A stretch of 64,000 nt of DNA from NCBI GenBank assembly GCA_003164135.1, contig PLSD01000102.1:1-64000 (forward strand). The letters run 5' to 3'. The notes beneath the pieces were generated by a model. That model did no database searches. It was not told the DNA's origin and saw nothing but the letters and a program-made list of their open reading frames with translations. Made by a program: the position numbers and the translations under genes. This DNA comes from Acetobacteraceae bacterium. GTDB lineage: Bacteria > Pseudomonadota > Alphaproteobacteria > Acetobacterales > Acetobacteraceae. How positions within the stretch are numbered: the stretch's first letter is position 1; every line of letters begins with the position of its first letter. This document shows positions 1-64,000 of the stretch, one piece after another.

Positions 1-100
1 CAATCTTTAGGGCTGCTGGTATAACTCTGTGACGATCAATACGCGGTTTTGAACCCTTATAGCATGCCCAATTCCATGAAAGTATTTATCCCTATTACGC

Positions 101-391
101 GGCCTGCGCGAGATCGATCCGGCGGAAGCCGCCATCGTGCGGCGTATCTTTCGCGAGTATGCCGGCGGCGCCAGCCCGATGCGTATCGCCAAGACCCTCA
201 ATGCCGAGGGCATCCCTGGCCCGGCTGGCGGCATCTGGTACGACGCCTCGAGCCGTGGCCACGCGGACCGCGGCGATGGCGTGCCGCGCAACCCCATCTA
301 CACAGGTCGGTTGGTCTGGAACCCTCAGCAGAGTGTGAAGGACCCCGTCACCGGCCGACGGCATCGCGCCGAAGGCGCGCCTGTTAGCTGA
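101..391 (+). pseudogene. serine recombinase fragment (remnant of a mobile element)
   Basis: An open frame with no proper start reads GLREIDPAEAAIVRRIFREY and continues with ALNAEGIP-like (TLNAEGIPGP), RGHADRG and IYTGRLVWN. These are the helical and recombinase-domain motifs found just after the catalytic domain in large serine recombinases (resolvase/invertase family with Recombinase domain). The N-terminal catalytic domain with its serine is missing: the similarity begins abruptly near position 101. The frame ends at 391 soon after VKDPVTGRRHRAEG, where intact relatives continue for hundreds of residues. It is therefore truncated at both ends and presumably inactive. It marks an old integration or deletion scar between unknown left sequence and pmbA. 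The exact left junction is not certain. Confidence 0.8.
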
Positions 392-440
392 TCGGCGGTC
401 CTTTGGGCAGAGCCCCCTGGACTTCCCTAACCCAGAGCCA

Positions 441-1745
441 TCAAGCTCCGGCCAGCGTCATCCCATCAATCCGCACCGTCGGCGCATCCGTCCCGCGCTT
501 GAATTCCAGATCGTTCGCCGGCCGCAGCACCGCAAACATATCGCGCAAATTCCCGGCAATGGTGAACTCCGCCACCGGCTCGGCCAGCACGCCATTACGG
601 ATCATGAACCCAGCCGCCCCGCGCGAGTAATCGCCGGTAATGCCGTTCACGCCCATGCCGATCAGCTCGGTCACAAACAGCCCCTCGGCAATATCCGCCA
701 TCAACTCGTGCGGCGTCATGCTCCCGGCTTCCAGGTAAAAATTGCTGGTTCCGCCCGAATTCCCCGTGGTCTTCAACCCCAGTTGGTTCGCACTGCGCGT
801 ATCCAGAATCCAGCTCGTCAGCACGCCGTCATCAATAAACGCCCGCCGCACGCCCGGCTGCCCCTCGCGGTCGAACGGCCGCGAACGGCGCCCACGCACC
901 CGCAGCGGGTCATCGATAATACATATCCCTGGCGCAAACACCGCCTGCCCCAGCGCATCCTTCAAAAACGACGTTTTCCGCGCAATCGATGCGCCATTGA
1001 TCGCGCCCGACAAATGCCCCAGAAAACTCCCCGCCACACGCGGATGAAACAATATCGGCAATTTTCCCGTTTTGGGCCGCACCGGGTTGAGCCGCGCCAG
1101 CGCCTGCTCTGCCGCCCTGCGCCCCAGCACCGCCGGGTCCTCCAAATCCTCGCCATGCCCGGCCGAGGACGAATCATAATCGCGCTGCATCCCCGTGCCC
1201 GTCCCCGCAATCGCGGTGGCCGAAACCCCATGGTAGGAGCGCCAATACATCCCCGCAAAGCCCAGGCTCGTCACCCGCAGCGAGAAACTGCGCGACCAAC
1301 TGGCCGAAGCACCCTCGGAATTCGTAATCCCCGGCACCGCCAGCGCCGCTTCTTCAGCGGCAGCAGCACGGCCGATCAACACTTCCATGCTGGGCTCCAC
1401 CGGATCATCCAAATCCAGCAAAGCCGCATCCATCGGCAGCGGGGCCTCGGGAATTTCCGCATACGGGTCTTCCGGCACCACGCGCGCCATCGCCACAGCC
1501 TGCTCCGCCAAGCGCGCAAACGCCCCCGGATCAATCGAACTGGCGGAAATCGAGGCGCTGCATTTGCCAACAAACACCCGCAGCCCCAACTCCCGGGACT
1601 CCGCGCGCTCAGTCTCCTCAATCTTCCCCAACCGCCGCTGCACCCCAATCGAGGTACCAACGCTCAAACCCACCTCGGCAACGTCCGCCCCAGCGGCCTT
1701 CGCGGCGCGCAAAAACTCCTGCGCCTGGCCCAGCAAGTCCTTCAC
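441..1745 (-). CDS. pmbA: TldE/PmbA family metalloprotease-like subunit
   Basis: A 434-residue protein of the TldD/PmbA family. In characterised bacteria TldE (PmbA) forms a heterodimer with TldD that degrades unfolded or modified peptides, for example in microcin B17 maturation and CcdA turnover. The C-terminal half carries the family signatures SGAINGASIARKTSFLKD, TRSANQLGLKTTGN, GGTSNFYLEAG and TGDYSRGAAGFMIRNG. As expected for the E subunit, there is no HExxxH zinc motif. The start is a GTG that overlaps the stop of the upstream M16 peptidase gene by four bases (GTGA), so the two are translationally coupled in a thrC-M16-pmbA operon. TldD is not in this window. Confidence 0.93.
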   Translation of the reverse strand: MKDLLGQAQEFLRAAKAAGADVAEVGLSVGTSIGVQRRLGKIEETERAESRELGLRVFVGKCSASISASSIDPGAFARLAEQAVAMARVVPEDPYAEIPEAPLPMDAALLDLDDPVEPSMEVLIGRAAAAEEAALAVPGITNSEGASASWSRSFSLRVTSLGFAGMYWRSYHGVSATAIAGTGTGMQRDYDSSSAGHGEDLEDPAVLGRRAAEQALARLNPVRPKTGKLPILFHPRVAGSFLGHLSGAINGASIARKTSFLKDALGQAVFAPGICIIDDPLRVRGRRSRPFDREGQPGVRRAFIDDGVLTSWILDTRSANQLGLKTTGNSGGTSNFYLEAGSMTPHELMADIAEGLFVTELIGMGVNGITGDYSRGAAGFMIRNGVLAEPVAEFTIAGNLRDMFAVLRPANDLEFKRGTDAPTVRIDGMTLAGA

Positions 1746-3007
1746 GCCGCCAAACTATCAATAATGGCGGACAATTTTGGCACCTGCCCAATCGGCCCAA
1801 TGGTCGCCAGCGTCGGCCGCGAGCGGAAAATCTTCGCCGCCGCCGCGCGCACATCAGCTTCCGTCACCGCCTCGATCTTCGCCACCGTCTCGGCGGCCGG
1901 GATCACGCGGCCAAAAATCTGCCACTGCCGCGCCAACTGCTCACACCGGCTGCCGGTGGATTCCAGGCTCATCAGCAACCCAGCCTTCAACTGCGCCCGC
2001 GCCCGATTCAACTCCGCCGCCGTCACGGAAAGCTGCACCTTGCCCAGCTCCTCCAGCGTCACCGGCATCAGTTCGGCGGCCTCTGACTCACCCGTCCCCG
2101 CATAAATCCCAAACAACCCGCCATCCTTGGCCGGCGCCGTAAAGCTGTAAATCGAATACACCAGCCCCCGCTTCTCGCGGATTTCCTGGAACAACCGCGA
2201 GGACATGCCCCCGCCCAGCAACGTGGAGAGCAGCATCGCCGGATAGTAATCCGGCTCGCCGTACGCCGGCGCGTCAAACCCCAGCACGATATGCGCCTGG
2301 TCCAACTCCCGCGACTCGCGGTACTCGCCGCCCATGTAATCCGCCTCCATCGGCTCATGCCGCTCGGCCTTCGGCAAATCGGCAAAATGCTTGCCCACCA
2401 AATCCACCAGCCGCTCATGCTCCAGATTCCCGCAAGCGGCGATCACCATATTCTCCGGCGTATAATGCGCCGACATGAACCCCGGCAGCGCCTCGCGCTT
2501 CATGCCGCGGATAATCGCTTCAGTGCCCAACACCGGCCGCCCCATCGGCTGCGACGGATACGCGGCGGACTGGAAATGGTCGAACACAATGTCATCGGGC
2601 GTGTCATTCGCCTGCCCGATTTCCTGCAAAATCACCCCGCGCTCGCGCTCCAGCTCTTCCGGCTCAAAGCTCGAATGGCACAGAATATCACCAATGATAT
2701 CAACCCCAAGCCCAAGGTCTTCCTTCAGCAGCTTCACGTAATAAGCCGTCTGCTCGCGCGAGGTGTAGGCATTGATATGCCCGCCCACATTCTCAATCGC
2801 CTCGGCAATATCAATGGCCGAACGGCTCGCCGTACCCTTGAACGCCATATGCTCCAAGAAATGCGCAACCCCGTTTTCCGCAGCCGTCTCATGGCGCGTC
2901 CCCGCCCCGATATACGCGCCGAAGGACACCGTCTCCACCCGCTCCATCCGCTCCGTCAGCACCGTAAGGCCGGACGGCAGCGTGGTGATCATAACCTGTT
3001 CAGTCAT
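1742..3007 (-). CDS. M16 family zinc peptidase (mitochondrial processing peptidase-like)
   Basis: A 421-residue pitrilysin-superfamily metallopeptidase. The inverted zinc motif HxxEH is present near residue 50 in AHFLEHMAFKGT, and the distal glutamate lies in the LERERGVILQEI helix about 75 residues later. One M16 domain pair of this size resembles bacterial relatives of the beta subunit of mitochondrial processing peptidase, which occur next to thrC in many alphaproteobacteria. The physiological substrate is unknown. The ATG at 3007 is preferred because an AGGAAT sequence precedes it and it overlaps the thrC stop (TGATG); an in-frame TTG lies one codon upstream. No signal peptide is visible, so a cytoplasmic location is likely. 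Confidence 0.92.
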   Translation of the reverse strand: MTEQVMITTLPSGLTVLTERMERVETVSFGAYIGAGTRHETAAENGVAHFLEHMAFKGTASRSAIDIAEAIENVGGHINAYTSREQTAYYVKLLKEDLGLGVDIIGDILCHSSFEPEELERERGVILQEIGQANDTPDDIVFDHFQSAAYPSQPMGRPVLGTEAIIRGMKREALPGFMSAHYTPENMVIAACGNLEHERLVDLVGKHFADLPKAERHEPMEADYMGGEYRESRELDQAHIVLGFDAPAYGEPDYYPAMLLSTLLGGGMSSRLFQEIREKRGLVYSIYSFTAPAKDGGLFGIYAGTGESEAAELMPVTLEELGKVQLSVTAAELNRARAQLKAGLLMSLESTGSRCEQLARQWQIFGRVIPAAETVAKIEAVTEADVRAAAAKIFRSRPTLATIGPIGQVPKLSAIIDSLAA

Positions 3008-4404
3008 CAAATATTCCTGTTCGCAAAATTCCGTACCAGCCCTTTAACCTGCTCAAAATCGTTCGGGGCCGTCACATAACGCTCTTCCCTCTCATATAGG
3101 GTGGATAGATGCGGCGGTAAGGCCGGGCGGAATCCCACCGCGCGCTCGATCGCATCCGGGAATTTTGCCGGATGCGCCGTCGCCGCCACAATCACCGGCA
3201 GCCCCACCGGCGCGCATTCCCGCGCCGCCGCCAGCCCAATGGCCGTATGCGGGTCGGCCAGATATTCCGCCTCCCGGTAAGTCCGTGCGATTTCCGCCAG
3301 CGTCCCGGCATCGTCCAGATGAAACCCAACGAACTCGCGCCGAACCGCGCGCCATACGTCCTCAGCCACCGCCATTTTGCCCGTAACGCGGAAATCCGCC
3401 ATGGTCTGGGCGGTCAATGCCGCATCCCGGCCCAAAAACTCAAACAACAGCCGCTCAAAGTTCGAGCTCACGCCAATGTCCATGGAGGGCGACAGACTTT
3501 CCTCCACCGGCTTCAAACTCATGTCATTCGACGCCAAAAAGCGGTGCAGAATGTCATTCCGGTTGCTCGCCACAATAAACTTGCCAATCGGCACGCCCAT
3601 CTGCTTGGCCGCCCAGGCCGCCAGCACGTTGCCGAAATTCCCCGTCGGCACCGCCACCGCCACCTCGCGGTCCGGCGCGCCCAGCGCCAAAGCGGCGGCA
3701 AAATAATACGGTATCTGCGCCGCAATCCGCGCAAAATTGATCGAATTCACCGCCGACAGGCTGATCTCATTGCGGAACGGCACATCAGCGAACATCGCCT
3801 TCACCATATCCTGGCAATCATCAAAATTGCCCTCCAGCGCGATGTTCAGCACGTTGCTCGCCTGCACCGTGGTCATCTGCCGGCGCTGCACCTCGCTGGT
3901 TTTGCCCTCCGGGTGCAAAATGGTGATATCCACCCGGCTCCGCCCGGCCATCGCCTCGATTGCCGCCGAGCCGGTGTCGCCCGAGGTCGCCCCCACAATG
4001 CAAACCCGCTCACCCCGCGCCGCCAGCACATGCTCGAACAAATGCCCGGCCAGTTGCAGCGCCAGATCCTTGAACGCCAGCGTCGGCCCATGGAACAGTT
4101 CCAGCGCAAAAACGCCGCTATCCAACTGCACCAGCGGCACCACGGCGGGGTGCGCGAACCCGGCATAAGCGCGGCGGCACATCGCCTGCAGGTCGCCAAA
4201 AGCAATCGCCTCGCCCACAAACGGCGCGATCACCCGCGCCGCCAGCTCCGCATACGGCAGCCCGCGCAGCGCCCGCAGCTCAGCAGCAGAAAACTGCGGC
4301 CAGCTCTCCGGCATATACAGCCCGCCGTCCGAAGCCAGCCCCGCCAGCAGCACCCCGGCAAAATCCTTTTTTGCTCCCTGGCCCCGTGTGGATACGTATT
4401 TCAT
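3007..4404 (-). CDS. thrC: threonine synthase
   Basis: A 465-residue pyridoxal-phosphate enzyme that converts O-phosphohomoserine to threonine and phosphate, the last step of threonine synthesis. The N-terminus MKYVSTRG and the segment LAGLASDGGLYMPE are typical of the longer gamma-subgroup threonine synthases. The PLP lysine is expected at about residue 112 in GPTLAFKDLALQ, and the phosphate-binding loop SGDTGSAA follows. The ATG at 4404 is chosen because the homologous N-terminus starts there; the open frame continues upstream through a palindromic repeat, which would add a non-homologous leader. It is the first gene of an operon with the M16 peptidase and pmbA. Confidence 0.95.
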   Translation of the reverse strand: MKYVSTRGQGAKKDFAGVLLAGLASDGGLYMPESWPQFSAAELRALRGLPYAELAARVIAPFVGEAIAFGDLQAMCRRAYAGFAHPAVVPLVQLDSGVFALELFHGPTLAFKDLALQLAGHLFEHVLAARGERVCIVGATSGDTGSAAIEAMAGRSRVDITILHPEGKTSEVQRRQMTTVQASNVLNIALEGNFDDCQDMVKAMFADVPFRNEISLSAVNSINFARIAAQIPYYFAAALALGAPDREVAVAVPTGNFGNVLAAWAAKQMGVPIGKFIVASNRNDILHRFLASNDMSLKPVEESLSPSMDIGVSSNFERLLFEFLGRDAALTAQTMADFRVTGKMAVAEDVWRAVRREFVGFHLDDAGTLAEIARTYREAEYLADPHTAIGLAAARECAPVGLPVIVAATAHPAKFPDAIERAVGFRPALPPHLSTLYEREERYVTAPNDFEQVKGLVRNFANRNI

Positions 4405-4428
4405 GTGCAATCCCGTCAACAACACCTC

Positions 4429-4458
4429 GTCATACCCGCGAAAGCGGGCATCCACGCC
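4429..4458. repeat. REP-like palindromic repeat
   Basis: The sequence CATACCCGCGAAAGCGGGCA contains the inverted repeat CCCGC-GAAA-GCGGG. Read on the minus strand it begins ATGGATGCCCGC-like and would encode DARFRGYDE; in the other direction it encodes VIPAKAGIH. This short element is a widely dispersed intergenic repeat in many proteobacteria. It sits between the hemW stop and the thrC start, where it artificially extends the thrC reading frame. Only one copy was noticed in this window. Confidence 0.7.
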
Positions 4459-4476
4459 TTACTCTTTCGATCCCCG

Positions 4477-5625
4477 CTATTTTGCAAGGGCAGGCAGCAA
4501 CGCATCCAGCCGCTTCCGGCCCTCCGCCGTGGCTGCCAGATGCGTAGCCGTCAGCACCAGATACCCCTCCTCAATCGCCGCTTGCAGGATAACCGGCTCC
4601 ACCGCATCCAGCAGCGCCGTCCCGGTCCGCGCCGCAAATCGCTCAAATGCAATCCCTTCGGCCAGCCGCAGCCCCATCAACAGCGCCTCGCGGGCACGGT
4701 CCAGGGTGCCCACCACCTCCTCGCGCGTCGTCCCGTTGCCGCCCGCCTCCACCAAATCAGCCCACGCCTCCGGCCCGCGATGCTTGGAGCCCGCCACCAG
4801 CCCTCCGCCCAGCGTCAGCCTGCCATGCGCCCCAGGGCCAATCCCGGCGTAATCCTCATAGCGCCAGTAGCTCAGATTATGCCGGCTCTCGCCGCCCGGC
4901 TTGGCGTAGTTGGAAATCTCATACGGCAGCAGCCCAAACCGCCCCGCCTCCTCAGCCGTCGCGTCATACAGTGCCGCCGCCAGATCCTCGTCCGGCATCT
5001 CAAACGCGCCTCGTGCGTACAAGGTATGGAACTTCGTCCCTTCCTCAATGGTCAGCTGGTAAAGCGACAGATGCTCCGCCGCCAACCCCAGCGCGAACCG
5101 CACTTCCTCCCGCCACGCCGCCTCACTCTGCCCTGGCCGCGCGAAAATCAGATCAAACGACAGCCGCGGAAAAATCCTCCGCGCCAGCTCAATGGCATCA
5201 ACCGCCTGCCCCGCCGAATGCTCCCGCCCCAAAAATTTCAACGCCTCGGGGTCAAAACTCTGCACCCCGATGGACACCCGGTTCACCCCCGCATCCCGGT
5301 ACCCGGCAAACCGCCCCGCCTCGATGCTCGTCGGGTTCGCCTCCAGCGTAATCTCAATGTCCGCCGCCGGTTCAAACAGCGCCGACGCATCCCCGATCAA
5401 CGCCGCCACATTCTCCGGGTCCAACAGGCTCGGCGTGCCCCCGCCAAAGAAAATCGACGTCAGCCGCCGCTTGCCCACCCGTTCCGCCTCAAACGCCAAC
5501 TCCCGCCGCAACGCCGCCACCATCCGCGCCTGCGGGATGCGCTCCCGCACGTGGGAATTAAAATCGCAATACGGGCATTTGCTCAGGCAAAACGGCCAGT
5601 GAATATATAGTGCCAAAGGGTCCAT
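4477..5625 (-). CDS. hemW: radical SAM heme chaperone HemW (coproporphyrinogen III oxidase-like)
   Basis: A 382-residue radical SAM protein. The N-terminus has the cluster-binding pattern with three cysteines at residues 13, 17 and 20 (PFCLSKCPYCDFNS), then GGGTPSLL and a C-terminal HemW-type domain containing SNYAKPGGESRHNLSYW and GIGPGAHG. HemW proteins lack coproporphyrinogen oxidase activity in the cases studied and instead bind heme and deliver it to respiratory enzymes. The CPYCDF form without the extra cysteine of HemN supports HemW. The ATG at 5625 gives the conserved start MDPLALYIHWPFC. The gene is divergent from an ABC transporter with only about 41 bases between starts, so the promoters must overlap. 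Confidence 0.93.
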   Translation of the reverse strand: MDPLALYIHWPFCLSKCPYCDFNSHVRERIPQARMVAALRRELAFEAERVGKRRLTSIFFGGGTPSLLDPENVAALIGDASALFEPAADIEITLEANPTSIEAGRFAGYRDAGVNRVSIGVQSFDPEALKFLGREHSAGQAVDAIELARRIFPRLSFDLIFARPGQSEAAWREEVRFALGLAAEHLSLYQLTIEEGTKFHTLYARGAFEMPDEDLAAALYDATAEEAGRFGLLPYEISNYAKPGGESRHNLSYWRYEDYAGIGPGAHGRLTLGGGLVAGSKHRGPEAWADLVEAGGNGTTREEVVGTLDRAREALLMGLRLAEGIAFERFAARTGTALLDAVEPVILQAAIEEGYLVLTATHLAATAEGRKRLDALLPALAK

Positions 5626-5666
5626 CGCCTGGACATACTCCAACCAGTCCGCCTATCCAAAACCCC

Positions 5667-6395
5667 ATGGACGCCATCACCGTAACCAACCTGGTCAAGC
5701 ACTACCCGCACACCCTGGCGGTGGACGATATCTCCTTCACCCTGCCCCAAGGCGGCGTGCTCGGCCTGCTCGGCGGCAACGGAGCCGGCAAGACCACCAC
5801 CATCTCCATGCTGCTCGGCCTGCTGGTCCCCACCTCCGGCCAGATCACGGTGCTGGGCCACGACATCGCCCGAGACCGCTTCGCCGCCCTGGCCCGCATG
5901 AATTTCTCCTCGCCCTACATCGCGCTCCCCGCCCGGCTCTCGGTGGCGGAAAACCTGCGCGTCTACGGCCATCTGTATAACGTGCCGCACCTGTCCCGCC
6001 GCATCGGGGAACTGGCCGAGCAGTTCCACCTCGGCGCACTTCTCGCGCGCCCCGCCGGCGAGATCTCCGCCGGCCAGAAAACCCGCGTCGCACTGGCAAA
6101 ATCCCTCATCAACAAGCCGGACCTGTTGCTGCTCGACGAACCCACCGCCAGCCTGGACCCCGACACCGGCGACTATGTGCGCACCACGCTGGAGACCTAC
6201 CGGCGCGAACACAACGCCGCCATCCTGCTCGCCTCGCACAACATGGCCGAGGTCGAGCGCCTGTGCGACACGGTGCTGATGCTGAAAGCCGGCAAAATCG
6301 TTGACCGCGGCCCGCCCGACGAACTCATCGCCCGCTACGGCCGCGAAACCCTGGAACAGGTCTTTCTCGACATCGCCCGGAGGGAAGAAGCATGA
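5667..6395 (+). CDS. ABC-2 type exporter, ATP-binding protein
   Basis: A 242-residue ATPase with Walker A GGNGAGKTT, signature ISAGQKTRVALAKS, Walker B LLLLDEPTASLDPD and the switch histidine in LLASHNMAEVE. The signature reads SAGQ instead of SGGQ, which is tolerated in exporters. It pairs with the permease gene that follows with a four-base overlap, so the two form an exporter of the ABC-2 (drug, polysaccharide or unknown substrate) type. The ATG at 5667 gives the conserved start MDAITVTNLVKHY; a longer frame would overlap hemW. Substrate unknown. Confidence 0.92.
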   Translation: MDAITVTNLVKHYPHTLAVDDISFTLPQGGVLGLLGGNGAGKTTTISMLLGLLVPTSGQITVLGHDIARDRFAALARMNFSSPYIALPARLSVAENLRVYGHLYNVPHLSRRIGELAEQFHLGALLARPAGEISAGQKTRVALAKSLINKPDLLLLDEPTASLDPDTGDYVRTTLETYRREHNAAILLASHNMAEVERLCDTVLMLKAGKIVDRGPPDELIARYGRETLEQVFLDIARREEA

Positions 6396-7189
6396 GCAGC
6401 CTGCGCCGCATCTGGGCGATGATCTACCGCCACCTCGTCGTCTACCGCCGCTCCTGGCCGCGCCTGGTGGAAATCGCCTACTGGCCCACCCTCAACCTGC
6501 TCATCTGGGGCTTTACCGCCAGCTACATCGCGCATTTGCGCGGCAGCCCCGGCGTGCAGACCGGCGGCGCGCTCATCGCCGGGGTGCTGCTGTGGGAGAT
6601 CACCCTGCGCGGCCAGCTTGGCGTCACGCTCGCCTTCCTGGAGGAAATCTGGTCGCGCAATCTGGGCCATATTTTCGTCAGCCCGCTGCGCCCGGCGGAA
6701 CTACTGGCGGCTTTGGTCTCGGTTTCACTGCTCCGTACGCTCGCCGGCCTGTTTCCTGCCACAATTATCGCGTACCTACTCTATCATTATAATATTCTGC
6801 TGCTGGGGCCGGTACTTTTGTTATTTTTTGTTAACCTGTTGTTCATGGGCTGGTGGATCGCATTGGGAATCGTCTCGCTGCTGTTCCGTTACGGTGCCGG
6901 AGCGGAAGCTTTGGCCTGGACCATCGCCTTCGGCATCACCCCGGTCGCCTGCGTGTACTACCCGGTCAGCGCCCTGCCCTTCTGGCTGCAACCCGTCGCC
7001 CTGGCCATGCCCGCCGCCCATGTCTTCGCCGGCATGCGCGCGGCACTTTTCCAACACGCGTCAGACTGGCCGGACCTCGCCCAGGCCTGCGCCCTCAACC
7101 TTGCCTGGATGCTGCTGGCCATCGTGGTTTTCAGCGCCGAATTCCGCCGCGCCCGCATCCGTGGCGCGCTCATCTCAATCGGGGAATAA
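6392..7189 (+). CDS. ABC-2 type exporter, permease
   Basis: A 265-residue membrane protein with about six hydrophobic segments, for example around residues 30-50, 60-75, 105-135, 140-165 and 235-255. It fits the ABC-2 membrane family (DrrB/NodJ-like), including the long hydrophobic stretch GPVLLLFFVNLLFMGWW. Its start overlaps the stop of the ATPase gene (ATGA), and the histidine phosphatase gene follows within three bases. The segment around 6760-6860 is more AT-rich than its surroundings, consistent with hydrophobic codons. Substrate unknown. Confidence 0.9.
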   Translation: MSSLRRIWAMIYRHLVVYRRSWPRLVEIAYWPTLNLLIWGFTASYIAHLRGSPGVQTGGALIAGVLLWEITLRGQLGVTLAFLEEIWSRNLGHIFVSPLRPAELLAALVSVSLLRTLAGLFPATIIAYLLYHYNILLLGPVLLLFFVNLLFMGWWIALGIVSLLFRYGAGAEALAWTIAFGITPVACVYYPVSALPFWLQPVALAMPAAHVFAGMRAALFQHASDWPDLAQACALNLAWMLLAIVVFSAEFRRARIRGALISIGE

Positions 7190-7191
7190 TT

Positions 7192-7884
7192 TTGCTGCAA
7201 CGTTTCTGGCTCATCCGTCACGCGCTCGTCCACCCCGGCTCCATGAAGCATCTCTACGGCGCCAATGATGTGCCGATCTGCGACGACACCATGGCCGCCG
7301 ACGCCCCGCGCTATGCCGCTCTGGCCGCGCGCCTGCCGCGGCCCGCGCGGCTCATCTGCACCCCGCTCACCCGCACCCAGGTTACCGCGGCCGCCCTCAT
7401 CCGCGCCGGCTACCCGGACCAGACGCCGCTCATCGACCCCGCCTTCGTCGAGCAGAATTTCGGCACCTTCCAGGGCCAGCCGATCTCCAGCTTCGATGCC
7501 CGTTCCACCGCCGAGCGCCACCCGTTCTGGCCGATCCACGCGCACGAAACCCCGCCGGAGGGTGAAAGTTTCGCGGACATGATCACCCGCACCGGCGCCG
7601 GGCTGGAGCGCCTGTTGGCCGAACCCACGCGCGACACCATCATCGTCTCCCACGGCGGCGCCATCCGCGCCATGTGCGCCTACGCGCTCGGCCTCACCCC
7701 GCACCAGGCGCTCTGCCTGGCGGTGGATAACATTTCCCTCACCCGGCTGGAACATAACCGCCACGGCTGGCGAATCTTGTCGGTTAATGAACATCTGTCC
7801 ACCACGGCTTGCGCAACTCCGGCGCCGCCTTCAAATGAAGCGCGCCGTTCCCATCCGAAACAAACCCAAGGAGCCTCCGCATGA
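7192..7884 (+). CDS. histidine phosphatase family protein
   Basis: A protein of about 230 residues with the branch-1 histidine phosphatase fold. The catalytic phospho-histidine motif is RHA (FWLIRHALVHPGS) instead of the usual RHG, and the second histidine is in VSHGGAIRAM. The family includes phosphoglycerate mutases, alpha-ribazole phosphatases (CobC) and SixA-like proteins; nothing here fixes the substrate. The likely start is a TTG at 7192 just after the permease stop, with GGGGAA as ribosome binding site; the frame is open further upstream but overlaps the permease. The stop overlaps the next ATG (ATGA), indicating a four-gene operon with the exporter and the SYLF protein. The last 30 residues are low-complexity and not conserved. 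Confidence 0.85.
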   Translation: MLQRFWLIRHALVHPGSMKHLYGANDVPICDDTMAADAPRYAALAARLPRPARLICTPLTRTQVTAAALIRAGYPDQTPLIDPAFVEQNFGTFQGQPISSFDARSTAERHPFWPIHAHETPPEGESFADMITRTGAGLERLLAEPTRDTIIVSHGGAIRAMCAYALGLTPHQALCLAVDNISLTRLEHNRHGWRILSVNEHLSTTACATPAPPSNEARRSHPKQTQGASA

Positions 7885-8555
7885 AATCCCTCTTCCTCAG
7901 CCTGGCCATCGCCACGGCCACACTCGCCGCCCCCGCCGCGGCGCTGGCTGGATCGCCGCAGCATCTGGTCGACAGCGCCACCCTCTCGCTGGAGGACATG
8001 ATGAGCGGCACCGAGGGTACCCAGGCGCAGATCTATCTGCGCAAGGCCAAAGCCGTGGTGATCTGCCCAAACATCTTCCGCGCCGGCTTCTTCATCGGCG
8101 GCGAGGGCGGCGGCTGCGTCATGTCCTCGCGCACGGCTGACGGCAACTGGTCCTACCCGGCCTTCTACAACATGGGCAGCGGCAGCTTTGGCCTGCAAAT
8201 CGGCGTGCAGAACGCTGAGGTGATGATGCTCATCATGACCGACGGCGGGCTGAATGCCATGCTCAACAGCCAGTTCAAATTCGGCGCCGACGCCGGCCTC
8301 GCCGTCGCCACCCTGGGTGCGGGCGTCAACGGCGCCATGTCCACCGCCATCAACGCCGACATCCTCACCTTCTCCAAAGCCCAAGGCCTCTACGGCGGCA
8401 TTTCGCTCTCCGGATCGGTCATCTCCAACGACGCCGGTGTCGAACAAGCCTATTACGGCTCGCAGCTTGACGCGCGGCAGATCGTTGTAGACGGCCAAGG
8501 CTCCAACCCCGGCGCCAACCCGCTGCGCACGACACTGGGCCGCTACGGGCAGTAA
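7881..8555 (+). CDS. SYLF (Ysc84-like) lipid-binding domain protein, secreted
   Basis: A 224-residue protein with an N-terminal signal peptide of about 23 residues ending AAALAG. The rest matches the SYLF/Ysc84 domain: KAKAVVICPNIFRAGFFIGGEGG, GNWSYPAFYNMGSGSFGLQIG, VMMLIMTDGGLNAML and DILTFSKAQGLYGGISLSGS. Eukaryotic SYLF domains bind phosphoinositides; bacterial members are periplasmic or outer-membrane-associated and mostly uncharacterised. It is the last gene of the exporter operon, so a role at the cell envelope is plausible but unproven. Confidence 0.88.
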   Translation: MKSLFLSLAIATATLAAPAAALAGSPQHLVDSATLSLEDMMSGTEGTQAQIYLRKAKAVVICPNIFRAGFFIGGEGGGCVMSSRTADGNWSYPAFYNMGSGSFGLQIGVQNAEVMMLIMTDGGLNAMLNSQFKFGADAGLAVATLGAGVNGAMSTAINADILTFSKAQGLYGGISLSGSVISNDAGVEQAYYGSQLDARQIVVDGQGSNPGANPLRTTLGRYGQ

Positions 8556-8575
8556 AAATTTACAGTAAAGATTTA

Positions 8576-8601
8576 GGGTGCAGGTATACCACCCTGCACC
8601 C
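8576..8601. terminator. intergenic stem-loop after the exporter operon
   Basis: GGGTGCAGG (8576-8584) pairs with CCTGCACCC (8593-8601) around an 8-base loop, a perfect 9-bp stem 20 bases after the SYLF stop. No run of T follows, so it is either a weak terminator or an mRNA 3-prime-end stabiliser. Confidence 0.5.
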
Positions 8602-8671
8602 CACTACCTGCCAGGCGCTTCCTTGACGAAACCCTGCCATCGGTCGAATTACTTGGACACAGGAGATTGAG

Positions 8672-10531
8672 TTGAGTGGCACGGTCCAAGACGAACTTAC
8701 GGCGATTGTCTCGACCGGCACGGGAACAACGCAGAAAGTAATCGATCTCACCTCCGCAACGCCCATCGTCGGCACTTTTGTCCCGGTCAGTCCTGCTGGC
8801 ACCATCGGCGACAGTCCCCTGGTTCTCTACAACTGGAACCCCGCGACACAGCTCACCAATTTCATTAACACCGTAACCACCGGCGGCAACGCCAGCATTG
8901 CCGCCATCGGCAATTCGACAGTCAGAGGCGACGGCAGCGCAATAACCGGTAACTCCCAGCTTTCCTATCTGGCGGAACTCTCCCAGGCGCTTACCCAAAG
9001 CGGCGTCCCCGCCCAATATGATAATTTCGTCGGGGAAGGTGACCAACTGGACAACCGCTTTTCCCTGATCGGCGGTGCAAAACTCTCTGGATTGATCGGC
9101 GCCGGCGGTGCCCCGGTCCAAACAAAGGTGGCTGGCGCAGGCTTCAGCTTCACGCTCAGCACACCCGCCAACTATGACACCGTTACCATCAGCTATATCG
9201 ACCGCGGTAACGGCTCGGTCAGCATCTCGTCCAACGGCGGGCCCGTCCTGGCAACACTACAATTTGGCAATACCGGCGAGACATTGACCCAGACGGTGAA
9301 AGTACCGGCCGCCGATTATTCAAACCTTACCGTCGTGGCCAATGATGCCAACCCCACCTACATTCAGGCTGCGTCCTTCTCGAGTTCCACGCATCCCGCA
9401 ATCCAGGTTTTCAATGCCGGCATCGATGGGTATGCGTCAGCGGCCCTTGATACCAGCATCTATCAGGGCGCCACTCTTACAGGCTCGGCGTCCGGCTATG
9501 GCCCCACGGCCGGCGTTGTCGCTCTTAATCCGACCCTCACGCTGGTCGACGTCGGTATCTGCGATATCATTGGCGCGCAGACCGGCGGCGTGCCGGTGCC
9601 GACAGCAACTACCGTGGCGAATATCGCGCAGATCGTCGCGACACTGCGCGCTGGCGGTTCCGATGTCATTCTGTTCCTCCCGGCCCCCTTCTCGAATCCC
9701 AACTACGCGACGATGCTTCCGGCTTTGCGCACGGGGCTGGAAGCCTTGGCGCTTACCGATAATCTGCCGATTATCGACCTCTCAGCCACCTACGGCGATA
9801 ATTACGCGGCACTGCAGGCGGCGGGGCTGATGACCGATGCCCTGCACCCGGACGCGACACTCTATGCCGACATTGGCTCGAAGCTCGCGGCACTTTTAAC
9901 AAACGCGATCACCGGCGCCCCCTGCTACGCCGCGGGTACACGCATTGCCACCGCGAACGGCTATGTCGCCGTGGAAGATCTTAAAATCTGCGATGCCGTG
10001 CTAACCCTGCACGCAGGCTTCCGGCGAATTAAATGGATCGGCACGCGCAGCTACGCGGCCCCCTTCGCCAACCATGCGAAAGTGCTGCCAATCCGCATTA
10101 AAGCCGGCGCGCTGGAAACGGGAGTACCGGTGCGTGACCTGTACGTTTCGCCAGGTCATGCCATCTGCATCGACGGCGTTCTGGTGCATGCCCAGCGCCT
10201 GGTGAACGGTGTGTCCATTATTCAGGTGCCGTACGTGGAGACGATTACTTATTTCCATATTGAACTGGAAAGCCACGAAATCATCTTCGCGGAAAACTGC
10301 CCGGCGGAAACGTTCATGGGTGAAGTTTTCCGCGCACAGTTCCACAACGCGGCTGAATATGCGCGGCTCTACCCGGACAGCCGCGCGCCAGCGCAAATGT
10401 GCCTGCCCCGCCTCGACAGCGGCTTCCAACTGCTCGCCATCCAGCGCCGGATTGCGGCACGGGCGGGCATTGCCACGCCAGCGATGGAGCCAGCCTTACC
10501 CAGGCCGGCACCGTACGCGCCTGCCGCTTAG
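8672..10531 (+). CDS. SGNH-type hydrolase fused to a C-terminal Hint domain
   Basis: A 619-residue two-part protein. Residues about 74-400 look like an SGNH/GDSL hydrolase: block I is IGNSTVRG (nucleophile Ser82, with GNS in place of GDS), block II is NAGIDGY, and the catalytic pair is in DALHPD (Asp389, His392). The block III position, usually GxND, reads GICD, so the oxyanion asparagine appears to be replaced. A Thr/Ser/Gly-rich beta segment (about 130-230) interrupts the hydrolase fold. At Cys418 a Hint_2-type (hedgehog/intein) domain begins with CYAAGTRIAT and continues with VSPGHAIC and IIFAENCPAETF. There is no canonical signal peptide. The start is a TTG at 8672 with AGGAG nine bases upstream. 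Hint_2 proteins are numerous in Acetobacteraceae and their function is unknown; self-processing is possible. Confidence 0.75.
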   Translation: MSGTVQDELTAIVSTGTGTTQKVIDLTSATPIVGTFVPVSPAGTIGDSPLVLYNWNPATQLTNFINTVTTGGNASIAAIGNSTVRGDGSAITGNSQLSYLAELSQALTQSGVPAQYDNFVGEGDQLDNRFSLIGGAKLSGLIGAGGAPVQTKVAGAGFSFTLSTPANYDTVTISYIDRGNGSVSISSNGGPVLATLQFGNTGETLTQTVKVPAADYSNLTVVANDANPTYIQAASFSSSTHPAIQVFNAGIDGYASAALDTSIYQGATLTGSASGYGPTAGVVALNPTLTLVDVGICDIIGAQTGGVPVPTATTVANIAQIVATLRAGGSDVILFLPAPFSNPNYATMLPALRTGLEALALTDNLPIIDLSATYGDNYAALQAAGLMTDALHPDATLYADIGSKLAALLTNAITGAPCYAAGTRIATANGYVAVEDLKICDAVLTLHAGFRRIKWIGTRSYAAPFANHAKVLPIRIKAGALETGVPVRDLYVSPGHAICIDGVLVHAQRLVNGVSIIQVPYVETITYFHIELESHEIIFAENCPAETFMGEVFRAQFHNAAEYARLYPDSRAPAQMCLPRLDSGFQLLAIQRRIAARAGIATPAMEPALPRPAPYAPAA

Positions 10532-10653
10532 GCTAGCGCGTTAACCCAGCTACCCTTCGCTTTCATTGCGCTGAGTTCATTTTCCACTCTCTAGTAAACC
10601 GCCAACCGCACATTATGTCCTGCTGCATCAACACAGCAAAAAGGACGCAAGAA

Positions 10654-11067
10654 ATGGCCGTAAAAAAGCTGGAGAAAGCGAATTGGGGCCGGTATTTCGA
10701 CCGGGTTTCAAAGAATATACCGCTTGAACTGGCCGAGATCAGGGTTTCGTCCCTTAATCTTGGCAACCAGGTTTCGGCGGAGTGGCTGCGTATTTTTGGC
10801 GTGACCTACGACCACAAAGACGATATTCTGGTTATCTCGCTGGATGGGTTCGAGCACATCATTCATCGGCCGGAGACCATCTATGCCGATGAATCCCATG
10901 GCGAACTAAGCAGCCTGGAAGCGATCGACACCAGCGGCGTTAAGCATCTTTTACTGTTGCGTAAACCCCTGAGCTTGCCGGCCCCGGCTACCGCCGTTGA
11001 TGAAGTCGAGGAAGCGGGCAAAGAATCCTTCCCCGCCAGCGATGCCCCGGCCTGGACTGGCTCTTAG
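10654..11067 (+). CDS. DUF5335 family protein
   Basis: A 137-residue soluble protein starting MAVKKLEKANWGRYFDRVSK, the hallmark N-terminus of the DUF5335 family, followed by an alpha/beta core containing GNQVSAEWLRIFGVTYDHKDD. The C-terminus AGKESFPASDAPAWTG resembles a short tail motif (SFPASDPPSW-like) seen at the ends of various small stress-related proteobacterial proteins. Function unknown. The ATG at 10654 is preferred because AAAAGGACG precedes it at good spacing; an upstream ATG at 10615 would add a non-conserved leader. The gene stands alone between the Hint protein and parS. Confidence 0.75.
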   Translation: MAVKKLEKANWGRYFDRVSKNIPLELAEIRVSSLNLGNQVSAEWLRIFGVTYDHKDDILVISLDGFEHIIHRPETIYADESHGELSSLEAIDTSGVKHLLLLRKPLSLPAPATAVDEVEEAGKESFPASDAPAWTGS

Positions 11068-11176
11068 CCCCCCAACCAGCGCGTTCGTTGTTTTTTCGAC
11101 ACGAACCCGCACAAATTGGGGTGCAAGCAAAAAATTAAGCCGTACTAACAGACTGTTATGTTGTTTTTCTCACAAG

Positions 11177-11192
11177 TGTTTCACGTGAAACA
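11177..11192. other. parS: parS centromere site (ParB binding) inside a 32-bp palindrome
   Basis: TGTTTCACGTGAAACA is the exact 16-bp canonical parS sequence recognised by chromosomal ParB. It is the centre of a longer perfect palindrome spanning 11169-11200, with the extra arms CTCACAAG and CTTGTGAG. The surroundings are AT-rich non-coding DNA between the DUF5335 stop and the frmA stop. No T-run follows the palindrome on either strand, so a terminator role alone would not explain it. In bacteria most parS sites lie near the replication origin. Confidence 0.92.
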
Positions 11193-11208
11193 CTTGTGAG
11201 GCGGTGCC

Positions 11209-12318
11209 TTAGTACGTCACCACGCTACGGATACTCTCGCCCCGGCGCATCAACTCAAAGCCTTCGTTGATTTTCTCGAACGGCAGCACATGGGTGATAA
11301 GATCATCGATGTTGATTTTGCCGTCCATGTACCAGTCGACGATTTTTGGCACATCGGTTCGCCCGCGCGCGCCGCCGAATGCGCTGCCTTTCCAGGTGCG
11401 GCCAGTAACAAGCTGGAACGGCCGCGTGGAAATCTCCTGCCCCGCGCCGGCGACGCCGATAATGATCGAGGTGCCCCAGCCGCGATGGCAGCATTCCAGT
11501 GCTTGGCGCATGACTTTCACATTGCCGATGCACTCGAACGAATAATCCGCGCCGCCATCGGTTAAATTCACCAGATACGGCACCAGATCCTCGCCGATTT
11601 CAGCGGGATTCACGAAGTGCGTCATGCCGAATTTCTCGGCCATCGGCTTGCGGCCGTTGTTCAGGTCCACGCCGATGATTTTGTCGGCACCGGCAATGCG
11701 CGCGCCCTGAATCACATTCAGGCCGATGCCACCCAGGCCAAACACCACCACGTTATCACCCGGCTGCACCTTCGCCGTGTTGAACACCGCACCGATGCCG
11801 GTGGTGACACCGCAGCCGATGTAGCAGATTTTCTCGAACGGCGCGTCTTCCCGCACTTTCGCCAAGGCGATTTCCGGCAATACCGTGAAATTGGCGAAGG
11901 TGGAGCAGCCCATGTAGTGCATTACCGGCGCACCGTCGCAGGAAAAGCGCGAAGTGCCGTCGGGCATCACGCCCTTGCCCTGCGTGGTGCGGATGGCGGT
12001 GCATAGGTTGGTCTTGCGGGATAAGCAGGACTTACAGTTGCGGCACTCTGGCGTGTAGAGCGGAATGACGTGATCGCCCTTTTTCAAACTGGTTACGCCA
12101 GGGCCGACCTCGACCACAATACCCGCACCTTCATGCCCCAGGATGGCGGGGAAAATGCCTTCCGGGTCCGCGCCGGAGAGGGTGTAGTCATCAGTATGGC
12201 AAATGCCGGTGGCTTTCACCTCCACCATCACCTCGCCGTATTTCGGTCCCTCGATATCCACGATTTCCAGTGAAAGCGGCTGCCCCGCCGCCCGTGCCAC
12301 CGCTGCCCGTGTTTTCAT
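11209..12318 (-). CDS. frmA: S-(hydroxymethyl)glutathione dehydrogenase / class III alcohol dehydrogenase
   Basis: A 369-residue zinc-dependent medium-chain dehydrogenase that oxidises the glutathione adduct of formaldehyde to S-formylglutathione with NAD+. Catalytic zinc ligands are Cys40 (GICHTDD) and His62 (GHEGAGIV); structural zinc is held by cysteines 92, 95, 98 and 106. The Rossmann motif is GLGGIGLNV. The segment CTAIRTTQGKGVMPDGTSRF is typical of class III enzymes. The start overlaps the serB stop by four bases, so serB and frmA are cotranscribed. It could remove formaldehyde made by oxidative demethylation elsewhere in the cell. No S-formylglutathione hydrolase gene is adjacent. Confidence 0.95.
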   Translation of the reverse strand: MKTRAAVARAAGQPLSLEIVDIEGPKYGEVMVEVKATGICHTDDYTLSGADPEGIFPAILGHEGAGIVVEVGPGVTSLKKGDHVIPLYTPECRNCKSCLSRKTNLCTAIRTTQGKGVMPDGTSRFSCDGAPVMHYMGCSTFANFTVLPEIALAKVREDAPFEKICYIGCGVTTGIGAVFNTAKVQPGDNVVVFGLGGIGLNVIQGARIAGADKIIGVDLNNGRKPMAEKFGMTHFVNPAEIGEDLVPYLVNLTDGGADYSFECIGNVKVMRQALECCHRGWGTSIIIGVAGAGQEISTRPFQLVTGRTWKGSAFGGARGRTDVPKIVDWYMDGKINIDDLITHVLPFEKINEGFELMRRGESIRSVVTY

Positions 12319-13196
12319 TCGCTGTCTCCCTTGAATGCGCTTACCGGGTATCCTTGCGCAAACAACAACGATGTCAAATCCGTGTGTTCAATCCGGTTGC
12401 CCACCTGGGCGGCCACCACCGGCTTGGCGTAATACGCCACACCCAGCCCGGCGGCCTGCAGCATGGAAAGGTCGTTGGCGCCGTCGCCCACCGCGATGGT
12501 GGCGGCCAGCTTTACCCCGCGCTTTTCCGCCAACTCCTGCAGCGTGGCGAGCTTGGCGTCGCGGTCGAGGATCGGCTCCTCAACCTCGCCGGTCAGGGTC
12601 GAGCCGTTGTCCAGCAGCGTGTTGGCGCGTTGGATGTCAAACCCCAGTTCGGCGGCCACCCGGGCGGTGAAGAAGGTGAAGCCGCCGGAGACCAGCGCCG
12701 TGGTGGCGCCAAAGCTGCGCATGGTGGCGACGAGCGTGCGAGCACCTGGGGAGAACTCGATGGCGCTCCAGGTGCGCTCCAGAGCGGAAATGTCCAGACC
12801 TTTGAGCATGCCGACGCGCTCGCGCAGAGCGGTGGCAAAGTCGATCTCGCCGTTCATCGAGCGCTTGGTAATGGCGGCGATCTGCTCTTTCAGGCCGGCA
12901 TAGGCGGCGAGTTCGTCCAGGGTTTCCGCGGTGACGATGGTGCTATCCATGTCAGCCACCAGCACCGCCTTGCGCCGGCCGCGGAATTTGGTGACGAAAA
13001 CGTCCAGCGCCTTGTGCTCCAGCACCATCTGTAGCTGGGCGATATCCGGCTGGTTCTTGACGATGAACTCCGCCGACTGCGCCGGGCTGAGCCAGTTGAG
13101 GTGCTGGCCGGCGCAAAAGTCGCGCGCGCGCTCGGCCTGGGCTTGAGTAAGGGGACCGGCTTGCCGGTTGGCTACCAAAATGACGATATAGGACAT
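12315..13196 (-). CDS. serB: phosphoserine phosphatase
   Basis: A 293-residue HAD-superfamily enzyme that performs the last step of serine synthesis. The nucleophile motif VADMDSTIV holds Asp82 and Asp84, the middle of the protein has SGGFTFFTARVA, and the acidic motif is GDGANDLSML. The N-terminal part (residues 1-75) is the extension seen in alphaproteobacterial SerB. The start MSYIVILVANR at 13196 is preferred; its ATG overlaps, on the opposite strand, the ATG of miaA. The open frame extends further into miaA but without conserved sequence. Confidence 0.94.
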   Translation of the reverse strand: MSYIVILVANRQAGPLTQAQAERARDFCAGQHLNWLSPAQSAEFIVKNQPDIAQLQMVLEHKALDVFVTKFRGRRKAVLVADMDSTIVTAETLDELAAYAGLKEQIAAITKRSMNGEIDFATALRERVGMLKGLDISALERTWSAIEFSPGARTLVATMRSFGATTALVSGGFTFFTARVAAELGFDIQRANTLLDNGSTLTGEVEEPILDRDAKLATLQELAEKRGVKLAATIAVGDGANDLSMLQAAGLGVAYYAKPVVAAQVGNRIEHTDLTSLLFAQGYPVSAFKGDSE

Positions 13197-14169
13197 GGAC
13201 GAGACTGGTAGGACAGAGAACGGTAGGTGGGCAAGCGAGCGGACGGCATTGCTGGTCGCCGGACCGACGGCGAGCGGGAAGTCGGCGCTGGCGTTGGCGC
13301 TGGCGCGTCGGCTGGGTGGGACCATTATCAACGCCGATGCCATGCAGTGTTACCGCGAACTGCGGCTGATTACGGCGCGGCCCTCGCCGGAGGATGAGGC
13401 GCTGGCGCCGCACCGGCTGTACGGCGTGCGGGCGGCGGCGGAACCCGCCAATGCGGCCTGGTGGCGGGGCGCGGCGCTGGCGGAGATGAACGCCTGCGCG
13501 CTGCCGATTCTGTGCGGCGGCACGGGCATGTATTTTTCGGCGCTGATAAACGGCATCGCCGAAGTGCCGGACCCTGGTGTGGAAGCCCGCACCGAGGCGC
13601 GGCGGTTGCTGGCGGAGATCGGCGCGCCGGGGGCGCATGCGCTGCTGGATATGGAGACAGCGGCCAAGCTGAAACCGGGGGATTCTCAGCGGGTGGCGCG
13701 GGCCTATGAGGTGCTGATCGGCACCGGCAAGGGGCTGGCCGCATGGCAGCGGCAGACGACGCACCGGTTGGAGGGCTGGCGGGTGCGGATGATTTTGCTG
13801 GACCCGCCGCGCGAGGTGCTGCGCGAAGCAATTGCCGCGCGGTTTGAACAGATGCTGGCGGCCGGCGCGGTGGAAGAAGTGAGGGATTTCCTGGCGTTGG
13901 GGCTGGATGCCAGTCTGCCGCTGATGCGCGCGCATGGGGTGCCGGAGTTGGGGACCTACCTGCGGGGCGAGATAACCCTGGCGGAGGCCACCGCGCGGGC
14001 GGTGCTGGCAACGCACCAGTATACCAAGCGGCAGATGACCTGGTTCAGGCACCAGAAGCTCGTCGACAGCCCTGATATGCAAATAATACAATCAAGAATC
14101 GTCGGTTTTGCGCAACTTTTGGAAAGTTTTATAGGTAGTTTGGTTAATTTTATAAATACTCCTGGTTGA
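13195..14169 (+). CDS. miaA: tRNA dimethylallyltransferase
   Basis: A protein of up to 324 residues that transfers a dimethylallyl group to A37 of tRNAs reading UNN codons. The P-loop is GPTASGKS at about residues 23-30. The DMAPP and tRNA-binding motifs NADAMQCYREL, CGGTGMYFSALING and THQYTKRQMTWFRHQ are present. The ATG at 13195 shares bases with the divergent serB start; no ribosome binding site is obvious there, and translation from a downstream codon cannot be excluded because the first 15 residues are not conserved. The last 35 residues are AT-rich and diverge from the family. Confidence 0.92.
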   Translation: MDETGRTENGRWASERTALLVAGPTASGKSALALALARRLGGTIINADAMQCYRELRLITARPSPEDEALAPHRLYGVRAAAEPANAAWWRGAALAEMNACALPILCGGTGMYFSALINGIAEVPDPGVEARTEARRLLAEIGAPGAHALLDMETAAKLKPGDSQRVARAYEVLIGTGKGLAAWQRQTTHRLEGWRVRMILLDPPREVLREAIAARFEQMLAAGAVEEVRDFLALGLDASLPLMRAHGVPELGTYLRGEITLAEATARAVLATHQYTKRQMTWFRHQKLVDSPDMQIIQSRIVGFAQLLESFIGSLVNFINTPG

Positions 14170-14230
14170 CCCACCGGGGTTGAAGCTGTAGCGGTGCGCC
14201 TCCAGGTAATAGTAGGCGGCAGGTATAGTT

Positions 14231-16023
<1,793 letters not shown>

Positions 16024-16024
<1 letters not shown>

Positions 16025-16536
16025 TGTCTGACACAAATTTGCGGTCCGCGACGATTTCAGTGCTGGTAGAGAACGAATCCGGCGTGCTGGCGCGGGTGAT
16101 CGGGCTTTTCTCAGGCCGGGGCTACAACATTGATAGTTTGACGGTGGCACCGGTGGAGCGCGATGGCAGCAAGAGCCGGATTACCATCGTGACCTCGGGC
16201 ACGGAAATGGTGATCGAGCAGATCAAGGCGCAGCTGGGCCGGTTGGTGCCGGTTTATAAGGTGGCGGATTTGTCGAAAGAGGGGCCGCATCTCGCGCGCG
16301 AGCTGGCGCTGATTAAAGTGGTGGGCACGGGCAATGCACGGCAGGAGGCGCTGAGGTTGGCCGATGCGTTTCGCGCGCGGGTGATTGATGCATCGACGGA
16401 AAGCTTTATTTTTGAGCTGACCGGGGCGACGGACAAGCTGGATGCGTTTCTGGATTTGATGCGGCCGCTAGGGCTGGCTGAGGTGAGCCGCACGGGCGTG
16501 GCGGCGATTGCGCGGGGGAAAGTGGCGATTGAGTGA
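16024..16536 (+). CDS. ilvN: acetolactate synthase small (regulatory) subunit
   Basis: A 170-residue regulatory subunit with an N-terminal ACT domain starting SATISVLVENESGVLARVIGLFSGRGYNIDSLTVAPVE-like (the segment ESGVLARVIGLFSGRGYNID is the family signature). The C-terminal domain contains KVVGTGNARQEALRLADAFRA. It confers valine sensitivity and stimulates the large subunit. The length matches IlvH/IlvN proteins. It is coupled to ilvB; unlike many relatives, ilvC does not follow. Confidence 0.95.
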
Positions 16537-16656
16537 GGGGGGTTTTTAGTTAAGCGGCAGGCTCTGCCCGCGCCCGCTGGGGCCACCGGCCCCAGACCCG
16601 GATTCCTTGAGGAATTATGACGGCGTGCCGTGCCAGCCTGGTCATTCCTGCCGCCG

Positions 16657-16662
16657 TATAAT
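16657..16662 (+). promoter_or_regulatory. possible -10 box upstream of the methyltransferase gene
   Basis: An exact TATAAT lies 62 bases upstream of the methyltransferase start in the 187-base gap after ilvN. The expected -35 region (around 16634-16640) is not close to TTGACA, so this is only a candidate promoter. The rest of the gap shows no gene. Confidence 0.35.
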
Positions 16663-16723
16663 CTCGGCGTGACAGGAATAAAAATCCGCCATAGACATTG
16701 CTCCTGACCGGACGGTTTAAGGG

Positions 16724-17824
16724 ATGGAAGAGGCAATGCCGCAGACTGCGACGCTTGACGCGATTGGCTTGAAATACGGGACCGACAAGGCATCGTTCCA
16801 CCATAATTACCTGGAGTTTTATGAGGGGTTTTTCGCGCCGTTGCGCAACGAGGCGCTGACTATTCTGGAAATCGGCGTGTTGAACGGCGCCTCGCTGAAG
16901 ACGTGGGAGGAATATTTCCCGAACGCGAAGGTCATCGGCGCGGATATCATGCCCGCGACCAAAAAGTTCGAGCAGGGCCGCGTGGTGATTGAGCTGCTGG
17001 ATCAATCGAATATCGAGGAGCTGACGCGAGTCGCGGTGAAGCATGGGCCGTTTGATATTATTATCGAAGACGGCTCGCATATGTGGGAGCACCAGATTAC
17101 CACGCTGCGCACGCTGTTCCCGTTCGTGAAGGACGGCGGCATTTATGTGGTGGAGGATTTGCAGACCAATTATGGGTCGATGCAGAAGGATTACAAAGGC
17201 ATCGCCAGTGCAACCTGCGTGGATTACCTGAAATCCTGGCTGGATTTGCGGGTCGCCGATGACCAACTGCCGATCAACGAGGTTGAGGATGCGTTTTTGC
17301 GCACTTATGGGCGCGCGGTGCAGTACCTTACCTTCTATCGCCGCGCGTGCCTGATTAAGAAATCATTCCCGCCGGTGATGCGCGAAATCAGCGCCGGGCA
17401 GCCTTTAATGGCCGTGGGCGCCGGGGCGCCGTTGCGTGTGCTGGCGCATATCAGTGAGATTGGCGATGTCACCGGCACGGAGGGGTTTGTGAATCCGGGC
17501 GCCGATAACTTCACGTTCCAGGGCCTGGCGGTTGATGCGGACGAGGATGTGTTGGAATACCGCGTGCGTTTTGCCAATGCGACCTGGAGCGAATGGTGCC
17601 ACGGCAATGGCTATGCCGGCACGCGGGCGCAGTCGAGACTCGTGACTGGCGTGTCGCTCCGGCTGCGCAAGCAAGCCAAGGGATTATACGCGCTGCGCGG
17701 CTACGGCCGCTTTGCCGGTTCAGCCAAGCCTGTGGAAATTGCCGATGGGGTGGATTGTGTGTCCCTCACCGGCGGTGCGCTGTGTGCGCTGCAGGTTGAG
17801 CTCACGCCGCACGCTCAGGGCTGA
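16724..17824 (+). CDS. SAM-dependent methyltransferase with a C-terminal ChW-like domain
   Basis: A 366-residue protein. Residues 15-230 form a class I methyltransferase: LKYGTDKASFHHNYLEFYE, the SAM loop LEIGVLNGASLKTW (48-61), FPNAKVIGADI and IIEDGSHMWEHQI. This layout resembles the mycinose-type O-methyltransferase (MycE-like) and related glycan methyltransferases. Residues about 270-350 contain EYRVRFANATWSEW, YAGTRAQSRLVTGVSLRL and GLYALRGYGRFAG, which resemble the ChW (clostridial hydrophobic W) repeat, a module known from secreted Gram-positive proteins. Start is ATG 16724 or ATG 16736; the latter has GAAGAGG just upstream. The stop overlaps the stop of the convergent membrane-protein gene by ten bases. 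The substrate is unknown. Confidence 0.75.
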   Translation: MEEAMPQTATLDAIGLKYGTDKASFHHNYLEFYEGFFAPLRNEALTILEIGVLNGASLKTWEEYFPNAKVIGADIMPATKKFEQGRVVIELLDQSNIEELTRVAVKHGPFDIIIEDGSHMWEHQITTLRTLFPFVKDGGIYVVEDLQTNYGSMQKDYKGIASATCVDYLKSWLDLRVADDQLPINEVEDAFLRTYGRAVQYLTFYRRACLIKKSFPPVMREISAGQPLMAVGAGAPLRVLAHISEIGDVTGTEGFVNPGADNFTFQGLAVDADEDVLEYRVRFANATWSEWCHGNGYAGTRAQSRLVTGVSLRLRKQAKGLYALRGYGRFAGSAKPVEIADGVDCVSLTGGALCALQVELTPHAQG

Positions 17825-18210
17825 GTTTCGCCCATAAGAAACTCCGCCACGGCACCGGCGAACAACGCCAGGATGACGGCTTTTTTGGGGTCACGGCGAA
17901 TTAACGTGCTGGCGAGGCGCAGGATGAGGGCGGCGGTGCCGATGAGTTCGGCACGCTCGGCGCGTTGTTTGCGGCGGGCTTTCTGGAGCAGCGCATTGCC
18001 GGCGAACCATATGGCGGCGGCCAGGGCCAGCAGCGCGCCGCCGGTTATGGACGTGGCGGCCACGGGGGCAAAATGCGCGGTCAACCAGATATAAAAGGCG
18101 GCGACGAAAAAGCCGGTGGCGGCCAGGCCCAGGGCCAGCACCGCCGCGGCCAGGCCCACCCAGAGCGCGGTTAGTTTGGCGAATACATTCGCGTGCCGGG
18201 TGAGTGACAT
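17815..18210 (-). CDS. phage-holin-family (Holin-X-like) small membrane protein
   Basis: A 131-residue protein with two strong transmembrane segments (about residues 18-45 and 50-72) followed by a basic helix KARRKQRAERAELIG and a third, weaker hydrophobic segment near the C-terminus. The pattern fits the family annotated as putative actinobacterial Holin-X, which in proteobacteria is usually next to DUF883/YqjD-like genes and is not phage lysis machinery. Its partner lies directly upstream with six bases between. Function unknown; a membrane-associated stress role is an inference from context. Confidence 0.7.
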   Translation of the reverse strand: MSLTRHANVFAKLTALWVGLAAAVLALGLAATGFFVAAFYIWLTAHFAPVAATSITGGALLALAAAIWFAGNALLQKARRKQRAERAELIGTAALILRLASTLIRRDPKKAVILALFAGAVAEFLMGETQP

Positions 18211-18216
18211 GGCGGC

Positions 18217-18573
18217 TTACCGGCGGCGGAAGAACTGCGCGGCCAGCAGGCCGATGCCGAAGGCCAAAGCGACGCTGGTAACCGGGCGGTCTGTGACTTC
18301 ATGCTCCAGCCGGGAGACAGCGGTTTTGCTGGTGTCTTTGAGCTTGCCGCCAAGGTGTTCCAATTGGCTCTCCAGCGCGGACAGGCGCGAAGCGAGGCCT
18401 TCACGGTTCAAATAAGCGTTAATCTGGTCGAGGGTTTCCGACGCGCTGCCGCTGAGCTTGTCTTTCATCCCTAAAAGCTCGGCACGGAATTTGTTGAATT
18501 CCTGTTTCAGGAAGTTAATGTCAACGGCTTCGGGGGCGGGGTCGGTATGGGTGTGAGTATGGGTCGTGGTCAT
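18217..18573 (-). CDS. DUF883/ElaB-YqjD-like protein with a C-terminal membrane anchor
   Basis: A 118-residue protein: a Thr-His alternating N-terminus (MTTTHTHTHTD), an amphipathic coiled-coil region (about 25-90), and a C-terminal hydrophobic anchor SVALAFGIGLLAAQFFRRR. This architecture matches ElaB/YqjD/DUF883 proteins, tail-anchored inner-membrane proteins linked in Escherichia coli to stationary-phase ribosomes. The ATG at 18573 has a clear GAGGAG upstream. It forms a two-gene unit with the holin-like gene. The His-Thr repeat could bind metal, but this is speculative. Confidence 0.72.
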   Translation of the reverse strand: MTTTHTHTHTDPAPEAVDINFLKQEFNKFRAELLGMKDKLSGSASETLDQINAYLNREGLASRLSALESQLEHLGGKLKDTSKTAVSRLEHEVTDRPVTSVALAFGIGLLAAQFFRRR

Positions 18574-18746
18574 GTTTAATACTCCTCTGTGGAATTCCGA
18601 TTTCGTAAGACAATGTAAGCTTTTCAACGGCATTACGCTATTATTGTTTATTATACACAATTGCGCATCGGAACGGATATGATCCTGACCCGTGGTTGGA
18701 TGATTATCTTGCACCCCGCCGGGGGCGGTGGCATGCCGGTGGAAGT

Positions 18747-19754
18747 ATGCAGCGATTCCTTGGCTCATGTTTTTTCCTGGCGGCTCTGTGCGGTGGTGGC
18801 CAGGCAGTGGCGCAGATGACAAGCGCGCCCGTTTCGCTGGCCCCTCTGGTGCGCGCGGTGGCGCCGGTGGTGGTGGGTATTGCCGTCACGCAAGCCCCTG
18901 GCGCGCCGGCCAAACCAGGCCCCGCGGGGGTGGCGCTGGCAGCCGGCTCGGGCTTCATCATCAGCCGGGACGGGATGATCGTCACCAATGACCATGTCAT
19001 CGCGGGGGCGGCGCGAATCATGGTGACGTTGAACGACGGCGAGCAGTTTGCGGCAAAACTGGCCGGTGCGGACGACCTGACGGATATCGCCGTCATTAAA
19101 ATTACGTCACCCCACCCGCTGCCCACGGCCGCCTGGGGCAACTCCGCCAACGCCCAGGTGGGGGACTGGGTGCTGGCGGCGGGCAACCCGTTCGCGCTGG
19201 GCAACTCCTTCACACTGGGAATTATTTCGGCGCAGGGGCGCGACATCGGCGAAGGGCCGTTCGACCATTTTTTGCAGTTGGACGCGCCGATCAACCCCGG
19301 CAATTCCGGTGGCCCGGCGTTCAACATGGCCGGCGCGGTAATCGGAATAAACTCAGCCATAGTCTCGCCTTCCGGCGGTTCCGTGGGCATTGGTTTTGCC
19401 ATTCCCAGCAACAGCGCGCGGGGCATTGTGGCAGCACTGATCGCGCATGGGGAGATCGCGCGCGGGTGGCTGGGCATATCCGTTGCCGACCCGCCGGATG
19501 GCACGGGCGCCCCCGATGAAGGGGCGCAGATCACCGGCGTGGAGCCGGGCGGGCCTGCCGCCAAAGCGGGCTTGAGCGCCTCGGAGATGGTGCTTTCGGT
19601 CGACGGCCGGCCGGTCTCGGGCGCCTCCGGGCTGACGCGGGCCATTGCCTCCATGGCGCCGGGGACTAAGGTGGTGCTTGGGATTAGTGAGAATCAACAT
19701 ATATTCGACCTGCCGGTCATTATCGACCGCAGGCCGGAACAATTGGGAGAGTAG
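18747..19754 (+). CDS. HtrA/DegP-family periplasmic serine protease with one PDZ domain
   Basis: A 335-residue protein with a signal peptide (MQRFLGSCFFLAALCGGGQAVAQ region, cleavage around residue 23). The trypsin-like domain has the triad His83 (VTNDHVIAGA), Asp113 (DLTDIAVIKI) and Ser187 (NPGNSGGPAF). A single C-terminal PDZ domain (about 235-325) contains GWLGISV and VEPGGPAAKAGL. With one PDZ it resembles DegS or short HtrA proteins, but it has a cleaved-type signal rather than an anchor. It probably degrades damaged periplasmic proteins. The response regulator starts two bases after its stop, so protease and two-component genes appear to be one operon. Confidence 0.9.
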   Translation: MQRFLGSCFFLAALCGGGQAVAQMTSAPVSLAPLVRAVAPVVVGIAVTQAPGAPAKPGPAGVALAAGSGFIISRDGMIVTNDHVIAGAARIMVTLNDGEQFAAKLAGADDLTDIAVIKITSPHPLPTAAWGNSANAQVGDWVLAAGNPFALGNSFTLGIISAQGRDIGEGPFDHFLQLDAPINPGNSGGPAFNMAGAVIGINSAIVSPSGGSVGIGFAIPSNSARGIVAALIAHGEIARGWLGISVADPPDGTGAPDEGAQITGVEPGGPAAKAGLSASEMVLSVDGRPVSGASGLTRAIASMAPGTKVVLGISENQHIFDLPVIIDRRPEQLGE

Positions 19755-19756
19755 CG

Positions 19757-20440
19757 ATGCGCATACTCGTCGTCGAAGACGATAAGGACGTTGCTGGGTT
19801 TGTATTGAAAGGCCTGCGTGAGGCCGGACATACCGTGGAGCATGCCGATAACGGGCGGGACGGCTTGTTCCTCGCGGCCTCGGAGAATTTTGACGCGATC
19901 ATCCTGGACCGGATGCTGCCGGGAGGTATCGACGGGTTGCGGTTGCTGGAAACATTGCGGGCGCAGGATAACGCGACGCCGGTGGTGTTCCTCTCAGCAC
20001 TCAGCCAGGTGGACGACCGGGTGAAGGGGCTGAAGGCCGGTGGTGATGACTACCTGACCAAGCCCTTCGCCTTCGCCGAACTGCTGGCCCGGGTGGAAGC
20101 GCTGACCCGGCGCGGCAAGAGCGACGGCCCCGCCACCAAGCTGACCGTGGGCGACCTGGAAATGGATCTGCTGTCACGCAGCGTGCGCCGGGGAACGGTG
20201 AAAATCGACCTGCAACCGCGCGAGTTCCGCCTGCTGGAATATCTGATGCGCCACGCCGGCCAGGTGGTTACCCGCACCATGCTGCTGGAAGGCGTGTGGG
20301 ATTATCATTTCGACCCGCAAACCAATGTCATCGATGTGCATGTGTCGCGCCTGCGCCAGAAGATCGACAAACCCTTCGAGCTGCCGCTGCTGCATACCGT
20401 GCGTAACGCCGGCTACATGCTGCGCGCGGAAGAAGTATAA
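19757..20440 (+). CDS. OmpR-family response regulator
   Basis: A 227-residue response regulator. The receiver domain has the acidic pair Asp8/Asp9, the phosphoacceptor Asp51 (IILDRMLPGG) and Lys102 (YLTKPF). A winged-helix DNA-binding domain follows, with LQPREFRLLEYLMRHAGQVVTR and VIDVHVSRLRQKID. It sits between an HtrA protease gene and its sensor kinase gene; this arrangement is reminiscent of envelope-stress circuits. The regulated genes are unknown. Confidence 0.94.
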   Translation: MRILVVEDDKDVAGFVLKGLREAGHTVEHADNGRDGLFLAASENFDAIILDRMLPGGIDGLRLLETLRAQDNATPVVFLSALSQVDDRVKGLKAGGDDYLTKPFAFAELLARVEALTRRGKSDGPATKLTVGDLEMDLLSRSVRRGTVKIDLQPREFRLLEYLMRHAGQVVTRTMLLEGVWDYHFDPQTNVIDVHVSRLRQKIDKPFELPLLHTVRNAGYMLRAEEV

Positions 20441-20463
20441 CGCTCCAACAAGCGGGATCTTAA

Positions 20464-21909
20464 ATGGAGATAATCCCGGCACCGGGACCCGGTCCGGCCA
20501 AGCGGAAACCTCGGCGGGCGAAACCAATCCGCGAGGCGCGCCGCCGGGCAAAACCGCTGATCCGCTCAACCGGTATCCGCTTTGCGATAGTTTATGCCAT
20601 GGTGTTCGGCCTCTCGGCCTTTATCCTGGCGTTTTCGCTGTGGTATTCCACCGTGGGCCTGCTGCAACGGCAGGTAGAATTCGCGATTCGTAACGATGCC
20701 ACGGCGCTGAATGAGCATTACCAGATCGGCGCCCTGCCCTCGCTCATCACCGCCATCCAAGGCCGGCTCGCGGACTCCGGCGATACCGACGGCATTTATC
20801 TGCTGCTCGACCCACTGGGCAACCATATCATCGGCAACCTCGACCAATGGCCGCAGGGCCTCAACCAGATCAACACCTGGTACGAACTGCCCGTAACCCG
20901 CAAAGGGGTGCGCTCCGTCGCCCTGCTACGCGCCTACACGCTCGCCGGCGGCGAACAACTGCTGATCGGACGGGACGTGAGCGCCAGGGCGCAATTGCGC
21001 AACGTGCTGCGCGACGCGCTGCTCTGGGCACTCGGCTTGATGGTCCTGCTGGGCCTGCTCGGCGCGGTGCTCATCCGCTCACTGTTCCGGCGCATGATCC
21101 GCGATATTTCCACCACCACCCGCGCCATCGCGCTCGGCGACCTTACCCGCCGCATCCCAAAGCACGGCGACGGTGATGAGTTCGACGAACTTGCTGAAAT
21201 CATCAATGACATGCTGGAGCGCATCTCCCGCCTGATGGACGGCGTGCGCCAGGTCTCCAACGCCATCGCGCACGACCTGCGCACACCCATCGCGCGCGCG
21301 CGCGCACGGCTGGAAGATGCCTCACTGCATGCGCACACCACGGAAGACCTGCAATCGGCGATCGAACGCGCCATGCTCGACCTGGACGGCGTCGTCGGCG
21401 TGTTCGAGGCCCTGCTGCGCATCGCCGAAATTGAAGCCGGCTCGCGCCGCGCCGCCTTCGCCGCTATCGACCTCGCCCCGATGCTGCGCGATATCGACGA
21501 ACTCTACCGCGCCGTCGCCGAGGAACGCGGGCTGATCCTGGACACCAAAATCGCCGATAACTTACCCCTGCTCGGCGACCGCGAACTGGTGCAACAGGCC
21601 GTCGCCAACCTGCTCGATAACGCGCTGAAATTCTCGGCCACCGGAACCACCGTCCACTTCACCGCCCGGATGGAAGACGCCATCATCGAAATCTGTGTCG
21701 CCGACCGCGGACCGGGAATCTCCGACGAAGACCGCAACCGCGCCACCGAACGCTTCTTCCGCGCAGAATCCGCGCGCTCCACCTCCGGCTCGGGCCTCGG
21801 CCTCGCCCTCGTCTCCGCCGTCGCGCAACTCCACAACGGCACCCTCCACCTGGCCAACAACGACCCCGGCCTGCGCGCGATCATCACGCTGCCAGCACGG
21901 CGGGAGTAG
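20464..21909 (+). CDS. sensor histidine kinase (HAMP type)
   Basis: A 481-residue kinase. The first transmembrane helix is at about residues 38-62, a periplasmic sensing region follows (about 65-180), and the second helix is near 186-206. A HAMP domain spans about 207-260. The phosphoacceptor is His270 in SNAIAHDLRTPIARAR. The catalytic domain has LLDNALKFS (N box), ADRGPGISDED (G1) and [10 protein letters not shown] (G2). The first 35 residues are unusually basic and proline-rich. It is partner of the OmpR-type regulator 23 bases upstream. The signal is unknown, though the linked periplasmic protease suggests envelope stress. Confidence 0.92.
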   Translation: MEIIPAPGPGPAKRKPRRAKPIREARRRAKPLIRSTGIRFAIVYAMVFGLSAFILAFSLWYSTVGLLQRQVEFAIRNDATALNEHYQIGALPSLITAIQGRLADSGDTDGIYLLLDPLGNHIIGNLDQWPQGLNQINTWYELPVTRKGVRSVALLRAYTLAGGEQLLIGRDVSARAQLRNVLRDALLWALGLMVLLGLLGAVLIRSLFRRMIRDISTTTRAIALGDLTRRIPKHGDGDEFDELAEIINDMLERISRLMDGVRQVSNAIAHDLRTPIARARARLEDASLHAHTTEDLQSAIERAMLDLDGVVGVFEALLRIAEIEAGSRRAAFAAIDLAPMLRDIDELYRAVAEERGLILDTKIADNLPLLGDRELVQQAVANLLDNALKFSATGTTVHFTARMEDAIIEICVADRGPGISDEDRNRATERFFRAESARSTSGSGLGLALVSAVAQLHNGTLHLANNDPGLRAIITLPARRE

Positions 21910-21925
21910 GGGAGGAAGGACGCAA

Positions 21926-21951
21926 GGCCAGGGGGGCGCTGCCCCCTGGCC
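21926..21951. repeat. GC-rich intergenic stem-loop (repeat family copy 1, likely terminator)
   Basis: GGCCAGGGGG (21926-21935) and CCCCCTGGCC (21942-21951) form a perfect 10-bp stem around GCGCTG. It sits between the convergent sensor kinase and ntrX genes. The same type of element, preceded by AAGG and centred on a short loop, occurs twice more at 31369-31389 and 31531-31551. It probably serves as a bidirectional terminator. Confidence 0.7.
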
Positions 21952-21959
21952 TCACTTAC

Positions 21960-23357
21960 TTACGCCTGTACCCTGTCCTCGGCGCCGATGCCGAGTTGTT
22001 TGAGTTTGCGGTGCAGGGCGCTGCGTTCCATGCCTACGAAGTGTGCGGTGCGGCTGATGTTGCCGCCGAAGCGGAGTAGTTGGGATTGCAGGTACTGGGT
22101 TTCGAACACGTCGCGGGCTTCGCGCAGCGGCAGGGCCATGACGTCGGCGGCGGGGTCTATGGCCAGGGCACGCGGGGCGTGGGCTGAGAGTTCGGTGGGG
22201 AGATGTTCAGCGCGGAAAATTTCGGTTTCGCCGGAACGCATAATCATCAACCAATCCATGATGTTGCGCAGCTGGCGGACGTTACCGGGCCAGTCGTGGG
22301 CTTGCAGGGCGGCGATGGCGTCCGATGCCAGGCTGCGCGGCGGCAGGCCGGAGATTTCCGCCGCGCGGGCGAGGAAGTCGGCGGCCAGGGCGGGGATATC
22401 CTCCCGGCGTTCCTTCAGCGAGGGCACGCGCAGCGGCACCACGGCGAGGCGGTAGAACAGGTCCTCGCGGAAGTGACCGGCGGCGATATGGCTGGCGAGA
22501 TCTTTCGCGGTGGAGGCGAGCACGCGGATATCGACTTTGACGCGCGAATTGGCACCGCCGCCGACACGCTCGAAACTTTGCTCCTGTAGCACGCGGGCGA
22601 TTTTGCCCTGGGTTTCCAGCGGCATGTCAGCCACCTCATCGAGCAGCAGCGTGCCGCCGTGGGCGCGTTCCAGCACGCCGACCTTGCGCGGGGCGGCATG
22701 CGGATCGGCACCGGCTTCCACGCCGAACAGTTCCACCTCGAAGCGTTCAGGCGCCAGGATGGCGCAATTCAGCGCCACAAAGGGGCCTTCGGCGCGGCGC
22801 GACTGCGTGTGGATCATGCGCGCCACGGTTTCCTTGCCTGAGCCGGGGGCGCCGGTGATGAGCACGCGCGAGCCGGTGGGGGCGACGCGGTCGATGGCGG
22901 CTTTCAGGGCGGCGATGCCGTGGCCTTCGCCGGTGAGCGCTGTCTCGGAGCCCACGCGCAGGCGCAGTTCGGCATTTTCCGCTTCCAGGCGGGCAGCTTC
23001 CAGCGCGCGGCGCACCACCAGCAACAGGCGGTCCGAGTTGAAGGGTTTTTCGATGAAGTCGTAGGCGCCGCGCTGGATTGCCGCGACCGCGGTTTCGATG
23101 GTGCCGTGGCCGGAGATCATCACCACCGGCACGCGCGGCTGCTCCTGGTGCAGCACATCTAGAATGCCGATGCCGTCCAGTTTCGAGCCTTGCAGCCAGA
23201 CGTCGAGGATCACCAGGGAGGGGCGCCGGGCGCGATAGGCGGCGATCGCTTCGTCGGAGTTACCGGCGCTGCGGGCCTCAAAACCCTCGTCGCGGAGAAT
23301 CGCTTCGACCAGCAGCCGAATATCCGGCTCGTCATCGACGATCAGGATTTCAGTCAT
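21960..23357 (-). CDS. ntrX: nitrogen-assimilation response regulator NtrX (AAA+ type)
   Basis: A 465-residue regulator: receiver domain with Asp in VILDVWLQG, an AAA+ domain, and a Fis-type helix-turn-helix (NISRTAHFVGMERSALHRKLKQLG). The AAA+ core lacks the GAFTGA loop that contacts sigma54: the segment reads ELFGVEAGADPHAAPRKVG. Walker A is also altered (GAPGSGKET). This is the known state of alphaproteobacterial NtrX, which therefore acts as a conventional regulator rather than a sigma54 activator. Its start overlaps the ntrY stop (ATGA). It lies last in the dusB-ntrB-ntrC-ntrY-ntrX array. Confidence 0.95.
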   Translation of the reverse strand: MTEILIVDDEPDIRLLVEAILRDEGFEARSAGNSDEAIAAYRARRPSLVILDVWLQGSKLDGIGILDVLHQEQPRVPVVMISGHGTIETAVAAIQRGAYDFIEKPFNSDRLLLVVRRALEAARLEAENAELRLRVGSETALTGEGHGIAALKAAIDRVAPTGSRVLITGAPGSGKETVARMIHTQSRRAEGPFVALNCAILAPERFEVELFGVEAGADPHAAPRKVGVLERAHGGTLLLDEVADMPLETQGKIARVLQEQSFERVGGGANSRVKVDIRVLASTAKDLASHIAAGHFREDLFYRLAVVPLRVPSLKERREDIPALAADFLARAAEISGLPPRSLASDAIAALQAHDWPGNVRQLRNIMDWLMIMRSGETEIFRAEHLPTELSAHAPRALAIDPAADVMALPLREARDVFETQYLQSQLLRFGGNISRTAHFVGMERSALHRKLKQLGIGAEDRVQA

Positions 23358-25579
23358 CTTGCAGGCAACTCCTTAACATCATCGGTCACACCTTCAGATT
23401 CCGCCGGCAGGGCGGGCAGGATCAGGCTTACTTTGGCACCAACACCACCAGGGGCCTGATCAAGTTCCAAACGCCCGCCATGGTCCTCCATGATCTTGCG
23501 GACAATGGCAAGACCAAGCCCGGTACCTTTCGGTTTATGCGTCACATAGGGTTCGGTGAGTTTAGCACGGTCGGTGTCCGGCAGGCCAATGCCGTCATCA
23601 GTGACGCTCAGTACCGCATCATTCCCCGAAGCGGCGAGGCTCAGCGTGACATGGCTGGCACCCGGCCGCATGGCCACCGCATCCGCCGCGTTGGCGAGCA
23701 GGTTGGTCAGGGCCTGGCCGAGCAAACGGCGGTCGCAGATGGCGCGCAGCGGGGCTTCAATCCGCACGTCCCAATTGATCTGCCGCTGCGCCACGCGTTG
23801 CAGCACCATCGCCTCACGGCAAATCCGCTCCAGCGATTCCACGCGCATCACCGGGGCGGGCATCCGCGCGAAGGTGGAGAATTCGTCGACCATGCGGCCG
23901 ATGTCCCCCACGTGGCGCACGATGGTATCGGCGCATTGCGAGAAGCCTTCCGGGTCGGAGGTGATCTCCTTGGCGAAGCGGCGTTTCAGGCGCTCGGCGG
24001 AAAGCTGAATGGGCGTCAACGGATTCTTGATCTCGTGGGCGATGCGCCGGGCCACGTCCGCCCAGGCCGCCTTGCGCTGGGCGGAAAGCAGTTCAGTGAC
24101 GTCATCGAAGGTGACGATGAAACCATCCGGTTCGCCGGCTTTCATTTCCGCGCCGATACGCACCAGCAGCACCCGCTTGTGCATCGCCGGGCCGTGTTCG
24201 ATTTCCGCCGTTACCGGGCGTTCAGGGTTTGCCATCACATCGGCAATCAACCCCTCGAATTCCGGCACAATTTCGACCAGATACTGGCCGATTTCCGACT
24301 GCAGGCCGATGCGCAGCAATTCGGAGGCGGCGCGGTTCGGCAGTTCGATGCGGCCTTTGTTGTCCAGCCCGATCACCCCGGCGGAAACACCGGCCAGCAC
24401 CGTCTCGGTAAAACGCCGGCGTTCGTCGAGCTGGCCGTTCACGTCCATCAATTCCGTGCGCTGCGCCGCGAGTTGCGCCGTCATGCGGTTGAAGGCGCGC
24501 GAGAGTCCGGCCATTTCATCACCGGTGGCACGCTCGGGCACGCGTACGGAAAGATCGCCGGCGCGCACATTTTCCGCAGCGCGGATGAGGTGGCCGATCG
24601 GCTTGGCAATCTGGTTGGCGATGACCAGGCCAAACCCAACCAGGGCCGAAAGCACCAGCAGGGCCAGAATGGCGATTACCAGCGCGAAGGAGATTTCCAG
24701 CCCGGCGCGGTTTTTCGAAAGCCGCTGGTATTCCGCCACCGCCTGCTCGGTCTTGTTCACATGGTCGAGAATCGCCGGGTCGATCGGCTTCTCGATCATC
24801 AACATCATCGGCGGCGTGATATCGAGCTTGATAACCGCCTGCTCCACCGTACTGCCCGGCGGGCTGATAACCGGCACCTGCCCGGATTGTGCCGCCGCGA
24901 TGTCGCGCTGGTTTGGCACCTCGGCCGCCATGCCGGCGAACAAACCGGCGGAAGCAACAATTTCGCCGTTCAACGGCTCGAAGATCACCGCCTGGGTGAG
25001 TCCGCGCACCGTCGCCTGATTGACGAGATAGGTGGCGAACTCATTCGGGTCGCCAAAAAACACCGTGCCGTTCTGCGACAAATCATTGGCCATCGCCAAC
25101 GCGTCCAGCCGGATATCGTTGTCGTGCTCGGCGAGGTAGCCCTGCGCCACCTGGTTGCTCTCATCCAGCGCGGTTTGAACCCGCAGGTTGAACCAGGCCT
25201 GAATGCCGAAATTGAAGAATACGATGGCGAACACCGCGACCAAAATCGCAGGCACGGCCGCCACGCCGCCGAACAGAAACACCAGTTGCACGTGCAACCG
25301 CGCACCCGCGGCACCGCGCCTGTGCTCCAGCACCACACGCACCACCCGCCCAACGAGCAGAATAATCAGCAGCAACAGCGCCGCAAAATCCGCGACGATC
25401 AGCCCAATCGCGACACCGGAATGCACATCGAGCTTGACCCGCCCGGCAAGAATGGCAAACGAGGCGATGCCCAGAAGCAGCGCCACCGAGGCGACCAGCA
25501 GCGTGGAAACCCGGCCCAGCATAATGTCCAGAAAGGATGCGGGCAGAGAGCGCGGCGCAGTGTCGGACGCTGGCGGCAC
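23354..25579 (-). CDS. ntrY: nitrogen-regulation sensor kinase NtrY
   Basis: A 741-residue membrane kinase. About four N-terminal transmembrane helices lie within residues 15-125, a large periplasmic region follows to about residue 295, then a further helix, a HAMP domain, a PAS domain (GVSAGVIGLDNKGRIELPNRAA) and the kinase core. The phosphoacceptor histidine lies in RRIAHEIKNPLTPIQLSAERL and the ATP-binding motif is GTGLGLAIV. It is partner to NtrX and senses a signal linked to redox or nitrogen state in studied species. The start is a GTG at 25579, directly abutting the ntrC stop. Confidence 0.95.
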   Translation of the reverse strand: MPPASDTAPRSLPASFLDIMLGRVSTLLVASVALLLGIASFAILAGRVKLDVHSGVAIGLIVADFAALLLLIILLVGRVVRVVLEHRRGAAGARLHVQLVFLFGGVAAVPAILVAVFAIVFFNFGIQAWFNLRVQTALDESNQVAQGYLAEHDNDIRLDALAMANDLSQNGTVFFGDPNEFATYLVNQATVRGLTQAVIFEPLNGEIVASAGLFAGMAAEVPNQRDIAAAQSGQVPVISPPGSTVEQAVIKLDITPPMMLMIEKPIDPAILDHVNKTEQAVAEYQRLSKNRAGLEISFALVIAILALLVLSALVGFGLVIANQIAKPIGHLIRAAENVRAGDLSVRVPERATGDEMAGLSRAFNRMTAQLAAQRTELMDVNGQLDERRRFTETVLAGVSAGVIGLDNKGRIELPNRAASELLRIGLQSEIGQYLVEIVPEFEGLIADVMANPERPVTAEIEHGPAMHKRVLLVRIGAEMKAGEPDGFIVTFDDVTELLSAQRKAAWADVARRIAHEIKNPLTPIQLSAERLKRRFAKEITSDPEGFSQCADTIVRHVGDIGRMVDEFSTFARMPAPVMRVESLERICREAMVLQRVAQRQINWDVRIEAPLRAICDRRLLGQALTNLLANAADAVAMRPGASHVTLSLAASGNDAVLSVTDDGIGLPDTDRAKLTEPYVTHKPKGTGLGLAIVRKIMEDHGGRLELDQAPGGVGAKVSLILPALPAESEGVTDDVKELPAR

Positions 25580-27033
25580 TATCCCACCCGGCGGTGCACG
25601 CCGATGCCGTGCTCACGGATTTTTTTGCGTAGGGTGTTGCGGTTTAGGCCAAGCAGGGCGGCGGCGCGTATCTGGTTGCCGCGTGTTTCCGCCAGCGTCA
25701 TGCGAATGAGCGGCCGTTCCAGCTCGGCCAGCGCGCGTTCATAGAGCACGCCTTCCTCACCGCTTTCACGAATGGCGGCGAGCAGCCGGGCGACGTGGCG
25801 TTCCACCACGGCGGCCATGGTGTCGGCTTCATCGCCGGGGGCGGCCATGGGTTCCTCCGCCACGGTGTAGTCGGCGAGTTCCTGCGCCAGGATGGCTTCC
25901 GTGATGACCGGCTGCGGCACCAAGGCGGCAAGCCGGCGGATCAGGTTTTCCAGCTCGCGCACGTTACCGGGCCAGCGGTAGGCGGAGAGCATCGCCATGG
26001 CGCCGGGGTCGATGCTTTTTGCCGGCAGGCCTTCGCTCTGCGCCTTGTTGAGGAAGTGCTGCGCGAGCACGGGGATGTCGTCCGGGCGTTCACGCAACGG
26101 CGGCAGGCGGATGGGCACAACGTTGAGGCGGTAGAACAAATCCTCGCGGAACTGGCCGGAGCGGATGAGGGCGCGCAGGTCACGGTGGGTGGCGGCGATG
26201 ATGCGGGCATTGGCGCGGATGGGCTGACGGCCGCCGACGGTGGTGAATTCGCCTTCCTGCAGCACGCGCAGCAGGCGGGTCTGGGCTTCGGGCGGCATGT
26301 CGCCGATTTCGTCGAGAAAAAGCGTGCCGCCGCTGGCTTGTTCAAAGCGGCCAACGTGGCGGTTGGTGGCGCCGGTGAAGGCGCCGCGCTCGTGGCCGAA
26401 CAGTTCGCTCTCGATCAGCTCACGCGGGATGGCGGCCATGTTGATGGCCACAAACGGACCGGCGCGGCGGCGCCCGTAGTCGTGCAGGGCGCGGGCGACG
26501 AGTTCCTTGCCCGCACCGGATTCGCCGTTGATCATCACGGTGAGGTCGGTGGTCGTGAGGCGGGCGATGATGCGGTAGATTTCCTGCATCGCCGGGCTGC
26601 GGCCGATCAGCGGCAAATTGTCGTCGGGCGAGGGTTTGGGTGCATCCGCCGTGCCGGGGGCGTAGACCGGCTGTTTCAGCGCACGGTCCACCACGGCGAG
26701 GAGTTCTCCCAGGTCGAACGGTTTGGGCAAGTAGTCGAACGCGCCGCGCTGCGTGGCCTGCACCGCGGTGGTGAGGGTGGACTGCGCGCTCATCACAATA
26801 ATCGGCAGCTCCGGGCGGATGCGTTTGATGCGCGGGATCAGGTCCAGTCCGTTTTCATCGGGCATGATGACGTCGGTGATGACCACGTCGCCCTCGCCGT
26901 CTTCCACCCAGCGCCACAGCGTGGCGGCCGAGGAGGTCGCCCGCACCTGGTAGCCCGAGCGCCCCAGCGCCTGGGTCAGCACGGTGCGGATCGAGCGGTC
27001 GTCATCGGCGATCAGGACGGTAGGAACGGTCAT
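25579..27033 (-). CDS. ntrC: nitrogen regulation response regulator NtrC (sigma54 activator)
   Basis: A 484-residue sigma54-dependent activator. The receiver carries the phosphoacceptor Asp in [13 protein letters not shown]. The AAA+ domain has Walker A GESGAGKE, an intact GAFTGA loop ([12 protein letters not shown]) and Walker [14 protein letters not shown] Fis-type helix-turn-helix ends the protein ([21 protein letters not shown]). In contrast to NtrX, it should activate RpoN promoters for nitrogen scavenging. ATG 27033 is preferred (TGATG overlap with the ntrB stop); an in-frame TTG lies one codon upstream. Confidence 0.96.
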
Positions 27034-28181
27034 CAATGGTTACTTTCCGGGGGGTCTTCGTAGACGGGCAGGTGGATGCGGAATTCGGTACGGCCGGCGC
27101 GGCTGTCGACGTCGATCAGCCCGCCGTGGTCGGCGACGATTTTGGCGACTAGCGCCAGGCCGAGTCCGCTGCCGGCGGCCTTGGTGGTGATGAAGGGCTC
27201 GAACAAATGGCGGCGGATGTCCTCGGGGATGCCCGGGCCGTTGTCGCGCACCGCGACGAAAATCGGCAAATTGGCGCGGGTACGGCCCGATGAAGCGGAC
27301 AGCCGCACGCCGTGCTGAAAGCCGGTGGTGAGGTGAATTTCACCATCCGGGCGGTCCATGCTGGCGATGGATTCGGCGGCGTTTTTCACCAGGTTGAGCA
27401 GCACCTGGATCAGTTGGTCGCGGTTGCCCTGCACATGCGGCAGGCTGGGGTCGTAGGATTCAATGAATTTGATACGCGGCGCGAAGCCGGAGCGGGCGAG
27501 CTTGCGCACATGCTCCAGCACGCGGTGGATGTTCACGGCCTGGCGTTCCAGCTTCTTTTCGCCAAAGGTTTCCATGCGCTCGACCATGGCGCGGATGCGG
27601 TCGGCCTCATCGCGGATCAGCACCGCAAGCTCGCGGTCTTCCGGCGGGGCGCTGCTTTCCAGCAATTGCGCGGCACCCCTGATGCCTGACAGTGGGTTTT
27701 TCACCTCATGCGCCAAAATGGCGGCCATGCCGGTGATGCTGCGCGCCGCGTTACGGGCCGACATCTGCTGGTCCAGCGCGCGAGCTGCCGATTCGTCCTG
27801 CAAGGTGAGCACCACGTAGCCGGGAACGTCCAGCAACGGCGCGGCCTGCACGGAGCACCCCCGGCGCAGCAGCTTGGGGCCTTCCAGGATCATGTCGTGC
27901 TCGGCCACCGTCAACCCGGCGCTACGCGCGCGGTCCAACAGCAGAAAGAGCGGATGGTCCAACGGCAGAATGTCGCTGATATTGCTGTGCAGCAGCAATG
28001 CCCTGGAGGAGCCGAAGAACTCTTCCGCTGCGTAGTTCACCGAACAGAAGATGTCGTTCTCGTCCAGCACCGCGACGGCCAGCGGCAACGCGGCGAGGAT
28101 CTGCGCCGGGTCAACCCGAAGCTCGCGCGACACCTGCGGCTTGCGCTTGACCATGCCGAAGGCTTTTCTGATACCGCTCAC
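27033..28181 (-). CDS. ntrB: nitrogen regulation sensor kinase NtrB
   Basis: A 382-residue soluble kinase/phosphatase controlling NtrC in response to the PII protein. A PAS domain occupies about residues 25-140, followed by the phosphoacceptor motif [21 protein letters not shown] and the ATPase domain with [11 protein letters not shown] and [12 protein letters not shown]. No membrane segment is present, as expected. The start is GTG at 28181 with GAGAGGCGG upstream. It lies 22 bases after the dusB stop and is the second gene of the cluster. Confidence 0.95.
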
Positions 28182-28203
28182 GTGCCGCCTCTCGGGTAAA
28201 TGT

Positions 28204-29259
28204 TCACGCCGCCAGCGCCATTTCGTCCTGACGGATAAAACCGGACTCGATCAGCGGGTCGTAAAACGCGTCTATCAGCGCCTCCACCTCGGCGCCATTG
28301 TCCAGTCGGTTCATCTGCGCGCGGAAGGCAGCCGAGCCGCGCAGCCCGTGGCTGTACCAGGACACGTGCTTACGGGCGAGGCGCACCCCGGATTTTTCGC
28401 CAAAATGCGCGCGGATGGAGGCATAGTGCCGCAGCAAAATGGCTTTCTGTTCGGCCAGACTGGGCGGCGCGGTAAGCTCACCGGTTTGCAGGTAGTCCGC
28501 GACCTGCTTGAGGAACCACGGGCGGCCATACGCACCGCGGCCGATCATCACGCCATCAGCGCCCGAGCGGCGCAGCGCCTCGGCAGCCTTCTGCTCGGTG
28601 GTAATGTCGCCGTTTACGATGAGGGGGATGCGGATGGCATCCTTGACGCTGGCGACAAAATCCCAGTCCGCCGTGCCCTCGTAAAACTGCTGGCGCGTGC
28701 GCCCGTGCACGGTAACCATGGCAATGCCCGACTCCTGCGCGATGCGCGCCAGCACGGGGGCGTTCAGGCTGCTATGGTCCCAGCCCATGCGCATTTTTAA
28801 CGTCACCGGCACGTCCACCGCCTCCACAGTGGCGGCAAGGATTTTGCCGGCCAGCACTTCGTCGCGCATCAGCGCGGAGCCGGCCGCCTGGCCAACCGCC
28901 ACTTTTTTCACCGGGCAGCCGAAATTAATGTCGATAAGGTCGGCGCCATTGGCGACGGCAATACGCGCGGCCTCGGCCATGGCCTCCGGCTCGCAGCCGG
29001 CCAACTGCACGGAGGACGGACCGCCGCCAGCCACGACCTCGGCCATGCGCATGGTATTGCGGTTCTCGCGCACCATGGCCCAGGAGGCGATCATTTCCGA
29101 GACCACCAGCCCGGCGCCTAGCGACTTCGCCAGGGCTCGGAACGGCAGGTCTGTAACGCCCGAAAGCGGAGCCAGAATCACCGGGGTTTCCAGCGTGACC
29201 GCGCGCGGCCCGGTGCCCAGGGTAATCGGCTTAATCAAGGAGGGCGGAACATTGCTCAT
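28204..29259 (-). CDS. dusB: tRNA dihydrouridine synthase DusB (NifR3)
   Basis: A 351-residue flavoprotein that reduces uridines in the tRNA D-loop. The TIM-barrel FMN site is visible: VILAPLSGVTDLPFR, the catalytic cysteine in DINFGCPVKKV, VTVHGRTRQQFYEG, VNGDITT and GADGVMIGRGAYGRPWFL. A C-terminal helical domain follows. It is the first gene of the ntr array, the classic nifR3 position. The gene is divergent from ispF with about 120 bases between starts. Confidence 0.95.
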   Translation of the reverse strand: MSNVPPSLIKPITLGTGPRAVTLETPVILAPLSGVTDLPFRALAKSLGAGLVVSEMIASWAMVRENRNTMRMAEVVAGGGPSSVQLAGCEPEAMAEAARIAVANGADLIDINFGCPVKKVAVGQAAGSALMRDEVLAGKILAATVEAVDVPVTLKMRMGWDHSSLNAPVLARIAQESGIAMVTVHGRTRQQFYEGTADWDFVASVKDAIRIPLIVNGDITTEQKAAEALRRSGADGVMIGRGAYGRPWFLKQVADYLQTGELTAPPSLAEQKAILLRHYASIRAHFGEKSGVRLARKHVSWYSHGLRGSAAFRAQMNRLDNGAEVEALIDAFYDPLIESGFIRQDEMALAA

Positions 29260-29381
29260 GATTTGGGCAAACTACCGCCCCGGCGCGGCGGGCGCAATCA
29301 CCTGTTGGACATTTCTGTGGCATGGTTGACGTTCAGCCGTGGCGCCGTCACATCTGCGGCGGATTGTATTCAGGAGCTGGC

Positions 29382-29864
29382 ATGATTCCGCGCATCGGTA
29401 CCGGGTTTGACGTTCACGCCATGGCGGACAACCGTCCCATGATCATCTGCGGCGTCACCATCCCCTTCGAGAAGGGCCTGGCCGGGCATTCGGACGCCGA
29501 TGTCGGCATCCACGCGCTGTGCGACGCGATTTATGGCGCGCTGGCCGAAGGCGACATTGGCCGCCACTTCCCGCCCTCCGAGAACACCTGGAAAGACGCC
29601 GACAGCGCCCGTTTCCTGCGCCACGCCGCGGAACGCATTGCCGCGCGTGGCGGTAAGCTCGCCAATGCGGACATCACGATCATCTGCGAGCGCCCAAAAA
29701 TCACCCCGCACGCCCCGGCCATGCGCGCCCGGCTGGCGGAACTGCTTGGCGTGAGCATCGACAGCATCTCGGTGAAGGCGACCACGACCGAACAGCTGGG
29801 CTTTACTGGCCGCGGCGAAGGCATCGCGGCGCAGGCGGCGGTTATCGTGCTGGTGCCGGCGTAG
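29382..29864 (+). CDS. ispF: 2-C-methyl-D-erythritol 2,4-cyclodiphosphate synthase
   Basis: A 160-residue enzyme of the MEP isoprenoid pathway. Metal ligands are in [10 protein letters not shown] (Asp and His) and the His of [20 protein letters not shown]-like region; the substrate loop is [11 protein letters not shown], and the C-terminus has [22 protein letters not shown]. The ATG at 29382 has GGAG upstream and gives the family N-terminus. Many alphaproteobacteria encode an IspDF fusion at this site; here only IspF is present and no IspD domain precedes it. Confidence 0.95.
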
Positions 29865-29970
29865 CCTTCCCTTGCAGGATGTTGCAGGGTCTCAAGATCG
29901 CCCCCCTAAGCTATGAAAAAGACTGCACTCCCCCGCGCGAATCAGCATTGCTGCACTGCGCAAAAGTTTG

Positions 29971-30000
29971 TTGCGGCGGAACCTTGTCCTCTCATATAAA
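29971..30000 (+). promoter_or_regulatory. promoter for the candidate small RNA
   Basis: TTGCGG (29971-29976) and TATAAA (29995-30000) are spaced by 18 bases, a plausible sigma70-type promoter that would start transcription at about 30006-30008. It is in the long gap after ispF, where no coding sequence was found. Confidence 0.5.
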
Positions 30001-30006
30001 GGCTTC

Positions 30007-30086
30007 AGCAGGATGAGCTTGCTCTCCTGCTTTCTTGGACGTTTCCTCCCTAAACTTGGCGGCGCTGTATGCGCCGCCTTTTTTTT
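30007..30086 (+). ncRNA. candidate trans-acting small RNA with a CCUCCC loop
   Basis: Downstream of a plausible promoter, the sequence folds into a strong hairpin: AGCAGGA (30007-30013) with TCCTGCT (30025-30031), enclosing a GAGC/GCTC stem. A 26-base single-stranded linker follows with TTTCCTCCCT (30042-30051), complementary to Shine-Dalgarno sequences. It ends in a rho-independent terminator. The about 80-base hairpin, anti-Shine-Dalgarno linker and terminator layout is typical of alphaproteobacterial regulatory RNAs that base-pair with ribosome binding sites. No family name is assigned. The gene is convergent with the tmRNA gene. Alternatively the terminator may serve ispF and the rest be leader-like sequence. 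Confidence 0.6.
30058..30086 (+). terminator. rho-independent terminator
   Basis: GGCGGCGC (30058-30065) pairs perfectly with GCGCCGCC (30071-30078) around TGTAT, followed by eight T residues. This is the strongest intrinsic terminator in the window and reads in the plus direction. Confidence 0.9.
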
Positions 30087-30104
30087 GTTCAGGGCACCGT
30101 CAGG

Positions 30105-30411
30105 AAAGTGGGGGGCTTCTGTTGCCCGGTGCCCCCCGAACCGCGCTTAGCTGCTGTTTAGGCAGCGACCGCGAATGCTACGTTGTTATCGTTCGCATTT
30201 AAGATATAGCCCGATAACGGCGGTACAATGCCGAGCAAAAGGTGGGTCTTTACCACGCGTGTCGAGTCTGTTTCACCCCCAAGGCTTCCTTGCGGCCCGA
30301 TGCGAACATCAGGACAAAAGAAAAATTTGGTGGAGGTGCCGGGTACTGCCCCCGGGTCCACAACGATTATTCCACGCACCGTTTATCACCGTAGCCAGCA
30401 AGCTGGCAGAA
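30105..30411 (-). ncRNA. ssrA: transfer-messenger RNA, circularly permuted two-piece form
   Basis: On the minus strand the acceptor RNA comes first (about 30411 to 30328). It ends with a T-arm-like stem CCGGG-GGCAGTA-CCCGG, then CACCTCC and ACCA. A 47-base intervening segment (30327-30281) follows, then the coding RNA begins at 30280 with GGGGGTGAAACAGACTCGAC. GGGGGTG pairs with CACCTCC to form the 7-bp acceptor stem, with the alanine-identity G3-U70 pair. The tag frame (30196-30158) encodes ANDNNVAFAVAA and a stop. A GGGGGGC/GCCCCCC pseudoknot-type helix near 30137-30110 closes the 3-prime part; the exact end is approximate. This split arrangement is established for alphaproteobacteria. A TTCATA/TATATA promoter just before 30411 is plausible. 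Confidence 0.93.
30158..30196 (-). CDS. tmRNA proteolysis tag reading frame
   Basis: The resume codon is GCG at 30196, and the frame reads ANDNNVAFAVAA followed by TAA. The AND- start and -AVAA end match degradation tags recognised by ClpXP in alphaproteobacteria. It is translated only after trans-translation, so it has no start codon or ribosome binding site of its own. Confidence 0.92.
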   Translation of the reverse strand, partial: ANDNNVAFAVAA

Positions 30412-30453
30412 CCTATATAGGCGAGTTATGAGGGATATGAAAGAGAGACATTC

Positions 30454-31359
30454 ATGACCCTCACGCCGGAGCAGACGACCGAAATCGAGGCAGCACGCGC
30501 CAGCACCTCGCCCACATTACGCCCCACCGTGCCGGCGCTGGAGGCCATGCTTTTCACCGCCATCCCCGTGCTGGATCACGGCTTCATCCGGGTGGTGGAC
30601 TACATGGGCGACGATTCCGCCGTGGTGCAGGCCGCCCGCGTCTCCTACGGCCGGGGCACGCGCAAGGCGCTGGAGGACGAGGGGCTGATCCGCTACCTCA
30701 TGCGCCACTACCACTCCACACCGTTTGAGATGTGCGAGATAAAATTCCACGTGAAACTGCCGATTTTCGTGGCGCGGCAATGGATCCGCCACCGCACCGC
30801 CAACGTGAATGAATACTCGGCGCGCTACTCGATCATGGACAAAGACTACTACATCCCCGCCCCGGAACAGCTGGCCGTGCAGTCCTCCGACAACCGCCAG
30901 GGCCGCGGTGAAGTGCTGGATTCGCAGACCGCCGAGCGCGTGCTCAACCTGCTGCGCGAAGACGCCGAACAGACCTACGGCCATTACGAGGAAATGCTGG
31001 ACGAGGACGGCATCGGCTTGGCGCGGGAACTGGCACGCATGAACCTGACGCTGAACACCTATACGCAATGGTACTGGAAGACCGATTTACACAACCTCTT
31101 CCACTTCCTCCGCCTGCGCGCGGACAGCCATGCGCAGTACGAAATCCGCGTTTATGCCGAGGCGATGCTGGAGACGGTAAAAGCCTGGGTCCCGCTCTCC
31201 TACGGCGCATTCTGCGACTATCGCCTGGGCGCAGTGACGTTCTCGGCGAAAATGATGACCGTGCTGAAGAAACTGCTGGCGGACGAACCGGTGGAGCAGG
31301 CAACGAGCGGCCTCTCCAAACGCGAATGGGCCGAAATGCTGGCAGCACTCGGTAGGTAG
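30454..31359 (+). CDS. thyX: FAD-dependent thymidylate synthase
   Basis: A 301-residue flavin-dependent enzyme that makes dTMP from dUMP using methylene-tetrahydrofolate and NADPH. The ThyX motif RHRX7S is present as [14 protein letters not shown]. Other substrate-binding regions are [25 protein letters not shown] and [22 protein letters not shown]. The N-terminal 40 residues are an extension relative to the core. The ATG at 30454 has GAAAGAGAG upstream. It is divergent from the tmRNA gene. No thyA was seen in this window. Confidence 0.95.
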
Positions 31360-31363
31360 ATAG

Positions 31364-31558
31364 TAAGGCCAAGGGGCTCTGCCCCTTGGAACCCCGCCAA
31401 AGGCTCGCCTTTGGAATCCATGAATAAGGGTTATGAAAGAGGGCCGCCCCAGCGTTTTCAACGCCCGGTGCAGCCCTCTTTCATAACCCTTTTACTTATG
31501 CGTTCGAAGGGCGCGGCCCTTCGTGGGGGTCCAGGGGGCAACGCCCCCTGGCCTTGCC
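31364..31558. repeat. large inverted composite repeat between convergent genes
   Basis: The gap between thyX and the BI-1 gene is almost entirely palindromic. The left arm has stem CCAAGGGGC-TCT-GCCCCTTGG (31369-31389), stem CCAAAGGC/GCCTTTGG (31397-31414), then AAGGGTTATGAAAGAGGG (31426-31443). The right arm carries the same modules in reverse order and orientation: CCCTCTTTCATAACCCTT (31474-31491), GAAGGGC/GCCCTTC (31506-31522) and CCAGGGGGC-AAC-GCCCCCTGG (31531-31551). The 18-bp central arms are perfect, around a 30-base spacer. Two copies of a dispersed intergenic repeat in head-to-head orientation would explain it. It could terminate transcription from both sides. Confidence 0.8.
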
Positions 31559-32344
31559 TTACCTACTGTTGCGCTGACCAAACAGCTGCAGCAGGAACAT
31601 GAATAGGTTGATGAAGTTCAGGTACAAGGTCAGCGCGTCGTAGACGCTGCGTTTGTTCGCCATGTCGATGCCGTAGGACGAACCGTATTGCAGGTAGCTG
31701 GTCTTGATGCGCTGGGTGTCGTAGGCGGTGAGGCCGACGAAGATGAGCACGCCGAGTATGCTGATGGCGAAGTAGACTGCTGGCGAGTGCAGGAAGATGT
31801 TCACCACCATGGCGATGATGATGCCGATCAACCCCATCATGAGGAAGCTGCCCATGCTGGTGAGGTCGCGTTTGGTCGCGTAGCCGTACAGACTGGTGCC
31901 GGCGAAAGTGCCTGCGGTGATGAAGAAGACTTCCGAGATGGAGGTCTGGGTATAGATGAGGAAGATATTGGTAAGGCTAATGCCCATGGCGGCGCAGAAA
32001 CCCCAGAACAGCGCCTGCGCGGCGGTGGTGGAGAGCTTGTTGACGCCGAAGCTGAGCACCATGACAAAGACCAGCGGCGCGAAGATGCTGATATACGCAA
32101 GGCCGGAGGGCACGTTGGCGTAGCTGCCGTCGGCCATCTGGCGCAGCGGGTAGAATACGTTCAGCACCGCGGGCGTGTGCGAGATGGCGAAGGCGATCAG
32201 CCCGGTGAGCACCAGGCCGGAGGCCATCCAGTTGTAAACGCGCAGCATGTAGGCGCGCAGGCCAACATCCAATGCCGCGCTGCCGGAGACCGCGTAGCCG
32301 GACTGTGCCGTGCGATAGGAATTGCCGTTCGGATCATAAGCCAT
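31559..32344 (-). CDS. Bax inhibitor-1/YccA family membrane protein
   Basis: A 261-residue integral membrane protein with about seven hydrophobic helices after a polar 25-residue N-terminus. Family signatures are LRAYMLRVYNWMASGLVLTG-like, SVYDALTLYLNFINLFMFLLQLFGQR at the C-terminus and VGLTAYDTQRIKTSY, which holds the conserved aspartate of the pH-sensing pair. Family members are thought to conduct calcium or protect against envelope stress; bacterial YccA restrains FtsH. The ATG at 32344 with AGGAGCG upstream is chosen. Confidence 0.92.
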   Translation of the reverse strand: MAYDPNGNSYRTAQSGYAVSGSAALDVGLRAYMLRVYNWMASGLVLTGLIAFAISHTPAVLNVFYPLRQMADGSYANVPSGLAYISIFAPLVFVMVLSFGVNKLSTTAAQALFWGFCAAMGISLTNIFLIYTQTSISEVFFITAGTFAGTSLYGYATKRDLTSMGSFLMMGLIGIIIAMVVNIFLHSPAVYFAISILGVLIFVGLTAYDTQRIKTSYLQYGSSYGIDMANKRSVYDALTLYLNFINLFMFLLQLFGQRNSR

Positions 32345-32521
32345 GGAATTATTCGCTCCTGAAAATAGCCCTGCGGCCATACGCTACAGATTCGTCGTTT
32401 TCGGTCTCATTTCAAGTGACAACTCAGACACCCCGCTGCCGGGGCGCTGTATACATAGACCAGAAGAGCGCCCTTGTCCCTGACCGGTGCCAAAACGCAA
32501 CCAGCCGGGGGCAGGGTTAGT

Positions 32522-35170
32522 TCAGCGGCGCCACCAGCCGCGTTTTTTCTCCGCGACAGGCACGTCGTCACCGCCGATAACGCGCGGTTTAACCAAAGGC
32601 TCCGGCGCGGCGGGCGGTGCCTCAACCGGCGTTTCAGCCACGGGAGCAGGCTCAGCCACCTCCTGCACCACCGCGGGAGCTTCCGGCTCAGGCGCTGCTC
32701 GCACCAGATCACGGATACGCCGGCGTTCTTCCTCGGCGCGCTCGGCGGCCTCGAAAATATCGGCGACATCGGCATACACGGGCTCAGCCGGGGCAGCTTC
32801 CACCGCCGGGGCTTCATCCTCACCTGTGCGGCGGCGGCGCACACCGCCTCGGGCACGGCGGCGGCGCGGAGCCGGCTCCTCGGCGGCGGGGGCTTCCTCG
32901 CCAGATTCACCCAGCTCGGCGGCCATTACCAGGTCGATCTCGGTCGGCTGGTCGTCCACCGGTGCCAAAGCGGGTTCGGCCTCGGCCGGTGCCTCGCCTT
33001 CAGTGCCAGGGGCTGACGCTTCCGCCGGCGCATCGCCACGGCGCTTGCCACGGCGGCGGCGGCGGCGGCGCTTGCGCTCCCCCTCCTCGGCCGTGTCGTT
33101 GGCGTTGGGCGCATCGGCGTCCTGTTCTTCCTCATCCGTCCCGGCCTCGGCCTCTTCCACCACCGGGGCGGCCACGGCGCGCTCCAGGCTGCGTTCGGGC
33201 GTAATCGGCCCGGCGTAGGAGGCTGGCGCCACCACCGGCGCGGAAATCGTTTGCGCCTTGATCTTCTCGATGCGGAAGCTGGTGCCGGTCATGCTGGAAT
33301 CGGGCGTGAAAATCACCCGCATGGCGTAGCGCGCCTCGATCGCGGCGAGCCGCTCACGCTTGTGGTTGAACAAATAGAAGGCAATTTCCGGCGGCAGCAC
33401 GACCGAAATCTCGGCGGCGCGGAATTTGCCACCCTCGTCCTCGATGGCGCGCAGGATATGCAGCGCGGCACTTTCCGGGCTGCGGATATGGCCCATGCCG
33501 GCGCAATGCGGGCACGTCACCAGCGATGCCTCGGTCAGCGACGGGCGCAGGCGCTGGCGGCTCATTTCCATCAGGCCGAAATGGCTGATGGAGCCTATCT
33601 GGATGCGCGCGCGGTCATTCTTCAGCGAGTCCTTCAGCTTGCGCTCAACGGCCGTGTTGTTCTTGCGGATCTCCATGTCGATGAAGTCGATCACGATCAG
33701 CCCGGCCAGATCACGCATGCGCAACTGCTTGGCCGTCTCTTCGGCAGCCTCCAGGTTGGTGCGCAGCGCGGTGTCCTCGATGCTGCGCTCGCGGGTCGAA
33801 CGTCCGGAGTTCACGTCGATGGCGACCAGCGCCTCGGTCTGGTTGATAACGATGTAGCCGCCCGAGCGCAGTTGCACGATCGGGTTGAGCATGGCGTCCA
33901 GCTGCGCTTCCACTTGGTGCTTGGCGAACAGCGGCTGGCCCTCGGTCCACAGCTGCACCTTTTTGGCGTGGCTGGGCATGAGCATGCGCATGAAGTCGCG
34001 CGCGGCCTTGAAGCCTTCTTCACCGTCGACCAGCACTTCCTCCACGTCGCGCGTATACACGTCGCGGATGGTGCGCTTGATCAGGCTGGCTTCCTCGTAA
34101 ATGAGCGCTGGAGCCACGGATTCCATGGTGCGCTCGCGGATGTCGTCCCACAGCCGCAGCAGGTATTCGCAGTCACGCTTGATCTCGGGCTTCGGCCGGT
34201 TGGCGCCGGCGGTGCGCACGATCAGGCCCATGCCGTCCGGCACATCCAGCTCGGCCATCGCTTCCTTCAGGCGGCGGCGGTCGGCTACGGAGGTGATTTT
34301 ACGTGACACACCCCCGCCGGAAGGCGAGTTGGGCATGAGCACGGAGAAACGCCCGGCCAGCGAGAGGTAGGTGGTGAGTGCGGCGCCTTTATTGCCGCGC
34401 TCTTCCTTCACGACCTGGATCAGCATGATCTGACGGCGATGGATGACGTCCTGGATTTTATAATTGCGCAAAAAGCGCTGGCGCTGGCGGCGTTCGCGCG
34501 CCTCGGCTGCGTCATCGCCGTCGCCACCCAGGTTTTCCGGCGGCGGTGCGGCGGGGGATTCTTCGGACTCCTGCCCGTTGCCCTCGTGCCCGTTGGACTC
34601 GTGCCCATTGCCGCGCTCGGTCTCGCCCTCGTCGTTGTTTTCGGCTTGTTCGCCGGTGGAGAACTCAGGTGTCGGTTCGGCCGATGCCTGAGCCGGTTCA
34701 GCCTCGCCGGCCTCTTCCGGCGGCGGCGCGGAGATAATCTCGATCGGGGTGACCTGCAGCGCCTGCGCGGTTCCCGCATCAGGCTCAGCTACGGCTTCAG
34801 CACTTTCGGCAGCCGGTTCATCCCGTTCCGGCGCAACGGCCTGCTCCTCGCGCACGTCTTCGGCGAGAGCTTCCTCGCGCTCATCCTCGGCCTGCAAGGC
34901 CAGCAAGCGCTTACGGTCCGCGACCGGGATCTGGTAGTAATCCGGGTGGATTTCGCCAAATGCAAGGAACCCGTGGCGGTTGCCGCCGTATTCCACGAAG
35001 GCCGCCTGCAGGCTGGGTTCAACCCGGATAACTTTCGCGAGGTAGATATTGCCTTTTATCTGCTTGCGATTGGCCGTCTCAACGTCGAAATCTTCAAGCC
35101 GGTTGCCGTCCAGTACCACCACGCGCGTCTCTTCCGCGTGGCTGGCGTCGATTAACAGTTTTTTCGTCAT
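32522..35170 (-). CDS. rne: ribonuclease E
   Basis: An 882-residue endoribonuclease that initiates mRNA decay and processes rRNA and other RNAs. The S1 domain (about 38-280) is split by a roughly 140-residue acidic, low-complexity insertion (about 92-230) with NGHE-type repeats near residues 187-202. The catalytic domain has VAIDVNSGRSTRERSIEDTA and FIDM with the metal-binding aspartates. The zinc-link CPHCAGMG lets the enzyme form tetramers. The C-terminal 230 residues are a disordered scaffold with an arginine-rich RNA-binding block (RKRRRRRRRGKRRGD) and alternating acidic/proline runs, ending KKRGWWRR. These insertions and the tail are typical of alphaproteobacterial RNase E. Confidence 0.95.
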   Translation of the reverse strand: MTKKLLIDASHAEETRVVVLDGNRLEDFDVETANRKQIKGNIYLAKVIRVEPSLQAAFVEYGGNRHGFLAFGEIHPDYYQIPVADRKRLLALQAEDEREEALAEDVREEQAVAPERDEPAAESAEAVAEPDAGTAQALQVTPIEIISAPPPEEAGEAEPAQASAEPTPEFSTGEQAENNDEGETERGNGHESNGHEGNGQESEESPAAPPPENLGGDGDDAAEARERRQRQRFLRNYKIQDVIHRRQIMLIQVVKEERGNKGAALTTYLSLAGRFSVLMPNSPSGGGVSRKITSVADRRRLKEAMAELDVPDGMGLIVRTAGANRPKPEIKRDCEYLLRLWDDIRERTMESVAPALIYEEASLIKRTIRDVYTRDVEEVLVDGEEGFKAARDFMRMLMPSHAKKVQLWTEGQPLFAKHQVEAQLDAMLNPIVQLRSGGYIVINQTEALVAIDVNSGRSTRERSIEDTALRTNLEAAEETAKQLRMRDLAGLIVIDFIDMEIRKNNTAVERKLKDSLKNDRARIQIGSISHFGLMEMSRQRLRPSLTEASLVTCPHCAGMGHIRSPESAALHILRAIEDEGGKFRAAEISVVLPPEIAFYLFNHKRERLAAIEARYAMRVIFTPDSSMTGTSFRIEKIKAQTISAPVVAPASYAGPITPERSLERAVAAPVVEEAEAGTDEEEQDADAPNANDTAEEGERKRRRRRRRGKRRGDAPAEASAPGTEGEAPAEAEPALAPVDDQPTEIDLVMAAELGESGEEAPAAEEPAPRRRRARGGVRRRRTGEDEAPAVEAAPAEPVYADVADIFEAAERAEEERRRIRDLVRAAPEPEAPAVVQEVAEPAPVAETPVEAPPAAPEPLVKPRVIGGDDVPVAEKKRGWWRR

Positions 35171-35542
35171 TTAAATTGGAGCTCCGATGCGCGGCATCCA
35201 CGGGCAGCCATGAGCTTGTTTTCGCTCTTAAAGCCGCAACGCCGCGATTTTGATGTAAGTTAAGGGGTGCAGACCGGAGCCACGCCATATCCGAACGGAA
35301 AAAATTTAAGTCGGTCGGCAGAGCGGTCATCGGTCCTTGATCTCGTCGGCCAGGGGTTTCCACCCGGCCATGTGGGCATTCTTTAGGGTTCGGGTGGCGG
35401 AAACGGCCGTTACCAGCCAAAATCCGCTCTTAGTCGAACACCTGGGGTTGTTGATGGCCGAAATACCGCCCATCCGCAAGGGGGTTGTTCGGCTGGGGCT
35501 TTGCCGTCAGACTCATCTTGAAGCATCTTAACCGGAGTGCAC
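35171..35542. other. intergenic region between rne and the glycosyltransferase gene
   Basis: About 370 bases separate the divergent starts of rne and the glycosyltransferase gene. RNase E transcripts usually have a long 5-prime leader that mediates autoregulation, and this region is large enough for one. No conserved element, hairpin with T-run, or convincing small gene was identified; short open frames here lack recognisable sequence. The glycosyltransferase ribosome binding site CCGGAG lies at 35532-35537. Confidence 0.5.
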
Positions 35543-37741
35543 ATGGGCAAAGTCGGCTGTGTCGCGATTGTCAAAAACGAGGAAAACCACATCGCTGAGT
35601 GGCTCGCCTGGCAGTTCGTTATTGGGTTCGACACCGTTTTTCTGCTCGACAACAGCTCCACCGACCGCACCGCCGCCATCGCGCGCTCTTTCGCTCCCCG
35701 GCGGGACGTGCGGGTGATCGACTGGCCGGGCAGCGGGCGGGCGTTTCAGGCCGACGCCTATACCCACGCCATCCACCTGCTCAAGGCCGAATTCGAGTGG
35801 CTGGCCTTCTTCGATACCGACGAGTTCCTGGTGCTGGATCCCGGGCTGAACCTCAAATCCCTGCTGGAGGCGCGGCCGGAGGCGGCTATCGCGGTCCCCT
35901 GGGCAATATTTGGTTCCTCTGGGCATCAGGACCCACCCGCGGGTCTGGTCATCGAAAATTTCTTGCACCGCGCTCCGGCGAATTTTCTGCCCAACTCGCA
36001 AGTCAAATCCATCATCCGGCCGAATTTGACGACCGGCCCCCTCAACCCTCACGCTTTCGAAATACAGGGTTACTATGTGGATATATTGGGCCGGTTTTTA
36101 ACATGGTCGAATCCCGGCATCCTTAATGCAGCGCCGGTTTATGAGGGGGCGAAACTCCACCATTATTTCACGCGCTCGTGGTGGCATTGGCAGGCACGGC
36201 TCAAACGAGGCAATCTTAGTTCAAGTCGGACCGAGCAGGATTTCCATGAGTACGATCGCAACGAGGTTTTCGACGACACCGCCCTGGCCTACGCCGGGCG
36301 CGTCCATGCAGAACTAACACTGCTCTCCACGCCTGGACCCACGCCGCCAATCCAGGAGGCAGCCGGGGCGGCTTTCCCTCAGTTTCCCGCCCCTACCGGA
36401 TTGCGCCTAGGCATTGCCATTACCACCTTCAACCGGCGCGAATTGGTGGTTGATCTCGTCACGAAAATCCGCGACCTCACCACCAACCTCCATGACCTGA
36501 TCGTTTGCGAGGACGGCTCGACCGACGGAACGGCGGAGGCCCTGAAAGCGATGAGCGTCCGTGTCGTCGGCGGCACCAATCGCGGCATCGCCTGGAACAA
36601 AAATCGCGGCATCTATTACCTTCTGCATATTTCCCAATGCGATGTCGTTCTTCTGCTGGACGACGACATCGTGCCGGAGGGTCCCGGCTGGGAGTCGGAA
36701 TGGATCGAGGCCGCCTGGCGCTATGGTCATGTGAACCATGCGCATCCGGCCTACAAGAATACGCTCGTCGCCGGCGCGCTAACCGCAGCCGATCCTGGCC
36801 TCGCATCCACCATTCCCGGCTGGGCGCTGGCCTTCAACCGCTTCACCCTGGCGGACATCGGTTATATGGATGTGCGGTTCGGCCGCTACGGCCACGAACA
36901 TTCCGATTTATCCTTCCGCGCGCTACGGACCGGCAATGGCGGCATCACCGTGCGGGAGGCCGGAGGACAAAAGGCACTGTTCTACGTCATCGACGGCGGC
37001 TTGAAGGGAGTTCCATCGGTTACTTCCGGAACCCCGGAAGAGCTGGAAACCAATGGCCGATTGCTGATGGAGCTGGGCCGGGAGCCCGTGTACCGCCACG
37101 CCTGGCGCGACGATACGCAAATGTCAGACTTCCTGCGGGAAATTGCCGCGGCCGCGCCGGCTGGACTCCCAACCATCATGCGGCGCGACAATGATTTTGC
37201 ATCCCTGGAAGCATACCAGCAGAGCAAGACGCGCACCGCCTCCCCCGGCGCGCCGCCCGCCCTCCCAGTTGCCCACCCGGTTGCAGACGACGGCAATATC
37301 TCCCGTGGCAAGCAGGCCACGCAAAGCTCCATGCCGCCCTGGGCGACCGATACCAACTGGGAGAAAAACGCCAGCGCGGCGCTCAACGGGCGCGTCGACG
37401 GCAGCCGCAAATTCCACACCGCGCTGGAGGATAATCCCTGGTGGCAGGTGGACCTCGGCGGCTTCGCCACCATCCGCGAAATCCGCATCCACAACACCAC
37501 CGACGAAACCACCCAACGCTTCAAAAATTTCAGCCTCGGCGTCTCTATCGACGGCACTACGTGGGTGGAGATCGCCCATAAGCAGGATGACACGCCCCTC
37601 ACCGGCGGCCCCTTCATCTGGAACGGCCCCGGCACTGCCTGGGCGCGGTTTGTGCGCGTCACGCTGCTGGGACGCGATTTCCTGCATCTGGACCAGGTCG
37701 AGGTGTTCGGCACCATGACGAACCCCGGCGGCAAGCTTTGA
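35543..37741 (+). CDS. tandem glycosyltransferase with C-terminal F5/8 type C (discoidin) domain
   Basis: A 732-residue three-part protein. Residues 1-250 match family 92-like or Glyco_tranf_2_4 transferases: CVAIVKNEENHIAEWLAW, VFLLDNSSTDRT and the DxD-type motif FFDTDEFLVL. Residues about 285-520 form a second GT-A domain: LRLGIAITTFNRREL, VCEDGSTDGT and LLLDDDIVPEGPGW. Residues 585-732 are a discoidin-type carbohydrate-binding domain: NISRGKQATQSS, DNPWWQVDLGG, IREIRIHN and ARFVRVTLLG. No signal peptide is seen, so it probably acts in the cytosol or on the inner membrane face, perhaps in polysaccharide or glycan assembly. The gene is monocistronic. ATG 35543 is preferred over a GTG two codons upstream. 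Confidence 0.85.
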   Translation: MGKVGCVAIVKNEENHIAEWLAWQFVIGFDTVFLLDNSSTDRTAAIARSFAPRRDVRVIDWPGSGRAFQADAYTHAIHLLKAEFEWLAFFDTDEFLVLDPGLNLKSLLEARPEAAIAVPWAIFGSSGHQDPPAGLVIENFLHRAPANFLPNSQVKSIIRPNLTTGPLNPHAFEIQGYYVDILGRFLTWSNPGILNAAPVYEGAKLHHYFTRSWWHWQARLKRGNLSSSRTEQDFHEYDRNEVFDDTALAYAGRVHAELTLLSTPGPTPPIQEAAGAAFPQFPAPTGLRLGIAITTFNRRELVVDLVTKIRDLTTNLHDLIVCEDGSTDGTAEALKAMSVRVVGGTNRGIAWNKNRGIYYLLHISQCDVVLLLDDDIVPEGPGWESEWIEAAWRYGHVNHAHPAYKNTLVAGALTAADPGLASTIPGWALAFNRFTLADIGYMDVRFGRYGHEHSDLSFRALRTGNGGITVREAGGQKALFYVIDGGLKGVPSVTSGTPEELETNGRLLMELGREPVYRHAWRDDTQMSDFLREIAAAAPAGLPTIMRRDNDFASLEAYQQSKTRTASPGAPPALPVAHPVADDGNISRGKQATQSSMPPWATDTNWEKNASAALNGRVDGSRKFHTALEDNPWWQVDLGGFATIREIRIHNTTDETTQRFKNFSLGVSIDGTTWVEIAHKQDDTPLTGGPFIWNGPGTAWARFVRVTLLGRDFLHLDQVEVFGTMTNPGGKL

Positions 37742-37825
37742 TTCGCCGATAACTTCAGCCACCCCTTGCCTTTTGCCCCCCCCTTGCGGCATCACGCGGG
37801 GGTAAGCCACGTCAAGGAGCCAGCC

Positions 37826-39988
37826 ATGTCCGACGCCCGCACCCAAGTCAGCGGTTTGAACCCCGCCACCGTTTTGTATGATTTCGTGGTGAGCGAGGCG
37901 TTGCCCGGCACCGGGCTGGACCCGGCGGCCTTCTGGGCCGGTTTTGCGGCTCTGCTCAAGGAATTCTCCTCCACCAACGCCACGCTGCTGGCCAAGCGCG
38001 ACGAGCTACAGGCAAAAATCGACGCCTGGCATCTGGCAAACAAGGGCAAGCCGCATAACCCCGCCGCCTACCAGGCGTTTCTGCGTGAAATTGACTACCT
38101 GCTGCCCGACCCCGCGCCCTTCACCATCGACACGGACCGGGTGGACCCGGAAATCGCCAGCATCGCCGGGCCGCAACTCGTGGTGCCGGTGAGCAACGCC
38201 CGCTACGCGCTCAACGCCGCCAACGCCCGCTGGGGCAGCCTGTACGATGCGCTTTATGGCACCGATGCCATCCCCGAGACGGACGGCGCCACCAAATCCG
38301 CCGGCGGCCTAAACAAAGCCCGCGCCGCGCTGGTCGTCGCCCGCGGCCGCGCCTTCCTCGACGCGCATTTCCCCCTCGCCGACGGCAGCCATGTGGATGC
38401 CCAGGCCTACCGCGTGCGCCATGGGCATCTGGCCGTGGTGCTGCCCAGCGGCGAAGTGGGCCTGAAGAACGGCGCCCAATTCGTGGGCTACACCGGCGAA
38501 CCCGGCCAGCCGAAAGCCATTTTACTGAAAAACCACAATCTGCACGCCGAGCTGATCATCAACCCGCAAAACCCCATCGGCCGGGATGATGCCGCCGGTG
38601 TCGCCGACATCATTATGGAATCCGCCATCAGCACCATCATGGATTGCGAGGACAGCGTCGCCGCCGTGGACGCGCAGGACAAGGTGGACGTCTACCGCAA
38701 CTGGCTCGGGCTGATGAACGCTACGCTCTCCGCCCCGGTGGAGAAAAACGGCAAAACTTTTGAGCGCAAACTGAACCCCGACCGTGTGTACACCGCACCG
38801 GATGGCGGCACGCTCACGCTGCACGGCCGCTCGCTGATGCTGGTACGCAACGTCGGCCACCACATGCTGACCGATGCAATTCTTGATGCGGACGGCAACG
38901 AAGTTCCGGAAACCGTGATCGACGCCGTGATCACCTCGCTGATCGCGATGCACGACCTTAAAGCCCGCAAAAACTCGCACGCGGGTTCAGTGTATATCGT
39001 AAAACCCAAGCTGCACGGGCCGGAAGAAGTCGCCAACGCAGTGGCCCTGTTCGGCGCGGTTGAAAAACTACTCGGCCTGCCCGCGAACACTTTGAAAATG
39101 GGCATCATGGACGAGGAACGCCGCACCAGCGTCAACCTCAAAGCCTGCATCGCCGCCGCCAAATCGCGCGTGGTGTTCATCAACACCGGCTTCCTCGACC
39201 GCACCGGCGATGAAATCCACACCTCCCTTGAGGCCGGCGCCTTCCTGCGCAAGGGCGACATCAAAAATCAGCCCTGGATCAAATCCTACGAGGACCGCAA
39301 CGTGGACTTCGGCCTGGAATGCGGGCTGCAAGGCAAGGCACAAATCGGCAAGGGCATGTGGGCCGCACCCGACCAGATGGCCGCCATGCTGGAACAGAAA
39401 ATCGCCCACCCCCGCGCCGGCGCCAACACCGCCTGGGTGCCCTCCCCCACCGCCGCCACGCTGCACGCGCTGCACTACCACGCCGTGGACGTGTTCGCCC
39501 GCCAGGACGAGCTCAAATCCCGCACCCCGGCTAAACTGGACGACCTGCTGACCATCCCGCTGGCGGACCGCCCGAACTGGAACCCGGCCGAAGTGCAGCA
39601 GGAACTCGACAACAACGCCCAGGGCCTGCTCGGCTACGTCGTCCGCTGGGTGGACCAGGGCGTCGGCTGCTCCAAAGTGCCGGACATCCACGACGTCGGC
39701 TTGATGGAAGACCGCGCCACCCTGCGCATCTCCTCGCAGCACATCGCCAACTGGCTGCACCACGGCATCACCACCAAGGAACAGGTGCTGGAAACCCTGA
39801 AACGCATGGCCCTGGTTGTGGACAAACAAAACGCGGACGACCCCGCCTACACCCCGCTCGCCCCCGCCTACAACGGCCCGGCCTTCGCCGCCGCCTGCGA
39901 ACTCGTGTTCGAAGGCCGCACCCAACCCAACGGCTACACCGAGTTCATCCTCACCCGCCGCCGCCGCGAGGCCAAAGCCGCCGGGTAA
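37826..39988 (+). CDS. glcB: malate synthase G
   Basis: A 720-residue enzyme that condenses glyoxylate and acetyl-CoA to malate. The length and the segments [73 protein letters not shown] and [14 protein letters not shown] are those of isoform G. Magnesium ligands are expected in EERRTS and the aspartate of [11 protein letters not shown]. The ATG at 37826 has CAAGGAG upstream; an earlier in-frame ATG at 37766 would add non-conserved residues. No isocitrate lyase or glycolate oxidase genes lie next to it in the window. Confidence 0.97.
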
Positions 39989-40045
39989 TCCGGGCGGTAT
40001 TGGCGGGGCTTTAAGCAAGCAAGGCCAAGGGGCATGGAGCGGCTG

Positions 40046-40951
40046 CTAGGCTTCGAGCTTACCCTTCGCCTGCAGGCGCAGCTCATGCAAAAACAATTTG
40101 ATCAACGGCAGGTCCTTGTCGCTGCGCCGGTGCGCGGCAAAATGTTGCGAGAGAAACTGGTACGTCTGCGGCCGCAGCGCGCGCATCAGTCCCAGTTCCG
40201 CATAGCCGTCGCCCATATGCCGCGGCAGGAAGCCAATAAGTTTGCCCGATAGGATCAGCATCGCCTGCGCTTCCATGTGGATGACGCTAGCACTCGCGCG
40301 CGGATGGTTGGCCCGGTACAAATCCTCCAGCTGCCGGTATCCGCGCACGGAAAACGGCGACGTCTCGATATCCGCGTTCGTGATTTTTTCCTTCTCGAAC
40401 AGCACATGCTGCTGGCCGCAATACAACGCATGCGCCTCCTGATGCAGCGGCACATACACAACCCCAGGCCCATGCTTGGCAAACGGGCCAATCACCACGT
40501 CGCGGCTACCCTCGGCAACCCATTGCTCCAGCTCGTGCGGCGTGCCCAGGCGTAAATCCACATACACATCCGGCGCCGCCGCAATCGTGCGCTGCAGCGG
40601 TCCTTGCAAGGCTAGCTGCGGGTTAGAAATAATGCCGTCGACAATGCCGATGCTCAGCCGGCCCACCAGCCGGTCGTTCGATCGGCCAACGCGCTTCTGA
40701 AACTTATCGATATCGGCAAACAAATCGTGTGCCGCCCGCAGCGTCGCCTCGCCAAAAGGCGTGAGGCGAAAGCCGCGCCGGCCACGCAAACACAATGCAC
40801 CGCCGAGCGAGCGTTCCAGCGAGGCGATGTGCGTGCTCAGGGTCGACTGCGAAAGATTGAGCGCAATCTGCGCGGCCGAAAAACTGCCAGCCTCAGCCAG
40901 CGCCACAAACACCCGCAGCAGTCGCAAATCAATATTGTCCAGCCGGCGCAT
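40046..40951 (-). CDS. LysR-family transcriptional regulator
   Basis: A 301-residue LysR protein. The winged helix-turn-helix occupies residues 1-62 (LRLLRVFVALAEAGSFSAAQIALNLSQSTLSTHIASLE, of which AAQIALNLSQSTLSTHIASL is the recognition part). The co-inducer-binding domain follows from about residue 90. It is divergent from the ABC importer/guanidino catabolic operon with only 49 bases between starts, and an inverted repeat lies in that gap, so it very likely controls this operon. The inducer is unknown; a guanidino compound is an inference from the operon content. Confidence 0.92.
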   Translation of the reverse strand: MRRLDNIDLRLLRVFVALAEAGSFSAAQIALNLSQSTLSTHIASLERSLGGALCLRGRRGFRLTPFGEATLRAAHDLFADIDKFQKRVGRSNDRLVGRLSIGIVDGIISNPQLALQGPLQRTIAAAPDVYVDLRLGTPHELEQWVAEGSRDVVIGPFAKHGPGVVYVPLHQEAHALYCGQQHVLFEKEKITNADIETSPFSVRGYRQLEDLYRANHPRASASVIHMEAQAMLILSGKLIGFLPRHMGDGYAELGLMRALRPQTYQFLSQHFAAHRRSDKDLPLIKLFLHELRLQAKGKLEA

Positions 40952-40960
40952 ACTCCGGTG

Positions 40961-40984
40961 TTACATCAAAATCCTTCAATGTAA
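40961..40984. promoter_or_regulatory. candidate LysR operator
   Basis: TTACAT (40961-40966) and ATGTAA (40979-40984) form an inverted repeat separated by 12 bases, in the 49-base gap between the LysR start and the divergent operon. A position and symmetry of this kind are expected for a LysR binding site that controls both directions. Confidence 0.55.
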
Positions 40985-41000
40985 AACCTTAAAAATAAGG

Positions 41001-41837
41001 ATGGATTTCCATGTTAAATTGCCCCAGCATCACCCCATGCCCGATATTTCCACCCTCACCGGATTATGGACGCGCTCACTGAAGGCCTGGCCGGACGGAC
41101 GGCGCGACACCACGACGAACGTCACCTGGCTGCAGGGCGTGAGCACCTTTGCCGACCTTCGCCAGCCGCCGCAAAACGCGGGCCAGTTCGGCCATGTCAC
41201 CTGCCTGCACGACCTCACCATGGTCGATTGTGAAAAACTTGCGGCGCAGCAGGCCTTCGCGGGTACTTTCCAGGCACGCGACGGCAACTATGAATGGGTC
41301 CGCAGCATCGACTTCCAGCCACCCCGGGCCACGCCCGACATTGGCCGCCTGTACTGGCAGGACGGCATCCTGGTCGAGGAAGGCCTGCAAGGCGAGTACA
41401 TCGAACACTGGCACCGTGATCCGCTGCTGCCCGCCCAGCCATGCGCCGCCTTCACGCTGCGCGACAAGGAGGATGGCCGGTGGGGCTGCCTACTACGCAC
41501 CGGCGGTATGTTCATGTACGCGCGCGGCCGGCTGGGCAGCCCCGCCGGCGCCACGCTGGCACAGGCCGTTGCTGCCGCGGCCAGCCTGCCCGCCGCGCAG
41601 GCGTTGCTGGATTTCGAAATATCTTTTGGCCTGATCGGCGATGGCGGCTGGCTGATTACGCGCTCCACCCTGCCGTTCCGGGAAAATACGTTCTTGCGCC
41701 ATCAATTGTCCGCCGGCGAGGGCCTGCATGTCGCCGACCTCACCCCCGCCGGCGCGCCGCAGACCCGCATTTGGGAGACGATCGGCCGCGAAGGTGATAC
41801 ATCTATACTTCTCAATGGAAACTATGAAAGTTTTTGA
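41001..41837 (+). CDS. uncharacterised protein, first gene of the guanidino operon
   Basis: A soluble protein of up to 278 residues that I do not recognise. The sequence is rich in aromatic residues and shows two similar beta-rich halves: GLWTRSLKAWPDGRRDTTTN with VTWLQG in the first, and FEISFGLIGDGGWLITRSTLPFRE in the second. The tandem barrel-like look (GLW, GxYEW, Y/W-rich strands) is consistent with a lipocalin-like binding fold, but this is only an impression. There is no signal peptide or membrane segment. The start is ATG 41001 (AAGG immediately before) or ATG 41037 (MPDISTLTG), where homologous-looking sequence begins. Its position suggests a role in the operon pathway, perhaps ligand binding. 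Confidence 0.6.
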   Translation: MDFHVKLPQHHPMPDISTLTGLWTRSLKAWPDGRRDTTTNVTWLQGVSTFADLRQPPQNAGQFGHVTCLHDLTMVDCEKLAAQQAFAGTFQARDGNYEWVRSIDFQPPRATPDIGRLYWQDGILVEEGLQGEYIEHWHRDPLLPAQPCAAFTLRDKEDGRWGCLLRTGGMFMYARGRLGSPAGATLAQAVAAAASLPAAQALLDFEISFGLIGDGGWLITRSTLPFRENTFLRHQLSAGEGLHVADLTPAGAPQTRIWETIGREGDTSILLNGNYESF

Positions 41838-41895
41838 TTGTTTTGAATACAACCAGGACACACACTGTGCTTCCACCCCGGATAAGGACCAGCTT

Positions 41896-42903
41896 ATGAA
41901 ACATTTTCGCTCTATCCTCTCACTCGGCGTCGCCACATCGTTCCTCGTCGCCGCCAATGCCGCCAAGGCGGACGATACAATTCGCATCCTGTGCCCCACA
42001 TGGTCCGGCTACGCGCCTATTTTCGTCGCCAATGACCTTGGTTATTTCAAATCCATGGGCCTCTCCGTCAACATCAAATTCGACGACGAGCGCGCCGATG
42101 TGATGGCCGCGATGGCCCGCGGCGACATCGAAATGGATTTGCGCACCGTCGGCGAATACCAGGGCCGCCCGCGCGATGAAACCACACCGGGCATCATCAT
42201 CGGCACCATCGACGAATCCCTCGGCGGCGACGGCGTTATCGCCGACGGTTCGATCAAGTCGATGGCCGACCTCAAAGGTAAAATCGTTGCGTCGGAGCTA
42301 AACATCCCCGGCCGCCTGCTGCTTCAGCTCGAGCTGCACAAATCGGGCATGACGCTGAAAGACGTGCAGCTGAAGGAAATCGCCACCGCCGACACGGTCT
42401 CCGTGTTCGCCGATTCCTCGGTCTCCGCCGTGGTCAGCTACGAGCCTTACCTCTCACAGGCCCTGAAGGTGGATGCCGCACGCAAGCCGACCGAGATCGT
42501 CTCCTCCGCGCAATACCCCGGCTATATCGTGGACGTCATCATCGTCCGCGCCGACGACCTCAAGAAAAACCCGCAAAAATACCGCAACTTCCTCATCGGC
42601 ATTTACAAAGCGGTGGACTATTACAACAAGGACCCCGCCGATTTCATCAAGCTCGCGGCGCCGCATTATGACCTTTCGCCCGCTGACTTCAAAGCCAGCA
42701 TCGACGGCAGCCTCGTCTACACCAGCCTGGCCGACACCCAAAGCCAGATCGGCACCACGGCCAAACCCGGCACGCTGTACGGCGTCTTCGGCACGCTCAT
42801 GGGTCTGAACCTGGAAAACGGCGCTGCCAACCACAAGCTTGATGCGGCGAAATCCATCGATCCCAGCGTGATTTCGACCATTTCAGCGTCCGACCTTAAG
42901 TAA
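41896..42903 (+). CDS. ABC importer substrate-binding protein (NitT/TauT, NMT1/THI5-like)
   Basis: A 335-residue periplasmic binding protein with a signal peptide of about 26 residues (ending ANAAKA). The mature part starts DDTIRILCPTWSGYAPIFVANDLGYFKSMGL-like, with WSGYAPIFVANDLGYF as the SsuA/NMT1 signature. The family delivers sulfonates, nitrate, taurine, pyrimidine precursors and other small organics to the permease. The ATG at 41896 has AAGGACC upstream. It begins the importer genes, followed closely by permease and ATPase. The substrate is unknown; the downstream enzymes suggest a guanidino compound. Confidence 0.9.
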   Translation: MKHFRSILSLGVATSFLVAANAAKADDTIRILCPTWSGYAPIFVANDLGYFKSMGLSVNIKFDDERADVMAAMARGDIEMDLRTVGEYQGRPRDETTPGIIIGTIDESLGGDGVIADGSIKSMADLKGKIVASELNIPGRLLLQLELHKSGMTLKDVQLKEIATADTVSVFADSSVSAVVSYEPYLSQALKVDAARKPTEIVSSAQYPGYIVDVIIVRADDLKKNPQKYRNFLIGIYKAVDYYNKDPADFIKLAAPHYDLSPADFKASIDGSLVYTSLADTQSQIGTTAKPGTLYGVFGTLMGLNLENGAANHKLDAAKSIDPSVISTISASDLK

Positions 42904-42917
42904 GCAGGAGCCAGACC

Positions 42918-43727
42918 ATGCCGGCGCAGCCAAACGGCAAACCGCCATTGGCCTGGATGTTCGTCTTTCGCGGCGCGTTACCGCGCGGCGTGAGGTTCGC
43001 AGCCGGGGCCGGCACCGCCTTGCTGGTGCTGGCCCTCTGGTCCATGGCCGCACCTCTTGGGTGGATTTCTCCCATCTTCCTGCCATCGCCTTTGGGCGTC
43101 CTCACCGCCTTGTGGACGATGGTCACACAAAACAACCTCCTCACCAATGCCGGCATTTCCATAGCCCGCGTCTGGGTGGCCTTTCTGCTCTCCGCCATTA
43201 TGGCCATCCCCATCGGCATATTGATGAGCAGCTACCGGATTTTCGGCTCCGCGCTGGAGCCTTTGATCGACTTCATCCGCTACCTGCCGGTCCCGGCATT
43301 GGTGCCGCTCAGCATCATCTGGCTTGGCATCGGCGAGGAAACCAAAATTTTCCTGCTCTGGCTTGGCACATTCTTCCAGCTCGTGCTGCTCGTGGCCGAG
43401 GACATGAAGCGCGTGCCGCAGGAATATTTCGAAATCGCCTACACGCTGGGCGCCAAGCCGCGCGCCGCCCTCACCAGCGTCGCCTTGCGCGCCATGCTGC
43501 CCTCACTGGTCGACAATCTGCGCATCACGCTTGGCTGGTGCTGGACATATCTCATCATCGCGGAAATCGTCGCCGCCGATAACGGGCTCGGTTTCGTGAT
43601 CTGGACCGCGCGCCGCTATATGCAGACCGACCAAGTCATGGCCGGCGTGTTCGTCATCGGTTTCATCGGCCTGGCGACCGATCAGGCCTTGCGTCTCCTG
43701 CACCGCCGTTTGTTCCGGTACCTGTAA
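42918..43727 (+). CDS. ABC importer permease (SsuC/TauC-like)
   Basis: A 269-residue membrane protein with about six transmembrane helices. The binding-protein-dependent permease loop is present as EYFEIAYTLGAKPRAALTSVALRAMLPSL (key EAA-type residues EIAYTLGA). Residues around YLPVPALVPLSIIWLGIGEETK are characteristic of the NitT/TauT class. It lies 14 bases after the binding-protein gene and two bases before the ATPase. Confidence 0.92.
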   Translation: MPAQPNGKPPLAWMFVFRGALPRGVRFAAGAGTALLVLALWSMAAPLGWISPIFLPSPLGVLTALWTMVTQNNLLTNAGISIARVWVAFLLSAIMAIPIGILMSSYRIFGSALEPLIDFIRYLPVPALVPLSIIWLGIGEETKIFLLWLGTFFQLVLLVAEDMKRVPQEYFEIAYTLGAKPRAALTSVALRAMLPSLVDNLRITLGWCWTYLIIAEIVAADNGLGFVIWTARRYMQTDQVMAGVFVIGFIGLATDQALRLLHRRLFRYL

Positions 43728-43729
43728 AC

Positions 43730-44512
43730 ATGACCGCTCCCGTCCCTTATCTGCAGTTCGATGCCGTGACCAAGCAGTTTTCCGGCTTGCACGTCGTGGC
43801 ATCCCCCTTCAACCTCGTCGTGCCCCGCCGGCAGTTCGTCGCGTTCCTCGGCCCCTCGGGCTGCGGCAAAACCACGCTCATGCGCATGGTCGGCGGGCTG
43901 GACACACCGTCCACCGGCGGCATCCGCCTGGAAGGCGCTCCCGTCGGCGGGCCGGACCGGCGCCGCGGCATGGTGTTCCAATCCTACTCATCATTCCCCT
44001 GGCTCACGGTTGAACAAAACATCATGTTCGGCATGAAATACCGGCGGGACATGCTGGCCGCCGAAAAGCACGAACGCGCCATGCATTACCTCAAACTTGT
44101 CGGGCTGCAGGACTTTGGCGCCAGCTATCCCAACCGCATTTCCGGCGGCATGCGCCAGCGCGTCGCCATTGCCCGCACGCTGGCCGCCGGGTCGGAGATT
44201 TTATTGATGGACGAACCCTTCGGCGCGCTCGACGCACAATTGCGCGAGGAGTTGCAAGTGGAACTGCGCCGCATCCAGGCCGAGGATGCAAAGACCATCA
44301 TCTTCGTCACGCATGATGTCGAGGAAGCGGTATTTCTGGCTGACCGCGTCATCGTTTTTTCTCCCCGGCCCACGGTCATTCGCGCGGATATCGACATAAC
44401 CGCGACACTTGGAAAATCCCGCGACCTCGCCATGCGCGACTCCACGGAATTTTTTCGCCTCCGCACGGAAATCCTGCACATGCTGCGCGACGCGCACCGG
44501 GCCGCATCATGA
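43730..44512 (+). CDS. ABC importer ATP-binding protein (SsuB/TauB-like)
   Basis: A 260-residue ATPase with Walker A GPSGCGKTT, Q-loop FQSYSSFPWLTV, signature RISGGMRQRVAIART, Walker B ILLMDEPFGALDAQ and switch histidine VTHDVEEAVFLADRV. These are standard for NitT/TauT-class importers. It completes the three-gene importer and overlaps the next gene by four bases, tying the importer to the catabolic enzymes. Confidence 0.94.
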   Translation: MTAPVPYLQFDAVTKQFSGLHVVASPFNLVVPRRQFVAFLGPSGCGKTTLMRMVGGLDTPSTGGIRLEGAPVGGPDRRRGMVFQSYSSFPWLTVEQNIMFGMKYRRDMLAAEKHERAMHYLKLVGLQDFGASYPNRISGGMRQRVAIARTLAAGSEILLMDEPFGALDAQLREELQVELRRIQAEDAKTIIFVTHDVEEAVFLADRVIVFSPRPTVIRADIDITATLGKSRDLAMRDSTEFFRLRTEILHMLRDAHRAAS

Positions 44513-45258
44513 ATTTTTTCGGCCAGACAGTCGTCATTACAGGCGCCAGCCGTGGCATCGGGCGCGGCATCGCCGAGGGCTTCGCCGCCGCCGGTGCCAC
44601 GCTGCACCTGCTGGCGGATGACCCGCAGGTTGTGGAGGTGGCGCAAATTCTAGGCGCCACCGGCCATGTTGTGGACATCACAAACAGCGGCGCGGTAACT
44701 GAATTCTTTAAAACCGTGCCGCATGTCGATGTGCTCATCAATAACGCCGGGCTGGAACGCTTGACCCCGCTTGAGGATTCCAGCCCGCTGGCGGAAGCCA
44801 TCTTCCGCCGTATCATCGAGATAAATGTCACCGGCACCTACCTGATAACCCGCACCGCCTTGCCGAAAATGCAGGCAGGGGGCCGCATTATCAATACCAG
44901 CTCGGTCTGGGGCCGGGTCGGCGAGCCGCTGTTCAGCGCCTATGTCGCCTCCAAGCACGCCATTATCGGGCTCACAAAAACCTGGGCGAAGGAGCTCGGG
45001 CCGCGCGGCATCAACGTGAATGCCGTAGCCCCGGGCTGGGTAAAAACAGAAGCCTCACTGCTCTCGCTCTCGCTCATGGCGGCGCGGCGAAGCATGCCGG
45101 AGAGTGAACTGATGGACGAGATTCTAACCGGACAGGCGCTGCCGGGTTTGATGGAGCCCGCCGACATGGCCGGCGTGTATATGCTGCTGGCGTCGCCCTA
45201 TGCGGCCAACATCACCGGCCAGACCCTGGGCGCGGATCGTGGTGAGGTGCCGTGGTGA
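44509..45258 (+). CDS. short-chain dehydrogenase/reductase (SDR) 1
   Basis: A 249-residue SDR with the cofactor motif [18 protein letters not shown] (INNAGLERL) and the catalytic Ser...Tyr-x3-Lys in [21 protein letters not shown]. The substrate is unknown. It overlaps the ATPase gene upstream (ATGA) and the second SDR downstream, so it belongs to the operon. It might oxidise or reduce an alcohol or carbonyl intermediate of the pathway. Confidence 0.9.
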
Positions 45259-45947
45259 GCCAGCGCGTTATCATCACCGGTGCCGCCAGCGGCATCGGCT
45301 TGGCCACCGCCCGCGCCTTTGCCGCCGCCGGTGCACAGGTCGTCGGTATCGACATCTCCCCTGCCCCGGACGGCATTTTTTGCATCAAGGCCGACCTTGC
45401 CGACCCCGCGGCAATCGAGCAGGCGGTGACCGCGGCCGCCATGCGGCTCGGCGGCGTGGATTGCCTGGTCAACAGTGCCGGGGTTGAATACGATGCGGCC
45501 CTGGGCGCGCTTGACATCGCCGCGCTGGACAAAATGTTCGCCATCAACCTGCGCGGCCCGATGCTGGTAACGCAGGCGGCGTTGCCGCATTTCGCCGATG
45601 GCGCGCGCATTATCAACATCGCCTCCGAGCTCGGTTATCTCGGCCGTGCCGGCGCCTCGGGTTACTGCGCCACCAAAGGCGCCATTCTTAGCCTCACCCG
45701 CTCCTGGGCGCGCGAACTAGGACCGCGCATCCAGGTCAACGCCGTAGCGCCCGGTCCCATCGACACACCTTTGCTCAATTTTACCAACATGAGCGAGAGC
45801 CTGCAAAAAACCGAAAGCGGCAATCCGCTGGGGCGCATTGGCCGGCCCGAGGAAGTGGCGGCGGTCATTTTGTTTTTAGCCGGGCCGGGGGCGAGCTTCG
45901 TCACCGGCCAATGTTTCAGCGTCGATGGCGGCGCGGCAATGCACTGA
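45252..45947 (+). CDS. short-chain dehydrogenase/reductase (SDR) 2
   Basis: A 231-residue SDR with [27 protein letters not shown] and the catalytic Tyr-x3-Lys in [11 protein letters not shown]. The adenine-side motif reads [12 protein letters not shown], with an Asp after the second strand that favours NAD(H). It starts at GTG 45252 (or GTG 45255), overlapping the stop of SDR 1. The two SDRs are clearly different proteins rather than a recent duplication. Substrate unknown. Confidence 0.9.
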
Positions 45948-45956
45948 GGATTACAC

Positions 45957-46730
45957 ATGGTTGATAGCGTATTCATGGCGGAACTATCCTGGCCCGAGTG
46001 GCAGCAGAGAGTCGCGGACAGCGCGATCATCTTTCTGCCCCTCGGCGCCACCGAGCAGCACGGGCCGCACCTGCCGCTCAATGTCGATGTCATCCTGCCC
46101 ACCGCGGTGTGCGAACGCGTCGCGCGCGCCACCGGCGGCATCGTGGCGCCCACCATTCAGTACGGCTACAAATCCATGCCGCGCTCCGGCGGCGGCCAAA
46201 GTTTCCCCGGCACCACCAGCCTCGATGCGAATACGCTCAGCCTCGCGCTGCGCGATATCATCCGCGATATGGCCACCCATGGCGCGCGGCGATTCGTGCT
46301 CATCAACGGTCATTTCGAGAATAGCTGGCCGGCGGTGGAGGGGCTGGACCTCGCGCTGCGCGAACTGCGCCGCGACGGTATTACCGGTGTCACCGCCATG
46401 CGCCTGGAGTACTGGGATTTCGTGCGCCCCGCGACGCTGGATAGAATTTTCCCCGACGGGTTTCCCGGCACGGAACTTGAACACGCGAGCCTCATTGAGA
46501 CCTCGTTGATGCTGTTGCTGCGTCCGGACCTCGTCGACTTGTCAAAAGTGCCCCAGGAAGGCCGGGCAAGTTTCCCTACCTATGATATTCACCCGGCGCC
46601 GCCCGGCTATCTGCGTGCCTCCGGCGTGCTGGCGGATGCGCGCGGCTCGCGCGCCGAGATCGGGCAATGGCTGCTGGATGACCATGTGGAGCTCATCACC
46701 GCCGCGGTGAAAAAGGAATTCGGCCTTTGA
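45957..46730 (+). CDS. creatininase (creatinine amidohydrolase)
   Basis: A 257-residue member of the creatininase family that looks like the true enzyme. Metal ligands are the Glu, His and Asp in LGATEQHGPHLPLNVDV and the His and Glu in INGHFENSW. From memory, stretches such as VDVILPTAVCERVA, QYGYKSMPRSGGG, FPGTTSLDANTL, YWDFVRP and LMLLLRPDLVDL align closely with Pseudomonas putida creatininase, which interconverts creatinine and creatine. Other family branches (mycofactocin MftE, riboflavin FAPy deformylase) are less similar in these segments. The stop overlaps the TTG start of the Rieske gene (TTGA). Its place in the operon with two ureohydrolases supports a guanidino substrate. Confidence 0.85.
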   Translation: MVDSVFMAELSWPEWQQRVADSAIIFLPLGATEQHGPHLPLNVDVILPTAVCERVARATGGIVAPTIQYGYKSMPRSGGGQSFPGTTSLDANTLSLALRDIIRDMATHGARRFVLINGHFENSWPAVEGLDLALRELRRDGITGVTAMRLEYWDFVRPATLDRIFPDGFPGTELEHASLIETSLMLLLRPDLVDLSKVPQEGRASFPTYDIHPAPPGYLRASGVLADARGSRAEIGQWLLDDHVELITAAVKKEFGL

Positions 46731-47908
46731 ATATCCTGGATATTTCCAAGGACATCATCGCGACGGCGCAACGCCCTCTGGATCAGGCGCAAACCCTGCC
46801 GCCCCAGGCCTATACCGATGAAGCCTGGTTCACGCATGAGGCCGAGCATATATTGCGCGCCGGCTGGCTCTGCGCCGGGCATGTCTCGCAACTTAAGCAG
46901 CCAGGCGCCACGCTTCCACTCGACCTGTTGGGCGAACCGGTGATGCTGGTGCGCGGCAATGACGATGTCATCCGCGTGCTATCTCGCGTCTGCCCGCACC
47001 GCGCGTCGGACCTGCTGCTGGGCGGCGAAGCCACCGGCTGCCATGTCGCAGGCAGCGTGCTCACCTGCCCGTATCACCACTGGACCTTCGCGCTCGACGG
47101 CAAGCTCATGGGCGCACCACACATGCAAGGTGCTGTGGACTTCAACAAGGCCGAATGGAAACTGAACAATATCCGTAGCGCCGTGTGGGAAGGCTTCATC
47201 TTCGTCAACCTGAATGACGAGGCGCCGCCGCTGGAAACCTATTTCGCGGATTTCACCGCCATCGCCGCGCCGTGGCAACTGGCTGAGATGGAACTCGTCA
47301 TTTCCATGGACTGGGACTGTGCATTCAACTGGAAAGTGATGGTGGAAAACTGGATCGAAAGCTACCACCACATCGGCCCGCACTCCAAAACGCTCAACCC
47401 CTATATGCCGGCACAGGACACCTGGACCGAGCCGCCGAACGGGGCCTTTGTATACGCGCATCTGCCGATGACCGGACGGGACGCAGCACCTGTGCGCGAG
47501 GCGATTGCCAGCGGCGCCCCTGGCACCGGCTTCCTGCCAATTCCCGGCGTGCCGGTGGAGCGCCAGGGCGAGTGGAACCTATTCGTTGGCTTTCCTTGTT
47601 TCATGCTGCTGCTCGCACGCGACCGCGCCATCTGGTACCGCCTGCAACCCATTTCAGCGGAACGCTGCCGGCTCACCACCACCACGCTGGTCTCGCGCGC
47701 AAGCCTGCAAGCCCCCGGCTATGCGCAAACCCTGGAAGCGGAAACCAAAATGTTGTTCGATTTCCACGTGGAAGACATGCAGGTGAACGAAGCTGTGCAG
47801 CGCGGGTTGCGTTCCCGCCACGCCGTGCGCGGGCGGCTTAGCCAACTGGAAGAGCCCGTCTGGCAATTCCATCGTTTACTAGCGGCACAAATGGCAGACT
47901 TCCGATGA
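46727..47908 (+). CDS. Rieske-type ring-hydroxylating/N-demethylating oxygenase, alpha subunit
   Basis: A 393-residue oxygenase. The Rieske [2Fe-2S] ligands are Cys89 and His91 (VCPHRAS) and Cys114 and His117 (LTCPYHHW); the 22-residue spacing between the pairs is slightly long. The mononuclear iron site is in ENWIESYHHIGPHSKT (His214, His219). The sequence style (LDLLGEPVMLVRG, GWLCAGHVSQL) resembles glycine-betaine and related N-demethylases more than naphthalene-type dioxygenases. Such enzymes release formaldehyde when they remove N-methyl groups. The start is TTG 46727. No reductase or ferredoxin gene is in the operon, so electrons must come from a protein encoded elsewhere. Confidence 0.88.
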   Translation: MNILDISKDIIATAQRPLDQAQTLPPQAYTDEAWFTHEAEHILRAGWLCAGHVSQLKQPGATLPLDLLGEPVMLVRGNDDVIRVLSRVCPHRASDLLLGGEATGCHVAGSVLTCPYHHWTFALDGKLMGAPHMQGAVDFNKAEWKLNNIRSAVWEGFIFVNLNDEAPPLETYFADFTAIAAPWQLAEMELVISMDWDCAFNWKVMVENWIESYHHIGPHSKTLNPYMPAQDTWTEPPNGAFVYAHLPMTGRDAAPVREAIASGAPGTGFLPIPGVPVERQGEWNLFVGFPCFMLLLARDRAIWYRLQPISAERCRLTTTTLVSRASLQAPGYAQTLEAETKMLFDFHVEDMQVNEAVQRGLRSRHAVRGRLSQLEEPVWQFHRLLAAQMADFR

Positions 47909-48846
47909 ACGGCCTGTTCGAGCCCACCGACGCCGCACTGGTACCGCGCTTCGCCGGCGTAGCCAGCTTCATGCGCCTGCCGGTTGTCACGGACCCCGCA
48001 CTGGTCGACGTCGCTTTGGTCGGCGTACCGTTCGACGGCGGCACCACCAACCGCCCCGGCACGCGCCACGGGCCGCGCGAAATCCGCAACCAGTCCAGCC
48101 TGATGCGCCGCATCAACGCCAACGGCGTGGCTCCTTATGACACGCTGCGGGTGGCCGACCTTGGCGATTCTCCAGTCAACCCGATCGACCTGCTCGACTC
48201 CCTTGCAAAAATCGAAGGTTTTTTTACCGGCATCGCCGCAGCCGGCGCCATCCCCATCACGGCGGGTGGCGACCATCTCATCACACTGCCCATCCTGCGC
48301 GCGCTCGCCGCCAAAGCGCCGGTGGGGCTCATCCATTTCGACGCGCATTCCGACACCAACGACAAATATTTTGGCGACAACCCCTACACCCACGGCTCCC
48401 CCTTTCGCCGCGCCGTGGAGGAAGGCCTGCTCGACCCCAAGCGCTGCGTGCAGATCGGCATTCGCGGCACCTATTATCATCCCACGGATTTTGACTTCGC
48501 CCGCGCCGCGGGATTTCGCATCATCACCATGGACGAGGTAATGGACCGCGGCATCACCGAAGTCATGGTGGAAACACGCCTAATCATCGGCGCTGATCCT
48601 GTCTATGTCTCTTTTGACATCGACAGTCTCGACCCCGCCATCGCGGTGGGCACGGGCACGCCGGAAATCGGCGGCTTCACCGCGCGGGAGGCGCAACGCA
48701 TGCTGCGCAGTCTCACAGGTCTGAACATCATCGGCGCCGACGTGGTGGAAGTCTCCCCCCCGTTCGACCCCTCAGGCCTCACCGCGCTGACAGGTGCGAC
48801 CATGATGTTCGAACTGCTTTGCGCCATCGCCGGAGGCAAAAACTGA
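47905..48846 (+). CDS. ureohydrolase (agmatinase/guanidino-acid hydrolase family) 1
   Basis: A 313-residue manganese or nickel ureohydrolase. Metal ligands lie in TAGGDHLIT, IHFDAHSDTND and VSFDIDSLDPAIAVGTGTPE. The N-terminal loop VGVPFDGGTTNRPGTRHGP and the HGSPF motif fit agmatinase, guanidinobutyrase and guanidinopropionase relatives. These enzymes split a guanidino group to give urea and an amine. The substrate cannot be read from sequence; a short guanidino acid is likely from context. The start overlaps the Rieske stop (ATGA), and the stop overlaps the next ureohydrolase start (TGATG). Confidence 0.9.
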   Translation: MNGLFEPTDAALVPRFAGVASFMRLPVVTDPALVDVALVGVPFDGGTTNRPGTRHGPREIRNQSSLMRRINANGVAPYDTLRVADLGDSPVNPIDLLDSLAKIEGFFTGIAAAGAIPITAGGDHLITLPILRALAAKAPVGLIHFDAHSDTNDKYFGDNPYTHGSPFRRAVEEGLLDPKRCVQIGIRGTYYHPTDFDFARAAGFRIITMDEVMDRGITEVMVETRLIIGADPVYVSFDIDSLDPAIAVGTGTPEIGGFTAREAQRMLRSLTGLNIIGADVVEVSPPFDPSGLTALTGATMMFELLCAIAGGKN

Positions 48847-49790
48847 TGGCGCATGGCTACGAATCCGGCCGGCTGGATCTGCCCTTCGTTGGTATCTGCA
48901 GCTTCGGCAAATATCCCATCCAGCTCGACTGGGATAACATCCAGGCCGACGCCGCCATTCTCGGCGCCCCGTTTGATGGCGGCACGCAATGGCGTCCCGG
49001 CGCCCGTTTTGGTCCCCGCGCCATCCGCGAGGCCTCTACCTTATTTGCCTTCGGCCATGCCGGCGCCTACGACCATGAGGACGATACCACCTATCTCGGT
49101 AACTGCCGCATCACCGATATCGGCGACGCCGATATTATTCATACCGACACCGAACAAAGCCACGCCAATATCGAACTGGGCGTGCGCAAAATTCTCGCCG
49201 CCGGGGCCATCCCCGTGGTGCTGGGCGGCGACCATTCCATTAACATCCCCTGCATCCGCGCGTTCGACCGCCAACCCCCGGTGCATCTGGTGCAGATCGA
49301 CGCGCATCTGGATTTCGTCGACGAGCGCCACGGCGTGCGCCACGGCCACGGCAACCCCATGCGCCGTGCCGCCGAGCAACCCTACGTCACCGGCCTCACC
49401 CAGCTTGGCATCCGCAATGTTTCTTCAACAGCACGCGACGGTTATGAGGATGCGCGGGCGCGCGGCTCGGACATTTTATCCGTACGCCAGGTCCGCCAGC
49501 TTGGCACGCAAGCCGTGCTGGAACGTATTCCCGCAGGTGTGCGCTATTATCTTTCCATTGACATCGACGCCTTCGACCCCTCGATCGCACCGGGCACCGG
49601 CACACCCAGCCATGGCGGCTTCACTTATTACGAGGTTCTGGAACTGCTCGCCGGCCTGGCCAAACGCGGTGCCATCGTTGGCATCGACCTCGTCGAGACC
49701 GCGCCCAGTTACGACCCCTCCGGCATCACCGCCATCCTGGCCGCGCAACTGCTGCTCAATCTCCTGGGACGGGTCCTGGCGCTGAAATAG
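48846..49790 (+). CDS. ureohydrolase (agmatinase/guanidino-acid hydrolase family) 2
   Basis: A 314-residue ureohydrolase with metal motifs VLGGDHSIN, VQIDAHLDFVD and LSIDIDAFDPSIAPGTGTPSHGG. It is clearly diverged from its neighbour in the N-terminal region and the specificity loops, so the pair is either two enzymes with different guanidino substrates or subunits of one hetero-oligomer. It is the last gene of the operon; a strong hairpin terminator follows before the convergent acyl-CoA dehydrogenase gene. No Ni-insertion genes (HypAB) are adjacent. Confidence 0.9.
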   Translation: MAHGYESGRLDLPFVGICSFGKYPIQLDWDNIQADAAILGAPFDGGTQWRPGARFGPRAIREASTLFAFGHAGAYDHEDDTTYLGNCRITDIGDADIIHTDTEQSHANIELGVRKILAAGAIPVVLGGDHSINIPCIRAFDRQPPVHLVQIDAHLDFVDERHGVRHGHGNPMRRAAEQPYVTGLTQLGIRNVSSTARDGYEDARARGSDILSVRQVRQLGTQAVLERIPAGVRYYLSIDIDAFDPSIAPGTGTPSHGGFTYYEVLELLAGLAKRGAIVGIDLVETAPSYDPSGITAILAAQLLLNLLGRVLALK

Positions 49791-49842
49791 TCCAGACCAA
49801 GCCGCCTGCCTGGGTTCTCGGCGCGGACGAGGGGGTGAGATA

Positions 49843-49877
49843 GTATGGGCGTGAAGCGGGAAGCCTCACGCCCATAC
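49843..49877. terminator. bidirectional stem-loop terminator
   Basis: GTATGGGCGTGA (49843-49854) pairs perfectly with TCACGCCCATAC (49866-49877) around an 11-base loop. It sits between the convergent ends of the ureohydrolase operon and the acyl-CoA dehydrogenase gene. No long T-run follows, but the position fits transcript termination for both. Confidence 0.65.
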
Positions 49878-49884
49878 AGCGAAG

Positions 49885-51036
49885 TTAGATCGAGCGGCCA
49901 ACCATGAGGCGCATGATCTCGGCGGTGCCTGCGAAAATGCGATGCAGGCGGGCGGCGGTGTACAGGCGGCTGACCGGATATTCATCCATGTAGCCGGCGC
50001 CGCCATGGAACTGCACGCACTGGTCGATGATGCGCGCCTCCATCTCGGGCAGCCAGATTTTGGCCATGGCGCAACGCACGGTGTCGAGCTTGCCGGTTTT
50101 CAGGTAATCGCGGATCAAATCGTCAAGGAACGCCCGGCCGACTGCCAGTTCGGTTTTCATTTCCGCCAGTTTGAAGCGGGTATTCTGGAAGTCGATAATG
50201 GCCTGGCCGAAGGAACGGCGGTTGCGGGTGAAGGTGACGGTTTCGTCGAATGCCCGTTGCGAGGCGGCGTGCGCGATCGAGGGCCAGGTGATGCGGTCCA
50301 TGTTAAGGCCGGTCATCACCACTTTCATGCCCGCACCTTCAACGCCGACCAGGTTGGAGACGGGAACACGCACATCCTGGAAGGCGATTTCGCCGGTGCC
50401 GGAGAGATGCGAGCCCATTTTTTCCAGCTGGCGGCCACGGATGAAACCTGGACGATCGGCCTCGACGATAATCATCGAAATGCCCTTCATGCCCAGTTCC
50501 GGCTGGGTTTTGCAGGCGACAATGAAGGCACCGGCGAAGGCGGCATTGCCGATGTAGGTTTTGGCGCCGTTGATGACGTATTCATCACCGTCGCGCACGG
50601 CCGAGGTGCGGATGCTGGCGACGTCACTGCCGCTATCGGGCTCGGTGATGGCAAAGCCAAAGCGGATATCGCCCTTGGCGAGCGGGGGCATCCATTTGTG
50701 CCGTTGCTCCTCGGAGCCGTTGTGGAAGAGGATTTCGCTGACGCCGTCGCCGATCACCAAGGGGGCAATGCTGGCCCCAGCCACGCTGTAGCCCAGTTCC
50801 TCGGCGATGATGACGCGGCAGAGGAAATCGCCGCCCGGCCCGCCGTATTCTTCGGGCACGCCGACCGCGAGAAAGCCCATTTCGCCGGCCTTGCTGAAGA
50901 AGGATTGCGGGACCCGGCCCTCCTTCAGCCACTCGTCCACATGGGCATCGGCCTCGGTTTCCAGGAAGCGCCGGTATGACGCCCGGAAGATTTCATGCTC
51001 CTCGGTGAACAGATCTCGGGTATAATTATAGGGCAT
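49885..51036 (-). CDS. acyl-CoA dehydrogenase
   Basis: A 383-residue FAD-dependent dehydrogenase that introduces a double bond into an acyl-CoA. N-terminal helical domain EEHEIFRASYRRFLETE, FAD-binding loops GFAITEPDSGSDVASIRTSA and GAKTYIGNA, and the C-terminal QFHGGAGYMDEYPVSRLY and RIFAGTAEIMR are all present. The profile resembles long-chain or general bacterial ACADs. Chain-length specificity is unknown. No electron-transfer flavoprotein or thiolase gene is adjacent. A link with the neighbouring guanidino operon is not evident, since it is on the opposite strand behind a terminator. Confidence 0.93.
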   Translation of the reverse strand: MPYNYTRDLFTEEHEIFRASYRRFLETEADAHVDEWLKEGRVPQSFFSKAGEMGFLAVGVPEEYGGPGGDFLCRVIIAEELGYSVAGASIAPLVIGDGVSEILFHNGSEEQRHKWMPPLAKGDIRFGFAITEPDSGSDVASIRTSAVRDGDEYVINGAKTYIGNAAFAGAFIVACKTQPELGMKGISMIIVEADRPGFIRGRQLEKMGSHLSGTGEIAFQDVRVPVSNLVGVEGAGMKVVMTGLNMDRITWPSIAHAASQRAFDETVTFTRNRRSFGQAIIDFQNTRFKLAEMKTELAVGRAFLDDLIRDYLKTGKLDTVRCAMAKIWLPEMEARIIDQCVQFHGGAGYMDEYPVSRLYTAARLHRIFAGTAEIMRLMVGRSI

Positions 51037-51209
51037 TACGTTCTCTCTCCTTACGGGGCAACAATTCGTTCGCTACCTGCTATTTAACTACCGTACTATT
51101 TTATCCAACGTGTCCGGTCAAAAGGCAACTGGCCTGGAGCGGGTGCCATCTTGCGATTATGCCGCCCGGTAGTAATTAGAGCGTCATCCATGCCGCCAGG
51201 TGTAAATCC

Positions 51210-53546
51210 ATGCCCGAAGACCTCCGCCTTGTAGCACTTGAGACCAGCCCGCCCGCCTTTACCGAGGGCACCGCGGAAATGATGGCATGGGATATTTTCG
51301 GCGTGGCGGGCACCGCCCAGCTGCTTTACGGCGAACGCGACCAGAATTTCCGCATCCGGCCCGAGGGCAGCGACGGGATCATCTTCAAAATTCTTGGCCC
51401 GGCCGAGGACCCTGCCGCCGTCGACTTCCAGACCGCGGCCCTTGAACATATCGCCGCCATGGACCCCACCCTGCCGGTGCCGCGCGTGCGCAGAACCCTC
51501 GCAGGCGAGGCCTACACGCGAGTGAACGACAACGCGGGTGTTCCTCACATCGTGCGTGCGCTGGACTTCCAACCGGGGCGGATCATGGAAGGCGTGGAAC
51601 CCAGCCGGGCGTTGTTGCGTAACGCAGGCGCCACCCTGGCGCGGCTAGACCGTGCGCTCGCGAACTTCTTCCACCCGGCAGCGGGCCAGCGCATCGTATG
51701 GGACGCCCGCCGCGCGGTTGAGCTGCGCCCATCCGCCGACCTCATCAGCGATTCCGCCCACCGCGCTTTGATCGGCGGCGTGCTCGACCGCTTCATCGCC
51801 TTCATGCCCGAGCTGGCGCGCCTGCGCGCCCAGGTCATCCATAACGACTGCCACCCCGGCAACATGCTGGTTGACCCTGAGCAGCGCGCGATCACCGGCC
51901 TGCTCGACTTCGGCGACATGATCCATGGCCCGCTGGTGCTCAACATTGCCGTTACCGCCGCCGAAACCACCGGCAAAAACCTCTCCCCCATCGACTACGC
52001 CGCCGAGGTAATTGCCGGCTACAATGCGGTTCTGCCGCTGGAGGACGCCGAATTCCCCGCCCTGTTCGAGGCGATCATCGCGCGCCATGCCATGAGCGCG
52101 ACCATCCATGCCTGGCGGCGGCAGCATGACCCGGAAGGTGCCGCAAAGCTCGGCAGCCTCAGCGCCGCCAGCGCTCCCGCGATCGAGGCATTCCTCAACG
52201 CCGGGCGTGACGCCGTAGTCGCCAAATTCCGCGCCGCGGCGGCCAGCCCGGAAACAGACCGCGCCACCGGCACACTCTCAGCCCAGCTACAAACCCGCCG
52301 GCGGCATTTCCTAGGGCGCGGCCTGGAACTCTCCTACCGCGAGCCGCTGCATCTGGTGCGGGGCGAAGGCGTGTATCTGTATGAACCGAATGGCGGGCGC
52401 TATCTCGACGCCTATAACAACGTGCCTTCGGTCGGCCACGGCAATCCGCGTGTAGCTGCCGCCATTGGCCGGCAGATGGCAACGCTCTGCACCAACACCC
52501 GCTACCTCCATCAGGCGGTCGTCGACTATGCCGAGCGCCTGACCGCCACCATGCCCGCCGGGCTGGAGACCTGCCTGTTCGTCAACAGCGGCAGCGAGGC
52601 GAACGACGCCGCCTGGCGCATCGCCAAAATTGTCACCGGCAAACGCGGCGCTCTGGTGATGGCCAACGCGTATCATGGTGTGACCGATGCGGTAGCGGCA
52701 CTTTCCCCCTACTGCTGGCCATACGCCCGGCCGTTGCAGCCGCATGTCCAAGCGCTGGAAGCACCCGACACCTATCGCGGACGCTTCCGTGCCGATGACC
52801 CGGAGGCGGCGGCACATTACGCCGCCGATGCGCACCGGGCGATCTCGGCGCTACAAGCAAGCGGCCACGGCGTCGCCGCCCTCATCATCGACTCCGCCTT
52901 CGTCTCGAACGGCATCCTGGATGTGCCCCCCGGCTATTTCGCGGCCATTGCCGCCAAGGTCCGCGCTGCTGGCGGCTTGGTTATTGGCGACGAGGTCCAG
53001 TCCGGCTTTGGGCGTCTGGGGGATATGTTCTGGGGTTTTGCCCGCCACGGCGTGGTCCCGGACCTGGTCACGCTCGGCAAGCCGATGGCGAACGGCCATC
53101 CCGCTGGCGCGGTGGTCACGCGGCGCGACCTGCTGGAGGCTTTTACCGACCAGATCGACTTCTTCTCCACGTTTGGCGGCAACCCGGTTTCCGCCGCCGC
53201 CGCGCTGGCCACGCTCGATATTCTGCAAAGCGAAAACCTGCAGGAAAATGCCCGCGCCACCGGCTCCTTGTTGCGCGAGGGCATCAGCACCCTGGCCACG
53301 CGGCATCCGGCCATCGGCGACGTGCGGGGCAGCGGCCTCATGGTTGGCGTCGACATTGTTAGCGACCGAAGCCGTCGTACCCCCGACGCTGACGCCGCCA
53401 AGCAGATCGCGAATGCGATGCGCCACCTGGGGGTGCTAATCGGCACCGAGGGTCCGGACGGCAACGTCCTGAAAATCCGCCCGCCGCTGCCCTTCGGCCC
53501 GGAACATGCCACGATTTTGCTCGATGCTCTGGATCGTTCACTTTAG
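51210..53546 (+). CDS. fused aminoglycoside-phosphotransferase-like kinase and class III aminotransferase/phospho-lyase
   Basis: A 778-residue fusion. Residues 1-340 form a choline/APH-type kinase with the catalytic loop VIHNDCHPGN (Asp213) and the magnesium motif LLDFGD. Residues about 355-778 form a class III PLP protein: VGHGNPRVAAAIGRQ, FVNSGSEANDAAWR, VIGDEVQSGFGRLG and the PLP lysine in LVTLGKPMANGHP (about Lys624). The order kinase then class III enzyme mirrors hydroxylysine kinase plus phospho-hydroxylysine phospho-lyase, or ethanolamine-phosphate phospho-lyase, known as separate proteins in animals. An amino alcohol is likely phosphorylated and then split to an aldehyde, ammonia and phosphate. 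Exact substrate unknown. It is monocistronic and divergent from the acyl-CoA dehydrogenase. Confidence 0.88.
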   Translation: MPEDLRLVALETSPPAFTEGTAEMMAWDIFGVAGTAQLLYGERDQNFRIRPEGSDGIIFKILGPAEDPAAVDFQTAALEHIAAMDPTLPVPRVRRTLAGEAYTRVNDNAGVPHIVRALDFQPGRIMEGVEPSRALLRNAGATLARLDRALANFFHPAAGQRIVWDARRAVELRPSADLISDSAHRALIGGVLDRFIAFMPELARLRAQVIHNDCHPGNMLVDPEQRAITGLLDFGDMIHGPLVLNIAVTAAETTGKNLSPIDYAAEVIAGYNAVLPLEDAEFPALFEAIIARHAMSATIHAWRRQHDPEGAAKLGSLSAASAPAIEAFLNAGRDAVVAKFRAAAASPETDRATGTLSAQLQTRRRHFLGRGLELSYREPLHLVRGEGVYLYEPNGGRYLDAYNNVPSVGHGNPRVAAAIGRQMATLCTNTRYLHQAVVDYAERLTATMPAGLETCLFVNSGSEANDAAWRIAKIVTGKRGALVMANAYHGVTDAVAALSPYCWPYARPLQPHVQALEAPDTYRGRFRADDPEAAAHYAADAHRAISALQASGHGVAALIIDSAFVSNGILDVPPGYFAAIAAKVRAAGGLVIGDEVQSGFGRLGDMFWGFARHGVVPDLVTLGKPMANGHPAGAVVTRRDLLEAFTDQIDFFSTFGGNPVSAAAALATLDILQSENLQENARATGSLLREGISTLATRHPAIGDVRGSGLMVGVDIVSDRSRRTPDADAAKQIANAMRHLGVLIGTEGPDGNVLKIRPPLPFGPEHATILLDALDRSL

Positions 53547-53564
53547 GGGCTAGCCGATTTCCAA

Positions 53565-54548
53565 TTAACGCCGCTGCGTGGATCCACGCACCACGCAGTG
53601 GCCACCCAGCACCACCTTGCGTACTGGCGACTCCGGCTCTTCCAGCCGTTCCAGCAATAGTTGCATCGCCGTGCGGCCGATCGCGGCCACCGGCTGTTCA
53701 ATCACCGTCAGCCCCGGCCCGGCCAGTTCGGTCCAGCTTTCGTTGTCGAATCCGGCAACCGCCATGTCCTCGGGTATCCGCTTGCCCGCCGCGCGCATCG
53801 CCCGCACGACGCCCATCAACAGCAGGCCGTTGCTGGCGATCACCGCCTCCGGCGCGGTGCCTTGTGCGAACCATTTCCCCGCTTCCGCCTCTGCCGCCTC
53901 GATGCTGGGCGCGATGAAGCACGCCGCCGGGGTCAGCCCTGCCGCCTGCATCGCCGCCACATAGCCGTCGTGCCGCTCAATGCCCGTGGTGCTGGCGTTG
54001 CCGAACAGCCCGGTAATGCGTTGGTAGCCTTGCGCCACCAAGTGCTCCACCAGCATGCCGGCGGCGGCAAAATTATCCAGCACCACGGCATCCTGCCCGC
54101 TGGCGCGGCCGGCGCGGTCGATCAGCACCATCGGGAAATTAAAAATTCCCCGCGCCAATTTATCCACCGAGGCGCGGGTGGGAGCGAAGATCACGCCCGT
54201 GACGCGCTCCTCCTCCATCAGCTGCAAATACATCGCCTCTTTCTGCGGATTCTCGTCGGTATTGCAAAGGATCACGCGCAACCCAGCTTTATAGGCGGCA
54301 TCCTCCACCGCACGGGCAACGGCCGTGAAAAACGGGTTGGAAATATCGGCAACGATCAGCCCTATGGTTTGCGAATGGCGCGAGCGCAGCCGCCGCGCCG
54401 AGAGGTTTGGCCTGTACCCGGTGGCCTTCACCGCCGCCTCCACCTGGGCACGCAGTTCCGCGCTCACGGGCCCGCCGCCGAGTGCCCTGGAGACCGTGGC
54501 GGGTGAGACGCCTGCCGCGCGCGCTACATCTTTAATGCCGATTGTCAT
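53565..54548 (-). CDS. LacI-family regulator of the fructose operon
   Basis: A 327-residue LacI/GalR protein: N-terminal helix-turn-helix TIGIKDVARAAGVSPATVSRAL-like (IKDVARAAGVSPATVSRALG), hinge LSARRLRSRHSQTIGLI, and a periplasmic-binding-protein-like sensor domain. It is divergent from fruB, and two matching operators lie in the 173-base gap, one just before its own start, which suggests autoregulation. By analogy with FruR-like proteins the effector may be fructose 1-phosphate. This is an inference from context. Confidence 0.92.
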   Translation of the reverse strand: MTIGIKDVARAAGVSPATVSRALGGGPVSAELRAQVEAAVKATGYRPNLSARRLRSRHSQTIGLIVADISNPFFTAVARAVEDAAYKAGLRVILCNTDENPQKEAMYLQLMEEERVTGVIFAPTRASVDKLARGIFNFPMVLIDRAGRASGQDAVVLDNFAAAGMLVEHLVAQGYQRITGLFGNASTTGIERHDGYVAAMQAAGLTPAACFIAPSIEAAEAEAGKWFAQGTAPEAVIASNGLLLMGVVRAMRAAGKRIPEDMAVAGFDNESWTELAGPGLTVIEQPVAAIGRTAMQLLLERLEEPESPVRKVVLGGHCVVRGSTQRR

Positions 54549-54566
54549 GGTTCCTGGTACTTTTTC

Positions 54567-54582
54567 TAGAAATCGTTCTCAT
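54567..54582. promoter_or_regulatory. LacI-type operator 1 (near the regulator start)
   Basis: TAGAAATCGTTCTCAT lies 19 bases upstream of the LacI-type regulator start. It matches operator 2 at 13 of 16 positions, with the central TCGT conserved. It is likely used for autoregulation. Confidence 0.75.
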
Positions 54583-54664
54583 TAACTTGAGCACAACAAC
54601 CCATTATAATGCAATGGCCGGAGGGGAAATTGATAAAAAATCGCGAAATAGCGCAGCATAATGC

Positions 54665-54694
54665 TTGACAACCATACATGAAATCGTTTTCATT
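54665..54694 (+). promoter_or_regulatory. fruB promoter region with LacI-type operator 2
   Basis: TTGACA (54665-54670) is an exact -35 box. The operator ATGAAATCGTTTTCAT (54678-54693) is a perfect inverted repeat (ATGAAA-TCGT-TTTCAT) covering the spacer and the expected -10 position, where the -10 itself (TTCATT) is weak. Binding of the regulator here would block RNA polymerase directly. The fruB start is 28 bases further on. Confidence 0.78.
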
Positions 54695-54721
54695 GTTATT
54701 AAGGTTACGGGAAAAACATCC

Positions 54722-57229
54722 ATGTCATCAAATTTGCAAGACGCCCTGCTGGGGCGTGAGCTTGTCCGTCTCAACGCCGCACCCGCGAGCAAGGAGGCCG
54801 CCATTACCGAGGCCTGCCAGCTACTGGCCGCCGCCGGCTGCGTGGCGCCCGGCTTTGCCGCCAGCATGTTGCGGCGCGAGGCGGTGGCGAACACGTTTCT
54901 CGGCCACGGCGTCGCCATTCCGCACGGCCTGCTCGAAGATAAGGACATGGTCCGCCGCGACGGCATCGCCATTTTGCAGGTGCCGGGCGGCCTGGAATGG
55001 AACCCCGGACAAACCGCGCAGCTTATCGTCGCCATTGCCGCGCGCGGTGACACGCACATCGCCATCCTGCGCCGGCTCACCCGGCTGATTCAGGACGAGG
55101 CCCGCCTCGCCGCCCTTTGCACCACGCGCGACGCCAGCCAGATCATCCACGCCCTGACGCAGGACACGCCGATGCCCACCGCCACTCCGGTTTCGGATCT
55201 GGCGCAATCATTCGACTGGGTGGTGGACTACCCCGCCGGGCTGCACGCCCGCCCCGCCGCCGCCTGGGTGGATGTGGTACGCGCCACCGGCCTGCACGTG
55301 CAGGTGCGCCATGGTGATGAAGCGGCCGACGCCCGCAACCTCGTGGCCCTGCTGCAACTCGGCCTGCGCCAGGGCGACACGGTGACCATTTCCGCCGAGG
55401 GCGAGGACGCGGCCGCCGGTCTCGCCCGGCTGCGCGCCCGCATCATTGGCCTCACGGCGCAGGAGGTGGCTGACGCCGCCAAAGCCGCCGCCCGCGCCGC
55501 CGCTCCGGTACGTGGCTGGGTGCCGCCCGGCGCGCCGCTCACCATCGCCGGCCTCGCCGCCAGCCCTGGCATCGCCATCGGCCCGCTGCATGTTCTCACC
55601 ACCGCGGAGGTCAGCATCCCCGACACGCCGGTCGCCCTCACCGAAGGCGGTAACGCTTTGCATGAGGCGCTGACCGCCACCCGCCAGCAGATGACCGCCC
55701 TGGTCGATGACACCACCCGCCGCCTCGGCGCGACGGACGCCGCCATTTTCAAGGCGCAGGCGGAGCTGCTGAACGATACCGACCTTATCACTCTCACATG
55801 CCAGCTCATGGTCGAGGGCCATGGCGTGGCATGGTCCTGGAACGAGGCCATCGAGCGCATGGCCGCCAGTCTTTCGGCATTGGGCAACCCGGTGCTGGCC
55901 GGGCGCGCCGCGGACCTGCGCGACGTCGGCCGCCGCGTACTCACCTGGCTGGCACCCTCGCTCTCCTTCGGCTCGCTGCAGAATCTGCCCGAGCAACCCT
56001 GCATCCTCGCCGCCGCTGATCTTTCACCGTCGGACACCGCCGGACTGGATATGACCCGTGTCATCGGCCTCGCCATGGCGCTAGGCGGGCCAACTTCGCA
56101 TACCGCCATTCTGGCACGTACCCTCGGCCTGCCGGCCATCGTCGCCGGTGGCGAGAACGTGCTGGAAGCCAAATCCGGCACCATGGCCATTCTCGACGGC
56201 CAGACCGGCCGCCTCTACCTCTCGCCATCCGCCGAGGACATCGCCTCCGCCCAGGAATGGGCCGCCGCGCGCGCCGCCAAACAGGCCGAGGAAGCGCAAA
56301 AACGCGGCGAACCCGCCACCACCACGGATGGCCACCGCATCGAGATCGGCGCCAACGTGAACCGCCCGGATCAGGTACCGCTGGCCATCACCGAGGGCGG
56401 CGAAAGTGTCGGCCTGATGCGCACCGAATTCCTCTTCCTGGAAACCGGCGCAACACCTTCCGAAGATGAACAGTTCGCCACCTATCGCGGCATGATCGAT
56501 GCTCTGGCCGGCCGCCCGCTCATCATCCGCGCGCTGGACATCGGCGGCGACAAGCAGGTCGCGCATCTGCACCTGCCGCATGAGGAAAACCCATTCCTCG
56601 GCGTGCGCGGCGCCCGCCTGCTGCTGCGCCGGCCAGACCTTTTGCACCCGCAGCTGCGCGCCATCTACCGCGCCGCCGCGCTGGGCGGGGAGGTTTCGAT
56701 CATGTTTCCCATGGTCACCTCGGTCGACGAAATTTTGCGCCTGCGCGAAATCTGCGAACAAATCCGCGCTGGGTTGGGCGCACCGGTGCTGCCACTGGGC
56801 ATCATGATCGAAGTCCCCGCCGCCGCCATCCAGGCCGACAGCCTGGCGGAACATTGCGACTTCTTCTCCATCGGCACCAACGACCTCACGCAATACGCAC
56901 TGGCGATCGACCGGCAGAACCCGGACCTCGCTGCCGAAGCCGACAGCCTGCACCCCGCCGTGCTGCGTCTCATCGCGCAAACCGTGGCAGGTGCCTCCAA
57001 ATACAACCGCTGGGTCGGCGTGTGCGGCGGCATCGCGGGCGATCCGTTCGGCGCCACGCTGCTCGCGGGCCTTGGCGTCAACGAGCTCTCCATGACCCCG
57101 CGCGACATTGCCACCGTGAAAGCCCGGCTGCGCGGCGCCGATTTTTCCTCCCTGCAAACCCTGGCCGCACAAGCACTGGCCGCCAGCACCGCGGCACAGG
57201 TGCGCGCTCTCGATGGAGCCGGCGCATGA
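54722..57229 (+). CDS. fruB: fructose PTS multiphosphoryl transfer protein (EIIA-HPr-Enzyme I)
   Basis: An 835-residue fusion that carries phosphate from PEP to the fructose permease. Residues 1-145 are EIIA-Fru with His68 (GVAIPHG). Residues about 163-250 are HPr with the active His175 (AGLHARPAA). From about 278 on is Enzyme I, with the phospho-histidine about His460 in GGPTSHTAILAR, the PEP-binding RTEFLF and LGVRGARLLLRRPDL-like segments, and FSIGTNDLTQY. The presence of a full Enzyme I makes the system self-contained for fructose. The ATG at 54722 is chosen because EIIA homology begins there. The stop overlaps fruK (ATGA). Confidence 0.95.
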   Translation: MSSNLQDALLGRELVRLNAAPASKEAAITEACQLLAAAGCVAPGFAASMLRREAVANTFLGHGVAIPHGLLEDKDMVRRDGIAILQVPGGLEWNPGQTAQLIVAIAARGDTHIAILRRLTRLIQDEARLAALCTTRDASQIIHALTQDTPMPTATPVSDLAQSFDWVVDYPAGLHARPAAAWVDVVRATGLHVQVRHGDEAADARNLVALLQLGLRQGDTVTISAEGEDAAAGLARLRARIIGLTAQEVADAAKAAARAAAPVRGWVPPGAPLTIAGLAASPGIAIGPLHVLTTAEVSIPDTPVALTEGGNALHEALTATRQQMTALVDDTTRRLGATDAAIFKAQAELLNDTDLITLTCQLMVEGHGVAWSWNEAIERMAASLSALGNPVLAGRAADLRDVGRRVLTWLAPSLSFGSLQNLPEQPCILAAADLSPSDTAGLDMTRVIGLAMALGGPTSHTAILARTLGLPAIVAGGENVLEAKSGTMAILDGQTGRLYLSPSAEDIASAQEWAAARAAKQAEEAQKRGEPATTTDGHRIEIGANVNRPDQVPLAITEGGESVGLMRTEFLFLETGATPSEDEQFATYRGMIDALAGRPLIIRALDIGGDKQVAHLHLPHEENPFLGVRGARLLLRRPDLLHPQLRAIYRAAALGGEVSIMFPMVTSVDEILRLREICEQIRAGLGAPVLPLGIMIEVPAAAIQADSLAEHCDFFSIGTNDLTQYALAIDRQNPDLAAEADSLHPAVLRLIAQTVAGASKYNRWVGVCGGIAGDPFGATLLAGLGVNELSMTPRDIATVKARLRGADFSSLQTLAAQALAASTAAQVRALDGAGA

Positions 57230-58155
57230 CCCGCATCGTCACCCTCACCCTCAACCCCGCCATTGACGAGACCGTGCTGCTGGAACGCCTGCGTCCCGGC
57301 CATGTGCACCGTGCCAGCGGTGTCGCCTTCCATCCCGGGGGCAAGGGTGTGAACGTCGCCAGCTGCCTCGCCGACTGGGGTCTGCCGGTTACCGCCACCG
57401 GCATCCTTGGGCATGGCAATGCAGGTACGTTCGAGGCGCTGTTCACCGCCAAGCACATCACCGACGCCTTCATCCGCGTGCCCGGCGAGACCCGCACCAA
57501 CATCAAGCTCAGCCACGACGGCGAGACCACCGACATCAACCTGCCCGGCCTTACGATTTCCCCGGCAGATGCCACAAGAATTTTCGAACAGACGGTGGCG
57601 CTGGCAGACTCCGGCACGCTGGCCGTGCTGGGCGGCAGCCTGCCCGAGGGCATGCCTGAGAATTTTTACGCCGGGCTCACCCTCGCCTTGCAGGAATGCG
57701 GCGCACGTGTGCTGCTGGACACCAGCGGCACGCCACTCACCCGCGCCCTACGGGCCGCGCAACTGCCCTACTGCATCAAGCCAAACCGCACCGAACTTGA
57801 ATTCTACGCCGGCACCACCTTGAACTCTGACGCCGCTCTGATCGAAGTCGCACGCGAGCTCATCGCCCGAGGAGTCACCCTTGTGGTTATTTCGCTAGGT
57901 GGCGAGGGTGCGTTGTTCGTCACCGCGCAAACCGTGTTACGCGCCTCGCTGCCCGCCTTGCGCGTCACCAGCACAGTGGGCGCCGGGGATGCCATGGTTG
58001 CCGGCATCATCGCCGCATTTAGTGAAAACGCCGGGCTGGAAGCAACTGCCCGCCTCGCTACCGCCTTCGCCACCGCCAAACTGCAACAGGCGGGACCGAA
58101 TCTACCCGCGCGTCAGATCGTCGAAACGCTCTGCGCGCACGTACAAATTAGTTAG
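57226..58155 (+). CDS. fruK: 1-phosphofructokinase
   Basis: A 309-residue PfkB-family kinase that converts fructose 1-phosphate to fructose 1,6-bisphosphate. Signatures are ITLTLNPAIDETV-like TLTLNPAIDETV, the substrate loop HPGGKGVNVA and the ATP/anion-hole motif TVGAGDAMVAG with the catalytic aspartate. The start overlaps fruB, and fruA follows 13 bases later. It completes the standard fruBKA order. Confidence 0.95.
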   Translation: MTRIVTLTLNPAIDETVLLERLRPGHVHRASGVAFHPGGKGVNVASCLADWGLPVTATGILGHGNAGTFEALFTAKHITDAFIRVPGETRTNIKLSHDGETTDINLPGLTISPADATRIFEQTVALADSGTLAVLGGSLPEGMPENFYAGLTLALQECGARVLLDTSGTPLTRALRAAQLPYCIKPNRTELEFYAGTTLNSDAALIEVARELIARGVTLVVISLGGEGALFVTAQTVLRASLPALRVTSTVGAGDAMVAGIIAAFSENAGLEATARLATAFATAKLQQAGPNLPARQIVETLCAHVQIS

Positions 58156-58168
58156 GGAGTAAACAAAC

Positions 58169-59848
58169 ATGAGCGACATTATCGCGTCGGTAGCCACCGG
58201 CAGCGTAACCGTAAACGGTGTTCTGGCTGCGCAGGCTTTGCGCAAATCGGCAAAATCAGCTGGTAAAACCATCGAGGTTGAAGTCCGCACCGACGAGGGC
58301 GTACTTAACCCCCTCACCCCCGGGCAGATTTCCGGCGCGCAAAACGTGCTGCTGATCGGCAAAACCGATGCCAGCGACGCCCGTTTTTCCGGCATGTTGA
58401 CCCAGCGCGCCTCCATTGAGGACGTGCTGGCCGATGCGAGCGCCGTGCTGCGCGGCAGCAAGCCGGTGACCGGAGCAAAAAAAATCGTCGCCATCACCTC
58501 CTGCCCCACCGGCATCGCGCATACCTTCATGGCCGCCGAGGGACTGCAGCAAGCCGCCACCACGCTGGGGCATGAGATCCGCGTGGAAACGCAAGGTTCC
58601 GTGGGCTCGCAGACGCCACTCACCCCGGCCGAAATCGCCGCCGCCGACCTGGTCATCATCGCCGCCGACAAGCAGGTGGAGCTTTCCCGCTTTGCAGGCA
58701 AACGCGTATTCCAGTCCGGTACCAAACCCGCAATCAACGATGGCCAGAACCTCATCGCGCAAGCGCTGCGGGAAGCAAACCTGCAGGCGGGCATTATAGA
58801 ATCCGCCAGCGCCGCGCCGCAGAAAACCGGCCCGTACAAGCATCTGATGTCGGGCGTCTCTTTCATGATCCCCTTCGTCACAGCAGGCGGCCTGCTCATC
58901 GCACTCGCCTTCGCCTTCGGCGGCATCTACGCCACCGACCCCGCGCAGGCGCACACCTTCGCCGGTGCGCTGTTCGAAATCGGCGCCAAATCCGCGTTCA
59001 CTTTGTTCGTGCCCATCCTTGGCGGCTTCATCGCCTATTCCATCGCCGACCGCCCCGGCTTGGCGCCGGGCATGATCGGCGGGCTGCTGAGCTCGCTGCT
59101 CGGTGCCGGGTTTCTGGGCGCCATCGTTGCCGGATTTCTTGCTGGTTACAGTACGCTTTATCTCAACCGTTATATAAAACTACCGCGCGCGATGGAGGGT
59201 TTGAAGCCGGTTCTGATTTTGCCCCTACTCGGCACGCTGATTACCGGGTTGCTGATGGTCTACGTCATCGGCACCCCGATTGCCGAAGTTCTTGCCTTCC
59301 TCACAAACTTCCTCAAATCCATGCAGGGCTCGTCCGCCATCATCCTCGGCCTGCTGCTCGGCGCCATGATGGCGTTCGACATGGGCGGCCCGGTGAACAA
59401 AGCCGCCTACACCTTCGCCGTCGGCCTGCTCTCCGCCCAGGTGTATACGCCGATGGCCGCCGTGATGGCTGCCGGTATGACCCCGCCGCTGGCCATCGCG
59501 CTCGCCACCCGTCTGTTCCCCGCCCGCTTCTCGGAGGAAGAACGTGAAGCCGGGCTTTCGGCCGGCGCGCTGGGCCTGTCCTTCATCACCGAGGGCGCCA
59601 TTCCCTTCGCCGCGCGTGACCCGTTCCGTGTCATCCCCTGCACTGTCGCGGGCTCGGCCGTGGCCGGAGCCATCTCCATGGCTTCAGGCGTGGAACTGAA
59701 AGTTCCACACGGCGGCATCTTCGTGCTGCCCATCCCCGATGCGGTCACGCATCTCGGCTTCTACGTCATCGCTTTGGTAGCAGGCACCATTGTCACCGCG
59801 TTGATGCTCGGCGCGCTGAAGAAAAATTTCGTTGAAAAAACCGTCTAA
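58169..59848 (+). CDS. fruA: fructose PTS permease EIIBC
   Basis: A 559-residue permease. Residues 1-98 are a degenerate IIB-prime domain without the cysteine. Residues 104-200 are IIB with the phospho-cysteine Cys112 (AITSCPTGIAHTFMAAE). Residues about 225-550 are the IIC channel with about eight to ten transmembrane helices, including KHLMSGVSFMIPFVTAGGLL, DMGGPVNKAAYTF and FITEGAIPFAARDPFRVIP. It imports fructose as fructose 1-phosphate. The domain order B-prime, B, C matches enterobacterial FruA. Confidence 0.95.
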   Translation: MSDIIASVATGSVTVNGVLAAQALRKSAKSAGKTIEVEVRTDEGVLNPLTPGQISGAQNVLLIGKTDASDARFSGMLTQRASIEDVLADASAVLRGSKPVTGAKKIVAITSCPTGIAHTFMAAEGLQQAATTLGHEIRVETQGSVGSQTPLTPAEIAAADLVIIAADKQVELSRFAGKRVFQSGTKPAINDGQNLIAQALREANLQAGIIESASAAPQKTGPYKHLMSGVSFMIPFVTAGGLLIALAFAFGGIYATDPAQAHTFAGALFEIGAKSAFTLFVPILGGFIAYSIADRPGLAPGMIGGLLSSLLGAGFLGAIVAGFLAGYSTLYLNRYIKLPRAMEGLKPVLILPLLGTLITGLLMVYVIGTPIAEVLAFLTNFLKSMQGSSAIILGLLLGAMMAFDMGGPVNKAAYTFAVGLLSAQVYTPMAAVMAAGMTPPLAIALATRLFPARFSEEEREAGLSAGALGLSFITEGAIPFAARDPFRVIPCTVAGSAVAGAISMASGVELKVPHGGIFVLPIPDAVTHLGFYVIALVAGTIVTALMLGALKKNFVEKTV

Positions 59849-59871
59849 CTCAAGAAAAGGTCAACAGGTTC

Positions 59872-61152
59872 ATGCTTAAAAAATTCGTCTATGCCGCCGG
59901 CATTTCCATGCTGGCACTCAGCGCCGCGCAGGCGCAAACCACCCCGGCACCCACCCTCGGCCAGAAATTGTTCGACGACGGCGTCTCCATCTCGCTGAAC
60001 TACACGGGTGAAGCTGCGGGCAACCCCTCCGGCGGCATCCGCCAGGGGTCCGATTATGCGGGACAGGTCTTCCTCAGCGGCGATTTCGACATGAGCAAAA
60101 TCGCGGGTCTCACCGGCACCACTATCCATGTCGCCGTAACGCAGCGCCATGGCCGCAATCTGGCCGCTGACGACATCGGCAACAACACCTCCGTGCAGGA
60201 AATTTATGGCACGCAGAACGTTCATCTGGCCTATTTCACCATCGAACAGAAACTGTTCAATGACCGGCTGGACATTACCGCCGGGCGCACCGTCGCCAAC
60301 ATCGCCTTCCTCAACTCGCCGCTGTATTGCCAGTTCCAGTCCAACTCGGCCTGCGGCAATCCCACCTTCATTTTCAAGGACAGCAATTTCACCTACTTCC
60401 CCGCGTCCAGCTGGGGCGGCGACGCAAAATTCCTGTTCACGCCCGATACATATGTGCATGCGGGCCTGTATGAGGTGAACCCGGTCGACAACACCTTCCT
60501 CGCGCACGGTTTCGACCTCTCGGGCGAACATGCAACCGGCGTCGTGGCCCCCGCCGAACTTGGCTACACGCCCAACGGCAACCTCTACGCCGTTGGCGGC
60601 TGGTACGACACCGGCGCCTATTCCGACCCGCTGAACGATGCCACCGGCCAACCCGCCCTACTCACCGGGCAGCCCTACGCCACCCATCACGACCGCTCCG
60701 GCATGTTCCTGCGCTTCAACCAGCAGGTCACCCCAACTGGTTTGGCGGTATTCGGCGTGTTCATGACCAAGCTCAGCGGCCAGGTGAACGAGAACCAGTA
60801 TTACGAGCTCGGCGCCGTGCAGACCGGCACTTTCGCCGGGCGCGACACCGACACCATCGGCTTCGTCGTCAACGACCAGGAATTCTCCAACGCCTTCCTC
60901 GACAACATCGCCACCGCGCGTGAATCCGTTGGCGGCACCGGCAATATTCCGCACCGTGAGATCATGATGGAACTCAACTACGACGCCCAGCTCACGCCGT
61001 GGATGACCGCCACGCCGAACCTGCAGTACATCATCAACCCGGATCAGTCCGCCGAGCCGTATCGTAAGACCAACATCAAGAACGCCTTTGTCGTCGGCTT
61101 GAAATTTACCGTTGACCTTGCCCGTCTGGGCGGCTTCGCCCCGCCGCAATAG
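59872..61152 (+). CDS. oprB: OprB-family carbohydrate-selective porin
   Basis: A 426-residue outer-membrane protein with a signal peptide (cleavage around AAQAQ, residue 22). The mature protein is a beta-barrel of the OprB family: NTSVQEIYGTQNVHLAYFTIEQKLFNDRLDITAGR-like segments (LFNDRLDITAGRTVANIAF), AGLYEVNP, GMFLRFNQQV and the terminal MNELNYDA-type strand (MMELNYDAQLTPWMTATPNLQYI) with PDQ. It lies 23 bases after fruA, so it is probably cotranscribed and brings sugars across the outer membrane. Pairing a PTS with OprB is known in Acetobacteraceae, but sugar specificity here is inferred. Confidence 0.92.
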   Translation: MLKKFVYAAGISMLALSAAQAQTTPAPTLGQKLFDDGVSISLNYTGEAAGNPSGGIRQGSDYAGQVFLSGDFDMSKIAGLTGTTIHVAVTQRHGRNLAADDIGNNTSVQEIYGTQNVHLAYFTIEQKLFNDRLDITAGRTVANIAFLNSPLYCQFQSNSACGNPTFIFKDSNFTYFPASSWGGDAKFLFTPDTYVHAGLYEVNPVDNTFLAHGFDLSGEHATGVVAPAELGYTPNGNLYAVGGWYDTGAYSDPLNDATGQPALLTGQPYATHHDRSGMFLRFNQQVTPTGLAVFGVFMTKLSGQVNENQYYELGAVQTGTFAGRDTDTIGFVVNDQEFSNAFLDNIATARESVGGTGNIPHREIMMELNYDAQLTPWMTATPNLQYIINPDQSAEPYRKTNIKNAFVVGLKFTVDLARLGGFAPPQ

Positions 61153-61162
61153 GCGGGCGATG

Positions 61163-61199
61163 ATCCGGGACCGCGCCGTGGCGCGGCGCGGTCCCGGAT
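61163..61199. terminator. perfect 15-bp stem-loop between oprB and zwf
   Basis: ATCCGGGACCGCGCC (61163-61177) pairs with GGCGCGGTCCCGGAT (61185-61199) around a 7-base loop. The very stable stem is 10 bases after the oprB stop. Only a weak T-rich stretch follows (TTTGCTTTC). It probably ends or attenuates the fru-oprB transcript and separates it from zwf. Confidence 0.7.
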
Positions 61200-61263
61200 A
61201 TCCATTTGCTTTCAATGGTTTTCGCGTACAATTTGCAAGCGCAACCGTGAAGAAGGATTTGCC

Positions 61264-62742
61264 ATGACCAGCCGCGTCATCCCCGTCGTCCCCTTTGTCC
61301 TCGTGGTGTTCGGCGCTACCGGCGATCTGGCCCGGCGCAAACTGCTCCCCGCCATGTTCCAGCGCCATATGGCCGGGCAATTGCCCGATGCCGCGAATAT
61401 CATCGGCGCCTCGCGCGGCAAGCTCACCCATGATGCCTTCATCGCCCTCGCCCGGCAGGCCATTATCGACCACGTCCCGGCCGATGAGCGCAATGAGGCC
61501 GATGTCGCGCGCTTCATCGCCCGGCTGGATTACGTCGCGGTTGAGGCCGATGACGACCACGGATGGCTGGACCTGACGCACGCGCTGGAAGCCTACCACG
61601 ACCGTGTCAACGTATTCTACCTCGCCACCGGCCCCGCGCTGTTCGGCCCAATCTGCGAGCGCCTGGGCCGGTTCGGCCTGGCGCATGGCAATGCGCGCGT
61701 GGTGGTGGAAAAGCCGATCGGCAATAACCTGGAGTCCGCCAAGGCGCTCAACGCGGCCATCGGCAAGGTCTTCCCCGAGGACCGTGTCTACCGCATCGAC
61801 CATTACCTCGGTAAAGAGGCGGTGCAGAACCTGATGGCGCTACGCTTCGCCAATTTCCTGTTCGAGCCGTTGTGGAACGCCGCGCATATTGACCACGTGC
61901 AGATCACCGTGGCGGAGAGCCTCGGCGTGGAAGGCCGCGCGGGATATTACGACACCGCCGGCGCGCTGCGCGACATGGTGCAGAACCACATCCTGCAACT
62001 GCTCTGCCTCGTCGCCATGGAACCCCCAGCGCGGCTGGATGCCGATGCCTTGCGCGACGAGAAACTCAAAGTCCTGCATGCGTTGAAGCCCGTCGGCGAC
62101 CCGCTTTCCACGCAGAACGCCGTGCGCGGCCAGTACCGCGCGGGGGCTTCGGCCGGCGGCGCGGTGCCGGGCTACCTGGAGGAGCTGGGCGCCGAGGCCA
62201 GCAGCACGGAAACCTTCGTGGCGCTGAAAGCCGAGGTCGAAAACTGGCGCTGGGCCGGGGTGCCGTTCTACCTGCGCACCGGCAAGCGGCTGGCCGAGCG
62301 CGTCTCGGAAATCGTCATCGCCTTCCGCCCCATCCCGCACTCCGTCTTCGCCCCCTCCGCCGGCGCCATCGAGGCCAACCGCCTCGTCATCCGCCTGCAA
62401 CCCGATGAAGGCGTGAAACTCTGGCTGATGACCAAGGACCCCGGCCCCGGCGGCATGCGTTTGCGCTCAGTGCCGCTGGACATGAGCTTCGCCAACGCCT
62501 TCCAGGTCCGCAACCCGGATGCCTACGAGCGCCTGGTGCTGGACGTGGTGCGCGGCGACCAGACCCTGTTCATGCGCCGTGACGAGGTGGAAGCCGCATG
62601 GAGCTGGATCGACCCGATCCTCGACTCCTGGTCGCATGCCGCCGAACAGCCAAAACCCTACACCGCGGGCACCTGGGGACCGTCCGCCGCCATCGCCCTC
62701 ATCGAGCGCGACGGCCGCACCTGGCTGGACGGCAGTTCGTGA
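61264..62742 (+). CDS. zwf: glucose-6-phosphate 1-dehydrogenase
   Basis: A 492-residue NADP(H)/NAD(H)-dependent dehydrogenase starting the Entner-Doudoroff and pentose phosphate routes. The cofactor motif is VFGATGDLARRKLLPAM at the N-terminus. The substrate signature RIDHYLGKEAVQNL contains the catalytic histidine and lysine. C-terminal segments YLRTGKRLAERVSEIVI and DPILDSWSHA are typical. The ATG at 61264 has GAAGGA upstream. The stop overlaps the GTG start of pgl (GTGA), so the two are translationally coupled. Confidence 0.96.
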   Translation: MTSRVIPVVPFVLVVFGATGDLARRKLLPAMFQRHMAGQLPDAANIIGASRGKLTHDAFIALARQAIIDHVPADERNEADVARFIARLDYVAVEADDDHGWLDLTHALEAYHDRVNVFYLATGPALFGPICERLGRFGLAHGNARVVVEKPIGNNLESAKALNAAIGKVFPEDRVYRIDHYLGKEAVQNLMALRFANFLFEPLWNAAHIDHVQITVAESLGVEGRAGYYDTAGALRDMVQNHILQLLCLVAMEPPARLDADALRDEKLKVLHALKPVGDPLSTQNAVRGQYRAGASAGGAVPGYLEELGAEASSTETFVALKAEVENWRWAGVPFYLRTGKRLAERVSEIVIAFRPIPHSVFAPSAGAIEANRLVIRLQPDEGVKLWLMTKDPGPGGMRLRSVPLDMSFANAFQVRNPDAYERLVLDVVRGDQTLFMRRDEVEAAWSWIDPILDSWSHAAEQPKPYTAGTWGPSAAIALIERDGRTWLDGSS

Positions 62743-63410
62743 TCCGTGAATTCCCCACCCCCCAAGCCCTGGCGGACGCGCTGGCGGACTACGTTACCGC
62801 CCTCCTCATCGCGCGCCTGGCACGCGATGGCGCGGCCGCGCTGGCGGTTTCCGGCGGCACCACGCCGGTGAAATTTTTCCAGGCACTGGCCACGAAGGAA
62901 CTGGACTGGCGGCACGTTACCATCACCCTGGTGGACGACCGCTGGGTGCCGGAAGCCTCGTCGCGCTCCAACACCGCGCTGGTCAAACAGCACCTGCTGC
63001 AAGGCAAGGCCGCGGATGCAAAATTCCTCCCGCTTGTGAACGATGCCGCCACGCCGGAAGCAGGGCTGGCGGAGGTTGAACGCGCCGTCACCGCGCTGCC
63101 CCTGCCCTTTGCCGCCGTGGTGCTCGGCATGGGGCTGGACGGCCACACTGCTTCCTTCTTCCCCGGCGGCGACCATCTGGCAGCCGCGCTGGCCCCCAGC
63201 CACGGCCAGCTTGCCGAAACCATGCGCGCGCCCGGCGCCGTGGAGCCACGCATCACCCTCACACTGCCGGTCCTACTGGCGGCGGAGGGGGTGGCACTCC
63301 ATATCGAGGGTGCGGCCAAACGCGCCGTGCTCGAAGGCGGCGCGCCGGACCTGCCGGTCCGCGCCGCGCTCGCCCGCAAACCCGCGCCCGAAATTTTCTG
63401 GAGTCCCTAA
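62739..63410 (+). CDS. pgl: 6-phosphogluconolactonase
   Basis: A 223-residue hydrolase that opens 6-phosphogluconolactone. Family motifs are LAVSGGTTPVKFFQALA, VTITLVDDRWVP and VVLGMGLDGHTASFFPG, the last with the catalytic histidine. The start is GTG 62739 inside the end of zwf. edd begins three bases after its stop, giving a contiguous zwf-pgl-edd Entner-Doudoroff operon. Confidence 0.95.
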   Translation: MIREFPTPQALADALADYVTALLIARLARDGAAALAVSGGTTPVKFFQALATKELDWRHVTITLVDDRWVPEASSRSNTALVKQHLLQGKAADAKFLPLVNDAATPEAGLAEVERAVTALPLPFAAVVLGMGLDGHTASFFPGGDHLAAALAPSHGQLAETMRAPGAVEPRITLTLPVLLAAEGVALHIEGAAKRAVLEGGAPDLPVRAALARKPAPEIFWSP

Positions 63411-63412
63411 AC

Positions 63413-64000
63413 ATGGTTCATCCCCTTATCCAGGACGTCACCAACCGCATTATCGCCCGCAGCGCACCCGCGCGCGGCACCTACCTCGCCCGCATCGCGG
63501 CGGCAAAATCCGAAAAGCCGCAGCGCCGCGCACTGGGCTGCGCCAACCAGGCACATGGTTTCGCCGCCTGCGCACCGGGTGACAAAGCCGTGTTGCGCAC
63601 CGGTGACGGCACCAGCCTCGCCATTGTCACCGCCTATAACGACATGCTCTCCGCGCATCAGCCCTACGAGCGTTTCCCCGACCTCATCCGCGCCGCCGCC
63701 CGCGCGGCCGGAGGTGTCGCCATGGTCGCCGGTGGCGTGCCCGCGATGTGCGACGGCATCACCCAGGGCGAGATCGGCATGGAACTGTCGCTGTTTTCCC
63801 GCGACGTGATTGCGCTTTCCACCGCCGTGGCCCTCTCGCATCAAACTTTTGATGCCGCCGTATTCCTGGGTATTTGCGACAAGATCGTCCCCGGCCTGGT
63901 TATCGGCGCGCTCTCCTTCGGCCACCTCCCGGCCGTGTTCATCCCCGCCGGCCCCATGACCTCCGGCCTGCCCAATGACGAGAAATCGCGCATCCGCCAG
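63413..64000 (+). CDS. edd: phosphogluconate dehydratase, 5-prime part (runs off the window)
   Basis: The first 196 codons of 6-phosphogluconate dehydratase, which makes 2-keto-3-deoxy-6-phosphogluconate. Conserved segments are VTAYNDMLSAHQPYERFP, GGVPAMCDGITQGEIGMELSLFSRD (key cysteine in PAMCDG for the [4Fe-4S] cluster), FLGICDKIVPGL and PAGPMTSGLPNDEKS. The frame is open to the window edge. Family members are about 600 residues, so two thirds of the gene lie outside. eda would be expected downstream. Confidence 0.95.
   Translation, partial: MVHPLIQDVTNRIIARSAPARGTYLARIAAAKSEKPQRRALGCANQAHGFAACAPGDKAVLRTGDGTSLAIVTAYNDMLSAHQPYERFPDLIRAAARAAGGVAMVAGGVPAMCDGITQGEIGMELSLFSRDVIALSTAVALSHQTFDAAVFLGICDKIVPGLVIGALSFGHLPAVFIPAGPMTSGLPNDEKSRIRQ

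Follow-up and report, generated by a model that had tools for sequence, protein, structure and literature searches.

A LysR-linked Acidocella operon containing a creatininase paralogue, possibly for the oxidative degradation of a small guanidino compound

Introduction

Three described systems lie closest to the locus reported here. Classical creatininase has an M24-family creatinase as its partner; the Pseudomonas putida enzyme (1j2t) carries a tryptophan at residue 174, a position that we take to be important in the enzyme and at which the solved chain 3a6e deviates from 1j2t. CntA, carnitine monooxygenase, and GbcA, glycine betaine monooxygenase, are Rieske enzymes of methylated amines. GpuA of Pseudomonas aeruginosa (3nip) is a 3-guanidinopropionase, and one report assigns substrate-recognition roles to Tyr157 of GpuA and Met161 of GbuA (PMC10833137).

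Here we analyse an operon and its divergent LysR gene at 40046–49790 of a 64,000-nucleotide stretch of DNA (the window) from an Acidocella genome (G000), an acid-loving bacterium. Among the papers listed in a literature search, with most subscription journals outside its coverage, none describes this gene set or such a creatininase paralogue in its title or displayed abstract. The most likely role of the operon is import of a small, nitrogen-rich guanidino compound and its degradation to urea, and it appears to encode a pathway not yet described, not another means of using creatinine.

Results

The operon is real. Ten co-directional genes follow a divergent LysR gene, and every gene type named in the first-pass annotation is present, in the order and on the strands that it gave (Table 1). 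Since this gene order is repeated in relatives, the operon is no chance arrangement. The description of its junctions as mostly four-base overlaps was overstated: overlaps of 4 bases occur at three of the nine (ATPase/SDR1, creatininase/Rieske and Rieske/UH1), two others overlap by 7 bases (4 with an SDR2 start at 45255) and by 1 base, and the remaining four are gaps of 58, 14, 2 and 9 bases. Proteins were assigned to families with Pfam and NCBIfam models; the top NCBIfam model for SDR2, glucose 1-dehydrogenase, scores under its cut-off. Contamination of the G000 assembly is listed as 5.43%; the operon core is nevertheless also found in G015, G006 and G030. LysR homologues of 58–82% identity occur at L079, L132, L037, L110 and L108 (L and G numbers denote loci and genomes). 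G000 also encodes a urea-carboxylase-type protein and urease alpha. The frmA candidate, an ORF at 11209–12318 (−) named by reading its sequence, had been put forward as a remover of formaldehyde, but it lies about 28 kb away and is not linked to the operon.

Table 1. Genes of the operon and its divergent regulator in the window
Feature	Coordinates	Strand	Family or basis
LysR-type regulator, divergent	40046..40951	(-)	PF00126 + PF03466
Unk, predicted HRI1-like double lipocalin-type barrel	41037..41837	(+)	
Periplasmic binding protein, NMT1/THI5 (NitT/TauT) type	41896..42903	(+)	PF09084; SsuA_fam below cut-off
ABC permease	42918..43727	(+)	PF00528; SaoP/TauC models below cut-off
ABC ATPase	43730..44512	(+)	PF00005
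SDR1, short-chain dehydrogenase, YxxxK motif (YVASK)	44509..45258	(+)	PF13561/PF00106
SDR2, short-chain dehydrogenase, YxxxK motif (YCATK)	45252..45947	(+)	Pfam/NCBIfam
Crn, creatininase-like hydrolase	45957..46730	(+)	TIGR04448; alignment to 1j2t
Rieske oxygenase, CntA/GbcA-like	46727..47908	(+)	Rieske + Ring_hydroxyl_A
UH1, ureohydrolase close to 3-guanidinopropionase GpuA	47905..48846	(+)	arginase family; 3nip
UH2, agmatinase-like ureohydrolase	48846..49790	(+)	arginase family; 1wog

Crn scores 342.6 bits against the TIGR04448 creatininase model (cut-off 235) and only weakly matches the IolN model NF041098 (71.9 bits, cut-off 245). It resembles P. putida creatininase over its whole length and keeps Glu34, His36, Asp45, His120, Glu122, Glu177 and His178 of 1j2t, but threonine replaces Trp174, and its partners are SDRs and a ureohydrolase instead of an M24 creatinase. 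In all 21 Crn homologues of cassette context, the window's included, the metal ligands are kept and residue 174 is Thr, Ile or Tyr; it is Trp in 24 of the 26 homologues outside that context, a split among related sequences in which the non-Trp members fall mostly in one clade and so do not represent independent events. A locus was classed as cassette context when the stretch fetched for it held an SDR1 or SDR2 homologue (≥50%). To that extent the association is true by definition, and residue 174 is separate from it. All 19 creatininase homologues with an M24 creatinase-like gene (≥62%) on the same stretch have Trp174. In a tree, the cassette kind and the creatinase-linked creatininases form separate clades. 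The 37 loci compared do not include L040, where a contig end cuts Crn, or an incomplete Crn of G014 (48%, likewise at a contig end); in the Crn of L115 the alignment places Gly, not Trp, at 154. Retention of the metal ligands together with loss of Trp174 in 21 of 21 sequences leads us to expect that the hydrolase is active but has an altered pocket, and the creatininase relative in the operon has probably changed its target.

Classical clusters exist in the same genus. Five other Acidocella genomes carry a creatininase beside an M24 creatinase-like gene (L117–L121), and four of them also hold a Crn of the window's kind. These creatininases belong to the same family as Crn but are only 45–46% identical to it, and each of the five combines Trp174 with an M24 gene on its stretch; at L118, Pfam matches further identify a purine/cytosine-type permease and proteins of the sarcosine-oxidase type. 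The absence of creatinase reported by the first-pass annotation holds: none is encoded among the ten genes, and the L118 M24 protein found no match in the whole G000 assembly in a search run without a positive control. Nor was an M24 gene found on any of the 18 cassette stretches searched (of 20 loci; L109 and L113 were left out).

Across relatives the recurring core is SDR1–SDR2–Crn–UH1. SDR1 copies, 59–75% identical, are present at 13 of 20 cassette loci and SDR2 copies, 54–77% identical, at 17, no more than 151 bases from Crn in 15 of those 17. Homologues of SDR1, SDR2 and UH1 (≥50%) share a stretch with Crn at 8 of the 20 other loci of the Crn group: L108, L037 and L110 in the same genus, and L079 (family f51), L132 (f171), L133 and L135 (f23) and L129 in other families, the last being a plasmid of Rhizobium sp. 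CIAT894 on which the cassette is split and divergent. The search for conservation of the gene set recovered a four-gene block, and Rieske and UH2, which had been counted within the set, come and go. At identities of at least 62%, SDR1 was found in at least four places in at least three genomes (385 genomes of the class, best 7 candidates each), all of them near Crn. At L109, L111, L112 and L113, SDR2 adjoins Crn although homologues (≥50%) of SDR1, UH1 and Rieske are all absent from the stretch, which fits production of the Crn substrate by SDR2. SDR2 homologues at ≥50% are absent from L044, L114 and L116, with matches of 37–38% on L044 and L114. SDR1–SDR2 homologues occur without Crn in G130 (51 and 53%) and G066 (46 and 45%), but the contigs are short, at 3,995 and 4,603 bases, respectively. 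At L115, Crn and SDR2 are paired with hydantoinase- and amidohydrolase-type genes, neighbours that hint at cyclic amides in general as the target. ORFs that read as allophanate hydrolase- and UAAP-like lie on the L079 stretch. Protein searches of the class and phylum scored the best 5–7 candidates per genome, so counts may be low; 14 of 18 plasmid records were opened (H4, H7, H10 and H15 were left out). Gene calls were incomplete for UH2 of L108, L091 and L092 and for Crn of L116 and L117, and absences were taken, where possible, from the table of homologues at the loci or from genome searches.

Both ureohydrolases have intact metal motifs. GpuA is the closest solved relative of UH1 (3nip, 463 bits, compared with 320 bits for 3nio), and UH1 keeps the recognition residue Tyr157, DKYFG aligning to DRYFG; unlike GpuA, it is placed behind SDRs and a creatininase paralogue. 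A more distant UH1 copy in the same genome (L045) has Met, as in GbuA, and the UH1 proteins of L079 and L132 have Phe at 157. Within the genus, UH1 at ≥63% occurs in seven places, counting that of the window, and each of them is in such a cassette. The top solved match of UH2 is 1wog (209 bits), and UH2 is widespread, in at least 41 of 385 genomes of the class at E≤1e-60, its own included. No arginase-family protein was found in five Acidocella genomes, G034, G037, G012, G001 and G003 (completeness 100, 99, 97, 85 and 86%, respectively), all of which have the SDR2–Crn pair; the pair therefore need not serve a ureohydrolase there. Two other roles were considered and set aside. A UH1/UH2 heteromer of the metformin hydrolase type seems unlikely in view of the metal motifs in both proteins and of GpuA and an agmatinase as their best solved relatives. 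For an imidazolone or formimino route, as in histidine breakdown, UH1 scores 114.3 bits against hutG, below the cut-off, versus 463 to GpuA.

For the Rieske protein, CntA/GbcA is both the closest solved relative and the closest NCBIfam model, but the protein falls far under the GbcA equivalog cut-off (139.7 versus 670 bits). The Rieske CxH/CxxH motifs are present, and the Glu of ESYHHIGPH occupies the place of the Glu in CntA's ECYH, presumably the bridging position. No reductase gene is found among the operon's ten genes. A Rieske homologue (≥50%) is present at only 3 of the 20 other loci of the Crn group. None lies between creatininase and UH1 in L037, L108 or L110: there is none at ≥50% on L108 or L110, and that of L037 is apart and divergent. 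The Rieske gene sits beside Crn or Unk–SDR2–Crn at L039 and L040 and also at L080, which belongs to another family. In Acidocella aromatica (G034, locus L036), Rieske–Unk adjoins genes for a trimethylamine monooxygenase (NF058570, over cut-off) and an HODM-type N-demethylase. Unk itself matched no Pfam or NCBIfam family at E≤0.001. Against the HRI1 Pfam model Unk gives no hit, and weak hits come from 3 of its 15 homologues, the best at E 0.0052. Unk has a predicted HRI1 double-barrel fold; its identity to yeast HRI1 (YLR301w, 3rby) is 14%, and the fold tells no function.

Discussion

The proposal of the first-pass annotation that a LysR-linked operon takes up and degrades a guanidino compound is plausible because of the NitT-type importer and a UH1 close to 3-guanidinopropionase with Tyr157 in place; its creatinine/creatine route is not supported. 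We favour, at a probability of roughly 40%, import of a small guanidino compound and its oxidative degradation by a route that can be summed up as 'oxidise, close, open, split'. Acting on a guanidino alcohol, SDR1 would form the aldehyde by oxidation, and the aldehyde would close on its own guanidino group to a cyclic hemiaminal; oxidation of this by SDR2 would give a creatinine-like lactam (a cyclic acylguanidine), much as a sugar 1-dehydrogenase precedes a lactonase. The creatininase paralogue would then open the lactam to a guanidino acid and UH1 split it into urea and an amino acid, with UH2 as a second ureohydrolase. The Rieske enzyme may offer an alternative entry, hydroxylating the carbon next to a guanidinium or amine nitrogen and handing the product to SDR2. 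Candidate substrates are 3-guanidinopropanol, which would pass through dihydroisocytosine (the lactam of 3-guanidinopropionate) to β-alanine and urea, and guanidinoethanol, which would pass through glycocyamidine to glycine and urea. We infer the substrate, every reaction, their order and the direction of the SDRs from sequence and gene context. In favour of the route are the recurrence of SDR1, SDR2 and UH1 with Crn at eight other loci, the kept metal ligands and changed residue 174 of Crn, the adjacency of SDR2 to Crn, the restriction of close SDR1 and UH1 copies to Crn neighbourhoods, Tyr157 of UH1, the Rieske gene next to Crn at L039, L040 and L080 and the urea-degrading proteins of G000. 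Against it weigh the five Acidocella genomes that have the SDR2–Crn pair and no arginase-family protein, the loci lacking SDR2 at ≥50%, the SDR pairs without Crn in G130 and G066, the cyclic-amide genes at L115, Phe at 157 in the UH1 of L079 and L132 and the lack of a Rieske reductase gene in the operon.

The inconstancy of the Rieske gene suggests a different division of labour, in which SDR1–SDR2–Crn–UH1(–UH2) degrade one guanidino compound while Rieske and Unk serve another methylated amine and merely share the regulator. Its absence or displacement in the three Acidocella loci, the methylated-amine genes next to it in A. aromatica and its kinship with CntA and GbcA all point that way, and we regard such a mosaic as unlikely but worth taking seriously; the adjacency of Rieske to SDR2 and Crn at L039, L040 and L080 favours a shared pathway. 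Creatinine can be hydroxylated at C5 to creatol, and creatol converted to creatone A. A Rieske enzyme making creatol, SDR2 oxidizing it to the dione (creatone A) and Crn opening this to methylguanidine and oxalate-level products would account for the oxygenase, SDR2 and creatininase paralogue together, and for genomes (G034, G001 and G003) that have Rieske (≥50%) and Crn and no ureohydrolase. However, few Crn loci have the oxygenase, SDR1 and UH1 are left without a role and we observed no genetic tie to creatinine, so we consider this improbable.

Still less credence attaches to the route of the first-pass annotation, in which creatininase opens creatinine, Rieske N-demethylates creatine and a ureohydrolase splits guanidinoacetate. 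In its favour, Crn exceeds the creatininase cut-off and Rieske resembles the N-dealkylating CntA/GbcA kind. Yet Crn falls in the clade without Trp174, apart from the creatinase-linked enzymes, classical creatininase and M24 genes exist elsewhere in the genus, and the SDRs, the most constant partners, have no job. The conserved set does not include Rieske as a step, and the lack of arginase-family proteins in G034, G001 and G003 means that a Rieske–guanidinoacetate–ureohydrolase scheme cannot be general. By distant comparison, one report describes a human GbuA-like ureohydrolase that hydrolyses neither guanidinoacetate nor creatine (PMC9772407). The least probable reading draws on the weak IolN match of Crn, on the two SDRs and two ureohydrolases and on an HpcH/HpaI-type protein at L129. 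IolN, 3-dehydro-scyllo-inosose hydrolase, cleaves a C–C bond of a cyclic β-diketone; the SDRs would make such a diketone from a guanidino-cyclitol for Crn to cleave, and the ureohydrolases would remove guanidino groups. Crn is far closer to creatininase than to IolN, and the Pfam matches of the importer are not of sugar type.

The favoured route can be framed more widely: SDR1, SDR2, the creatininase paralogue and the guanidinopropionase would form an undescribed pathway carrying guanidino alcohols or cyclic guanidines through creatinine-like lactams and a neofunctionalised creatininase to urea, with a CntA-type Rieske as alternative entry and a whole clade misnamed 'creatininase'. We hold this composite tentatively, at somewhat short of even odds. 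The four-enzyme set is ready for in vitro testing. If the proposal is true, a clade annotatable as creatininase, whose member in the window passes the TIGR04448 cut-off, would have another substrate, and position 174 would be a one-residue marker separating two creatininase kinds in annotation. Bacterial HRI1-like proteins would be tied to nitrogen-compound operons, and an uncharacterised pathway for guanidino compounds would be spread over several alphaproteobacterial families.

Organization of the operon

This is a genuine operon with a recurrent core. As the first-pass annotation had described, ten genes in one direction stand behind a divergent LysR gene at 40046-49790, and the names given to them match the results of family searches: an NMT1/THI5-type binding protein, a permease, an ATPase, two SDRs (SDR1 and SDR2), a creatininase (Crn), a Rieske oxygenase and two arginase-family proteins (the ureohydrolases UH1 and UH2). 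Four-base overlaps, claimed for most junctions, are present at three of nine; of the other six, two overlap by 7 and 1 bases and four are separated by 58, 14, 2 and 9 bases. The top model for SDR2 is glucose 1-dehydrogenase, with a score under the cut-off, and by sequence comparison the Rieske protein is similar to CntA-type enzymes.

The operon's first protein, Unk, gave no family at E≤0.001 and is predicted to adopt the double-barrel fold of yeast HRI1. Its homologues (L048-L062) are found behind LysR genes and near NitT-like importers, one of them, in Parvibaculum sedimenti (L054), with urea carboxylase nearby.

Coordinates of the operon, its surroundings and related loci
Feature	Coordinates	Strand	Content
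LysR gene	window 40046-40951		divergent from the ten genes
Ten-gene run	window 41037-49790	+	genes abutting or nearly so
Unk	window 41037-41837	+	first gene of the run
Fusion gene	window 51210-53546		778-residue fused phosphotransferase (APH) and class III aminotransferase, 3' of the operon past an oppositely directed gene
L036	9311-17198		Acidocella aromatica; Rieske and Unk adjoin trimethylamine monooxygenase (NF058570), HODM-like N-demethylase and GcvT-like genes
L039	10870-18790		Rieske-Unk-SDR2-Crn, adjoined by fatty-acid-desaturase-type gene, NtaA/DmoA-type FMN monooxygenase, NitT-like importer and allophanate hydrolase
L044	G000:C24:1-7600		second, paralogous cassette in the window's own genome
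L115	5465-15269		Crn and SDR2 homologue
L129	4965-17555		Rhizobium sp. CIAT894 plasmid; cassette split, with HpcH/HpaI-type and class V aminotransferase-type genes

Recurrence of the gene set

Of 38 Acidocella genomes, the window's own counted, 14 have creatininase homologues (E≤1e-50). From genomes and plasmids we assembled a further 37 creatininase loci and scored the stretch around each for operon homologues at ≥50%, the presence of SDR1 or SDR2 defining a cassette group of 20; operon homologues at this level were absent from the remaining 17. SDR2 is on 17 of the 20 cassette loci, SDR1 on 13 and UH1 on 11, and SDR2-Crn is the most constant pair. All three occur together on eight (L108, L037, L110, L079, L132, L133, L135 and L129), and the full SDR1-SDR2-Crn-UH1 set therefore spans Acidocella, three further numbered families (f51, f171 and f23) and a Rhizobium plasmid. 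The paralogous cassette L044 holds copies of UH1 (64%), SDR1 (61%) and creatininase (63%), together with further SDRs and an amino-acid-permease-like gene; L114 and L116 are similar.

Rieske homologues (≥50%) were found in 5 of 99 other genomes searched (G034, G015, G003, G001 and G005) and on three of the 20 cassette loci (L037, L039 and L080); L040, outside the 20, likewise carries one. The window's arrangement, with the Rieske gene placed between those for Crn and UH1, is seen on none of these four loci. L037 has the gene in divergent orientation on the far side; on L039, L040 and L080 it accompanies SDR2 and Crn, and SDR1 and UH1 are lacking.

A creatininase paralogue

Aligned to the Pseudomonas putida creatininase, the window Crn retains Glu34, His36, Asp45, His120, Glu122, Trp154, Glu177 and His178 and has Thr at position 174. 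This residue is Thr, Ile or Tyr in all 21 cassette proteins, window included; in the 17 non-cassette proteins it is Trp in 15 and Leu in two. The latter (L088 and L089) are a third type within the creatininase family, with Pro at 154 and other transporter genes adjoining. Nine more plasmid loci were added as a check on residue 174: all have Trp174, eight carry a creatinase-like M24 gene (62-66%), and homologues of SDR1, SDR2, UH1, UH2 and the Rieske protein were absent at E≤1e-20. In total, 24 of the 26 non-cassette loci have Trp174, among them all 19 with M24 at ≥62%. In the tree, a branch with 99/98 support unites 20 cassette rows, the P. putida enzyme lying on the opposite side; the long row of L082 (Tyr174) takes an intermediate position, and the whole cassette group requires one change (support 89/67).

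Five Acidocella genomes (G017, G025, G034, G009 and G021) encode a classical creatininase, 45-46% identical to the window Crn, on the same stretch as an M24 gene 88-97% identical to that of L118; all but G021 have both creatininase kinds. The loci concerned, L117-L121, are classical creatinine gene clusters, with Trp174 creatininase and M24. L118 holds a purine/cytosine-type permease and sarcosine-oxidase-type proteins (Pfam), and L119 and L120 resemble it on reading of the sequences; a sarcosine oxidase gene was not seen on the L121 stretch. The simplest reading is that the window enzyme acts on another substrate than classical creatininase.

Ureohydrolases

UH1 matches 3-guanidinopropionase (3nip) with 463 bits versus 320 bits for guanidinobutyrase (3nio). 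PMC10833137 gives the recognition residue as Y157 in GPase and M161 in GBase; UH1 has Tyr at the position so described. Counting the window, the cassettes supply 12 UH1 proteins, 10 with Tyr there and two (L079 and L132) with Phe. A more distant UH1 copy of the own genome (L045) has Met. Within the genus, UH1 at ≥63% occurs in seven places including the window, all in cassettes. UH2 was found at E≤1e-60 in at least 41 of 385 class genomes and at ≥70% in at least 28 places outside the window, the best candidates per genome being scored in each case. Nine UH2-centred loci were fetched and the neighbours of seven viewed; in six of these, homologues of Crn, SDR and UH1 were absent among the neighbours printed. 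In G101 (L097) the order is UH1 copy, UH2, LysR gene.

A proposed pathway

A known member of the Crn family opens a cyclic acylguanidine, and some glucose 1-dehydrogenase-like SDRs oxidize cyclic hemiacetals. From this chemistry, the likeness of SDR2 to the glucose 1-dehydrogenase model and the constancy of the SDR2-Crn pair, we therefore propose that SDR2 would convert a cyclic hemiaminal to a lactam, which Crn would hydrolyse. SDR1 could supply the aldehyde or hemiaminal from an alcohol; CntA-type enzymes hydroxylate beside nitrogen, and the Rieske protein may be an alternative source by such a reaction. The lactams of 3-guanidinopropionate and guanidinoacetate are dihydroisocytosine and glycocyamidine, respectively. 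After Crn, UH1 would remove urea, of which the urea-carboxylase-type protein and urease alpha encoded by the own genome may dispose.

A simple account is argued against by G034, G037, G012, G001 and G003, Acidocella genomes that encode SDR2 and a Crn of the window clade: arginase-family proteins were absent from these five in a search that was positive in 14 of 38 genomes of the genus. A Rieske homologue is encoded by three of the five (G034, G001 and G003), and in two of these, G034 and G003, its contig is not that of Crn. The SDR2-Crn pair can therefore act, whether or not Rieske is present, in a pathway whose last step is not a ureohydrolase reaction. On L115 the neighbours of Crn and an SDR2 homologue are genes for a dihydropyrimidinase, a TRZ/ATZ-like amidohydrolase and an EutA/racemase-like protein, a setting suggestive of cyclic amides more broadly.

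Guanidino-compound catabolism, perhaps via creatinine, had been put forward for this operon. Guanidino-compound breakdown is plausible, but a creatinine route is unlikely, Crn being a Thr174 paralogue in a separate clade. Likely to be new is the cooperation of a creatininase paralogue with the SDR pair and an enzyme resembling guanidinopropionase.
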